Under the pieces are notes generated by a model. It saw only the letters and a list, made by a program, of their open reading frames with translations, searched no databases and had not been told where the DNA came from. Of a stretch of 38,524 bases of DNA, positions 1 through 38,524 are shown one piece after another (the stretch's first letter is position 1; every line of letters starts with the position of its first letter). The stretch lies in NCBI GenBank assembly GCA_025464325.1, contig JAODGH010000024.1, forward strand, positions 1 to 38,524, written 5' to 3'. The stretch comes from Methanosarcinales archaeon (GTDB lineage Archaea > Halobacteriota > Syntropharchaeia > Alkanophagales > Methanospirareceae). A program made the translations under genes and the position numbers.

Positions 1-104
1 GAAAATGTGGAATAGGGTTAAAAGATGCATTGGCTACTTTTGATAGGCATAATGTTAAAGTCTTCATAAAATCGAAACACGGAGATATAACTATAGGAAA
101 ATAA
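1..104 (+). CDS. 3' end of an unrecognised gene (partial)
   Basis: An open frame enters from the left edge and ends at a TAA at 102-104, giving about 33 C-terminal residues (ending KSKHGDITIGK). The residues look like real coding sequence, with alternating hydrophobic and charged positions. The fragment is too short to assign to a family. A short AT-rich spacer and a strong ribosome binding site for the next ORF follow, so the two may have been co-transcribed. The reading frame is seen directly; that it is the tail of a real gene is inference. Confidence 0.4.
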   Translation, partial: KCGIGLKDALATFDRHNVKVFIKSKHGDITIGK

Positions 105-140
105 GTGAAATGCCCAAGCCCGCCTTTAAGGAGGTGGAAA

Positions 141-213
141 ATGATGGATAGTCAAAATAAAGAATTATTGAAGTACATATTGGAGTGCACCCCTAAAAAG
201 TATACACCGGGTT
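141..213 (+). pseudogene. Small ORF cut by the IS element
   Basis: A very good Shine-Dalgarno sequence (AAGGAGGTGG, about 129-138) stands just before two tandem ATG codons at 141 and 144. The frame reads MMDSQNKELLKYILECTPKK and stops at 211-213, inside the left terminal repeat of the insertion sequence, which begins at 181. Only about 13 codons therefore belong to the original gene. No continuation of the protein is recognisable to the right of the element after 1117, so the rest may have been lost or be too short to see. The interruption is read from the sequence; the family is unknown. Confidence 0.45.
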
Positions 214-246
214 AAGAAACAATAAAAATGAGAAATGGGGGGCGAG

Positions 247-1066
247 ATGAAAAGGAGGAAATACACGCGGGATTTCAAAATTGGTGTAATTAGAGAGATC
301 GAGAGCGGGAAACCGCCTGCACAGGTATCGCGTGAGAACAGAGTTAGAAACGCGATCCAGAATGTTGCTGTGGAGTTCCCCGCATATGGGTACAGGCGAA
401 TAACAGCCGAACTACGGAGACGCGGCTATACAGTTACAGTAAATCACAAGCGTGTGTTGAGGCTCATGCGGGAAGATAATCTCCTCTGTGTCAGAACTCC
501 TCTGTGTCAGAAAGACATTTAAGCCGCGAACCACCGATTCTTCACCTACGCTCATGACATATCCAAACCTGGTGAAAGGGCTGGAGATAACCAGATTGAA
601 TCAGGTATGGGCTTCTGATATCACATATATCCGGCTACATGAGGAATTTATCTATCTGGCGGTCATTCTGGATCTCTTCAGTCGAAGATGCATAGGGTGG
701 AGCCTGGACAGGAGTATATCGTCGAAACTGACTCTGGCTGCCCTGCGGATGGCGATAGAGAAGCGCTGGAATGATAATCTGCGTGGACTTATCCATCACT
801 CAGACCACGGATTCGAATGCCTCAAAGCGCACAAGATACGGATCAGCATGTCTACTCGTGGTAATCCATACGATAATGCTTTCGTTGAGAGCTTTATAAG
901 AACACTGAAGTATGAAGAGGTGTATCTTAACGAGTACGAGTCCTTCTCAGATGCCTTAGAGAATATCTCCCGCTTCATAGAGGATATATACAACAAAAAG
1001 AGGCTGCATTCTTCTCTCATGTACCGCTCACCCATTGAGTTCGAAAAGGGGGTGATGTTTCCGTAA
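247..1066 (+). pseudogene. IS3-type transposase, frameshifted and internally deleted
   Basis: The first frame (from ATG 235 or, better, ATG 247) starts with an OrfA-like helix-turn-helix (RRKYTRDFKIGVIREIESGK). It then jumps within the same frame into the OrfB helper region (EFPAYGYRRITAELRRRGY), so the OrfA tail and OrfB head are missing. The second frame (488-1066) carries the rve/DDE core: the first Asp in WASDITYI, the second in HHSDHG and the Glu in NAFVESFIRTLKYEEVY. About seven residues are missing after HHSDHG, where relatives have VQYAS-type sequence. The frame change at 481-512 comes from a 16-bp tandem duplication. The protein is very unlikely to be active. Confidence 0.85.
481..512 (+). 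repeat. 16-bp tandem duplication inside the transposase
   Basis: CTCCTCTGTGTCAGAA occurs twice back to back at 481-496 and 497-512. Sixteen is not a multiple of three, and the shift it produces is exactly the one between the two transposase frames. Removing one copy gives an uninterrupted reading from DNLLCVR into KTFKPRTTDSS. This duplication is therefore the lesion that split the gene, not a programmed frameshift site. Confidence 0.9.
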
Positions 1067-1117
1067 TCTTTAAATAGTGTTTCTTAACTAGTTGTATACC
1101 AACTGGGGTTCACTCCA

Positions 1118-1280
1118 GTCTGAATCTTCTATTCAGCATGCTTTGCTTCCCTCTGTACTTTCTACGCTTGAATTTACTCTCCACTTCCATATACAAAGGT
1201 ATCAATAGTTGAGTTCACAATCTCTTATCCGAGCACAACATGCACATAAATCCGATTCCCGATTTCAGCTATGCATTTGA
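1118..1280. other. Non-coding spacer right of the IS
   Basis: Between the right terminal repeat and the stop codon of the deaminase gene there is no convincing coding frame, no tRNA-like fold and no strong terminator. It may hold degraded remains of the gene interrupted by the insertion sequence, but I see nothing that proves this. Confidence 0.4.
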
Positions 1281-2543
1281 TCACATCGCGATTTTTTGCG
1301 CGACCTCGTTCGCCCTCTCTTTTATCTCAGCCTCGCCCCTTACACGTCTACCTTCCATAAGTATCCTGCCATCGCATATCACCGTATCGACACAGCTGCC
1401 ATTCGCCGCATATACTATGTTCGAGATCAAATTGTGGTCAGGCATCAATGCCACATCCTTGAGATCCAGCAGCAGCAGATCCGCGAGTTTACCTTCTGCT
1501 ATAACACCCGAATCCAGCCCGAATGCCCCCGCCGCATTCACTGTTGCGAGTGCAAAAGCCTCTTCCGCAGGCATCACTGTCGGATCTGTAAACGCTTTAT
1601 GGAACAATGCCGCTATCTTCAGCTCGTCAAAGATATCCAGGCTATTATTCGATGCACAGCCATCTGTCCCGAGAGTGATATTCGGAAATAACCCCGCACG
1701 CTTCATCGCCTCATACGGCATCCTGCCCGATGCTAACTTCATATTTGATGCAGGGTTGTGTACTATCCTGACCCCATGCCGTTTCAATATCTCCAGCTCG
1801 TTCCTGCTCACGTGTACGCAATGTGCCGCTATTGTTCGCGGACTGAGCAGCCCTATACTCTCGAGGAACTCAACCGGGCGCATATGGTAACGTTCCACAC
1901 ACTGCTTCACCTCCTCCTCCGTCTCCGAGAGGTGGATATGGATCATAAGGTCATGCTTCTCACCGAAATCCCGAGCCCAGCACAGACTCTCTTCCGAAAC
2001 CGTGTATATCGCATGTGGACCAAGCGCGAAGATGATCCTGTCGGGTAGTTCTTTACTCGCTCGATACAGTTCTTCAGTCCGTTTCATCTGCTCCTTAGCC
2101 TTTGCTTCATCGAAACCATCGATAAATACCGCAGATAACGCTGCTCTAAGTCCTGATTCGGAAACAGCCTTCGCTATAGCGTGGAAATGCCAGTACATAT
2201 CGTTGAAGAATACCGTACCGGATTTTATCATCTCCAGGCAGGCAAGCTTTGTACCCCAGTAGACATCCTCTTCGGTCAGCCGCGCCTCAACGGGCCATAT
2301 CCGCTCTGATAGCCAGACATGAAGCGGTAGATCGTCCGCATAACCCCGGAATAGCGTCATTGCCGCATGCGTATGGGCATTGAATAAGCCGGGTATTGCG
2401 GCTTTACCCCGACCATCAATAACAAATTCCGCCTCAACGTGTATTCTACCCGCGTCTTTTATCTCTTCTATACGATTGGCTCTGATAAATATGTCCTTAT
2501 CTTTACCCCACAGCTGTACACCCTTTATCAGAATTGACGTCAT
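1281..2543 (-). CDS. dadD: Amidohydrolase: 5'-deoxyadenosine / SAH / MTA deaminase
   Basis: A 420-residue metal-dependent deaminase of the MtaD/SsnA/DadD branch of the amidohydrolase superfamily. Metal ligands are visible: HTH at residues 57-59, His in HIHLSETEEE at about 204, AHCVHV at about 240-245, and Asp in GTDGCASNN at about 294. The family deaminates adenosine-type nucleosides (5'-deoxyadenosine, S-adenosylhomocysteine, methylthioadenosine) to inosine forms. In methanogens this enzyme recycles the 5'-deoxyadenosine released by radical SAM enzymes, which fits the three radical SAM loci close by. Length is normal. The start ATG lies 37 bp from the divergent radical SAM gene. The exact substrate cannot be told from sequence, and mtaD/ahcY-associated use is equally possible. 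Confidence 0.88.
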   Translation of the reverse strand: MTSILIKGVQLWGKDKDIFIRANRIEEIKDAGRIHVEAEFVIDGRGKAAIPGLFNAHTHAAMTLFRGYADDLPLHVWLSERIWPVEARLTEEDVYWGTKLACLEMIKSGTVFFNDMYWHFHAIAKAVSESGLRAALSAVFIDGFDEAKAKEQMKRTEELYRASKELPDRIIFALGPHAIYTVSEESLCWARDFGEKHDLMIHIHLSETEEEVKQCVERYHMRPVEFLESIGLLSPRTIAAHCVHVSRNELEILKRHGVRIVHNPASNMKLASGRMPYEAMKRAGLFPNITLGTDGCASNNSLDIFDELKIAALFHKAFTDPTVMPAEEAFALATVNAAGAFGLDSGVIAEGKLADLLLLDLKDVALMPDHNLISNIVYAANGSCVDTVICDGRILMEGRRVRGEAEIKERANEVAQKIAM

Positions 2544-2553
2544 ATTTATAAAT
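2544..2553 (+). promoter_or_regulatory. TATA box for the radical SAM gene
   Basis: ATTTATAAAT, itself a perfect palindrome, lies about 28-37 nt upstream of the ATG at 2581. That is the spacing of an archaeal TATA box for a leaderless or nearly leaderless transcript. It abuts the start of the divergent deaminase gene, so it is unlikely to serve that gene. Confidence 0.5.
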
Positions 2554-2580
2554 TCCTGTCATAGACATTTTTAATTGTTG

Positions 2581-3390
2581 ATGAACCCTCGATACATACC
2601 CTTTATAACACTATCCGAATTGAAACAGCGTGCATGGATCACCCTTTCGGGCTGTAACTTCCGCTGTCGGGGTTGTTTCAGTATCGCCCGTGAGCCGCGA
2701 GGAGCACCTATGTCGGTCGAGCAATTGATTGCGTTGCTAAAACATGCATCATCCACGTATTACGGTGATACGCAACTGCAGGAGGTGATAATTACCGGTG
2801 GCGAACCCACGTTGAACCGTGATTATCTCGTCCACCTTATGGCGGAGCTGAATAAACTCACCGACTGGACTGTGCTCGATACAAACGGGTATCTTCTGGA
2901 TGAGCCATACCTCAACGAGCTGATAGAGGTGGGCTTGAAGGAGGTCATGTTTGACCTGAAGGCATGGGACGAAGAGCTCCACAGATGGTACACCGGGCAT
3001 TCCAACCGTAGAATCATCGCAAACATACGAGCAGCCTATGGCAAGGTTCGGATGGTGGTGAACACGGTTTACATACCGGGTATAGTGGCAGAACCGGAGA
3101 TAGAGCAGATAGCCATGTTTTTAGCACGGTTGGATGTGAACGGCGAGATAGATTATCGAATAAACCGTTTTCGTGCGGAATTGAGTCCCGAACCGATAGC
3201 TCGCAACCCGTATGATTATGAGATAGAACGAGCATACGCACTCGTCGCGAAATACATGAGAAATGCGGTGATAGGTAAGAGTTGCGTTCGCGAGCGAAAT
3301 ATAGCCGAGAAACGGGGCTGGATTACCGTATTTCCGGATGGTACATTGAAGCGACGCACCCTGGATGATTACCGCTCTACATTACGCTAA
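2581..3390 (+). CDS. Radical SAM protein, activating-enzyme-like
   Basis: About 269 residues from the ATG at 2581; an in-frame TTG-TTG precedes it but the ATG matches the TATA spacing. The 4Fe-4S/SAM cluster motif CNFRCRGC (CxxxCxxC) is at about residues 24-31, and a GGEPT SAM-binding motif follows (IITGGEPTLN). The layout resembles glycyl-radical activating enzymes and the AmmeMemoRadiSam/PflA-like group, but there is no extra ferredoxin domain and I cannot name the substrate. Its last codons overlap, tail to tail, the end of the Dop-like gene on the other strand by 4 bp. Its place next to the ligase-family operon is notable, but a functional link is not shown. Confidence 0.8.
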   Translation: MNPRYIPFITLSELKQRAWITLSGCNFRCRGCFSIAREPRGAPMSVEQLIALLKHASSTYYGDTQLQEVIITGGEPTLNRDYLVHLMAELNKLTDWTVLDTNGYLLDEPYLNELIEVGLKEVMFDLKAWDEELHRWYTGHSNRRIIANIRAAYGKVRMVVNTVYIPGIVAEPEIEQIAMFLARLDVNGEIDYRINRFRAELSPEPIARNPYDYEIERAYALVAKYMRNAVIGKSCVRERNIAEKRGWITVFPDGTLKRRTLDDYRSTLR

Positions 3391-4913
3391 TAAATCACTT
3401 TTTCGGGATACAGTCGCTTCGCCTCCGACAGAATCTCATCTATATCTTTATTGATCGGTATCTCATCCCTGTTCAGCATGAACGGTTCATCCAGTAGTAT
3501 CTTCGCCTCGTTCAGAACCATCGTTGACCAGCTAACACTTCTGACATGCTCTCGATACCGTTTCATCATCTCGGCTTTAAAGTATTCCCGGGTCTGCTCC
3601 GGTGCGTTCAGCAGTGCATACTTCACCCGTTTCAAGTACGAACCCGCATCCACACCCGGCAGTTCACGTTCCGCGAATGCCACTGACTCTCTGGGATTGA
3701 AGAGACTGCTACCTTTTACATCGCCAGCACCGGTATAAAAACGCAGATTATCGTCCAGTAACGCGTACTGGTTGCATATACTTATGCCTTCTGAAGCGCT
3801 CTTCGGCTCATAATTCACAAGCAGAGCCAGTTTCGTCACCCAGTCGATCCCATCCACATAATGCTCAAGACATCGTGCCTCCAGTTTCTCCAGTAACCTG
3901 CTCAGGCATTTGAGCCCTATATCGCCCCATTCATCACCTCCGTGCTCGCTATTCAGCCGTTCCATCGCATCCAGATAGAAGTTCAGTATACTTACCGCAT
4001 CGGTTACCTCTCCGTTCTTCAGTTTTATCTTCCACTCGCATTCCCGGGTATCCATTGATAATTCCTTGAATGCCCGTACCGGATCCTCTATCACCGGTGC
4101 ATTATCGAGTAAACCCGCTTCAAAGGCGCAAATCAACAGTACCTGTGTTATATCACGCAGAAATATCGAATATTCGCACCTCAAACCCTCGTAGTGGATA
4201 TCGTGCAGTCGCCAGTACCGCCTTGCTGCATGTGGCTGATCCCTCGTATTCAATATGCCACGATCAACGGTAGTGGAAAGCGAGGATTTCTGAACCACGA
4301 ACATAGCCCGTGGCGAGATCACAAACTTCACTCCTTCCTTGCCCACCAACTCGCCGGAGACGACATCACCCGAGCCAGTGAAGATTATCCGCGTGATAAA
4401 CCACGGTATAAGTGCTCGTTCCACCCGTCTCCAATCACTGCAGGCTTCCCGTAGTGTCAGGATATTACCGTGTGTGGCGTACGTAATGCTCTTAACCCGT
4501 TTCCACACACCCTTATCCACTGTGAGATTGGCTACATTGTTCTTGTGTACCATGACCTCCTTCTTCAATGCCAGGCTGGCTTCTCTTGCACCCAGTAGAG
4601 CGTATATCTCCGATGCTTTCTCGTATGCCATCGCATCAATGGGGTTATTATAGGATGGCGTCGATATCTCCAGATGACCCATATCGTTGTAAATCCGGGA
4701 ACCGTTATTACCAAATGTGGTGGATATCCGTGACTCGTGTACCTCCTGTGATACTTCTGTCACTATATCCCAGACGACATCATGAGAGAAATTCCGCCTC
4801 TTCAAACCTTGAATCGTGGCATTCACGAGCATTGTGGGGTTTAATTTCGCTTTCACACTCACCGGATATTCCTGTTCTATGCCCCTTATCTTGCCCTCTG
4901 TCACCGTACTCAT
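3387..4913 (-). CDS. PafA/Dop family protein, Dop-like (Pup deamidase/depupylase-like)
   Basis: 508 residues, close to the ~500 of bacterial Dop. The N-terminal family signature is GIEQEY (Glu13, Glu15), the metal/ATP-binding strand of the glutamine-synthetase-like fold. NGSRIYNDMGHLEISTP follows at about 70-86 and aligns with Dop's NGARLYVDHAHPEYSAP, placing Asp77 at the catalytic Asp, with Dop-type rather than PafA-type spacing. VHKNN, LIPWFITRIIFTGSG, ILNTRDQPHAARRYWRLH and a C-terminal domain (TREYFKAEMMKRYREHV) also match. The Dop loop before the Asp appears shortened, and the usual HEN motif reads HGN. This is the last gene of the operon: 4 bp after the previous stop, with a GAGGGA ribosome site. 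Expected role: ATP-dependent hydrolysis or ligation at a Gln/Glu side chain of a small protein tag. Family is clear; direction of reaction is inferred. Confidence 0.88.
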   Translation of the reverse strand: MSTVTEGKIRGIEQEYPVSVKAKLNPTMLVNATIQGLKRRNFSHDVVWDIVTEVSQEVHESRISTTFGNNGSRIYNDMGHLEISTPSYNNPIDAMAYEKASEIYALLGAREASLALKKEVMVHKNNVANLTVDKGVWKRVKSITYATHGNILTLREACSDWRRVERALIPWFITRIIFTGSGDVVSGELVGKEGVKFVISPRAMFVVQKSSLSTTVDRGILNTRDQPHAARRYWRLHDIHYEGLRCEYSIFLRDITQVLLICAFEAGLLDNAPVIEDPVRAFKELSMDTRECEWKIKLKNGEVTDAVSILNFYLDAMERLNSEHGGDEWGDIGLKCLSRLLEKLEARCLEHYVDGIDWVTKLALLVNYEPKSASEGISICNQYALLDDNLRFYTGAGDVKGSSLFNPRESVAFAERELPGVDAGSYLKRVKYALLNAPEQTREYFKAEMMKRYREHVRSVSWSTMVLNEAKILLDEPFMLNRDEIPINKDIDEILSEAKRLYPEKVIY

Positions 4914-4917
4914 CCGG

Positions 4918-6678
4918 TTATCCCTCTTCTCTATCCCCTCTTCGCTCCTCCGCCTTTATCTCTTCCACCTTCTTCGCTATACTCTCCTCATCCCACCCAT
5001 CCAGCTGATCAAACCTGTAAGTCTTGTTATTGGAATACAGAAGATAATCAAGGTATGGATTCCTGACAATCCTGTTCCTTATCTCACGGCTTATCTCCTC
5101 TTCCCACCCCCTTATGTCCTCTTCCTCCGCCAGCAGCCGAACAAGAACCTGTCTCGTTGATTCGCCCCGACGCCGTTCCCTCAAGAATACCACCACCGCA
5201 CTCGGCATTCGTGCAAGCTCAGGATACCGTTCGAACAGTCTTGAGTATTCTTCACTCGTCGGGCGGCTCATATCTATCTTTATCTTCGGTTCTTTCGTTA
5301 TCGTTATCTTGTTCCAGCTTAGAGCCGCATTCTCAAACTCTGATGCCAGTTTCACACGCAGTTCCGCCCTCGAGTTCTTTGGCGGGAATAAAAGCGCCTC
5401 TCCTAAATCCTCTTCGGTCAGTAAGCGTTCCACACCTATCCTGTCCGCAACATGCTCATATAAATCGTAATCACATAGATTGGTGAAATCAAAAGAAGCC
5501 GCGATCTCTTTCTCGATTCGCTCGTCCATGAGGTACATACTTCTATAATCGAACTTGCCCTTTGGCACGTAATCATATTCAAAATCGTCTATCTCATGCT
5601 TGATCACCCACAACTTCATCGCCCATTCCAGACGCCGGACCACATACATATCTTCAATCAAACCCTGACTGAGCTTGTCACTCAGCCTCTTAAACGTGTC
5701 CAGTGCGTATTCATCCCAGTAGGACGTCTCACGCTCCTCAAATAACTCCTCTATCACCGACAGGTAATAATGATTGATATAATCAATTGCATATTCCGTC
5801 CTGCCATTCATCAATCTTATGCGCCACTCGCCATTTGTATTCGCAGATATCTCTTTAAATGTCTGAAGCGGGTTCCAGATCTCTTCCACACGCGTCAGAT
5901 GCCCCGATTCTATCGCATCTATCACATAAGACGTGAGTGCATTATTGAGCAGTCGGGTGACCTCAGACCGAACACCCTCGCCCGAAGTTACATGAATACG
6001 GTACTTATCCTTTGTACTCAATGGTTCATCCCTGGTTGACAATATAGGCCACTGAGATGGCGATTCTGTAAGAACCCGCCGGGCTACCATCGCTTTGGGC
6101 GAAAGGACATATTTTATACCGTCCTTCTCGGCTACGAATCCTCCAGCACCGAAAAATATCTTCCGCAGTACCAGGAACGGTATCAGTAAATTCTCCTTAC
6201 CCACAAACTTCTTACGATTCGCCACGTACGATTCATGCGTACCGCGACTATAACGCTTATCTATCTCGACATTCGCCTTCCAGCACTGTATATACGTGTT
6301 CTGGTTGCCCCGTCTCTTCAGTTTCTCCCGATATCGCTCGTTCGCCCTATCCACACCTATCTGCATGTACAGCTCCGCTGCCTTGTCGTATTTCAATACC
6401 TCAAACGCATTACGACATTCGGGTGTGGCTATCTCGAGATGACCACCGGTGCATATATAAATACGCGAACCGTTACGCAGGAAACCGTCATTCCGCCGTC
6501 TCAACTTCGAACATATCGCATCCACACCATCAAAGAACTTGTAATCCTCAAGTGCATGGATCACCTCATCCACATGATAAAATCGGGCATAGCGATAAAG
6601 ACCAGGGGATTCTGAGCTTATACCTACCCTGAATTCATGCTCGATCCCCTGCCATCTATTCAGATCCGCATCACCCAT
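4918..6678 (-). CDS. PafA/Dop family protein, PafA-like, with C-terminal extension
   Basis: 586 residues, about 100 longer than bacterial PafA. Family motifs in order are GIEHEF (Glu13, Glu15), FLRNGSRIYICTGGHLEIAT (about 66-85), GTHESY, LIPFLVLRKIFFGAG, ILSTRDEPLSTKDKYRIHV, and the C-terminal domain beginning around FPPKNSRAELRVKLASEFE. They match PafA's [20 protein letters not shown] and INTRDEPHAD with PafA spacing. However, the position of the catalytic Asp (YLDVG in PafA) is Cys76 here (YICTG), and KNN is KAN. After the conserved C-terminal domain there are about 110 extra charged residues, rich in Arg and Glu. It is the middle gene of the operon, 27 bp after the ATPase stop. It may be a Pup-ligase relative that is inactive, works with its neighbour, or uses different chemistry. 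Confidence 0.88.
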   Translation of the reverse strand: MGDADLNRWQGIEHEFRVGISSESPGLYRYARFYHVDEVIHALEDYKFFDGVDAICSKLRRRNDGFLRNGSRIYICTGGHLEIATPECRNAFEVLKYDKAAELYMQIGVDRANERYREKLKRRGNQNTYIQCWKANVEIDKRYSRGTHESYVANRKKFVGKENLLIPFLVLRKIFFGAGGFVAEKDGIKYVLSPKAMVARRVLTESPSQWPILSTRDEPLSTKDKYRIHVTSGEGVRSEVTRLLNNALTSYVIDAIESGHLTRVEEIWNPLQTFKEISANTNGEWRIRLMNGRTEYAIDYINHYYLSVIEELFEERETSYWDEYALDTFKRLSDKLSQGLIEDMYVVRRLEWAMKLWVIKHEIDDFEYDYVPKGKFDYRSMYLMDERIEKEIAASFDFTNLCDYDLYEHVADRIGVERLLTEEDLGEALLFPPKNSRAELRVKLASEFENAALSWNKITITKEPKIKIDMSRPTSEEYSRLFERYPELARMPSAVVVFLRERRRGESTRQVLVRLLAEEEDIRGWEEEISREIRNRIVRNPYLDYLLYSNNKTYRFDQLDGWDEESIAKKVEEIKAEERRGDREEG

Positions 6679-6705
6679 TTTTGTTAATTACACTTTGAAA
6701 AAAGA

Positions 6706-8331
6706 TCAGAAATGCATACCCGTATCTTCCTCTGATATTGACTCATAACCCGAAGCTATCATCTCCTCCGCTCTCCTCTGTACGAACCTGTCAAAGCCCT
6801 CTCTCAGGTGTCTCATGCTCACACCGATATCCTCTATGTTCTTATATTGCTTCTCCAACTCCTCAATTCTGGGACCCGCATCCAGTATCTCTGCCAGTCC
6901 TTCCTCATCCCACATCTTCATCATCGTCGCATCTTCGATCTTGCCGCGTTTCAGCATAAGCAATGTCCGCTCCTCAAGCGCTTTGTCCTTCGCATAGTTG
7001 AATATCTGTGCGATAAACCGCCCGGTAACCGTATTTCCGCGTTTTATACGCCCTATCTCCGTCTCCACGTATTTGTCTTCGAACATATATTCCACAAGCT
7101 CACGTACCAGAGCCTTCCTCGCTTCTTCTTCACCGCCCACTTCCTGGACCAGCCGGCGATCGAGCGGGACTTTCTTCACATATATCTCCGCGATAGAATA
7201 CGCTGTCTCTTTATCCGCCTTGGGCACCTCTATGATCTTATCAAATCGGGCTCTAAACGCTGAATCTATCAGGTGTAACCGATTCGTAGCACCAATCACC
7301 GTGAGATGCGGATGTAGCGAATAGAACCCGTCGAGTATATCGAGTAACTGCCCCGTCACCCGTTCCGGAGCACCAGATGAGCCGGTGTACATGCCCCGTT
7401 CCTGCGCTAATGCGTCTATCTCATCGAAGAATATCACACCATAATCGTTCTCGCCCTCTTCCAGCTTCTCATTCGCCATCTTGAAGACCATACGTACATT
7501 TCGCTCGGACTCACCCAACCACATACTGAATAACTCGCCTGCACCCACTTTCACGAATTCGCAGTTGGGCAGTGCCGATGCCAGTGCCTTTGCACACATC
7601 GTCTTACCACAGCCCGGTGGTCCATACATGAGTATCCGCCGTGAACGCTCGCCATATCGCGAATAATCGTCAGGATTGAGCATCGGGAGGATGATACTGT
7701 TTATCAGTTCCTGTTTCACCTCTTTCAACCCACCGATATCATTGAAACTTACACCAGGGTTCTTCGTTATCTCATAGCGCGTGAACTCCCGCGTCTTGTA
7801 ACTCTTCAGTATATCATAAGTACCCGGAAGTAGTCCGACCTTCATACCCTCCTTCAGTTTCATCCTGTCATCCTCACGTAATCGCTTGTAGATCTTACCG
7901 CGTCCCTTACCCGTGGATATCTCGCCTATCCATCCATCTCCATCTTTCCGTAGCTCCTCTATCTCGCCTACTTCCAGATCCACCATCCGGTCGTAGACCC
8001 TGGTGATACCGATCGTGAACCCGCTTGGATTGTTCTTATCCGGAATACGCCCTATGAATACATATTTGCCCACTTCCAGGCTTTCTATCTCTTCATCTGT
8101 TAACGTACCATATGGTAAAGCCTTTAATGCACCATTTAAATTTACGATTGCACCCTCATTGAGCTTCTCTACTACGAATCCGCAATCTAAAGGTGGCGAC
8201 CTCGATTTAGAAACGAGCTTCTCTAAGTCTTCCTTATACGCTTCTGCCTCTTCATACTTACGTCTCAGTCGCCGGTACTCACTCTCCAACCGCTCATACT
8301 CGTATCTTGGAATATAATCCTCCCTTTCCAT
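6706..8331 (-). CDS. arc: ARC/Mpa-type proteasomal AAA+ ATPase
   Basis: 541 residues in the ARC/Mpa order: N-terminal coiled coil (about 10-42), two OB-type beta domains (about 50-115 and 118-185), then one AAA module starting VSFNDIGGLKEVKQEL. Walker A GPPGCGKT is at 237-244, Walker B VIFFDEID at about 299-306, the aromatic pore loop WLGESE near 271-276 and the sensor/arginine region IGATNRLHLIDSAFRARFD follow. A helical tail ends ...SEEDTGMHF. In bacteria this ring recognises pupylated proteins by its coiled coils and threads them into the 20S proteasome. The tail here lacks the Tyr of the HbYX/GQYL docking motif (MHF instead). A TATA box about 33 nt upstream suggests it heads the operon with the two PafA/Dop relatives. 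An archaeal PAN was considered, but the double OB layout and the neighbours favour ARC. Confidence 0.87.
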   Translation of the reverse strand: MEREDYIPRYEYERLESEYRRLRRKYEEAEAYKEDLEKLVSKSRSPPLDCGFVVEKLNEGAIVNLNGALKALPYGTLTDEEIESLEVGKYVFIGRIPDKNNPSGFTIGITRVYDRMVDLEVGEIEELRKDGDGWIGEISTGKGRGKIYKRLREDDRMKLKEGMKVGLLPGTYDILKSYKTREFTRYEITKNPGVSFNDIGGLKEVKQELINSIILPMLNPDDYSRYGERSRRILMYGPPGCGKTMCAKALASALPNCEFVKVGAGELFSMWLGESERNVRMVFKMANEKLEEGENDYGVIFFDEIDALAQERGMYTGSSGAPERVTGQLLDILDGFYSLHPHLTVIGATNRLHLIDSAFRARFDKIIEVPKADKETAYSIAEIYVKKVPLDRRLVQEVGGEEEARKALVRELVEYMFEDKYVETEIGRIKRGNTVTGRFIAQIFNYAKDKALEERTLLMLKRGKIEDATMMKMWDEEGLAEILDAGPRIEELEKQYKNIEDIGVSMRHLREGFDRFVQRRAEEMIASGYESISEEDTGMHF

Positions 8332-8358
8332 ACTAACCCCGTTTATTTCTATGATCTG

Positions 8359-8370
8359 GATTTATAAAAA
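8359..8370 (-). promoter_or_regulatory. TATA box of the ARC-PafA-Dop operon
   Basis: On the minus strand the sequence reads TTTTTATAAATC, centred about 33 nt upstream of the ARC start codon. This spacing predicts a transcript with almost no leader. No other promoter-like element is seen before the two downstream genes, whose gaps are 27 and 4 bp, so the three genes probably form one unit. Confidence 0.5.
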
Positions 8371-8390
8371 AGAATCGCTCCTCAGACCTT

Positions 8391-8398
8391 TTATATAA
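8391..8398 (+). promoter_or_regulatory. TATA box of the PhoU-AbrB gene
   Basis: TTATATAA at 8391-8398 lies about 50 nt before the ATG at 8447, placing the start of transcription near 8420. The leader contains GAGGTAAAGAGGGC, which can pair with 16S rRNA. Confidence 0.45.
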
Positions 8399-8405
8399 TT
8401 ATACT

Positions 8406-8421
8406 TCTCTATATATAGAGA
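8406..8421. promoter_or_regulatory. Perfect 16-bp palindrome, probable operator
   Basis: TCTCTATATATAGAGA is its own reverse complement. It sits between the TATA box (8391-8398) and the expected transcription start of the PhoU-AbrB gene, where a bound protein would block transcription. The encoded protein has an AbrB-like DNA-binding head, so self-repression is a reasonable inference. The other divergent gene, ARC, has its own TATA about 40 bp away. Confidence 0.5.
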
Positions 8422-8446
8422 TAATAGAGGTAAAGAGGGCAAAGAG

Positions 8447-9466
8447 ATGAAAGAAGAGAAGCGCAAAATTCAATTGACTGGTGGCTCTACCTTCACGATC
8501 TCACTGCCAATAAAATGGGCGAGGAATGCTGGTCTCAAACAGGGTGACGAGCTCATAATCAGGCTGCGTGGTGATAAATCTCTTCTGATCACACCGGTGA
8601 AGGTAAAGAGGGATCAACTGAATTGTGCGGAGTTTACTCTCTCAGAGCATGAGGATTTCGAGGGCAATTTCCGGCTCCTCATTTCTTATTACCTTGTTGG
8701 CTATGACATAGTGAAGCTCACGTCTCCGAAGGGATTCAGTGCAGAGGAGAGGAAATGGATAAAAGAGGAAGTGAGGAGACGATTGATCGGTATGGAAGTT
8801 GTAGGTGAGTCGGCACGCGAGATAATACTGAAGAGCTTTCTCAAATATGAAGATTTTACACTCCAGGATGCGATTCACAGTATGTCGAAGATTATAGTCT
8901 CCATGCTTGGTGATGCGATCTCCTCGCTTCGTAAGAGGGACAACAATCTCGCAGAGGACATAATAGAGCGTGACGATGAGATAGACCGGTTTTATCTCCT
9001 CATAGTGCGACAGCTTAAAGCTGCAATGAGTGATCCCGAGCTGGCGAAGAAGATAGGCGTGGATCGGCATCGGGAAAGCCTGGGATACCGGATAATAGTG
9101 AAGAGTATGGAACGTATTGGCGATCATGTAGAGAATATAGCGAAGAATTCAACGAAAGTGATGGTACCGGAAGAGGATATAAAGAGCATAGAGCGTATTG
9201 GCTACACCATAATAGAACTCTTCAACAAGACGCTGGATGCATTGGCAGATATGAACATAAGTAAAGCGAACGAAGCGATAAAAGATGCAAAAAGAATGAG
9301 TGGGATGTCAGAAGCGTTAAGCGAGCATCTGATAAGTGAAGAGGACGGCAATACCGATAAGGTACACGCGCTCTCTGTGTTGCAGAGTCTGGAGAGAATA
9401 GGGAAATACTGCGAGGATATAGCGGAAGTTACGATAAATATGGGCATAAAGGGCGCGGAAGAGTGA
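8447..9466 (+). CDS. PhoU-like regulator with N-terminal AbrB domain
   Basis: 339 residues. The first ~45 residues (RKIQLTGGSTFTISLPIKWA...GDELIIRLRGDKSLLITP) are a SpoVT/AbrB swapped-hairpin DNA-binding domain. The rest is helical with two PhoU repeats (about 120-220 and 225-335), each with an E/D-rich metal-binding signature such as RERDDEIDRFY and SMERIGDHVENIAKN, and LQSLERIGKYCEDIAE. This fusion is a known archaeal type, thought to couple phosphate-transport status to transcription. No pst genes are in the window. The ATG is preceded by a purine-rich leader. It is divergent from the ARC operon, and co-regulation is possible but not shown. Confidence 0.88.
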   Translation: MKEEKRKIQLTGGSTFTISLPIKWARNAGLKQGDELIIRLRGDKSLLITPVKVKRDQLNCAEFTLSEHEDFEGNFRLLISYYLVGYDIVKLTSPKGFSAEERKWIKEEVRRRLIGMEVVGESAREIILKSFLKYEDFTLQDAIHSMSKIIVSMLGDAISSLRKRDNNLAEDIIERDDEIDRFYLLIVRQLKAAMSDPELAKKIGVDRHRESLGYRIIVKSMERIGDHVENIAKNSTKVMVPEEDIKSIERIGYTIIELFNKTLDALADMNISKANEAIKDAKRMSGMSEALSEHLISEEDGNTDKVHALSVLQSLERIGKYCEDIAEVTINMGIKGAEE

Positions 9467-9561
9467 ATAATCGGGCGAAAGGTGTGTATCTACTACAAAT
9501 AGTATGGGCAGGTATCAACCAACATAAGTTGATTCTAAAACTGGACGGAACTATTATGCGA

Positions 9562-10401
9562 TCAATTAAGAATAGAATATACCGCGATGTTGAAGATGGG
9601 TGTGCCTGGATATGGAGTGAGCAGAGCGAACTGCGCAAGGGCAAGTCTGTCTGATACTCTTTACGAACTTCACCGTCTTCTTGATACATTCTATAGTCTC
9701 ACCCGGGATGCCGATGATGAACGAGCCGACGGTCTGCATACCTGCTTTCTCCACCATCTCCACCGCTTTCCTCGCCTGGTCCAGTGATATGCCTTTGTTT
9801 ATTTATCGTATCGAGTGTTCTCGTGATGGTATTCACCCTTGAGGATGCCGACCACAGAATATCCAGCCGATTATTCACTATTTCATCCGCTATCTGCGCG
9901 GCACGAGCCTTATCAAGCGTGAACGTATCGTCAAGAAACTCAATATTCTTTATATGGTAGCTATCAACGATGTTTTTTATCTCTTCAACTACGTTCTCCG
10001 GGCTTCTGCCACACCATTTATTGCAAATATTCGTGCAGAAGAGCAGAATATGCAGTTGAACGGGCATTCGGCAAGCACCTCCTTCGCCATGAATGTCGCA
10101 TGGGTCCCCCGAGCACAACCACACAGTCCTTATTCCCCTCCTTCGCTATCTTCGCCACATCGTAGGCGTTATATATGGTTGAGGTAACAGCGGTAATACC
10201 GACAACATCAGGCATCCTCGCTTCTAATTCCCTTTTTAGGTCCACCATGGAATAGTCGAGTGCAACCGCATCTATAATCTCCACTTCATGCTCAGTCCTT
10301 AGCACGGAAGCCAGATAAACCAGCCCGGGAGGTGGTCCGATAACACCAAGAACCTTCTTCACATCCGAATTCGACGGTGGCATAATCAAACATATTTTCA
10401 T
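9562..10401 (-). pseudogene. B12-binding radical SAM protein, heavily mutated
   Basis: The start is intact: MKICLIMPPSNSD at 10401 opens a cobalamin-binding domain through VVVLGGP. After that the reading breaks repeatedly. One C is missing after GGACCC (frame then gives HATFMAKEVLAE). An in-frame deletion then joins AKEVLAE to CPFNCIFCSS, so the linker to the radical SAM cluster motif is gone. Another shift precedes NKWCGRSPENVVEEIK. A deletion follows VNTITR. An extra four bases follow ACGATAAATAAA before the GISLDQARKAVEMVEKAG-like segment. A last shift occurs after VKFVKS, before LALAQFALLTPYPGTP. A stop is reached at 9562-9564, well short of full length. The ancestor was a BchE/MiaB-like class B radical SAM methyltransferase type of unknown substrate. 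Confidence 0.85.
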
Positions 10402-10439
10402 CTCTTTACTGTAGTTTAGAGATTCACCTCTGTAAATAT

Positions 10440-10463
10440 ATATTACAAATTTATTTGTAATAT
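10440..10463. promoter_or_regulatory. Perfect inverted repeat (11 + 2 + 11) in divergent promoter
   Basis: ATATTACAAAT at 10440-10450 and its exact reverse complement ATTTGTAATAT at 10453-10463 are separated by TT. The element lies between the dead B12-radical SAM gene and the radical SAM/SPASM gene whose ATG is at 10472. It overlaps a TATA-like stretch (AAATATATATTA, about 10434-10445) and would cover the expected start of a leaderless transcript. It is a strong candidate operator for a dimeric regulator. The regulator is not identifiable here. Confidence 0.6.
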
Positions 10464-10471
10464 TGACGAGA

Positions 10472-11878
10472 ATGAAAGAAGGCAAAGAGGGCGAGAAGGA
10501 GAGGATTCCGGAGGTAGTGGGCTCGTTAAGGAGAATGCTGGATAACCCGATAACGAAGCACATCCTGCAACATCTTTCAAAGGGTGATGCGTTAGAGAAG
10601 GCACTTGCGGTGTTCACGGGTACACAGCCGGGTACATGCATCAGGTGTCAGTTCCATTCGTTCCTGCTCGGTACCGCACTGAAATACGGTGCAAGGAAGC
10701 TTGACGTGGATGATGAAGAGCTACTGAACTACTTTAAAGACCCATCTGTTCAGCGTGGACTGGCGAATGTGATTCGTGGTATTGCGGAATACGGTGTCAC
10801 GAAACCGCAGAGGCTGCATGCTCCTTTCCTGGTGGTGTGGAACTACACGAAGGCGTGCAACCTGAGATGCAAGCACTGTTATGCGGCAGCCGGTAAATTA
10901 GCGGAAGATGAACTCACTACTGCAGAACGTAAAGAGGTTGTGGACCAGTTGTATGATGCGGGTGTGGCAGCGCTATCGTTCTCAGGTGGCGAGCCATTGA
11001 TGCGTAAGGACTTCTTTGATATCGCATCTTATGCCGCTTCCAGGCATATGTACGTTGCAATAGCCACGAACGGCATGCTCATTACGAAGGACATAGCGCA
11101 TAAGTTGAAGGACAGCGGTGTGAAGTATGTGGAAGTGAGTCTTGATGGTCCACGTGAGGTCCATGATACCTTAAGAGGTGTTGATGGCGCGTTTGAGCGA
11201 ACACTGGAGGGGTTGAGGAATTGCATTGCCGAGGAAGGGATTATGACCGGTATGGCGATGACTGTTATGAAGAGTAACATGGCGTATGTGCCGGAGATGT
11301 TGGATCTGGCGAGGGACACAGGTGTTGATCGCTTCATCGCTTTTAATTTCATCCCCGTGGGCATGGGTAAAGAGATAAGTGACATGGACCTTTCCATGGC
11401 TGAGCGTGAGGAAGTGCTTCACCAGTTGTACGAGCAGATGATACACAGCGAGGATCTGGAGATATTATGCACAGCACCGGAATATGCGAGGGTTGCACTT
11501 GAGGAGGTTTATGCGGGTGAAGGAGATAAGGTCCCGGCATCGCATTTCGCCGCGTTTGACCTGAAGGATAAGACCGCTGTGTTAACTGATTTTATAGGTG
11601 GCTGTGGTGCGGGACGATTATACTGTTCGATAGAGCATAACGGAGACATTCAACCCTGCGTGTTCATGCCGATCCGTGTGGGTAATGTACTCAAAGATGG
11701 ATTTACTCAGGTATGGCACAACTCGGAGGTGTTGAAGCAGTTGCGAGATCGGGAACTCCTCAAAGGTGCATGTGGTACATGCGAATATAAATATATCTGT
11801 GGCGGATGCCGTTCGAGGGCGTACGCATATTACGGCGACTATCTCGCATCTGATCCGGGATGCATTAAAACCAATTAG
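10472..11878 (+). CDS. Radical SAM/SPASM protein
   Basis: 468 residues from ATG 10472; an upstream in-frame TTG at 10463 falls inside the palindrome and is less likely. The first ~105 residues form a helical domain with a CIRC pair. The radical SAM motif CNLRCKHCYAA is at about 129-139, followed by SFSGGEPLMRKD. The C-terminal SPASM/twitch part binds extra FeS clusters: GGCGAGRLYCSIEHNGDIQP, then CGTCEYKYICGGCRSRAYA. This layout is shared with AhbD-like haem-pathway enzymes, tungsten-cofactor maturases and peptide-modifying enzymes. No precursor peptide or oxidoreductase gene is adjacent, so the substrate is open. It is transcribed from a promoter carrying a perfect inverted repeat. Confidence 0.85.
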   Translation: MKEGKEGEKERIPEVVGSLRRMLDNPITKHILQHLSKGDALEKALAVFTGTQPGTCIRCQFHSFLLGTALKYGARKLDVDDEELLNYFKDPSVQRGLANVIRGIAEYGVTKPQRLHAPFLVVWNYTKACNLRCKHCYAAAGKLAEDELTTAERKEVVDQLYDAGVAALSFSGGEPLMRKDFFDIASYAASRHMYVAIATNGMLITKDIAHKLKDSGVKYVEVSLDGPREVHDTLRGVDGAFERTLEGLRNCIAEEGIMTGMAMTVMKSNMAYVPEMLDLARDTGVDRFIAFNFIPVGMGKEISDMDLSMAEREEVLHQLYEQMIHSEDLEILCTAPEYARVALEEVYAGEGDKVPASHFAAFDLKDKTAVLTDFIGGCGAGRLYCSIEHNGDIQPCVFMPIRVGNVLKDGFTQVWHNSEVLKQLRDRELLKGACGTCEYKYICGGCRSRAYAYYGDYLASDPGCIKTN

Positions 11879-11988
11879 CTGTTACACTGAACAGTGAGAA
11901 GATTGCTTCATTGTACATGCAGTACACGGGATGTGTCTAAACGCCGTTATAAAAAAGGTGAGTGAGTGGCATATGGATGCCGAAGAAC

Positions 11989-12342
11989 CTACAGCAGTCC
12001 CTTATCCATCAGTATCCGCATTGTTTTATCACATGCAGTGGTGGCATGGGTGACCGCCTTACCGAAATGGGCATGTGCTTCTCGATAATCGGATTCATCC
12101 ATCTTACGCTTCGCTTCGCGCACCATCTCCTCCACCATTGCGAACTCTGGCTGTCCCGTCGCCCGCAACGCCATCCCGGTATCCGCAGAGAGTGCATCGA
12201 AGAACGCGTGCATCGCTCGCTTCGCTCCTGCCAGTTCACACGATTCGAGCGTTTCTAACGTCTCCAGCATCTTTGACCCGATGATCAACTCAGACTTTAT
12301 TCGCTCGCCAAACTGGTAACCTATTATCGCTTTCTCTACCAT
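11989..12342 (-). CDS. Small helical protein of unknown function
   Basis: 117 residues starting [20 protein letters not shown]. It is predicted almost wholly alpha-helical, with regular heptad-like spacing and an A/E/K/H-rich C-terminal half ([20 protein letters not shown]). It has no signal peptide, membrane segment or catalytic motif. A HEPN- or four-helix-bundle-like fold is possible but not supported by a clear motif. It is divergent from purA with 61 bp between the starts, room for two compact promoters. I do not recognise the family. Confidence 0.6.
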
Positions 12343-12403
12343 GATGATATGTACATCATCTATTTCCTATAAACTTTTCTTATCCAATACGCAATTGATA
12401 CAC

Positions 12404-13405
12404 ATGCCGTCGATAATAGTAGTGGGTGGATTTTTTGGTGATGAAGGTAAAGGTAAGATTGTTGCATATCTGGCGAGCCACGATAAGCCCCGGGTGGTAG
12501 CTCGTGGTGGTGTGGGTCCCAACGCCGGGCATACGGTGGTGGTAGGCGATAAGAAATACGCGCTGCGGATGGTACCTTCGGGTATCGTGTACGAGCCGGC
12601 ACGGCTATTGATCGGTGCAGGTGTTCTGGTTGATCCCACGGTGCTGCTACAGGAGGTGCAATCTTTCGGGCTCAAGGGTCGTGTGGGTATTGACTGGAGA
12701 TGTGCAATAATAGAGCAGAAGCATATAGATGCAGATCGTAAGGATTCTGAATTGAGGGACAAGATAGGCACTACAGGTACAGGCTGTGGACCCGCAAATG
12801 CCGATCGCGCGTTACGTAAAGCGAAACAGGCTAAGGACTGGGCGGAGCTCAAAGAGTTCCTGTGTGACGTACCCCTTGAGATCAATCGAGCTATGGCGCA
12901 GGGTGATAACGTGCTGATAGAAGGTACTCAGGGGTTTGGTATATCTCTTCTGTATGGTACTTATCCTTTTGTCACATCCAAGGATACAACCGCATCACAG
13001 ATGGCTGCTGATGTCGGGATCGGTCCCACACGGGTAGATGACGTTGTGGTGGTATTCAAGGCGTTCCCAACGCGTGTGGGTGAAGGACCCTTTGCCACCC
13101 AGCTCGAGGATCAGGAAGCGGAAGAGCTGCATATCGTGGAATATGGCACTGTCACGGGCCGCAAGAGGCGAATCGGTACCTGGGATGGCAAGATGGCTGC
13201 TTATTCCGCTATGATCAATGGTGCAACTATGATCGCACTGAGCGGTGTGGACAAGTTAGACCCCTCGTGTCGGGGTGCCACGACCTATGAGGAGCTGAGT
13301 ACTAAGGTCAAGGATTTCGTGGCTATGGTGGAACGTGACACAGGTGTTGCGGTGAAACTGATTTCAACAGGACCTGAATTGTCCGAGATAGTGGACCTGA
13401 GATGA
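12404..13405 (+). CDS. purA: Adenylosuccinate synthetase
   Basis: 333 residues from the ATG at 12404; the frame extends 63 nt upstream but homology starts at [20 protein letters not shown]. The enzyme condenses IMP and aspartate with GTP to adenylosuccinate, the first step from IMP to AMP. Visible signatures are the GTP/IMP loop [26 protein letters not shown], the [12 protein letters not shown] region and [11 protein letters not shown]. It is about 90 residues shorter than bacterial PurA, as is usual for many archaea. TATA-like CCTATAAACT (12367-12376) lies about 30 nt upstream. It converges with ileS, with 20 bp between stops. Confidence 0.96.
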
Positions 13406-13425
13406 GATGAGGTGCCCCTGCTATT

Positions 13426-16407
13426 TTAGTTTAGTGGTTCTATCGCGATATAGACCTCTCTGTCACCTATCTTCCAGATTTTACCGTACATTTGATCGTT
13501 TCTTCCGCGTTTTAGCTCCGCCGCGAGCGTTTCCGTACATATGTAATCCCTGAAACCTTCTACCGCTTCCTCCACTTCTGCGTCACCATCGTACATTATC
13601 CGTATCTCTGCTGTGTAGTCTAAATCGAGGTCTTTACGCATACCCTGCACACGTCTTACTATATCCCGGACCAGCCCTTCGTACCTCAGTTCTTTGTCCA
13701 GTCTGGTATTCAGGAACAGGCTCAGCGTATCATCAACGTCCACCCGTGTATAGTCCGTTGCGGACACCGCAGACGATTCTACATCCAATCGCACTTCCCG
13801 CACGTTCAATTCATCCTTCAATATACCTGCAAGATTACGCACCTTTGCCAGTATAGCCGCATTACTGCTGACGATAACGACCTCTCTCAATGGCTGTCTT
13901 ATCTTTATACCGGCATCTGATCTTGCACGTCTGCCCGCTTCCACAAGCTTAATAACCACTGTCATCGCTTCCTCCAGTTCGGAATCTATAACCGTTTCGA
14001 CGGGTGTGGGATAATCACAGAGATGCACACTATCCGGCTGATCTTTATCGCGCACAAGGTTCTGATAGATGTGCTCGGTAATGAACGGTACGAAAGGCGC
14101 AAGCAACATGCACAGGGTCACCAGTACTTCATACAGGGTCTGGTACGCGCATTCCTTATCAAAATTCTCCTCCGGTATCCAGAACCGCCGTCTCGAACGC
14201 CTTATGTACCAGTTACTGAGATCGTTAACCACGAATTCCTCCAGCTTACGTGCGGCAACGTGGATATCAAATCGTTCTATCGCTTCTATCACTTCGCCCA
14301 TCACGGTGTTCAACTTCGATACAATCCAGCGGTCCATATAATTCCGTTTATCAACCGGTATAGCTTCCTCGCGCTTCTTCGGGCTGAACTGATCTATTAT
14401 GGCATAGGTGATGAAGAAGAAATACGAGTTCCAGAGCGTATTCATGAACTTCTTACTGCGTTCTCTCATCTCCCGTTCCGAGAATCGGATATCATCATAG
14501 GGCGGTCCCGCAGTGAAGAAATACCACCTCATTGCGTCCGCCCCCTCATTGCGGAATATCGGATTTATATCCACAATGTTGCCTTTACTCTTACTCATCT
14601 TCACCCCGTTCTCATCCAGGATGTGCCCCAGAGAAAGCACATTCAGATACGGCGGCTCGTTGAATACCGCGGTTGAAACTGCCAGCAGTGAATAGAACCA
14701 TCCCCGGGTCTGATCTATCGCTTCGGTGATGAAATCGGCGGGGAAATTGCGCTTGAACTCTTCGATATTCTCAAATGGATAGTGCCATTGTGCAAACGGT
14801 GCTGAACCCGAATCGTACCAGCAGTCTATGACCTCCCGCACTCGTCTCATCTCGCCACCACAATTCTCACATCTCAGTACTACCTGGTCTATGTACGGGC
14901 GATGAAGATCGTCCGGTAGATCAGAGAGAGCACGTGCTTTCAGCTCATCCACACTGCCCACACAGTATTCGGCACCGCATGATTCACATATCCACAGGTT
15001 CAGTGGTGTGCCCCAGAACCGTTCTCTACTCAGTGCCCAGTCCTCTATATTCTCCAGGAAGTTGCCAAATCGTCCGTATTTCAGGTGACCAGGATACCAG
15101 TTTATCTTCTCGTTATTCGCAATCAGACTATCGCGCAGTGATTTCATGGCAATAAACCACGATTCACGTGCATAATACAGCAGCGGCGAGTCACAACGCC
15201 AGCAGAACGGATAAGAATGCAGATATTTCGCCTCGCGGAAGAGTATGCCCCGTGATTTCAACCATTCTATTATGACCCTGTCCGCATCCTTCACAAATAC
15301 ACCCGTCAGTGGTGGGACATCATCGGTGAATCGTCCTTCACTATCTACCGGTTGTGTAAAGCCCATATTGTTCTTGCGGCAGATCTCATAGTCCACCTCC
15401 CCAAATGCGGGTGCTATGTGCACGACACCGGTACCCTCGTCCAGACTGACGAACTCCGCGGTGAGTACTTTATGTGCCGCCCCGCCCGTTATTTTCGCAT
15501 AATCGAACAGCGGCTCATAAGCCAGTCCTTCAAGTGTTTCTCCGCTGAAACGTTCCAGCACCTCATAGTCATGGTCGCACAGTGCCTCCTCCAGTCGAGC
15601 TTCCGCAAGTATCAGGATACTGTCCTGCATTTCTTCTTTTACCCGTACCTTCACGTAGGTGTGTGTAGGATGCACAGCGAGTGCTATATTGCCTATCAGC
15701 GTCCATGGTGTGGTGGTCCACGCGAGCATATAGACCGGTGTATCAGACGGTGTATCAGATTTCAGCCTGAACTTCACGTATATTGAAGGGTCTTCTACCT
15801 CTTTATAGCCCTGTGCCACCTCATGTGTGCTCAGCGCAGTCTCACACCGTGGACAGAACGGTACAACTTTATGACCTTTATATAACAACCCTCGCTTCCA
15901 TATCTCTTTCAGTGACCACCATACCGACTCTATATAACTATTCATAAATGTGATGTATGGATTATCCATATCAATCCAGAATCCCACACGTTTTGTGGCA
16001 TTCACCCATTCTTTCTCATACCGGAACACCGATTCACGGCATCTTCTATTGAACTCCTCGACACCAAACTGCTCAATCTCCCCCTTTGTATTTAGTCCCA
16101 GTTCTTTCTCCACTTCTATCTCTACCGGCAGCCCGTGTGTGTCCCAGCCAGCCTTACGCGGCACATAAAAACCTCGCATCGTCTTGTAGCGCAGTACAAG
16201 GTCTTTAATCACACGGGTGAGGATATGTCCGGGATGTGGAAGCCCGTTTGCCGTTGGTGGTCCTTCAATAAATACGAACGTGTCTCGCCCCCTTCTCTGC
16301 TCCACACTACGTTCAAACGTATGTTCTCGCTCCCAGAGCGCCAATATGTTCTCTTCCAGTCGTACGAAATCCACCCTCTGCTCTTCCTTCCTGAAAGGCG
16401 TTGACAT
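13426..16407 (-). CDS. ileS: Isoleucyl-tRNA synthetase
   Basis: About 993 residues. The start is taken as the second ATG (16407) because GGTGGAG directly precedes it; ATG 16419 is the alternative. It is a class I aminoacyl-tRNA synthetase that charges tRNA-Ile. HIGH-type motif HPGH is at about 58-61 (PPTANGLPHPGHI), the KMSKS motif reads KMSKSKGN near 602, and the WDTHGLPVEIEVEKELG block distinguishes IleS from ValS and LeuS. The CP1 editing domain is between (TTTPWTLIGNIAL; GTGVVHIAPAFGEVDYE). Zinc-type Cys pairs are present in CESCGAEYC and CENCGGEM. The C-terminal anticodon-binding and tail domains are complete. It lies 177 bp downstream of ilvN on the same strand. Confidence 0.97.
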   Translation of the reverse strand: MSTPFRKEEQRVDFVRLEENILALWEREHTFERSVEQRRGRDTFVFIEGPPTANGLPHPGHILTRVIKDLVLRYKTMRGFYVPRKAGWDTHGLPVEIEVEKELGLNTKGEIEQFGVEEFNRRCRESVFRYEKEWVNATKRVGFWIDMDNPYITFMNSYIESVWWSLKEIWKRGLLYKGHKVVPFCPRCETALSTHEVAQGYKEVEDPSIYVKFRLKSDTPSDTPVYMLAWTTTPWTLIGNIALAVHPTHTYVKVRVKEEMQDSILILAEARLEEALCDHDYEVLERFSGETLEGLAYEPLFDYAKITGGAAHKVLTAEFVSLDEGTGVVHIAPAFGEVDYEICRKNNMGFTQPVDSEGRFTDDVPPLTGVFVKDADRVIIEWLKSRGILFREAKYLHSYPFCWRCDSPLLYYARESWFIAMKSLRDSLIANNEKINWYPGHLKYGRFGNFLENIEDWALSRERFWGTPLNLWICESCGAEYCVGSVDELKARALSDLPDDLHRPYIDQVVLRCENCGGEMRRVREVIDCWYDSGSAPFAQWHYPFENIEEFKRNFPADFITEAIDQTRGWFYSLLAVSTAVFNEPPYLNVLSLGHILDENGVKMSKSKGNIVDINPIFRNEGADAMRWYFFTAGPPYDDIRFSEREMRERSKKFMNTLWNSYFFFITYAIIDQFSPKKREEAIPVDKRNYMDRWIVSKLNTVMGEVIEAIERFDIHVAARKLEEFVVNDLSNWYIRRSRRRFWIPEENFDKECAYQTLYEVLVTLCMLLAPFVPFITEHIYQNLVRDKDQPDSVHLCDYPTPVETVIDSELEEAMTVVIKLVEAGRRARSDAGIKIRQPLREVVIVSSNAAILAKVRNLAGILKDELNVREVRLDVESSAVSATDYTRVDVDDTLSLFLNTRLDKELRYEGLVRDIVRRVQGMRKDLDLDYTAEIRIMYDGDAEVEEAVEGFRDYICTETLAAELKRGRNDQMYGKIWKIGDREVYIAIEPLN

Positions 16408-16419
16408 CTCTCCACCCAT

Positions 16420-16583
16420 AAATGCTTCTTATCTTATTTTAAGATATTAAACTTAATAGTTCCTGCTATCCGGGAGTTTGAGTCTATCCCGGGCAAATTT
16501 TAGAAATGGCGAACCTGCAATAGAAATAAAGAAATAAGCGATGGGATCGGGCAGCGCACAATGCGATTCATTCCCTATGGCAT
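16420..16583. other. Intergenic region between ilvN and ileS
   Basis: 164 bp without a coding frame. An AT-rich stretch near 16430-16460 (minus-strand reading TTAAGTTTAATATC...) could hold the ileS promoter. CCCGGG-containing sequence near 16470-16495 gives only weak pairing. I see no convincing riboswitch or terminator fold. Confidence 0.35.
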
Positions 16584-17066
16584 TCAGTAGTCGATCCCGA
16601 TCGCCGTAATACCGGTTCTAAACAACTGTTTCAATCCAAAATGCTTCATCAACTCCACGAACCGATCTATCCTCTCGGGCTCAGCCGTGAGTTCGAGTAT
16701 GATCGAATCAAAAGATGCGTGAACTATCTTTGCATTGTATGATTCCGCCAGCTGCATTACTTCCGTACGTGCCTCTGTATTCCTCGTATGCACCTTCATT
16801 AGACATAGATCGCGTATGATCGACTCGTGTACATCCAAATCCACGACTTTCAACACTTCTATCAGGTTGCTCAATTGTTTCCGTACTTTCTCCAGTTCGC
16901 TCTCTGAGCCCTTTATCGCCACTGTCATCCTTGATAATCCCTCCTTCTCGCACGGAGACACGGTAAGCGAAGAGATATTTATGCCACGCATTGTGAACAT
17001 ACCTGACATCCGTGTCAGCACTCCGGGATTATCCTCCACCAGTAAAGATATTACACGTGTTTGCAT
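16584..17066 (-). CDS. ilvN: Acetolactate synthase, small (regulatory) subunit
   Basis: 160 residues. An N-terminal ACT domain (VISLLVEDNPGVLTRMSGMF, then RRGINISSLTVSP-type sequence) binds valine in the family and confers feedback inhibition. The C-terminal half (VHASFDSIILELTAEPERID) matches the ALS small-subunit C-domain, which activates the large subunit. It overlaps the end of ilvB by 16 bp, so the two are translationally coupled. Length is normal. Either ilvN or ilvH would be an acceptable symbol. Confidence 0.95.
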   Translation of the reverse strand: MQTRVISLLVEDNPGVLTRMSGMFTMRGINISSLTVSPCEKEGLSRMTVAIKGSESELEKVRKQLSNLIEVLKVVDLDVHESIIRDLCLMKVHTRNTEARTEVMQLAESYNAKIVHASFDSIILELTAEPERIDRFVELMKHFGLKQLFRTGITAIGIDY

Positions 17067-18766
17067 CTCTCCGTACCTATCATATTGGTTATACCCCCAC
17101 CAGGCGGGATCATTGGGAGTACCTTATCCTCCTTACCCACTATCATATCAAGCACTGCAGGCTTGCCCGATTCAAAAGCATTATTCAATGCCGACTTCAG
17201 ATCCTCTGGCTTCTCCACACGTTCGGCATAGCACCCAAAAGCCTCCCCTAACTTCACGAAATCGGGCGTTATACCAAGATGAGTCTGAGAATATCTCTTA
17301 TCAAAGAAGAGCTCCTGCCATTGCCGTACCATACCCAGATACCTGTTATCAAATATGCATACCACCACCTGGATATCGTTCTCAACGCAGGTTGCCAGGT
17401 CCTGACAGGTCATCAGGAAGCTACCATCTCCCGCGATATCCACCACTTTCTTATCGGGTGCTGCGACTTTGGCACCTATCGCAGCGGGAAAGCCGAAACC
17501 CATTGTGCCCAGTCCGCCGGAGGTTATAAATGTGCGTGGCTCCCTGGTCATGTAATAGTGTGCTGCAAACATCTGACATTGACCCACTTCGGTTGTTACT
17601 ATGGCGTTACTGTCCAGGATATTGCTGAGTTCCTTTATCAGGATATCCGACGTCGATGATCCCGCACGCCACACATCGCATATGCACTCCTCACATGCAG
17701 CATGCATCTCTTTTAACCGTTTTTGCCACACGCTGTTATCTCTTATGCACTCCTTCTCCAGCCATTTCAGTATGTCGGATATAGCGAGTTTCACATCGCC
17801 CACTATCGGTATGTCCACCGGTATATTCTTGTTTATCTCGGCAGCGTCAACATCGACATGTATTATGGTCGCATCGGGTGCGAACTGGTCCAGTTGCCAG
17901 CCAGTTAGCCGATCGCTGAACCGCGTACCGAGGGCGAGCAGGGCGTCGCATTCATTAAGTGCTCTATTTGCATAGATATGTCCATGCATACCTGCCATAC
18001 CAAGTGACAGGGGATGTGTTTCCGGTATCGCGCCCTTACCCATCAGTGTGGTGACAACACCTGCACCGAGCGTCTCCGCAAGGTTCCTTAACTCATCGGT
18101 TGCACCAGAGCTTATGACACCACCACCCGCGAGAATGACCGGGCGCTCGGCATTTGCAAGCGTTTCTGCCGCTTTCTTCGTCTGTACCTTGTTCGGAATT
18201 ATGTTCGGCTTATAGCCCGGCGGGGTGTCTCCGGGATGTAATTCCACATCCACCCGGTTCGCCTGGACGTCCTTTGGTAGATCTATCAGAACAACCCCCT
18301 TCCGTCCGGTACTGGCGATGTAAAAAGCGTTATGGATGACCCGGGGTAAATCCTCCGTTCGCATTACCAGGAAGTTATGCTTTGTTATGGGCATTGTAAT
18401 GGTGAATGTACTTGCTTCCTGAAACGCATTTGTCCCTATCGCAGATGTAGGGACCTGTCCGGTCAGTGCAACAATGGGTGAGGAATCTATATTTGCAGTA
18501 GCCAGTCCGGTAACGAGGTTGGTGGCACCGGGTCCCGAAGTAGCGATGCAAACGCCCGTCTGACCGGATACGCGGGCATAACCGTCCGCGGCATGCGCTG
18601 CACACTGCTCATGTCGCATCAGTATGTGCTTTATCATCGTCTCATTATAAAGTACCTCGTATAGATCCAGCAGGGCACCACCAGGTATGCCAAATGCCAC
18701 CTTCACTCCCTCATTCTTCAATTCCTCCACCACTATCTCCGCACCACTCAATTTCTTCACTGTCAT
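17051..18766 (-). CDS. ilvB: Acetolactate synthase, large (catalytic) subunit
   Basis: 571 residues. A ThDP-dependent enzyme joining two pyruvates (or pyruvate and 2-oxobutyrate) in branched-chain amino acid synthesis. Visible are the N-terminal PYR domain with the catalytic Glu region (LMRHEQCAAHAADGYAR), the QVPTSAIGTNAFQE segment, the central domain, and the PP domain with the ThDP motif GDGSFLMTCQDLATCVENDI ending near IFDNRYLGMVRQWQE. GGAGGAT directly precedes the ATG. A TATA-like AATATAAAAT (18821-18830 region) lies about 55 nt upstream. It is first in an ilvB-ilvN unit; ilvC is not in the window. Confidence 0.97.
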   Translation of the reverse strand: MTVKKLSGAEIVVEELKNEGVKVAFGIPGGALLDLYEVLYNETMIKHILMRHEQCAAHAADGYARVSGQTGVCIATSGPGATNLVTGLATANIDSSPIVALTGQVPTSAIGTNAFQEASTFTITMPITKHNFLVMRTEDLPRVIHNAFYIASTGRKGVVLIDLPKDVQANRVDVELHPGDTPPGYKPNIIPNKVQTKKAAETLANAERPVILAGGGVISSGATDELRNLAETLGAGVVTTLMGKGAIPETHPLSLGMAGMHGHIYANRALNECDALLALGTRFSDRLTGWQLDQFAPDATIIHVDVDAAEINKNIPVDIPIVGDVKLAISDILKWLEKECIRDNSVWQKRLKEMHAACEECICDVWRAGSSTSDILIKELSNILDSNAIVTTEVGQCQMFAAHYYMTREPRTFITSGGLGTMGFGFPAAIGAKVAAPDKKVVDIAGDGSFLMTCQDLATCVENDIQVVVCIFDNRYLGMVRQWQELFFDKRYSQTHLGITPDFVKLGEAFGCYAERVEKPEDLKSALNNAFESGKPAVLDMIVGKEDKVLPMIPPGGGITNMIGTERCKHV

Positions 18767-18788
18767 ATCCTCCCTCTTCTCTTATCTC

Positions 18789-18811
18789 CTCTTACAATCT
18801 TCTCTTACAAT
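18789..18811. repeat. 10-bp direct repeat in the ilvB leader
   Basis: CTCTTACAAT occurs at 18789-18798 and again at 18802-18811, 13 bp apart, between the TATA-like box and the ilvB start codon. This could be a tandem operator or simply a purine/pyrimidine-biased leader. There is no direct evidence of regulation. Confidence 0.35.
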
Positions 18812-18872
18812 GAAGTCCCTATTTTATATTAAGCATGTGAATAACTTTGTTGTTGCCATATCAGAACCGAAA

Positions 18873-19532
18873 ATGAATAGATATGACCTGCATACGCATA
18901 CGAAATACTCGATTGATGGTGTACTTGAGCCACGTGAGCTCGTCAAACGCGGGCAGAAGCGCGGACTTGCGGGGATTGCTGTGACCGATCACAACACGAT
19001 ACGGGGCGGATTAGAGGCGAAAGCATATGAATGCAGCGATTTCAAAGTGATTGTGGGCTCAGAGATAATGACCACCCGGGGTGAGCTGATAGGTCTGTTC
19101 CTCCATGAGGAAGTAGGTAATAGGACAAGGGATTTCAGAGCTGTCATCGATGAGATAAAAGATCAGGGCGGTATAGTTATTGTACCACATCCGTTTGATA
19201 CGATACGCCGTTCGGCTTTTAAGCCCCGAAACGAGGATGCGGAACTCTTTGATGGTGTGGAAGGTCTCAATTCACGGTGTTTTAGTCAGAGCTACAATGA
19301 TCGGGCGGTTGAATTCGCTATCCGGCATGATCTACCGATAACTGCGGGCAGTGACGCCCATTTCGGGTGGGAGGTGGGTAACGCATATATAAGAACGAAT
19401 GCATCCAGTGATGAGGAGCTGAAACAGGCGATATTAACGAACAGGATCGAATACGCGGGTAAATTGAGCAGTCCTCTTAACCTGTGCATGACCAAACTGT
19501 TGAAGACCTGGCGAAAGATAAAGACGGTATAA
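18873..19532 (+). CDS. PHP-domain phosphoesterase
   Basis: 219 residues from the ATG at 18873, chosen because the PHP motif starts at once (MNRYDLHTHTKYSIDG); the longer open frame would overlap ilvB. Metal-binding motifs in order are DLHTHTKYS, VTDHNT, a Glu in VGSEIMTT, VPHPFD and AGSDAHF, all expected for a trinuclear-metal PHP hydrolase. Stand-alone archaeal PHP proteins hydrolyse phosphate esters or nucleotides, but the substrate is unknown. A UbiB kinase gene follows after 19 bp on the same strand, so they may be co-transcribed. Confidence 0.85.
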   Translation: MNRYDLHTHTKYSIDGVLEPRELVKRGQKRGLAGIAVTDHNTIRGGLEAKAYECSDFKVIVGSEIMTTRGELIGLFLHEEVGNRTRDFRAVIDEIKDQGGIVIVPHPFDTIRRSAFKPRNEDAELFDGVEGLNSRCFSQSYNDRAVEFAIRHDLPITAGSDAHFGWEVGNAYIRTNASSDEELKQAILTNRIEYAGKLSSPLNLCMTKLLKTWRKIKTV

Positions 19533-19551
19533 CCATCCTTTATTATATGTT

Positions 19552-21246
19552 ATGCCCGTTATACCGATAAGCGTGCTTTCGTACCGCCACATCAGACGGT
19601 ATCGAGAGATAATCTCGGTACTTGCGAAATATGGATTTGGTGAGATACTGGCAAAGTTAGATTTACGAAAATATCTCGGCAGGCGTTTACCACTGTTCAA
19701 GACGCCCACGGAGATAGCCGCGTTATCGCACTGGGAACGTGTACGGCTGGCACTCGAGGAGCTTGGTCCGACATTCATCAAGTTCGGGCAGATCATGAGC
19801 ACCAGACCTGATATGGTGCCACGTGAGCTCATAGAAGAATTGGAGAAGCTTCAGGAGCGGGTACCTCCGTTTCCAACTGTGGAGGCGAAACGGATAATCG
19901 AGGAAGAGCTTGGTAGGCAGGTGGAAGATATCTTCGCCGATTTCGATGAGGGCCCCATAGCTTCCGCTTCTATTGCGCAGGTGTATAAAGCGGTATTGCG
20001 GAGTGGCGAGATGGTGGCAGTGAAGATTCAGCGTCCGGGCATAGCACGAACCATAGAGGTGGACCTGGAGATTATGAAGCACCTCGCCACACTCATAGAA
20101 CGACACATAAAGGGTCTTGATACATTGCGTCCGGTGGCGATGGTTGAAGAATTCGCGCGAGTGATACGAAAAGAATTGGACTTCGGTCTGGAAGCGGCGC
20201 ATATCAGGCGTTTTGCACGGAACTTCCACTCGGATAGGCGAATTCACGTACCACATGTCTATAATGATCTCTCCTCTGCAAAGGTACTGACCATGGAATT
20301 CATACAGGGATACAAAGTATCAGATATAACAACGAGCTCGAAATGCGAGGAACAAAACATAAATATAGACCCGAAAGTGGTGGCTTCACGGTGTGCCGAT
20401 CTCATACTGACACAGGTCTTCGAGCATGGCTTCTTCCATGCTGATCCGCATCCGGGCAATATAAGAGTACTGAAGGGTAACGTCATCTGTTTCCTGGACT
20501 ATGGGATGATGGGTTCGCTCTCATTGCAACATCGTGATGCCCTTGCCGATATGCTCATCGGTATAACTACGTGTGACGTAGCGAAGATAACGAAGACCAT
20601 CCAGAAATTGAGTGGTTATACAACGCGGGTGAATCGTGAAAGTTTAGAGCAGGACATCTCAGATATCCTCGATATTTACGCATACCGCTCTTTGAAAGAG
20701 CTCGAGATCGGTAATTTGTTCCAGAATATCATGAATACCATAGTGAAGTACAGGTTGAACGTGCCGCGTGACTTCTATCTACTCGCCAAGGCGCTGGTAA
20801 CCATGGAGGGGATTGGCAGGTCGCTGGATCCCGAATTCAATGCTGTGGAACACGCCAGACCATTTGCCAGACGTATGGTATACGCAAAAATGAATCCAGG
20901 ACGGCTGACCCGGGATCTAATCAGTTCGCTACTCGATACGAGGGCATTGATCCATGAATTTCCGTCGGAAGCACGCGAGATACTGGCGTTGGTGCGAGAG
21001 GGTGAATTACAGGTGAAATTCAGACATGACGGTCTCGAACCGATGCTGAAGACCATTGATAAGGGTACCAACCGTATATCGTCCGCGATAGTGCTTGCAG
21101 CACTGATCATAGGCTCTTCTCTTATCGTCCTATCCGGCGTGCCACCGAGATGGCATGATATACCGCTTATAGGGCTAATAGGCTTCATGCTGGCGGGATT
21201 GATTGGATTCATGCTACTATTCGTGATTCTGCGGGATGCAATATGA
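19552..21246 (+). CDS. ABC1/UbiB/AarF family atypical kinase
   Basis: 564 residues. The kinase-like core has the family KxGQ motif (FIKFGQIMSTRPD at about 78-90), the A-rich loop PIASASIAQVYKA, the VAIK-type Lys in MVAVKIQRPG, the catalytic HADPHPGNI and metal-binding FLDYGMMG. Two hydrophobic helices close the C-terminus (about 505-560), anchoring it to the membrane. In bacteria and mitochondria the family supports isoprenoid quinone/lipid biosynthesis; its archaeal role is unclear. The ATG at 19552 directly follows TTATATGTT. Length is typical. Confidence 0.92.
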   Translation: MPVIPISVLSYRHIRRYREIISVLAKYGFGEILAKLDLRKYLGRRLPLFKTPTEIAALSHWERVRLALEELGPTFIKFGQIMSTRPDMVPRELIEELEKLQERVPPFPTVEAKRIIEEELGRQVEDIFADFDEGPIASASIAQVYKAVLRSGEMVAVKIQRPGIARTIEVDLEIMKHLATLIERHIKGLDTLRPVAMVEEFARVIRKELDFGLEAAHIRRFARNFHSDRRIHVPHVYNDLSSAKVLTMEFIQGYKVSDITTSSKCEEQNINIDPKVVASRCADLILTQVFEHGFFHADPHPGNIRVLKGNVICFLDYGMMGSLSLQHRDALADMLIGITTCDVAKITKTIQKLSGYTTRVNRESLEQDISDILDIYAYRSLKELEIGNLFQNIMNTIVKYRLNVPRDFYLLAKALVTMEGIGRSLDPEFNAVEHARPFARRMVYAKMNPGRLTRDLISSLLDTRALIHEFPSEAREILALVREGELQVKFRHDGLEPMLKTIDKGTNRISSAIVLAALIIGSSLIVLSGVPPRWHDIPLIGLIGFMLAGLIGFMLLFVILRDAI

Positions 21247-21314
21247 TATAGGGGAATCACAGTTCCGTGTTCCGTAGCAGTACCCTTCTCCTGGCACACG
21301 GATCCCATACATAA

Positions 21315-21326
21315 ACCCTTTAGGGT
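21315..21326. promoter_or_regulatory. Small inverted repeat upstream of the DUF2162 gene
   Basis: ACCCT, TT, AGGGT form a short hairpin-capable repeat about 50 nt before the ATG at 21379. A TATA-like TTTATTAAG lies at about 21345-21353. It could be an operator for a metal- or corrinoid-responsive regulator of the downstream block, but a 5-bp arm is weak evidence. Confidence 0.25.
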
Positions 21327-21378
21327 GACAATTATTAGCTTCAGGTTTATTAAGTTAGATGCTAAATTGTAGATAAGC

Positions 21379-22095
21379 ATGACGGGGGTAAGTGAAATAG
21401 TCATATTTGGTATATTTACGGGCGTTGTAATCCTTGCCCTAAAAACCAGCCTGGGGTGTGGTCTCACCAATCTCAGGAAGCGAGAGGTAGTCTATGTGGC
21501 TTCTATCTATCTCTGCGCTTCTGTTATACTCAGCCAGTTTGTGGATGTTATACCTCTGGATGTCACGCAGAATGTACTTGCATCAGGACTTACGATGCAC
21601 ATTATCGTGGCTTCGGGATTGATATATTCCGGGATAATCACGAAGAAGGAATGGCTTTCACGCGGTAAGGACATCTCAAGAAAGACATTCCTGTGGCTCT
21701 CTTTACCCTGTCCTGTATGCCTGCTTGCTACTTTTCTCGCCTGTTCCGTCCTGTCGAAGATAATGAGCATCAGCAACCTGGCGATCGGGGTCCTCGTTGG
21801 TATGATATTCTTTGTTATCATCTGTGCATTTTCTCTTACATTCGCTAAAATCGCCGCTTCGATCAATATTAAGAATCCCTCTTCACTGGGCACAGCGATG
21901 ATCATGTTCGGCTTATTCTACTTCCTCTCCATCCTCTTAATCCCAGCATATGTCCAAATTGAGAGTGTTCCCGTTCCAGAATCGACGATCGACACGCGCG
22001 ATACCGGTATTTCGTTACTGGTTATGGTCTCGCTTATAGGTCTGGGTATCATAATTGATCGTATGAAGAGGCGACGAATGAAGGAGGTGTATTGA
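21379..22095 (+). CDS. DUF2162 family membrane protein, putative transporter
   Basis: 238 residues with six or seven strongly hydrophobic segments (about 5-25, 35-55, 65-85, 100-125, 130-155, 175-195, 215-232) and a basic tail (DRMKRRRMKEVY). The features and position match the archaeal DUF2162 family, described as a predicted transporter and commonly found beside TolQ/ExbB-like, DUF2149 and CobN-like genes. A conserved-looking LPCPVCLLATF segment with two Cys in a membrane helix could bind metal (inference). An AAGGAGGTG ribosome site inside its 3' end serves the next gene 6 bp downstream, so the block is one operon. Confidence 0.8.
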   Translation: MTGVSEIVIFGIFTGVVILALKTSLGCGLTNLRKREVVYVASIYLCASVILSQFVDVIPLDVTQNVLASGLTMHIIVASGLIYSGIITKKEWLSRGKDISRKTFLWLSLPCPVCLLATFLACSVLSKIMSISNLAIGVLVGMIFFVIICAFSLTFAKIAASINIKNPSSLGTAMIMFGLFYFLSILLIPAYVQIESVPVPESTIDTRDTGISLLVMVSLIGLGIIIDRMKRRRMKEVY

Positions 22096-22101
22096 ACTGA
22101 A

Positions 22102-22755
22102 ATGGATTTATATTCTGCCCTGGTTGGTGCAATGTTCATTATCTCAACCGCACTGCGATATCCGGTTATTATGGCACTTCTGATGCTGGTGGCATGGTCA
22201 TTTATCGCCGTGGGTTTGTTCGTATCTGAGTACACCGCGAGGAATCGCGATATAGGCAAATTACGCGCAGGCTGCAGAACCGCAAGAGCGCATATGCGTA
22301 TGCAGGAGTTCGATAAAGCGTGTGATTCTTTGAGAGCGAGTGGTTCAAACGATCTGCTCAAGCAATTTATAAACGAACTATCGGGCTTTATAGGTGCAGA
22401 TCATGGCGATTTTATAACAGAAGCGGAGAAGTTACTTCAGGAATATGAATTGAAGATCACAAAGGAACTGGAGAAGCTGAGGCTGGTTGTTAAGTGGGGT
22501 CCAATGCTCGGACTGATGGGTACGTTAATCCCGTTGGGACCGGCGTTGATGGGTCTCACAGCCGGTAACATACAGCAACTCGCAGAAAATCTTGTGGTAG
22601 CATTCAGTACAACCGTGCTCGGGCTGTTCAGTGGCGGTATAGCGTATGCACTTCTGATTGTGAAGAAGAGATGGTACACACAGGATTTAAGTGATATGGA
22701 GTACATAGTGGAGGTATTGAGCAGTAGAAATGCGAAGAAGGAGACTGATACTTGA
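22102..22755 (+). CDS. MotA/TolQ/ExbB proton-channel family protein
   Basis: 217 residues. One N-terminal helix (about 8-36), a long cytoplasmic helical region (about 40-125), and two C-terminal membrane segments carrying the family signature (VVKWGPMLGLMGTLIPLGPA and VVAFSTTVLGLFSGGIAYAL). In bacteria such proteins use proton flow with an ExbD/TolR partner to energise TonB-dependent or envelope processes. Here the partner slot is taken by the DUF2149 protein, whose ORF overlaps this one by 26 bp. Good ribosome site AAGGAGGTG at 22081-22089. Confidence 0.9.
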   Translation: MDLYSALVGAMFIISTALRYPVIMALLMLVAWSFIAVGLFVSEYTARNRDIGKLRAGCRTARAHMRMQEFDKACDSLRASGSNDLLKQFINELSGFIGADHGDFITEAEKLLQEYELKITKELEKLRLVVKWGPMLGLMGTLIPLGPALMGLTAGNIQQLAENLVVAFSTTVLGLFSGGIAYALLIVKKRWYTQDLSDMEYIVEVLSSRNAKKETDT

Positions 22756-23065
22756 TGATGAGGAAGATCCGCTGAGCGGTGTGGCGAATCTTTTTGATGC
22801 GGCGATGGTATTCGCAGTTGCTCTCCTCGTTGCACTGGTGATGTCAGCGAGTGTGCCTGAGCTGCTGAATCCAAAAGCAAACCTGACCGTGGTTAAGAAC
22901 CCCGGACAGGACAACATGCAGGTGATCATCAAAAAAGGGCAGGAGATAAAGGTGCTGAATATGACGGAGGAGGTAGCTTCCGGTCAGGGCAGGAGATTGG
23001 GTACAGCATACCGGCTGGCAACCGGCGAGGTGATTTACGTGCCGGATAACGAAAGTGGTCTATAA
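22730..23065 (+). CDS. DUF2149 family protein, ExbD/TolR-like partner
   Basis: 111 residues: a short basic, acidic N-terminus (RRRRLILDDEEDPLSGVANLFD), one transmembrane helix (about 24-44, AAMVFAVALLVALVMS) and an extracytoplasmic domain of about 65 residues. This topology and size mimic ExbD/TolR, although sequence similarity to them is not obvious by eye; the match is to archaeal DUF2149. An Asp at the start of the helix (LFDAAMVF) could be the proton-carrying residue, as in ExbD (inference). It overlaps the TolQ-like gene and precedes the CobN-like gene. Confidence 0.78.
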   Translation: MRRRRLILDDEEDPLSGVANLFDAAMVFAVALLVALVMSASVPELLNPKANLTVVKNPGQDNMQVIIKKGQEIKVLNMTEEVASGQGRRLGTAYRLATGEVIYVPDNESGL

Positions 23066-23112
23066 CAGCCATTTGGGTTACAACTATTAGTTCCAAAATA
23101 AAAATAGAAAAG

Positions 23113-23121
23113 CTTATATAG
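23113..23121 (+). promoter_or_regulatory. Possible TATA box for the CobN-like gene
   Basis: CTTATATAG lies about 35-43 nt before the preferred ATG at 23156. It could give the giant CobN-like gene its own promoter in addition to read-through from the upstream three genes. Confidence 0.4.
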
Positions 23122-23155
23122 TGCGTCTCATACATTGCCATACGGGTTGGTTGAA

Positions 23156-26100
23156 ATGCGATGCAAAATATACTACTTCAGAAACATACATGTACCGTTG
23201 ATACTGATATCGCTGTTATTACTGTTTACAATGCCGCTGGTTGTTACTCCGGTGGATGCGGGGTTTAATAAGTCGTCCAACAATACAGCCAATACAGCTT
23301 ACAGGCTGGTGTTCGTGCTTGGAACGGCGGAGAATTTAGCAGCTCTTGAAAATGCTGCTATGGATGCCACGTTGAACGCAACGGTAAAAGTTGTGTTATA
23401 TAACGCGAGTGAAGCGAGGTTACATGATTTCAGTAATGCAAGCTTTGTGTTCCTGGCTTCTCTTGATAATGCCACCGTTGAATGCGTAAATCAGACGTTA
23501 AACGCGAGTGCGTATGTTTTTGCATACAATCTCACGCCAGATATAAGCATCGGGAATGTGGATGATGAGAATATTACGGAATACTGGGTCTATGGCGGCG
23601 ATGAAAACATAAGGGATATGATCCTGTATATATGTAGCAGATTTTACGGTACGAAAACGGACTTTGAATCGCCGAAACCACCTGCAGGAAGACCAAAGGT
23701 GGCGTTTGTTGTGTCTGAGAAGAGTTCATATGCGGCATGGCTCAAAAAGGCGGCAGATGATGTGTATATCTCTCGTTGTCTCAATGTTTCTATCTTTACA
23801 TATAGCGTTGATGATCCATCAAGCTACAGTGGTATGGATTTGAGCGATCAGGATGTGATCTTCCTATGGATGATAGGTTTTCCGGTTCAGGATGCTATTC
23901 ACGAGACGGTGCTTAATGCCAGGGCAAGAGGTGCAAGCGTGATTACGACCAGCTTTACCGATGTTTACAATATGTCGTCCGTAAATCTATCCTCTCCTGA
24001 GTTTGCTGATATCTCGGCATACTGGTCCAACGGAGGCACGGAGAACATGAGGCGGGTGCTCCTGTTCATGGGTGTCAAACTATGTGATGTTCCGATAGAG
24101 GCGTTTGGTCTCGAGAAGGTGCCACCACCCGTAGAAATACCTCAGTTTGGTATATACCATCCAGAAGCAAAGAAGGCGGGTGTCGGCATCGATGGACTCG
24201 GGATATTCGCGTCGGTAGATGATTATCTTGCATGGTATAAAGGGAGTGGTAGATACAACGCGAGTGCACCGACCGTGGGCATCCACTACTATTACTCCTC
24301 CGGCAAGTACGGCTCATATATGACGCTCGATCCACTCATAAGGATGATCGAGAATAAAGGAGCAAATGTGATATTTGCCAGTTTCTCATACAAAGATGCA
24401 AACACTACCGAATATCTCCTAAAAGATAACGAATCGCTTGTTGATTCCCTTATCATAATTAATTCGTTCAGGCTGTGGTATCACTCGGAGAATGCTGGCA
24501 TCGACTACTTGCAACAGATCAACGTGACACCGCTGAAAGGAATAATCAGCTATTACATGAACGAAACGGTGTGGAACGAGAGTAATGGGCTATCTCCTTC
24601 TGAGCTTGCATGGCAGATCGCACTTCCTGAGCTTGATGGAGAGACGGAATTCATCCTGTTTTCTGGAAAGGAGAAGGATCCCGTGAGCGGTGAGTACTAC
24701 TATAAACCGTTCACCTCTCAGCTTGAATGGATCACAGATAGAGCGATATCGTGGGCAAAACTTCATGATAAGGCAAATTCGGATAAGAAAGTCGCGATCA
24801 TATACTACAATCACGGTGGAGGGAAAGACAATATCGGTGCGAGTTACCTGGATATGGCACCAAGTATAGCTAATCTGCTTGACAACATGAGTGCAGAGGG
24901 ATACGATGTAGGTAACAGGGCACCGCCCGGCGGCACAGAACTGATCCAGCTTATGCTAAGACAGGGTCGAAACATTGGTACATGGGCACCGGGAGAACTC
25001 ACGAGCATGGTGGAGAACGGGACCGTAATTTTGATTCCTGCGGGTAAGTATGAGAAATGGTTCAACGAACTTCCAGCGGCAAAACGTCAGGAGGTGATTG
25101 ATAAGTGGGGTAATCCCCCCGGCAAAATTATGGTCTATGAGAATGCAAGTGGTAAGTACATTGTGATACCGGGTTTGAAATTCGGAAAGGTGTTCTTAGC
25201 GCCGCAACCCACACGCGGATACTTACAGGATCAGAAGGTGTTATACCATGACCGGGAACTCCCACCGCACCATCAGTATATTGCATTCTACCTATGGCTT
25301 AGAAAGGAGTTTGGTGCAGATGCGATTGTCCATTTTGGAACGCATGGCACGCAGGAATGGCTGCCTGGAAAAGAGACGGCATTATCAGTGCGAGATTGCT
25401 GGCCTGCGATACTGATACAGGACCTCCCAGTGGTTTATCCCTACATTATGGATAATGTGGGTGAAGGAACGCAGGCGAAACGCAGAGGCAATGCGGTCAT
25501 CGTTGACCACCTGACACCGGCTCTTGTGCCTTCAGGGCTTTATGGCGATTTCTGGAATTTATCGGAAGCAGAGATGGGGTACGAGTCCGCAACTGACCAA
25601 CTATTGAAGAACGAATACTGGAATTCAACTCTTAATTATGTTATGGACATCGGTCTTGACCGAGAATTCAATCTAAATATGGACCAGCTGAGGACGAACA
25701 GAACAGCATTTGAGGCTTTCCTGAAGAACGTTCTGGATCCATATCTTGAGGATCTGGAGAACGAGATTATACCCTATGGACTGCACATACTCGGTGAGTC
25801 CCCGGCAGACGAAGAGCTGGTAGAGATGTTAGCGGTAATGCTGGGTGATGAATTTATGGAGCATGTTAAGGCGGTATCTCCAACCGATTATAAGAATAAA
25901 TCAATGGAACTGTTGAATGCGACGATACTGGGGGGCATTAATGTTACAGATGCCGAGAATCAGATACTTGGACCCGGGAATGGGTCTGCAAATATAACGG
26001 CATATCTGAATACCGCTATCAAATATGCAAATGACATACGAGCGTGTAATATTGAGATACCGCGGATACTGGCGGGGCTAAGTGGCAGGTATGTACCACC

Positions 26101-27772
26101 GAAAGTCGGTGGCGATCCGATAAGACACCCTGATGCACTCCCGACCGGTAACAACTTCTATTCTTTTGACCCGCGGATGATACCAACAGAAGAGGCATGG
26201 ACTGTAGGACGAGCCATGGGTGATGAATTGCTGAGGCAATACAAAGAAGAACATAACGGGACGTATCCGCACAGGGTAGGTTTCGTGCTATGGGCAGTAG
26301 AGACAATGCGACATTGGGGCGTTATGGAATCGGAGATACTATACCTGATGGGAGTGAAGCCGAAATGGGATTCGAAGGGGCGTGTTAAGGGTGTTGAGTT
26401 ACTAAGTACTTCTGATTTTGCACTTGATGGCGAAGTCCGCCCTCGCATTGATATACTGGTTACAGCATCGGGACTATACCGCGATACATTTCCAGATAAG
26501 ATAAAACTCATTGATGAGGCGGTACGACTTGCATATACCGCAAATGATACAGGCACTCAGAACTACATAAGGATCGATTCTGATGCGATATACACGAATC
26601 TGAGAGCTACCGGCGATTACACGGATACGGAAGCGAGGAGACTGTCACAGGCGAGGATTTTTTCTGAAGCACCCGGTAACTATGGTACAGGTCTTCCGGA
26701 TGTAATAGCAGCAAGCAATACCTGGACGAATGAGCAGAAACTGGCAGAGTTGTACATCAATCGTGTGGGGTTCGTGTATGGTAAGGATGAATGGGGTCAG
26801 CAGAATACGGCACTCTTCAGACAGAATCTCGAAACCGTGGATGCTGCGGTACATAGTGAGACCTCAAACATCTACGGCGTGATGGACAATGATGACTATT
26901 TCCAGTATCTGGGAGGACTGGCACTTGCAGTGAGAAATGTACGGAAGGACCAAAATACTCCAGATTTGTATATAACCAATCTCAGGGGCGCGTATCATCC
27001 AGAGACAGAGACACTGGAGAGTTTCTTAAGAAGGGAGTTTTATGCACGTTACATCAATCCAAAATGGATTGAAGGAATGATGGAGCATGGCTATTCAGGA
27101 GCGAGGGAGATAGACCACGAGTTCATAGAGAACTTCTGGGGGTGGCAGGTAACAATGCCAGATATGATCACGCAGGATATGTGGAACAAAGTCTATGAAG
27201 TCTATGTCCGGGACAAATACAATCTTGGTCTGAATGATTTTTTCGACAAAAACAATCCATTCGCACAACAAGCCATCGTCGCGAGAATGCTTGAAGCCAT
27301 TCGTAAAGATTACTGGAAACCTTCAGATGACGTAAAGACCACTCTGGCAGAAATATATCATGAATCGGTGGAGAAAAAAGGTGTAACATGCTGCCATCAC
27401 ACATGTGGCAATCCACTACTGGCAGAGTATATGCAAGGCATACTTTCTGCTTCCATTTCCGAAGAGTCATCGACACTTCCCAGAGCCATAGGCGGTGGTG
27501 GAGGAGCTCGCCATATCGAAACGGAGGAAGAAATGGGTGGGGGTGCCACAAATGTGACAGAAACCACCGGTGTGAGTAAAACAGGTGAAGAATTGAAGAA
27601 ACCACCGGAAACGACCGAGCAAAGGGGGCGAGTAATGAAAGAGGAAACGCCAGTAGAAAAGCCGTCGCCGGTATTACCTATATCGGGAGCGCCATTGATG
27701 GGTATAGTAATAGTGATAGTGTTTTTGGTGCTGATCGGAATTGGATTGGGCTATAAGCGTAAGCGACTGTGA
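23156..27772 (+). CDS. cobN: Secreted, membrane-anchored CobN/BchH-like chelatase subunit
   Basis: About 1538 residues from ATG 23156; an in-frame TTG at 23135 is less likely. The N-terminus is a signal peptide (RCKIYYF, then a hydrophobic run to about residue 35). The C-terminus has a Pro/Thr/Glu-rich linker, one membrane helix (about 1508-1532) and a KRKRL stop-transfer tail, so the body should lie outside the cell. CobN/BchH signatures include HFGTHGTQEWLPGKETALS near 726 and TCCHHTCGNP near 1415. CobN inserts cobalt into corrin rings in aerobes, using CobS/CobT ATPases that are absent here. With TolQ- and ExbD-like neighbours this paralog more likely captures metal or tetrapyrrole at the surface. 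The function is inferred. Confidence 0.87.
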   Translation: MRCKIYYFRNIHVPLILISLLLLFTMPLVVTPVDAGFNKSSNNTANTAYRLVFVLGTAENLAALENAAMDATLNATVKVVLYNASEARLHDFSNASFVFLASLDNATVECVNQTLNASAYVFAYNLTPDISIGNVDDENITEYWVYGGDENIRDMILYICSRFYGTKTDFESPKPPAGRPKVAFVVSEKSSYAAWLKKAADDVYISRCLNVSIFTYSVDDPSSYSGMDLSDQDVIFLWMIGFPVQDAIHETVLNARARGASVITTSFTDVYNMSSVNLSSPEFADISAYWSNGGTENMRRVLLFMGVKLCDVPIEAFGLEKVPPPVEIPQFGIYHPEAKKAGVGIDGLGIFASVDDYLAWYKGSGRYNASAPTVGIHYYYSSGKYGSYMTLDPLIRMIENKGANVIFASFSYKDANTTEYLLKDNESLVDSLIIINSFRLWYHSENAGIDYLQQINVTPLKGIISYYMNETVWNESNGLSPSELAWQIALPELDGETEFILFSGKEKDPVSGEYYYKPFTSQLEWITDRAISWAKLHDKANSDKKVAIIYYNHGGGKDNIGASYLDMAPSIANLLDNMSAEGYDVGNRAPPGGTELIQLMLRQGRNIGTWAPGELTSMVENGTVILIPAGKYEKWFNELPAAKRQEVIDKWGNPPGKIMVYENASGKYIVIPGLKFGKVFLAPQPTRGYLQDQKVLYHDRELPPHHQYIAFYLWLRKEFGADAIVHFGTHGTQEWLPGKETALSVRDCWPAILIQDLPVVYPYIMDNVGEGTQAKRRGNAVIVDHLTPALVPSGLYGDFWNLSEAEMGYESATDQLLKNEYWNSTLNYVMDIGLDREFNLNMDQLRTNRTAFEAFLKNVLDPYLEDLENEIIPYGLHILGESPADEELVEMLAVMLGDEFMEHVKAVSPTDYKNKSMELLNATILGGINVTDAENQILGPGNGSANITAYLNTAIKYANDIRACNIEIPRILAGLSGRYVPPKVGGDPIRHPDALPTGNNFYSFDPRMIPTEEAWTVGRAMGDELLRQYKEEHNGTYPHRVGFVLWAVETMRHWGVMESEILYLMGVKPKWDSKGRVKGVELLSTSDFALDGEVRPRIDILVTASGLYRDTFPDKIKLIDEAVRLAYTANDTGTQNYIRIDSDAIYTNLRATGDYTDTEARRLSQARIFSEAPGNYGTGLPDVIAASNTWTNEQKLAELYINRVGFVYGKDEWGQQNTALFRQNLETVDAAVHSETSNIYGVMDNDDYFQYLGGLALAVRNVRKDQNTPDLYITNLRGAYHPETETLESFLRREFYARYINPKWIEGMMEHGYSGAREIDHEFIENFWGWQVTMPDMITQDMWNKVYEVYVRDKYNLGLNDFFDKNNPFAQQAIVARMLEAIRKDYWKPSDDVKTTLAEIYHESVEKKGVTCCHHTCGNPLLAEYMQGILSASISEESSTLPRAIGGGGGARHIETEEEMGGGATNVTETTGVSKTGEELKKPPETTEQRGRVMKEETPVEKPSPVLPISGAPLMGIVIVIVFLVLIGIGLGYKRKRL

Positions 27773-27832
27773 ATGATAGATACATACATACATTATACAT
27801 ACATAAATAAAGACCAAATCTTACATATGCAC

Positions 27833-28411
27833 ATGAACGAATGGCGCAGTTATAAATCGCCGGGAATACCGGACGACCAGTTTGTCAGGTCGAAAGCGGG
27901 CTTGACGCGTGCCGAGATTCGTTCAATCATCATATCAAAAGCGCAAATAACGGGTAACGAGCGTGTACTTGATGTCGGTACGGGCTCGGGCAGCGTATCC
28001 ATCGAGTTCGCACGGTTGGGCTGCGAAGTCACTGCGGTCGAGAAGGACAGGGATAATTTCGAGATCGCAAGAACGAATATAGAACGATTCGGGTTGGACG
28101 GAAAGATAGAGCTCGTATTTGGTGAGCTGGAGAACGTTGTTCTAAACGGTAGTTTCGATGTCGTATTCTTCGGTGGCACCGATAATCTGGCTAAAGCATT
28201 TGAGAATGCATTTGCTCATTTAAAGCATGGAGGCAGGATCATCATCGCTGCAGTACGGTTAGAGACCGTGGTGGAAGCGATAAACGTATTTAAGAGCCGT
28301 GGTATCGATCGAGAGATTCTGAACATATGCCTGAACCGGGGTAAAGACCTGGGAGGGAAGACCGCGCTTGCACCTTCGTATCCCGTATTTCTTATTTATG
28401 GTGAGAAATGA
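27833..28411 (+). CDS. cbiT: Cobalt-precorrin-6B C15-methyltransferase (decarboxylating)
   Basis: 192 residues from the ATG at 27833, where the family N-terminus begins (MNEWRSYKSPGIPDDQFVRS); the open frame extends to 27773. Class I SAM methyltransferase with motif I VLDVGTGSGSVSIEFA and the acidic ribose-binding VTAVEKD. CbiT methylates C15 and decarboxylates the C12 acetate side chain in anaerobic cobalamin synthesis. Its stop overlaps the start of cbiL by 4 bp (ATGA), showing a coupled operon. CbiE, its usual partner, is not in the window. Confidence 0.93.
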   Translation: MNEWRSYKSPGIPDDQFVRSKAGLTRAEIRSIIISKAQITGNERVLDVGTGSGSVSIEFARLGCEVTAVEKDRDNFEIARTNIERFGLDGKIELVFGELENVVLNGSFDVVFFGGTDNLAKAFENAFAHLKHGGRIIIAAVRLETVVEAINVFKSRGIDREILNICLNRGKDLGGKTALAPSYPVFLIYGEK

Positions 28412-29130
28412 AGCTGTATGGAATAGGAGTAGGACCTGGCGATCCCGAATTGCTTACCCTCAGGGCATACCGTATTCTGAAAGAGGTTGATCTGATAGTT
28501 GCTCCCCGGTCACGAGTGGGCAGGAAGAGCCGGGCGTTGCTTATCGTTGAGCAATATATAAAAGAACGAGCGGCAAACCGGCGACCCACAATCGTCGAGC
28601 CGGTATTCCCGATGACGAGGAACCGGGCAGAACTCGAGTTGTACTGGCATAAAGCGAAAGATGCTGTACTTAAGAGCATGGATGACATGCGAGCCGACGG
28701 AAAAGAGTGTGAAACGTTTGCGTTTATTACTCTGGGCGATCCAAGCCTTTACTCCACATTCTACCGATTCCTGGATATATTTAGAGATTACGTGGATGAG
28801 GTAGAAGTGATCCCGGGCGTGACCTCCTTCTCCGCCTGTTCTGCTACCGCCCGGATTCCGGTTGTCGAGGGTTATGAGGTTGTTTCGGTCGTTCCTGAAG
28901 TGAACGATAGAACGATAGAGCTGATAGACAGATCCGATTCGGTGATATTACTCAAACCAAAGAATATGGAGCGTATAAAAGAACGAATAGGAGATCGAGA
29001 AGCGTTAATGTGTGTTAAAATAGGATTCAATGATCAGGAGCTGGTGATGGGCAATCTGAACGAGATCGAGGTCCCGGATCCTTATCTCGTTACGCTTATC
29101 ATTAAGAAAGGAGTGAGAAATAGAGTATGA
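28408..29130 (+). CDS. cbiL: Cobalt-factor II C20-methyltransferase
   Basis: 240 residues. Tetrapyrrole methylase fold with the GxGxGDPELLT signature at the N-terminus (YGIGVGPGDPELLTLRA), the LGDPSLYSTF motif near 111-120 and VIPGVTSFSACSA near 137-149. CbiL adds the C20 methyl group that is later lost on ring contraction. It overlaps cbiT upstream and cbiF downstream by 4 bp each. Length is normal for the family. Confidence 0.93.
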   Translation: MKLYGIGVGPGDPELLTLRAYRILKEVDLIVAPRSRVGRKSRALLIVEQYIKERAANRRPTIVEPVFPMTRNRAELELYWHKAKDAVLKSMDDMRADGKECETFAFITLGDPSLYSTFYRFLDIFRDYVDEVEVIPGVTSFSACSATARIPVVEGYEVVSVVPEVNDRTIELIDRSDSVILLKPKNMERIKERIGDREALMCVKIGFNDQELVMGNLNEIEVPDPYLVTLIIKKGVRNRV

Positions 29131-30305
29131 AACCGAAAGTGGTTTTTGCGGGTGCGGGACCTGGCGATCCCGAATTGCTGACACTACGGGCTCGAAGAGA
29201 GATTGAGGATGCGGATGTTATTGTATATGCGGGCTCACTCATCAATCGAGCGGTCCTGGACTATGCGAAGGATGAAGCAGTACTGATAGATAGCCATGGC
29301 AAGACCAGAGAGGAACTCATTGCGATCTTTGAGCGGTACGTGAACGCGGGCAAGAAGGTTGTTCGGTTACATTCGGGCGATTTGAGTTTCTATTCCGCAA
29401 TACAGGAGCAGATGGCGCTTTTAGATTCGAAAAGAATCGAATACGAGCTTGTGCCGGGTGTATCCTCGTTATCTGCAGCTTCTGTATCTCTTAAGAGAGA
29501 ACTCACATCTCCCGGTGTATCGCAGACGTTGATAATAACGAAACCATCTGGTAAGACCGGCAAACCGGGTGGAGAGCGTATAGCGGAACTGGCAAGGCAC
29601 GGTGCCACGATGGTTATCTTTCTCGGCGTGCATCTCATAGATGAAATCGTGTCAGAACTGCTTGTGGGCTATCCGACAGATACGCCCGTTGCGGTAGTGC
29701 ATAAAGCGTCATGGCGCGAAGAGCGAATAATAGAAGGCACTCTGGCAGATATAGCCGGAAAGGTTAAGACAGCGGGCTTTTCGGGGCATTCATTGATAAT
29801 AGTGGGTGACGTGCTCAGGCATACGGGTGTTTCGGTCCTGTATTCGGGCACCAGGGATGATGTTACGGTCAAACGTAGAGATAAAAGAGGGATAGCCATC
29901 TTCTCACTTGCACAGAAATCGGTTACAATTGCGGAACGGGTAAGAAACCTGCTCTTAGATCGGGGCTACGATGTGAAATGGGTCTGCCCGGTAGAGATTT
30001 CATGTGACAGTGCGGATGAGCGTGTTGAAAGCATATACAGAGCCATACGGGATAGTTTCCGCGAGCATTATAATATTATCGCTATTCTGCCGATGGGCAT
30101 TTTAGTGCGAGCGATAGAGCCGGTGAAAAAGACCGAGGACCCGTGGGTGGTTTGTATAGAAGAGAATGGCAGATGGGTCATACCCGTGTTGAACGGGCAT
30201 AGGGGTGCTAACGAGTTTGCACAGATGATTGCAGAAGCGCTATCAGCAGAGGCGGTGATAACAACATCAGAGCGGGACACTTCCTCCTCTACTATCATTC
30301 AATAA
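29127..30305 (+). CDS. cbiF: CbiF-CbiG fusion (C11-methyltransferase + CbiG N-terminal part)
   Basis: 392 residues in two parts. Residues 1 to about 245 are CbiF (cobalt-precorrin-4 C11-methyltransferase): FAGAGPGDPELLTLRARR, VYAGSLIN, RLHSGDLSFYSA and VPGVSSLSAASVSL. From about 252 (RGIAIFSLAQKSVTIAERVR) the sequence is CbiG-like, including AILPMGILVRAIEPVKKTEDP, then VIPVLNGHRGANEFA and AVITTSERD. CbiG opens the ring lactone and releases acetaldehyde. Only the CbiG N-terminal region is present, ending soon after the VITT motif. The CbiG C-terminal domain must be elsewhere or dispensable. It overlaps cbiL by 4 bp. Confidence 0.9.
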   Translation: MKPKVVFAGAGPGDPELLTLRARREIEDADVIVYAGSLINRAVLDYAKDEAVLIDSHGKTREELIAIFERYVNAGKKVVRLHSGDLSFYSAIQEQMALLDSKRIEYELVPGVSSLSAASVSLKRELTSPGVSQTLIITKPSGKTGKPGGERIAELARHGATMVIFLGVHLIDEIVSELLVGYPTDTPVAVVHKASWREERIIEGTLADIAGKVKTAGFSGHSLIIVGDVLRHTGVSVLYSGTRDDVTVKRRDKRGIAIFSLAQKSVTIAERVRNLLLDRGYDVKWVCPVEISCDSADERVESIYRAIRDSFREHYNIIAILPMGILVRAIEPVKKTEDPWVVCIEENGRWVIPVLNGHRGANEFAQMIAEALSAEAVITTSERDTSSSTIIQ

Positions 30306-30339
30306 TGGATGGCACCTTCCCAGTGAAGTGTAAAGAAAG

Positions 30340-31371
30340 ATGAACCCGCGACAGCACGTGCAGAGTTTAGAGCCATGTGAACATGGAGGTGGCTTTGTAT
30401 ACAGCATAAGGGACTTCAGTGTGAATTTGAACCCGTATGGACCTCCCGCGTTCGTATTCGATGTACTTAAAGCGAGTGTAAAGGAGATAGGGCGTTATCC
30501 TGATACAGAATGCACAGCGTTGAAGGTGCAGATAGCGCGTAAGTTCGACTGTCTGGACTCGGAGATACTTGTAGCCGCGGGAGTTACCGAACTCATACAG
30601 CTCATTGCCATTGGGTTCGTGAAGACACGTGCGGTCATACCAGCACACACATACGGTGAATACGAGAGAGCGGTCAGAATCGTGGGTGCAGAAGTGAAGA
30701 GGATAGAAATGCCGCGCCTGGAAATAGCACCTGAGCATATACTGAACGATATGCGCCCGGGTGATGTTATATTCCTGTGCAATCCCAACAATCCGACGGG
30801 TATCTACCTGGGTGAGGAGGATTTAGTGGCACTCATCGAGGAAGCGGAACGGGTCGATGCATTACTTGTGCTGGATGAAGCGTATGTGGATTTCGTAAAT
30901 AACCCGTTTGCTTCTCATTCCTGTCTCCATTCCACAACTAATTTGCTCATACTGCGATCGCTCACCAAATCATTTGCCATACCCGGCGTGAGGATTGGCT
31001 ATGCACTCGGTTCGGAACCTGTTATAAGCGTGTTACAGAGCTTAAAAGCGCCGTGGAGTGTAAGTGTATTCGCACAGCGAGTGGGGGCGGCTGTGTTGAG
31101 TACTGCGGGTGACGAGTTCCTTAATGCCACAAGAGCGAAGATATCGCGCAGTAAGATGCGAATAGAACACGAGCTGGGTATCCATTCAGACACAAACTTC
31201 TATATTCTCGATGTTGGTCGTGCGGCAAGCGAAGTGAGTGCCAGATTACTGCGTAACGGTATCGCGGTACGGGACTGCACCTCATTCGGATTACCAACCC
31301 ACATACGCTTCTCGGTTCAGAGGGACGACGATAACGAAATACTCATTCACCAGCTCAAGGAATTGCTCTGA
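30340..31371 (+). CDS. cobD: Threonine-phosphate decarboxylase / aminotransferase-fold PLP enzyme
   Basis: 343 residues, fold-type I PLP enzyme. The N-terminus HGGGFVYSIRDFSVNLNPYGPP is the CobD-type start; histidinol-phosphate aminotransferase (HisC) is the near relative and main alternative. PLP contacts are seen in CNPNNPTGIY, LDEAYVDF and SLTKSFAIPGVRIGYA (the Lys of LTKS forms the Schiff base), and HIRFSVQ closes the substrate pocket. CobD makes (R)-1-amino-2-propanol phosphate for the cobalamin lower loop, consistent with the preceding cbi genes. The 3' end overlaps the convergent FAD oxidoreductase gene by 25 bp. Confidence 0.85.
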   Translation: MNPRQHVQSLEPCEHGGGFVYSIRDFSVNLNPYGPPAFVFDVLKASVKEIGRYPDTECTALKVQIARKFDCLDSEILVAAGVTELIQLIAIGFVKTRAVIPAHTYGEYERAVRIVGAEVKRIEMPRLEIAPEHILNDMRPGDVIFLCNPNNPTGIYLGEEDLVALIEEAERVDALLVLDEAYVDFVNNPFASHSCLHSTTNLLILRSLTKSFAIPGVRIGYALGSEPVISVLQSLKAPWSVSVFAQRVGAAVLSTAGDEFLNATRAKISRSKMRIEHELGIHSDTNFYILDVGRAASEVSARLLRNGIAVRDCTSFGLPTHIRFSVQRDDDNEILIHQLKELL

Positions 31372-32654
31372 CGCCGGACGAAATCCATGGCGTTACGCAC
31401 GCATGCATCCATATTGAGGTATCGGAACTCAGCAAACCTGCCAAGGGTGTGTATATTCATTTTAGTCAGGAAATTATTTATCAGTCGCATGTTACGATCA
31501 TAATCGAGATCGTAAACAACATAAGCGAATTTAGTACGTCTCAGGGTTGCGAAACAGACCTGTTCCTTATCGATAATCCGTTTCGTATGCAGATCGTTTA
31601 TCGTACGTGCTATGAGCGCTTCATCCTGCATCCGGTCTATGGCATCGCCAATGTTGTAGGTTATCTCCGCGATGATGGAACTTTTACCCGGCGGTGCAAC
31701 TTCTTTACTGTAATTGGACGGGAAAGCGACCCGGTGCGCGAGGCAATCCCTATCGGGTATGTACAGCCATGAGAGATCGTTCAAATGTTCGGTATCAAGT
31801 CCGAGCATGACCGTGATGAGCGAATTATATTTCAACCTGTGAGCTGCCGCTTTGACATCCGAAGGTACTTCTTCTCGCTCTAATGCATCTACAATGGAGA
31901 ATACTGGCTGAGTGGCTATAATGGTGTCATATTCTCGTTCCTCGTGTCCACTGGATACTATCCAGCTATTATGGTCACGGTATAGCGACCTTACTTCGAA
32001 CCCTCTCAGTATTTTACCGTTGCATTCTCGTTCCAGAGCGTGTATCAATGCGTTTATACCGCCTCGTTCTGGATAGTAGAAGTATAACTGGTGCGTATAT
32101 CCCTCGGTCGGTACGCCCAGAGCGGATTTCAGCACATCGGTAAGCGGTGGTCTCGGTATACGACCATCAACCCACGAAGTACACATCTCTGCTGTACTGT
32201 AATGCCAGATCTTCTCGTTGTAGGGTATAAGATATTTATCCGCGATTCCCCGTCCGAAATTATTATACAACCATTGTTTGAAGTTATCAGCATGATCGTT
32301 TTTGTGCAGTCCTGCTATAATGTATCCCGATACACACGCGAGTCTATCACGTAGCGGCAGTTCAGATAGGCCGTTTTCGAATGGATACTTAACATACCGC
32401 CCTTTATACAGTATCTTCGTATTCCTGCGACATCTGACAACGTTATCACCGAGTCTGGCGAGTATGAAATTCAGAACCTCACGATCTTTTGAGAATATGA
32501 TATGCGAGCCCGAATAATCAAATGTGAATCCGTCTTCGGTTAGCGAACGACATAGACCACCACACTCACCGTTCTTCTCCAGCAGCTCGCAATCTTCTAT
32601 TAGATTCGCGAGTGTTAAGCCCGTTAGACCACCACCAATAATACCCGTTGTCAT
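31347..32654 (-). CDS. FAD-dependent oxidoreductase, UDP-galactopyranose mutase / protoporphyrinogen oxidase-like
   Basis: About 435 residues from ATG 32654, which is placed one base after the TatD stop; a GTG six codons upstream is possible. N-terminal dinucleotide-binding motif TTGIIGGGLTGLTLANLIED followed by LLEKNGECGGLCRS, and a second FAD segment near DTIIATQP. The middle (NNFGRGIADKYLIPYNEKIW) resembles the UDP-galactopyranose mutase/amine oxidase group found in archaeal surface-sugar loci. Either a sugar mutase or a desaturase-like enzyme would fit. It is operonic with TatD and converges on cobD. Confidence 0.75.
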   Translation of the reverse strand: MTTGIIGGGLTGLTLANLIEDCELLEKNGECGGLCRSLTEDGFTFDYSGSHIIFSKDREVLNFILARLGDNVVRCRRNTKILYKGRYVKYPFENGLSELPLRDRLACVSGYIIAGLHKNDHADNFKQWLYNNFGRGIADKYLIPYNEKIWHYSTAEMCTSWVDGRIPRPPLTDVLKSALGVPTEGYTHQLYFYYPERGGINALIHALERECNGKILRGFEVRSLYRDHNSWIVSSGHEEREYDTIIATQPVFSIVDALEREEVPSDVKAAAHRLKYNSLITVMLGLDTEHLNDLSWLYIPDRDCLAHRVAFPSNYSKEVAPPGKSSIIAEITYNIGDAIDRMQDEALIARTINDLHTKRIIDKEQVCFATLRRTKFAYVVYDLDYDRNMRLINNFLTKMNIHTLGRFAEFRYLNMDACVRNAMDFVRRQSNSLSW

Positions 32655-32655
32655 C

Positions 32656-33435
32656 TCATAGTCGTACACCAAACATGCGTTCGAAGTTGGTATCTATTGC
32701 GTTTTCAACAGTAGAGAGATCACACTTCTTCTGACGGGCGATCTCCTCGTAAACCACCTTCACCTGCTGCGGTACGTTTCGCTTAACCTCTTCATCTGGT
32801 GATAGATATGGCGCATCCGTCTCGGCATGTAGCGAGGATAATGGTATCTTCTTCGCCACTTTCTTCATCGTTTTGCTACGCACTATCGAAGCAGGCAATG
32901 AGATATGGTAACCCTCCTCACATATCTCCATCGCCAATTGTGGTTTACCCGTAAAGCAGTGGAATACCGCTTTCCTTATGTCCGCGTCTGAGATGAACTT
33001 CAAGCCATCCTCGATCGCACCCTCTCCTCGAAGGTGTAGTACGACCGGCAGGTCAAGTTCACGTACCAGCTCCAGAAGCTCTTTGAATACTTCTCTCGTC
33101 CTCTTTATCTTCAATGGGTCGCGTATCCAATAATAGTCCAGCCCTATCTCGCCAATACCCACTATCCGCATCCGATTTCCGCTTATAAAATCCTCATAGT
33201 CGGTTATCTCGTGGTCGGTCAGTTCCACTACGTGTATTGGATGCAGACCAAGCGCGACAAGTATGAAATCGGGATGCGAGTCCGCGAGTTCTAACGCCTT
33301 CTTTGCATCTTCGGGGTCCACACCACTCGTCACCACTCGCTTCAGCACCGCCTGTGCGTCCTCTATAACCTGTCCCCTATCGGTTTCGTATTCCTTGAAA
33401 GTCAGATGGCAGTGTATATCTATGATTTTAACCAC
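32656..33435 (-). CDS. tatD: TatD family metal-dependent deoxyribonuclease
   Basis: About 259 residues if started at GTG 33435, just before KIIDIHCHLTF. The longer frame (to 33543) adds a Leu/Tyr-rich stretch that does not belong to the family and overlaps the promoter region. AAGGAGGTGG at this point is a strong ribosome site but overlaps the proposed GTG, so the exact start is uncertain. TatD metal ligands are HCH near the N-terminus, a Glu in GIGEIGLDYYW, VLHLRGEG, FHCFTGKP and HAETDAPYL. The family are 3'-5' exonucleases or related hydrolases. It lies directly upstream of the FAD oxidoreductase. Confidence 0.88.
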   Translation of the reverse strand: MVKIIDIHCHLTFKEYETDRGQVIEDAQAVLKRVVTSGVDPEDAKKALELADSHPDFILVALGLHPIHVVELTDHEITDYEDFISGNRMRIVGIGEIGLDYYWIRDPLKIKRTREVFKELLELVRELDLPVVLHLRGEGAIEDGLKFISDADIRKAVFHCFTGKPQLAMEICEEGYHISLPASIVRSKTMKKVAKKIPLSSLHAETDAPYLSPDEEVKRNVPQQVKVVYEEIARQKKCDLSTVENAIDTNFERMFGVRL

Positions 33436-33501
33436 CTCCTTTACTATTGGTGTTAGTAAATAATAAAAAATCAGTAATGACACTGTATGAGCTACGTAAG
33501 T

Positions 33502-33511
33502 TTTATATATA
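33502..33511. promoter_or_regulatory. TATA box between tatD and the 33555 gene
   Basis: TTTATATATA lies 44-53 nt upstream of the ATG at 33555 and 67 nt or more upstream of tatD on the other strand. It is symmetric enough to serve either direction. Confidence 0.4.
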
Positions 33512-33554
33512 GCTAAACTAACCTCGCTTATTAAAGGTAACATACAGAGGTACC

Positions 33555-33896
33555 ATGTTCATAAGTTACGAGGAACTTCTCCATGGCTTTAAGAAGGGAT
33601 TGAGGAACGGGAACTGGCGAAGGCTGCGGTTCATGGATAAAGCGTTATACAGGGCGGCGATGTGGTATGCGAGATATGGTAGAAGCATCCTGAACGTGGA
33701 GCTTGTAGCGAAGCTTTTGGGGCTTATAGAAAGGTTAAAGGAGACGAGAGGCATGATAATCTTCCGAAGGGGATTTGAGAAAGCGGTTGAGATGCTCGAT
33801 AGAGGCGAAGAAGAGGGGGTGTTTGTGTGGGCGCCTTCGTTACGATACTGGCTGAAAGAGCCGGATTATGTGTTCTGGCTGGGAACGGTGAGGTGA
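33555..33896 (+). CDS. Conserved-looking hypothetical protein
   Basis: 113 residues, basic and rich in Trp, Arg and Leu (NGNWRRLRFMDKALYRAAMWYARYGRSI and onward). It is predicted mostly helical, without membrane segments or known catalytic motifs, ending WLKEPDYVFWLGTVR. The base composition and codon use resemble the intact genes to the left rather than the decayed genes to the right, so it is likely a real gene. I do not recognise a named family. Confidence 0.65.
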   Translation: MFISYEELLHGFKKGLRNGNWRRLRFMDKALYRAAMWYARYGRSILNVELVAKLLGLIERLKETRGMIIFRRGFEKAVEMLDRGEEEGVFVWAPSLRYWLKEPDYVFWLGTVR

Positions 33897-33956
33897 AAAT
33901 GAGCAAGGTAGAGATGCATTATTAAAGTAAAAACTATATTTGAATAGTGAGGTAAA

Positions 33957-34208
33957 ATGACAACGACAAAAGTTTCTATGAAGGGTGAAATAGAGTTACC
34001 GACAGAGATACGGAGGAAGTATGGAATAGATGCAGGTACGGAAGTAGAAATACTCGACTTTGGGAAGGAGATCGTTATAGTACCGGTACCAAAAAGGAGA
34101 GCCAGGGGGTCTATAAAATTCAAACGCCCAGTTTCAGAAATAATGTCAAATAACAGGGAAGAAGAGGAAGAATTTGAGAGGAGAAGAAGCGAAATACGCT
34201 CTCGATAG
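33957..34208 (+). CDS. vapB: AbrB/MazE-type antitoxin
   Basis: 83 residues. The N-terminal half is a swapped-hairpin AbrB domain (KVSMKGEIELPTEIRRKYGIDAGTEVEILDF), the rest a charged tail (NNREEEEEFERRRSE) that would wrap around the toxin. The following, frameshifted PIN toxin gene starts inside its 3' end, the standard vapBC overlap. With its toxin broken, this antitoxin may be an orphan. A GAGGT ribosome-site-like sequence precedes the ATG. Confidence 0.8.
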   Translation: MTTTKVSMKGEIELPTEIRRKYGIDAGTEVEILDFGKEIVIVPVPKRRARGSIKFKRPVSEIMSNNREEEEEFERRRSEIRSR

Positions 34209-34607
34209 CTTTGCAATCCTGGCATACCTTGCTGAAGAAGAAGGTGCAGATATAATTGAATGCCTTTTAAATAAGGCTGAAAATGAAGAGGCGAAGTTAT
34301 ATCTGAATTATGTCAATTTAGGGGATACTACATAATATTTAGAGAGAAAGATGTTAATGAGGCGAATAAGAGCATAGTATTGATCAAAAGGAAGCCGATT
34401 GAATTTGTTCATGTAGATGAGAGGATTGCTCTGGTTGCTGGGAGGATTAAAGCAACTCATAGCATGTCCTATGCAGATGCTTTTGTTGTCGCTACGGCAA
34501 TAGTGAAAGAAGCGAAAATAGTTACTGGCGACCCAGAATTCAAGGGTATAGACACGCAAGTGTTATGGATCCGCTCGCCAGCTTTGAATCGGAAAAAGGA
34601 TTCATAG
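34174..34607 (+). pseudogene. vapC: VapC-type PIN toxin, frameshifted
   Basis: A TTG start at 34174, overlapping the antitoxin gene, opens a frame with the PIN start KYALDSFAILAYLAEEEGA (first catalytic Asp in LDSFA). It runs to NYVNLGD and then hits a stop at 34333. After a one-base loss in the run GGGG at 34321-34324 the correct frame continues YYIIFREKDVNEANKS and later SYADAFVVATAIVKEAKIVTG, with the second acidic site, to the stop at 34607. All parts of a full-length toxin are present, so a single lesion inactivated it, or it is a sequencing error in the G run. Confidence 0.85.
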
Positions 34608-34640
34608 TAGGAAGAAAAGAAGACAGAAACGAAAGGAATA

Positions 34641-35144
34641 TGAAATTCCTTGAGAGTGCCGATTTATCCGAAAAAGGTGACTGGTATAACGAATTTAACG
34701 GTAAAGAGATAGTTATCAATCTTGCAGCCCAAATTTCAGCTCCCGAGTACGATGCTGAAGAACTTCCCGCACAATCGAGTTTACAGTATCAACGGAAGGG
34801 ATGTTATCTGCTTCCGGGATATGATAAAAGTAGTTCTCAAACAGCTCGGTGGATTCAGGTTCAGGGTTTTCCTGCCTGTTGGGCTGTTCAAATTTTTAAT
34901 GATGAGCAATCAGCGATTAACCGGGAATATGCAGTTCACGCCGGATCAGGATGAGTCTGGTATTGATATAACACCATCTGAAGAGGGAGTCAGGAGGATG
35001 GTGGAGTGGAATGATAAAATCCCGGTGATAATCCCGGAGAAGAACGAATTAAAAACAAGCCCGGGGCAAAATCATGATGATGATAACAAAAGCAGTAAAT
35101 TCATATTTAAAAGATATTTAATCCATATAATACTTAAGATATAA
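34641..35144 (+). pseudogene. NAD-dependent sugar epimerase, internally deleted remnant (copy A)
   Basis: The remnant starts with MKFLESADLSEKGDWYNEFN, lacking the Rossmann GxxGxxG segment, and reads GKEIVINLAAQISAPEYD. At about 34750 it jumps to another frame: NFPHNRVYSINGRDVICFRD, then VVLKQLGGFRFRVFLPVGLF and EGVRRMVEWNDKIPVI. These are the middle and C-terminal parts of an extended SDR (NDUFA9/epimerase type) with the catalytic YxxxK region removed. A second, shorter deletion lies after NMQFTPDQ. Positions 34662-34782 are nearly identical to 36125-36245 in copy B. Confidence 0.8.
34662..34782 (+). repeat. 121-bp duplicated epimerase segment, copy A
   Basis: The segment from ATTTATCCGAAAAAGG to CAATCGAGTTT matches 36125-36245 with about three differences in 121 bp. 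Both copies contain the same internal deletion junction (GAGTACGAT joined to A/GCTGAAGAACTTC). Confidence 0.88.
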
Positions 35145-35152
35145 GTGGTTGA

Positions 35153-35341
35153 ATGAAGATGGAAGAGATAAGAGTAGTTTATGAGAAAGGAGTTTTTAAA
35201 CCAATAGGAAAGACCGACCTTAAAGAGGGCACTGAGGCAGTGGTAGTGGTAAGGCGTGAGGGAATAGCAGATATATTAGAGAAATTTAGCAGAAGAGTGG
35301 ATAGAGACGTTCTAAAAGAATTTCTGGAGGAGAGAAGGTGA
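35153..35341 (+). CDS. DUF104 (AF2212-like) antitoxin
   Basis: 62 residues. The N-terminal half is the DUF104 beta-strand motif ([20 protein letters not shown] then GTEAVVVV); the rest is a helix ([19 protein letters not shown]). DUF104 proteins are antitoxins paired with PIN toxins in archaea. Its stop overlaps the GTG of the next gene by 4 bp, so the pair is co-translated. A TATA-like AAGATATTTAAT lies about 40 nt upstream. Confidence 0.85.
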
Positions 35342-35781
35342 TCGTCGTTGACACTTCTGTCTTTCTTGACGAGCTCTTCAAATTTGACCAGAAGAGGCAT
35401 GAAAAAGCCCGAATCTTCTTCAGACTTGTACAGGCGGGGGACATACTAATTGTGGAACCAGAAATATTTAAGATAGAGCTAATCGGGCAACTCGTTAGAA
35501 GGATGGGAAAGGATGAGGCAACTATCTTGTATGAATCCGTTGTTGATAAGTTAGAATTAATCAAAACAGAGGATTTAGGCGGAATTGCTTTTACAATAGC
35601 TTTTGAAACAGGCTCACGGGCAATAGATTCTTTTTACATCGCTGCTTCAAAGATTAAGAACGCTCTATTAATTTCAAACGATAAAATTCAGGTTGAAAGT
35701 GCAAAGAAATTCAGAGTTGAAGCTTATTATCTACTTGAAGAGTTTGAGGAGGTTAAGAAGAGGATAAGAAACCGGGTATGA
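35338..35781 (+). CDS. vapC: PIN-domain toxin (VapC family ribonuclease)
   Basis: 147 residues from a GTG start overlapping the antitoxin stop. Acidic active-site residues are visible: the first Asp in [12 protein letters not shown], a Glu in [11 protein letters not shown], and Asp in [13 protein letters not shown], with a last Asp/Asn in [11 protein letters not shown] toxins cleave RNA and are neutralised by the partner antitoxin. It is intact in contrast to the broken PIN gene 1.2 kb to the left. The following fragment overlaps its stop by 4 bp. Confidence 0.88.
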
Positions 35782-35960
35782 GAATCCCAATCACTTCCAT
35801 TGTTGACCTGAAGAAATCGCAACAAACATTAAGAAAGCTTGATCAAAACGTCCAGCACTTCGGCTGGATGAGACCGCATCAATTTGTGGAGCATCTGTTA
35901 AAGAAGCATGGAGTTACGGTATTGTGCATAAACGACTGGTGGAAAGCGAATAGGAGATGA
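35778..35960 (+). pseudogene. N-terminal fragment of a glycosyltransferase
   Basis: 60 residues: [20 protein letters not shown], then HQFVEHLLKKHGVTVLCINDWWKANR. This looks like the first strand-helix-strand unit of a GT4-type glycosyltransferase (I/LTSIVDLKKS, then HQF-KHL-H--TVL-INDWWK), and it stops before any catalytic residue. The first ~14 residues recur at 38095. The ATG overlaps the PIN toxin stop. Family assignment is by resemblance of the N-terminus only. Confidence 0.55.
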
Positions 35961-35961
35961 T

Positions 35962-36249
35962 ATGATGAATATAATCATTCCAGGCGGTGCGGGATTTGTA
36001 GGTAGGAACCTGGTCAGGGTTATTGCAAGTGAAGGCTATAACATGAAAGCTATCACTGTTCTGGACAAAGCTGAAAGGAATCTTGATTACGTGAGAAAAT
36101 ACGGTGTAAAGGCTTTATTAGCGAATTTATCCGAAAAAGGTGACTGGTATGACGAATTTAACGGTAAAGAGATGGTTATCAATCTTGCAGCCCAAATTTC
36201 AGCTCCCGAGTACGATACTGAAGAACTTCCCGCACAATCGAGTTTGTAA
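35962..36249 (+). pseudogene. NAD-dependent sugar epimerase, truncated (copy B)
   Basis: 95 residues. It has the intact dinucleotide-binding start IIIPGGAGFVGRNLVRVIAS and runs through LSEKGDWYDEFNGKEMVINL to QISAPEYDTEELPAQSSL, then stops. The rest of the enzyme is absent. Positions 36125-36245 duplicate copy A, including its deletion junction. It is followed by 58 bp of spacer and the broken wecB. The ancestor was probably an extended SDR in a surface-sugar pathway. Confidence 0.8.
36125..36245 (+). repeat. 121-bp duplicated epimerase segment, copy B
   Basis: Near-identical to 34662-34782. Differences noted are TATGACG versus TATAACG, GATGGTT versus GATAGTT, and GATACTG versus GATGCTG. Confidence 0.88.
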
Positions 36250-36307
36250 GTAGATACGAAAGAGAGGGTCTGATATTGAATGTGATAGTAAAGGGTAAGA
36301 AATAAGA

Positions 36308-37394
36308 ATGAAGAGAATCGCTATAGTTTTAGGTACAAGACCGGAGATAATAAAGATGAGTCCGGTAATCAGGGTATGCGAGCATTTAGGGCTGGATTAT
36401 TTCATCATACATACCGGACAGCATTACTCTTACAATTTAGATAAAATCTTCTTCGAGCAGCTCGAACTTCCAAATGCGAGATATAATTTAGATGCGGGCT
36501 CAGGGAGTCATGCAGAACAGACCGGTAAAATCATGAGTTGGTATTGAGAAGATTCTGATGAACGAGGAGCAGCCGGATATTGTTTTAGTGGAAGGGGATA
36601 CGAACACAGTTTTAGCAGGTGCGCTGGCGGCAGCGAAGCTGGGAATAAGAGTGGGTCATGTGGAAGCGGGGCTGAGGAGTTACGACAGGAGCATGCCAGA
36701 AGAAATCAACAGGGTTTTAACCGACCACTGCTCTGATTATCTCTTTGCACCGACGGAGAAAGCAAGGCAAATCCTGCTCGGTGAAGGTATTCCGGATAAC
36801 AAAATCTATGTTACCGGGAACACGATTGTGGATGCAGTGTATCAGAATTTAAGTATCAGCGATGACGGGATGGATCCTTTGAACGAACTCGAACTCAGCC
36901 CGAGGGGATATTTTTTGGCGACTGCGCACAGACAGGAGAATGTAGATGTTAAGAGCAGATTTGAGGGCATCATCAAAGGTTTAGAACTTGTTACCAGGGA
37001 GTTTGACCTGCCTGTGGTTTATCCGGTACATCCAAGGGCGAGGAAGATGATGAATCTTTTCGGGTTGAGAGCAAATGGTGTTGAACTCATAGAACCCGTT
37101 GATTATCTCTCTTTTCTTCGATTAGAATCGGAAGCGAAATTGGTGTTAACGGATTCCGGGGGTGTGCAGGAGGAGGCTTGTATATTGAAAGTTCCTTGCG
37201 TCACGTTAAGGGAAAATACGGAAAGACCTGAAACGTTAGAGGTGGGTTCAAATGTGTTAGCGGGAGCGGAACCCGAGAGGATTCTGGAATGTGTAAGGGC
37301 AATGCTTAACGTGGAAAATAGCTGGCAAAATCCGTTTGGTGATGGAAGGGCTGGGGAGAGAATTGTTGAGATACTGAAGAGGGAATGTAAATGA
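36308..37394 (+). pseudogene. wecB: UDP-N-acetylglucosamine 2-epimerase, one-base frameshift
   Basis: The two halves together give a complete non-hydrolysing UDP-GlcNAc 2-epimerase of about 360 residues. The first frame (36308-36547) has IVLGTRPEIIKMSPVIR and HTGQHYSYNLDKIFFEQL and ends at ...GKIMSWY. The second resumes with GIEKILMNEEQPDIVLVEGD and includes VGHVEAGLRSYDRSMPEEINR, HRQENVD and LTDSGGVQEEACILKVPCVT. Removing one G at about 36537 restores ATGATTGGTATTGAG (MIGIE). All catalytic blocks are conserved, so the break is recent, a sequencing error, or bypassed by recoding. The enzyme makes UDP-ManNAc for surface glycans. Confidence 0.88.
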
Positions 37395-38025
37395 TAAAAA
37401 TAGAGGATTTAATCAAAGAAGGAGAATCAGAGACAGTAGAATTCAAACCATCTCTGTCCCAGATAGATAAGATAATTGAGAGCATTTCGGCATTTTCAAA
37501 TACGAAAGGGGGAAGAGTACTCATTGGGGTGAGTGACAAAGGTGAAGTTCTCGTAGTAGATATCGGTAAAAGAACGATTGAAAATTTGGCAAATAAGATA
37601 AAACAGAGTACAGATCCGATTGTCTATCCATCAATTCGTGTTGAGAGAATTGATAACAAAAGAGTCATCGTTGTGGATGTTGAAGAAAGTAAACAAAAAC
37701 CGGTTCTTGCTTCTGGAAGAGCGTATAGAAGGGTTGGAAGATCAAATCAGAAACTCGGATATGGGGAGACAAGGAATCTTGCTCTCAAGACCCCAAAGGT
37801 TTACTGGGATGAGCAGCAAAGAAAGTGAATGGCGAAGTAAAACCAACCAATGCAGGAATACTGTTCTTTGGTAAGAATCCACAAAGATTTGTTCTTCAGT
37901 CGCAACTGTCAGATGTGTTGCAAAGTTTCAGGGAACGATTGGATATGATTACAGCGGTAGAAAGAGTTTTGATTGGGATTAACAACAAAGGCAGATCCGG
38001 ACCATGCATATATGCAATGCGTTGA
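37391..38025 (+). pseudogene. AlbA/Schlafen-domain putative ATP-binding protein, broken
   Basis: The first frame (37391-37828) is an AlbA_2/Schlafen-like domain: EGESETVEFKPSLSQIDKII, ISAFSNTKGGRVLIGVSDKG, and YRRVGRSNQKLGYGETRNLA. It stops after WDEQQRK. A second piece (37825-38025) has EVKPTNAGILFFGKNPQRFV, the segment that follows about 50 residues later in intact relatives, and then ends. The intervening region and the C-terminal half are missing. Its start overlaps the wecB stop (ATGA). Intact relatives are often annotated as RecG-like transcriptional regulators. Confidence 0.75.
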
Positions 38026-38094
38026 CCCGGGCAAGCCTTATACAGAAGGGGGGACGGTTATATACAAATGCAGGAGAATCGCTCAGGATGAACG

Positions 38095-38214
38095 GTGAAA
38101 ATCTTAATCACGTCAATCGTTGATTTGAAGAAATCAATTTGTGAAATTTTATCTACAGATAAAAGTTTAGGGGGAAAGTCTTTTAATTCAAAGAATATAA
38201 AAATAGTGAGGTGA
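38095..38214 (+). pseudogene. Glycosyltransferase N-terminal scrap
   Basis: The frame opens VKILITSIVDLKKS from a GTG at 38095, matching the start of the fragment at 35778, then changes abruptly into unrelated sequence and stops at 38212-38214. Nucleotide identity to 35778-35820 is partial, so this is a second, independent remnant of the same gene family or an older duplicate. It ends right where the next ORF begins. Confidence 0.5.
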
Positions 38215-38517
38215 GTGAAAGTGATAACTGATATAGAATATATATTGAAGGCATCGGAAAAACTTGGCTACGATGTAGAGGGGTTATTACGCGATGCCGT
38301 GAACCTTTTTCTGACCGTAAACAAAGAGTTCAGGGAAAAAATTGCGGTAGAGCTCTATAAGGATGACAGGATAAGCCTTGGCAAAGCATCAGAAATAGCT
38401 GGACTGTCTTATGAGGATATGAAAGAGCTTTTAATCAAAAATAATATCACGATAAGGAGGGGACCAGAATCGGCAAAAGAGCTGAGAGAGAAAGCAAAGA
38501 TGTTAAGCATGCTTTAG
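38215..38517 (+). CDS. UPF0175 family small protein, probable antitoxin
   Basis: 100 residues from GTG 38215; GTG 38221 is an alternative start. The core KIAVELYKDDRISLGKASEI, then AGLSYEDMKELLIKNNITIR, is the UPF0175 helix-turn-helix. Such proteins usually precede a PIN-type or DUF3368 toxin, which would lie beyond the right edge of the window. GAGGTGAG upstream may act as ribosome site. The N-terminal half (LKASEKLGYDVEGLLRDAV) is longer than the minimal family. Confidence 0.75.
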   Translation: MKVITDIEYILKASEKLGYDVEGLLRDAVNLFLTVNKEFREKIAVELYKDDRISLGKASEIAGLSYEDMKELLIKNNITIRRGPESAKELREKAKMLSML

Positions 38518-38524
38518 CCGACAC

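Follow-up and report, generated by a model that had tools for sequence, protein, structure and literature searches.

The operon and its host

The window, the whole stretch of DNA that was analysed, spans 38,524 nt of the genome of an ANME-1 archaeon (Ca. Methanophagales). ANME-1 archaea consume methane in sediments, and ANME-1 and Alkanophagales, which oxidise methane and alkanes and have not been cultured, play an important part in the methane cycle. Three tightly packed genes on the minus strand, whose open reading frames were found where they had been predicted, encode an ARC/Mpa-like ATPase and two enzymes of the Pup-ligase family, here called PL1 and PL2. A fusion of PL1 with PL2 (open frames of ~1,130-1,870 aa) was ruled out, as the reading frames are separate genes with stops. 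The features are as follows:

6706-8331, minus strand: ARC/Mpa-like AAA ATPase, 541 aa (AAA PF00004, 5.3e-35); in the predicted model, a helix at residues 9-43 (coiled coil), OB-like beta modules at 49-107 and 120-178, and the AAA domain at ~200-480
6709-6723, minus strand: C-terminal tail of the ATPase, TGMHF (TGMH[FY] in relatives)
4918-6678, minus strand: PL1, PafA-like enzyme of the Pup-ligase family, 586 aa (PF03136, 7.5e-58)
6451-6453, minus strand: codon for Cys76 of PL1, at the position of the catalytic Asp (Asp64 of C. glutamicum PafA) by alignment to 4b0t/4bjr
3387-4913, minus strand: PL2, Dop-like enzyme of the Pup-ligase family, 508 aa (PF03136, 7.2e-65)
4683-4685, minus strand: codon for Asp77 of PL2, aligned to catalytic Asp94 of A. 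cellulolyticus Dop
8447-9466, plus strand: divergent gene for a PhoU/AbrB-type regulator (PF01895, 6.3e-32)
Outside the window, 14517-14783 of contig 34 (C34) of the same genome (G000), minus strand: gene for a candidate tag protein, 88 aa

The PhoU/AbrB-type gene adjoins the operon in nearly all relatives of family f1 with contigs long enough, and is probably a conserved neighbour that lies outside the system.

The operon is present in 52 of 53 ANME-1/Alkanophagales genomes and in 0 of 341 genomes sampled from the rest of the phylum. Coincidence can be discounted, given that the whole order shares the gene arrangement behind the divergent PhoU gene, with protein identities of ~60-95%. Published surveys list PafA and Dop from bacteria only (PMC2588565, PMC7947786), which might suggest bacterial contamination or a chimeric contig. 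That explanation is refuted by the data: the operon recurs throughout one archaeal order and in most cases lies behind the PhoU gene seen here, its proteins share only 25-31% identity with bacterial forms, and an archaeal-type purA in the flank scores above its cut-off. Because the operon is order-wide and absent from the rest of the phylum sample, mis-binning is excluded, as the original prediction had expected. The search for this gene order in related archaea, which that prediction had proposed, thus returned it throughout the order. Of the outcomes that would have refuted the prediction (placement of the enzymes in another glutamine-synthetase-like family, an ATPase grouping inside archaeal PAN/Cdc48, or flanking genes with bacterial best hits showing a chimeric assembly), none was observed. 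Searches of viral contigs for the tag and the enzymes found neither.

Two enzymes of the Pup-ligase family

Both enzymes match PF03136 well above the cut-off of 25 bits (220 and 197 bits; E-values of 7.2e-65 for PL2 and 7.5e-58 for PL1), and the predicted PafA/Dop motifs GIEQE/GIEHE, NGSRIY and TRDQP/TRDEP are all present. By sequence, the closest solved structures are Dop and PafA, and the best PDB match of PL2 is Dop 4b0r (2.1e-34). The 11 best PDB matches to the predicted model of PL1 are all Dop or PafA (best E-value 5e-28). Weak matches to YbdK and to glutamate-cysteine ligase are also present, and the NCBIfam equivalogs for PafA/Dop, TIGR03686 and TIGR03688, are not reached (at most 186 bits versus 551 and 492).

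The metal and ATP ligands described for Dop are Glu8, Glu10, Tyr92, Glu99, His155 and His241 (PMC8599861), and all of these are invariant in 39/39 PL1 and 37/37 PL2 sequences. Both the PafA and the Dop of M. tuberculosis need the catalytic Asp, and the D57N variant of PafA is inactive (PMC5358908). All 37 PL2 sequences have this residue, as Asp77. The PafA Asp (Asp57 in M. tuberculosis, Asp64 in C. glutamicum) was not found in any of the 39 PL1 sequences, every one of which has Cys at the position.

Signature residues that distinguish PafA from Dop were taken from Table 1 of PMC7947786. Around the catalytic strand, PL1 has the PafA-type Phe, the one-residue insertion after the catalytic position, and the Gly and Ala, with Pro where PafA has Ala at position 15. 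PL2 has the Dop-type loop length and the C-terminal TR-x-[YF]F segment. The role assignment is not clean, however, because the alpha-loop region of PL1 resembles neither PafA nor Dop and that of PL2 has a PafA-like SS. PL1 is the more conserved of the two enzymes and keeps the conserved Trp of the C-terminal domain (W455). A third paralog occurs in six ANME-1 genomes, with Cys kept where the region is present and TRDxP lost.

In a quick tree, the two ANME paralogs group with each other and fall outside the bacterial clade, with a support of 91 and on long branches. The phylogeny that the original prediction had called for therefore puts the enzymes outside the bacterial PafA/Dop clades, but AU tests allow placement inside them, rejecting neither PL1 with PafA (p 0.11) nor PL2 with Dop (p 0.113).

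Candidate tag, ATPase and proteasome

A Pup-like tagging route had been predicted with no tag in view, and no tag gene was found within the 38,524-nt window. In 30 fetched loci, a small conserved ORF follows directly after PL2 on the same strand, which is the usual position of the candidate tag. In the present genome the tag gene lies elsewhere, before prs on contig 34, with a GGGAGG ribosome site and a Gly-Glu end; the tag is retained even where, as here, it has moved away from the operon. The candidate is mostly 80-100 aa long; its N-terminus is acidic (35-56% D+E) and disordered-looking, and its C-terminus, NKKIMPYEIYAT-[S/A]-G-[E/Q], hardly varies. The 30 loci encode ends of SGE (27), AGE (2) and SGQ (1). 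The N-terminal half drifts, in contrast to the last 12 residues, which are almost unchanging, and codon positions 1, 2 and 3 of the final 15 codons have minor-allele fractions of 0.004, 0.007 and 0.343.

The tag is found in 48 of the 52 enzyme-bearing genomes and in no other genome of the phylum sample (both, 48; enzymes only, 4; tag only, 0; neither, 342), with a Fisher p of 1.7e-57 that is uncorrected for relatedness. In at least three of the four enzyme-only genomes, PL2 is at a contig end. Pup is described as 50-90 aa long and as ending in G[EQ] (PMC2588565), and the 88-aa tag of this genome shares both its size and its end. The tag is nevertheless not recognised by Pup, Pfam or NCBIfam models, its only Pfam match being DUF3731 at 0.098, and it does not match ubiquitin-like families. 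Across the class, 0 of 58 genomes have a protein over the cut-off for Pup PF05639; recurrent matches below threshold lie inside an aspartate-dehydrogenase-like enzyme, and the others are in unrelated proteins.

The ATPase was modelled with AlphaFold2 from a 22-row alignment that included bacterial ARCs (mean pLDDT 76.8). Mycobacterial Mpa takes ranks 1-28 in a Foldseek search with this model (best E-value 2.8e-25), and the predicted architecture is the coiled coil, tandem OB and AAA domain of ARC/Mpa. By sequence profile comparison, the match of the N-terminal part to bacterial ARC is not significant, and the score for NCBIfam equivalog TIGR03689 is 159 bits, below 504.75. Relatives share the tail TGMH[FY], compared to TGQYL in most bacterial ARCs compared; a canonical GQYL/HbYX docking motif was not found at the C-terminus, which has no penultimate Tyr. 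The check for a 20S proteasome that had been proposed found two subunits encoded in the genome (200 and 188 bits), on other contigs and unlinked to the operon. PAN (tail MFA) and Cdc48 (tail AYA) are also in the cell. The prediction that the route feeds the cell's own proteasome is plausible, a 20S particle being encoded, but is weakened by an ATPase that lacks a canonical HbYX/GQYL tail and by the presence of PAN and Cdc48.

Proposed mechanism and relation to known systems

The claim that a genuine archaeon encodes an ARC-type ATPase with two PafA/Dop-type enzymes holds, given the HMM matches, the predicted structures, the order-wide conservation and the named relatives. These genes and the tag most likely form a complete, divergent pupylation-type system of ANME-1 archaea. 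In such a system, a glutamine-synthetase-fold enzyme would use ATP to phosphorylate the gamma-carboxylate of the C-terminal Glu of the tag, which would then be joined to target lysines. PL1, being PafA-like, is the likelier ligase. PL2, which is Dop-like and keeps its Asp, would cleave the isopeptide bond to recycle the tag, and would deamidate the rare form that ends in Gln. The coiled coils of a hexameric ATPase may capture the helical middle of the tag, and the tagged proteins would be unfolded and passed, most probably, to the cell's own 20S proteasome. Against this reading stand the lack of Pup similarity in the tag, the missing Asp of PL1, the sub-equivalog scores of the enzymes, the non-HbYX tail, the location of the proteasome genes on other contigs and the presence of PAN and Cdc48.

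Several of these points lend themselves to other explanations. PL1 might not be a ligase at all, such that Cys76 marks a regulatory pseudo-enzyme or a cysteine-type de-tagger and PL2 ligates, alone or in both directions. The requirement for Asp in the M. tuberculosis enzymes (PMC5358908) fits this proposal, as do the retention of Asp in PL2 and in the single Thermoplasmata-type enzyme described below, and the third paralog with its Cys and no TRDxP. It is possible but unlikely, given that PL1 is the better conserved enzyme, with all metal ligands, W455 and PafA-type signature residues, and that the Dop-type loop length and C-terminal segment belong to PL2. Tagging might also be real but not degradative, with the ATPase serving as an unfoldase or remodeller that works independently of the proteasome and the tag marking proteins for disassembly or storage. 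This may parallel the bacteria that have Pup but no proteasome, and the tail without a penultimate Tyr, the unlinked 20S genes, and a PAN and Cdc48 already able to serve the proteasome are consistent with it. Conservation of the tail extends to the very last residue, however, suggesting docking, and the tail consists of TG plus three residues as in bacterial TGQYL; a 20S proteasome is present, and Mpa, the closest match of the ATPase model, is a proteasome activator. A non-degradative role is therefore possible but unlikely, and delivery to the proteasome is favoured.

The enzymes could instead be gamma-glutamyl ligases for another substrate, with the small ORF an unrelated partner, for instance an adaptor or scaffold for the ATPase, that ends in Glu by coincidence. 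Members of the glutamine-synthetase-fold superfamily do make small molecules, as the weak YbdK and glutamate-cysteine ligase matches recall, and the tag does not resemble Pup in sequence. That account is quite improbable, as the paralogs are accompanied by an ATPase of the Mpa type and by a small protein that ends precisely in G[EQ]; the near-invariant final 12 residues of this protein contrast with its drifting N-terminal half, and it shows one E-to-Q change at its end, as in Pup. A separate archaeal Pup-type branch is a further, rather doubtful, version, in which the tag is no recognisable descendant of Pup and the ligase works via a thioester, the glutamyl phosphate passing to Cys76 and from there to lysine. 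With respect to the original prediction, then, the Pup-like type of the route is supported, but the route does not merely duplicate the bacterial one, given that the tag, the Cys and the trees differ.

Surveys place pupylation only in bacterial phyla, with an origin proposed in Actinobacteria (PMC7947786, PMC2588565). No earlier report of pupylation in ANME-1/Methanophagales was found in the open-access literature, subscription papers and preprints lying outside the search. As far as that literature shows, this would be the first archaeal Pup-type tagging system, and such tagging would therefore not be solely bacterial. If the separate branch with its Cys76 thioester is correct, the origin of the pathway would lie outside Actinobacteria, and the system would form a mechanistic link between conjugation of the glutamine-synthetase type and that of the E1/E2 type. 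Recombinant proteins allow the chemistry of the pathway, its specificity for the tag and its evolution to be tested directly, thanks to the Cys that invariably replaces Asp in the ligase-like PL1 and to the unrecognisable sequence of the tag; PafA together with PupE produces a pupylome in E. coli (PMC7947786). The lysine remnant expected from conjugation, IMPYEIYATSGE (+1354.61 Da by our own arithmetic), can be searched for in existing metaproteomes.

Like the bacterial Pup-proteasome system of Actinobacteria and scattered phyla, the ANME-1 system has two Pup-ligase paralogs, a coiled-coil/double-OB/AAA ATPase, a 20S proteasome and a small G[EQ]-ending protein encoded directly after the Dop(-like) gene. 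PL1 and PL2 share the fold and metal ligands of PafA (C. glutamicum 4b0t/4bjr) and Dop (A. cellulolyticus 4b0r/5lrt/7oxy), although identity is ~25-31% and NCBIfam scores are far under the equivalog cut-offs. The GIExE-NGxR spacing is 53-54 residues in the ANME enzymes, which have no full Dop-loop, compared to 66-70 in Dop and 38-40 in PafA. The gene order is ATPase-PL1-PL2-tag rather than the bacterial ATPase-Dop-Pup-PafA. Further differences are the archaeal host, a tag unrecognisable as Pup, Cys for Asp in the PafA-like enzyme, the TGMH[FY] tail, the unlinked proteasome genes and, in trees, proteins outside the bacterial clades.

A second archaeal version occurs in Thermoplasmata-type soil MAGs (L146, L149, L210 and others). 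It has a similar operon of ATPase, enzyme and small ORF, and close to its end the small protein has a residue that varies between E and Q. It belongs to a different lineage, usually has one enzyme, keeps the Asp and has the ATPase tail DPMVG, and its small protein runs on with GGDRR[AST] after the E/Q, unlike the ANME-1 tag. The archaeal SAMPs, with their E1-like UbaA, and Urm1 are likewise small-protein modifiers in proteasome-bearing archaea (PMC2948915, PMC4569737). In contrast to these, the ANME-1 tag is not ubiquitin-like, its operon encodes no E1, and its enzymes are of the glutamine-synthetase type.

The operon and its archaeal host

Contig 44 of a 1.42-Mb genome (completeness 94%, contamination 0.1%) carries the window, in which three packed genes lie as follows:

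within 3387-8331, minus strand: ATPase gene (541 aa), first of the three
within 3387-8331, minus strand: PL1 gene, PafA-like (586 aa), 27 bases from the ATPase gene
within 3387-8331, minus strand: PL2 gene, Dop-like (508 aa), 4 bases from the PL1 gene

The gene identification of the original prediction holds, given that PL1 and PL2 score far above the Pfam Pup-ligase cut-off, with Dop and PafA as nearest solved structures, and that the ATPase model best matches Mpa. Within the phylum sample, 52 of 53 genomes of the ANME-1/Alkanophagales order have Pup-ligase genes, against none of five from other orders of the same class and none of 336 from the phylum's other classes, which bears out the proposed archaeal host. 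The same gene order, suggested earlier as a check, is conserved in related archaea, mostly behind a divergent PhoU gene. Order-wide occurrence and conserved gene order rule out a stray bacterial contig.

Elsewhere in the window are two further features:

235-1066: IS3-type transposase remnant across two overlapping frames, the second ORF containing an integrase core (PF00665)
23135-30305: corrinoid/tetrapyrrole gene group with a 1545-aa CobN/Mg-chelatase-type protein and, beyond its gene, a tetrapyrrole methylase-CbiG fusion

Enzymes and ATPase

The 11 best PDB matches of the PL1 AlphaFold2 model (29-row alignment, mean pLDDT 75) are Dop and PafA, and the 28 best structure matches of the ATPase model are every one mycobacterial Mpa; the alignments behind both models included bacterial relatives, which may favour such matches. 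Every metal ligand that PMC8599861 gives for Dop is invariant in both paralogs. The catalytic Asp is retained by PL2 (37/37) and replaced by Cys in PL1 (39/39), at a position where Asp is required in PafA as well as Dop of M. tuberculosis (PMC5358908). Cys76 of PL1 might act as a base or, as the more interesting option, might bind the activated Glu in a thioester linkage. At positions that discriminate PafA from Dop (PMC7947786), PL1 resembles PafA in its Phe, Gly and Ala and in a one-residue insertion, and PL2 resembles Dop in loop length and in a TR-x-[YF]F segment of its C-terminal domain; for both proteins the alpha-loop is ambiguous, and the full Dop-loop was found in neither. Because of these PafA-type residues and Dop-type features, we lean towards PL1 as the ligase and PL2 as the depupylase/deamidase.

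A 78-row enzyme tree shows three groups: bacterial PafA together with Dop (99), PL1 together with PL2 of ANME-1 (91), and the Thermoplasmata-type enzymes. PL1 and PL2 may derive from an old duplication shared with PafA and Dop or from an independent one, since long branches meet in this tree and AU tests leave both PL1+PafA and PL2+Dop unrejected (p 0.11 each); the signature residues favour the shared duplication. The ANME-1 ATPase falls outside the bacterial ARC clade.

Six ANME-1 genomes hold a further PL1-like gene or fragment, away from the operon, with neither tag nor operon-type ATPase detected on the fetched stretch:

L227:2039-3523, L228:8918-10423, L229:4095-5672: third PL1-like paralog
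L230, L231, L232: partial copies

Copies that span the relevant regions retain the Cys, have an altered metal-ligand region and have lost TRDxP, so a conventional catalytic role is improbable for this paralog.

In the ATPase model, a long N-terminal helix is followed by two beta modules and an AAA domain. Judged on sequence only, the protein scores near-equally against PAN, Mpa and Cdc48 models, below all their cut-offs. The genome also encodes a canonical PAN (583.6 bits against a cut-off of 500; tail MFA), Cdc48 (tail AYA) and, as the original prediction had proposed looking for, 20S proteasome subunits, two in number. In relatives, the operon ATPase has TGMHF or TGMHY at its C-terminus, whereas bacterial ARC mostly ends in TGQYL. 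The shared TG and the conservation of the tail suggest a docking role, yet the penultimate Tyr is missing, so coupling of the ATPase to the 20S particle is put no higher than likely.

A conserved small protein

All small ORFs around the operon were compared among 41 loci, and one conserved family emerged, directly downstream of PL2 on the same strand in 30 of them. In this candidate tag, an acidic N-terminal part (35-56% Asp+Glu) leads into a charged, helical-looking middle, and the C-terminus is almost invariant: NKKIMPYEIYATSGE in most, AGE in two and SGQ in one. Variation over the last 15 codons is 0.004, 0.007 and 0.343 by codon position, which shows strong selection on the protein, with only the codons before the last six residues as independent evidence, given that the collecting pattern had fixed those six. 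The SGQ end (L140:7111-7368; same gene in L062, genome G038) is the only one with Gln, parallel to bacterial PupQ/PupE.

Profile search found the tag in 48 of 394 phylum genomes, all with the enzymes, and every listed match reaches the last model position. Four genomes have enzymes without a tag; three of them (G020, G029, G031) have PL2 at the end of a contig, and in the fourth (G041) only PL fragments turned up. Two tag copies each occur in G034 (C191) and G044 (C27 and C156); on C191, tag and PL2 each appear a second time in the opposite orientation, which may reflect an assembly artefact or an inverted duplication.

The operon in the window lacks an adjacent tag, which is encoded elsewhere in the genome:

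window 2575-3390: radical-SAM (activase-like) gene that runs convergently to PL2 and overlaps the PL2 stop region by its last four bases; in some same-genus relatives this spot holds the tag gene
contig 34, 14517-14783, minus strand: tag gene, MDVVVLEGMEEEEAEEEGEILEGDDEYVKTDEKEYSDTSKDKEMAAIMERLKVREKKEKAADLVSKLKGKKKVNKKIMPYEIYATSGE

The relocated gene is preceded by a GGGAGG site and overlaps the PRPP-synthetase gene (prs) by four bases. The tag adjoins prs in four congeners too and stays behind PL2 in two others. Its retention after relocation argues for a functional tie. The tag is the decisive addition to the genes and host observed originally, and the anatomy gives good support to the reading that the ANME-1 system works like pupylation.

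Comparison with known systems

Published surveys place Dop and PafA in bacterial phyla only, with an origin in Actinobacteria (PMC7947786, PMC2588565). The original prediction also holds in treating the operon as unusual. A comparison of archaeal ubiquitin-like proteins goes no further than mentioning putative Pup-like proteins from Halobacteria (PMC2948915), and no report of pupylation in ANME-1 or Methanophagales was found in the open-access literature.

Among Thermoplasmata-type MAGs, 19 of the 200 genomes sampled from the class carry a second archaeal operon:

L146:6198-9336, L149:3831-6966, L210:6285-9381; also L223-L225, L234-L249: Thermoplasmata-type operon

Its ATPase has the tail GADPMVG; its Pup-ligase-family enzyme, as a rule the only one, retains the Asp; and a small ORF of 58-72 aa ends ...KG[E/Q]GGDRR[A/S/T]. 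As with Pup, the E/Q position differs from genome to genome, but it sits seven residues from the end.

The published description of Pup is based on its length and on G[EQ] as its C-terminal end (PMC2588565). The ANME-1 tag matches no NCBIfam model, has a sole Pfam hit at chance level and is not recovered by profile search with the Pup model. The system departs from pupylation proper in the tag, which has no recognisable Pup homology, and in PL1, which lacks the ligase Asp. The bacterial Pup gene comes right after Dop and its product ends in GGE or GGQ; the ANME-1 tag usually occupies the same relative place, after PL2.

Follow-up and report, generated by a model that had tools for sequence, protein, structure and literature searches.

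A membrane-anchored CobN/HmuS-like chelatase encoded with a putative proton stator in a Methanophagales (ANME-1) corrin operon

Background

The closest described relative of the locus studied here is the hmuYRSTUV system of Bacteroidota (PMC12583661, PMC13227078, PMC6460266). Its chelatase, HmuS, acts outside the cytoplasm: its structure has been solved by cryo-EM, and it was shown in 2025 to remove iron from heme (PMC12583661), with the freed iron taken up by FeoAB (PMC12583661, PMC6460266). In vitro, HmuS de-chelates even when purified away from HmuTUV (PMC12583661), which means that this activity of HmuS does not strictly depend on the stator. In the published scheme, HmuU/V power an outer-membrane receptor (PMC12583661), and HmuTUV of P. 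gingivalis is presumed to carry heme across the inner membrane (PMC13227078). Archaeal homologs have been described as unexplained, with no link to cob genes (PMC12583661).

Related gene sets occur in other bacteria. Trichlorobacter (Geobacter) lovleyi, whose genome lacks CobST, carries a cobN-exbB-exbD-tonB cluster (pGLOV01/pSZ77; PMC3403914). PA1922-PA1925 of P. aeruginosa also bring together a CobN-like protein, a proton-channel protein and DUF2149 but, unlike the archaeal genes, belong to a Zur-regulated zinc-starvation regulon, include a TonB receptor and have no DUF2162 listed (PMC9431628). The chelatase body is also homologous to those of the CobNST cobaltochelatase and the ChlHID magnesium chelatase, which are soluble, cytoplasmic and driven by AAA+ ATPases, whereas the archaeal form is extracytoplasmic, has a proton stator and falls in another clade.

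Locus organisation

The window (the whole 38,524-nucleotide stretch that was analysed) comes from a methane-oxidising archaeon of the Methanophagales (ANME-1). All four open reading frames originally predicted at 21379-27772 are present: DUF2162, a TolQ/ExbB channel, DUF2149 and a CobN-like protein. They are followed by corrin genes:

21379..22095, + strand: DUF2162 protein, 238 aa (PF09930, 184 bits)
22102..22755, + strand: TolQ/ExbB/MotA-type proton-channel subunit, 217 aa (PF01618, 40.8 bits)
22730..23065, + strand: DUF2149 protein, second stator subunit, 111 aa (PF09919, 121 bits)
23135..27772, + strand: membrane-anchored CobN/HmuS-like chelatase, 1545 aa (PF02514, 1171 bits, residues 295-1399)
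27773..28411, + strand: CbiT, cobalt-precorrin-6B C15-methyltransferase, operon context (TIGR02469, above cut-off)
28408..29130, + strand: CbiL, C20-methyltransferase, operon context (TIGR01467, above cut-off)
29127..30305, + strand: CbiF fused to the CbiG N-terminal domain, operon context (TIGR01465, above cut-off; PF11760)
30340..31371, + strand: CobD/HisC-like PLP enzyme (best NCBIfam match TIGR01140 CobD, below its cut-off)

Within DUF2162-TolQ-DUF2149-CobN the genes are spaced by +6, -26 and +69 bp, followed by 0 (CobN-CbiT), -4 (CbiT-CbiL) and -4 bp (CbiL-CbiF/G), with the module and the CbiT-CbiL-CbiF/G genes co-oriented. The operon extends past CobN into cbi genes that the original prediction had not included, possibly ending with the CobD/HisC-like gene. 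CobN likely starts at the in-frame ATG at 23156 rather than the TTG at 23135, which gives 1538 aa.

The CobN-like protein

By hydropathy, the CobN-like protein has a signal peptide and a C-terminal anchor (at about 1521-1540), both of which recur in its homologs. Its body contains 33 N-x-S/T sequons vs 9.8 in shuffles (z 8.5), and the soluble CobN paralog of the same genome shows no enrichment (2 vs 3.6). These features agree with the original prediction in indicating an extracytoplasmic body. It is scarcely credible, and was already disfavoured, that this is an ordinary cytoplasmic cobaltochelatase wrongly predicted as exported, as the CobN family annotation might suggest: signal peptide, anchor and sequon excess are found in the window protein and in archaeal homologs alike, some of the genomes lack CobS/T, and soluble forms sit in a separate clade. 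A cytoplasmic location was rejected on the sequon counts and anchors.

The original prediction also held that the protein works independently of CobS/T, and genome content supports this. A CobS/T-type ATPase is missing from 16/62 genomes with DUF2149 and CobN vs 3/58 CobN genomes without DUF2149 (Fisher p = 0.002), and 13 of those 16 are at least 98% complete. Anchored CobN can thus dispense with this ATPase.

Anchored CobN-like proteins and HmuS form one clade, separate from soluble CobN/BchH (support 100/99), within which HmuS is sister to every other anchored form (99/99). The top PDB match is the HmuS structure 9d26 (1.7e-151). Like others of this clade, which includes HmuS/BtuS, the archaeal protein retains the motif of the catalytic His538 of HmuS, HFG(T/A)HG, as HFGTHG at residue 733. 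It also has a cavity motif, DNDDYFQY, at residue 1251 (DNDDxFQY across the archaeal branch). In contrast, the heme ligands Met79 and His254 of HmuS are not conserved: the archaeal Met is one column off, and Ser-Phe-Arg stands in place of His-Gly-Arg. The HmuS motif LSLDHxxEFMGG is likewise absent, with VMDNDDYFQYLGG in its place, i.e., D-D-x-x-Q where HmuS has D-H-x-x-E. The archaeal protein further differs in carrying a CCHHTC metal motif ahead of the anchor (residues 1419-1424), which is present in 44/48 C-anchored proteins and degenerate in gut HmuS.

The resemblance to hmuYRSTUV extends beyond the chelatase, as an anchored extracytoplasmic CobN-like body is encoded beside TolQ (HmuU) and DUF2149 in both, HmuV being a DUF2149 family member too. 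The archaeal module has no HmuY or HmuR (neither lies beside the window cluster), has DUF2162 where HmuT stands, and has a cobalt/corrin rather than a heme gene context. It corresponds in archaea to the inner-membrane half of the Bacteroidota hmuSTUV set. The mechanism had originally been called undescribed, which is not borne out as worded: hmuSTUV contains the same chelatase-TolQ-DUF2149 set, and both structure and activity of HmuS are known (PMC12583661).

The stator

The original prediction of a proton channel with a single-pass partner is supported. The TolQ-type subunit fits the ExbB/TolQ/MotA family by its PF01618 domain and conserved TM2/TM3 residues (P134, T141, T170/T171 and E124 are conserved), with weak matches to MotA stator structures. 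DUF2149 resembles the partner subunits of ExbB-ExbD-TonB, TolQ-TolR and MotAB in being single-pass, N-in/C-out, with an aspartate (Asp23; 98% conserved, invariant in A1 and A3) where the membrane helix begins. The likeness to ExbD that could be detected goes no further than this topology and residue. The ExbD profile aligned with only 10 columns around the membrane aspartate (E 0.48, not significant), a PDB sequence search with DUF2149 returned no match, and Foldseek found none for its low-confidence model (pLDDT 62). Homology to ExbD was rejected as undetectable on the profile and PDB sequence results. The archaeal module also differs from these systems in having no TonB or TolA.

We counted neighbours in named genomes, at the 49 loci where DUF2149 has 2.5 kb or more of sequence on each side. 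TolQ is adjacent in 48/49 and DUF2162 in 41/49, with CobN within 3 kb in 37/49, so the association of the four genes is not due to chance. It is not exclusive, however. Unrelated partners of TolQ/DUF2149 had been named as evidence against the original prediction, and this is borne out in part: TolQ-DUF2149 pairs adjoin a conserved S-layer protein at seven Methanosarcinaceae loci and CARDB/beta-propeller/NosD giants in ANME-1 and its class. The motor is therefore a general archaeal module, not one reserved for CobN. These neighbours could mean that TolQ-DUF2149 has a structural or envelope role (e.g., S-layer strain or surface-protein movement), with the CobN-like protein one of several large clients that it holds or moves, and the S-layer stators are indeed nested within CobN-linked Methanolobus stators on the TolQ tree. 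We consider this quite improbable, as context is strongly clustered on that tree (12 changes in CobN+DUF2162 context class vs 25.6 in shuffles, with 0/500 as low), making most stators long-term CobN partners, and CobN-linked sets share their content across bacteria and archaea.

DUF2162

DUF2162 is a polytopic membrane protein with invariant K22, G26, C27 and P110-C111-P112-x-C114, and its AlphaFold model is all-helical (pLDDT 78.8). It is a candidate metal permease. Its slot is occupied by HmuT in Bacteroidota and by a NicO-type nickel permease in Runella. Homology to HmuT was rejected as undetectable, the HmuT profile giving no significant score, and a known transporter fold was rejected because Foldseek found no PDB match below E 0.38. 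The cysteines in TM1 and TM4 prompted consideration of a DsbD/CcdA-like thiol relay, which we do not propose because the TM1 cysteine is missing in Trichlorobacter DUF2162. A plasmid search with the window's DUF2162 gave no match.

Proposed mechanism

The eight ANME-1 loci that retain CobN in the cluster are all contiguous with CbiMNQO and/or cbi enzymes. The CbiMNQO importer is co-encoded in several ANME-1 relatives and lies elsewhere in the genome of the window archaeon. The original prediction of a cobalt/corrinoid context is supported by these loci and by the cobalamin riboswitches of Trichlorobacter (below). ANME-1 clusters adjoin metal importers, not cobamide importers.

Our preferred explanation, to which we give a probability of roughly one half, is an archaeal HmuS-type system: an anchored extracytoplasmic class-I chelatase body with its own proton stator (TolQ and DUF2149) and polytopic DUF2162. 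We infer that the stator drives the chelatase, as well as the substrate and the direction (removal rather than insertion). A tetrapyrrole carrying a metal, or a similar chelate of cobalt or nickel, would enter the CobN-like cavity on the external side of the cell membrane. Proton flow through TolQ-DUF2149 would then drive a conformational cycle of the body, in place of the CobS/T (ChlI/D) ATP motor that acts on the cytoplasmic relatives. At the HFGTHG/DNDD site the metal would come off the ring, to be captured by the CCHHTC motif next to the anchor. Finally, it would be imported via DUF2162 and/or CbiMNQO for use by the operon's own Cbi enzymes. Removing cobalt from a finished corrin is very difficult, which makes intact cobamide an unpromising substrate.

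Neither TonB nor an outer-membrane receptor gene was found beside the window cluster, and archaea lack an outer membrane. The stator does not serve a TonB receptor: besides the missing outer membrane, the Trichlorobacter operon encodes a separate ExbB-ExbD-TonB. The motor therefore probably drives the chelatase itself, and the occurrence of an HmuS-U-V core without an outer membrane, together with cobalt-uptake/corrin operons in ANME-1, points the same way. More tentatively, TolQ-DUF2149 may be a proton motor that mechanically powers an extracellular class-I chelatase, replacing the CobS/T AAA+ ATPase, and the ANME-1 machine may mine tetrapyrrole cobalt or nickel for CbiMNQO.

The chelatase could instead load cobalt or nickel into a scavenged external metal-free macrocycle ahead of uptake, given that the enzymes closest by name insert metal and that corrin genes lie downstream in the operon. 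This is very unlikely: early cobalt insertion is already provided for in the genome by CbiX, a soluble CobN with its ATPase is encoded as well, and the sole characterised anchored relative removes metal (PMC12583661).

Some observations count against the HmuS-type explanation, among them the in vitro activity of HmuS without its partners (above). The HFGTHG and DNDD motifs are gone from Methanoculleus and relatives, which nevertheless keep the module, archaeal clusters outside ANME-1 have few cobalt/corrin neighbours, DUF2162 has no transporter fold match, and TolQ-DUF2149 is shared with other surface proteins.

If true, it would be, to our knowledge, the first proton-powered chelatase. Methane-oxidising archaea and methanogens depend on cobalt and nickel cofactors, and the system would give them a route to mine metals from sediment tetrapyrroles. 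The archaeal module offers a natural genetic test of the motor-chelatase link and could show what the motor does in bacteria, where HmuT, HmuU and HmuV are partners of HmuS. By extension, HmuUV of gut Bacteroidota may act on HmuS, whereas current schemes have it powering the TonB receptor HmuR.

Gene context in other lineages

Outside ANME-1, cobalt/corrin neighbours are absent from nearly all archaeal clusters, and no riboswitch or other regulatory RNA was found near those archaeal clusters that were searched. One Methanosarcinales locus has CbiM beside the cluster. Neighbours in Methanosarcina/Methanolobus are housekeeping genes (Nop5, fibrillarin, eIF2-gamma) and functionally uninformative.

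The Trichlorobacter cluster has the identical order DUF2162-TolQ-DUF2149-CobN, has a CCDHTC motif and sits between cobalamin gene clusters. Unlike the archaeal clusters, it has flanking TonB receptors, the extra ExbB-ExbD-TonB and two tandem cobalamin riboswitches upstream. In Azospirillum, a cobalamin riboswitch lies next to an iron-type ABC importer. Such riboswitches, with the Trichlorobacter TonB receptor and the cbi operon context, would suit import of corrinoids or their precursors, in which the CobN-like protein is a tetrapyrrole receptor and TolQ-DUF2149-DUF2162 a proton-driven translocator of the whole molecule, metal kept. A binding role would also suit the homologs that keep the module after losing the catalytic motif, and a transporter role for HmuTUV has been guessed in print (PMC13227078). 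We nevertheless think import unlikely. HmuS, the characterised member, removes metal, and FeoAB imports the freed iron (PMC12583661, PMC6460266). No single conserved permease occupies slot 4, and the importers beside ANME-1 clusters are for metal. We know of no small-molecule transport by ExbB-type stators on their own. A nickel context (hypCDE, NicO, NikR) in Runella and Azospirillum accords with the substrate class of the preferred explanation.

Gene cluster and distribution

The window (38,524 bp, contig C44) comes from a 1.42-Mb archaeal genome (94% complete), and its host belongs to Methanophagales (ANME-1). ORFs and domain matches agree with the four genes originally predicted:

21379-22095, DUF2162
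22102-22755, TolQ/ExbB
22730-23065, DUF2149
23135-27772, CobN-like (start probably ATG 23156)

The operon continues downstream with CbiT (0-bp gap after the CobN-like gene), CbiL and CbiF-CbiG_N (4-bp overlap each) and a CobD/HisC-like enzyme. The parts, place, kinship and gene context documented here are best read as those of an extracytoplasmic, proton-powered chelatase or de-chelatase for cobalt or nickel in tetrapyrrole-type complexes, for which we infer the powering, substrate and direction.

Among 197 sampled phylum genomes, DUF2149 occurs in 64 and DUF2162 (above cut-off) in 55, mostly the same genomes and with adjoining genes. We collected 80 loci from named genomes and used the 49 with at least 2.5 kb either side of DUF2149 for neighbour counts: TolQ is adjacent in 48, DUF2162 is adjacent in 41, and CobN lies within 3 kb in 37. 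Bacterial occurrences are Bacteroidota hmu operons, Trichlorobacter, Runella and Azospirillum. The window's genome has two further DUF2149 genes (L035:8251-9427 and L034:9458-9793): one is accompanied by TolQ, close to CdhD and to a gene for a small export protein, and the other has no TolQ.

Location and kinship of the CobN-like protein

A signal-type helix opens the CobN-like protein at its N-terminus, and KRKRL follows its C-terminal helix. N-glycosylation sequons, counted against shuffled sequence, provide a location test independent of the helices: 33 were observed versus 9.8 (z 8.5), whereas the genome's soluble CobN paralog has 2 versus 3.6 expected. Enrichment varies among anchored archaeal homologs (z 0.8 to 12), and none was seen in bacterial HmuS. 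The two helices and the sequon statistics together indicate a body outside the membrane, as had been proposed. The soluble paralog (L036:7644-11342, contig C11) contains 17 Cys, with odd Cys runs (e.g., DLCGCCCYF) inside its chelatase body.

The best solved-structure match is the heme de-chelatase HmuS (9d26, E 1.7e-151). In a maximum-likelihood tree, flagged by the program for long branches and uneven composition, the anchored proteins (HmuS, Trichlorobacter, Runella, Pseudoalteromonas, Azospirillum and archaea) separate from soluble CobN, BchH and the paralog in the window's genome (support 100/99), with HmuS sister to the remaining anchored proteins (99/99). HmuS His538, required for heme turnover (PMC12583661), is retained as HFGTHG, but D-D-x-x-Q stands in place of the HmuS D1208-H1209-xx-E1212 motif, and there is no conservation of Met79 and His254, the HmuS heme ligands. 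A candidate metal motif, CCHHTC, lies ahead of the anchor (residues 1419-1424) and recurs in 44/48 C-anchored proteins of named loci. Trichlorobacter has CCDHTC and Runella CGHTTC at this position; in gut HmuS the motif is degenerate, and soluble CobN lacks it. With its kept histidine, changed ligands and motif, and CCHHTC, the protein is built like HmuS, but heme is probably not its substrate. In some Methanoculleus-type members the cavity motifs HFGTHG and DNDD are gone while CCHHTC and the operon remain, making them possible pseudo-chelatases; both motifs are lost in Methanoculleus and relatives at L057, L059 and L061, and also at L088, L090 and L115.

Motor

The TolQ channel-family residues P134, T141, T170/T171 and E124 are conserved, and DUF2149 Asp23, at the start of its helix, is present in 98% of sequences. 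Profile and sequence comparisons detected no homology between DUF2149 and ExbD, and a fold search with a low-confidence DUF2149 model (pLDDT 62) gave no match. A published scheme draws HmuU/V, the Bacteroidota TolQ and DUF2149, as energising a TonB receptor (PMC12583661). In Trichlorobacter, the operon of identical gene order includes a separate ExbB-ExbD-TonB set downstream. Because of this separate set, and because archaea have no outer membrane, we argue against a TonB receptor as the client of the TolQ-DUF2149 stator.

The usual class-I chelatase motor, a CobS/T-ChlI/D-type ATPase, is missing (E 1e-40) from 16 of the 62 genomes with DUF2149 and CobN (13 of these 16 being at least 98% complete) and is therefore dispensable. 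It is missing from 3/58 CobN genomes without DUF2149 (Fisher p 0.002, from hand-made counts of non-independent genomes). The window's genome has both soluble CobN and the ATPase, as well as CbiX for cobalt insertion.

Metal context and substrate

CbiM(N)Q and/or CbiT/L/F/A/P genes adjoin every named ANME-1 locus keeping CobN in the cluster (L084, L086, L089, L116, L125, L128 and L144) as well as the cluster in the window, and CbiM adjoins one Methanosarcinales locus (L114); the remaining compared loci have no such genes beside the cluster, except a weak, distant match in L109. The record of L128 gives Methanomicrobiales, but the TolQ tree places this locus among Methanophagales. Other contigs of the window's genome (C9 and C14) carry CbiM genes. 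The ANME-1 context qualifies the published statement that the archaeal proteins have no association with cob genes (PMC12583661).

Directly upstream of the Trichlorobacter lovleyi operon (TonB-receptor/DUF2162/TolQ/DUF2149/CobN/ExbB-ExbD-TonB) are two cobalamin riboswitches (RF00174, 107 and 65 bits):

L077:1024-1490, tandem cobalamin riboswitches

The text of the 2012 genome paper (PMC3403914) does not mention a riboswitch, so the pair apparently went unnoted there. On an Azospirillum plasmid, a cobalamin riboswitch (L080:7321-7538) lies between CobN-TolQ-DUF2149 and an ABC importer/TonB-receptor set beside nikR. Runella has hyp genes and a NicO-like permease (HAFEADH) occupying the DUF2162 slot, and a P. 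aeruginosa relative belongs to the Zur regulon (PMC9431628). Depending on the relative, the neighbouring genes are thus those for iron, cobalt, nickel or zinc, and the relatives form a family of metal-scavenging machines.

In the proposed mechanism, the CobN-like body would use proton power to free cobalt or nickel from tetrapyrrole-type complexes outside the cytoplasm, and the metal would pass via CCHHTC to DUF2162 and/or CbiMNQO and so to the operon's own corrin pathway. Cobalt is bound very tightly in a corrin, so intact cobamides are chemically unlikely substrates; likelier ones are nickel/cobalt porphinoids, remains of F430, or precursors that carry a metal.

Other partners of TolQ-DUF2149

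TolQ-DUF2149 is not exclusive to the CobN-like partner, and as a general archaeal surface motor it merits study in its own right. A conserved S-layer protein of ~870 aa (identified with PF07752 in L053 and with phmmer at the other six loci) lies beside the pair at seven Methanosarcinaceae loci (L053:9918-13783, L064, L065, L112, L119, L142 and L160), apparently a proton stator serving the S-layer in Methanolobus and relatives. CARDB giants adjoin pairs in ANME-1 and its class, where TolQ, mostly with DUF2149, lies beside giant surface proteins (L037, L039, L048 and L051; CARDB, beta-propeller and NosD/beta-helix, up to 3038 aa). On the TolQ tree, S-layer- and CARDB-linked stators fall in few groups, the S-layer-linked ones nested within CobN-linked Methanolobus stators, as expected if the CobN motor was re-used for other surface proteins.
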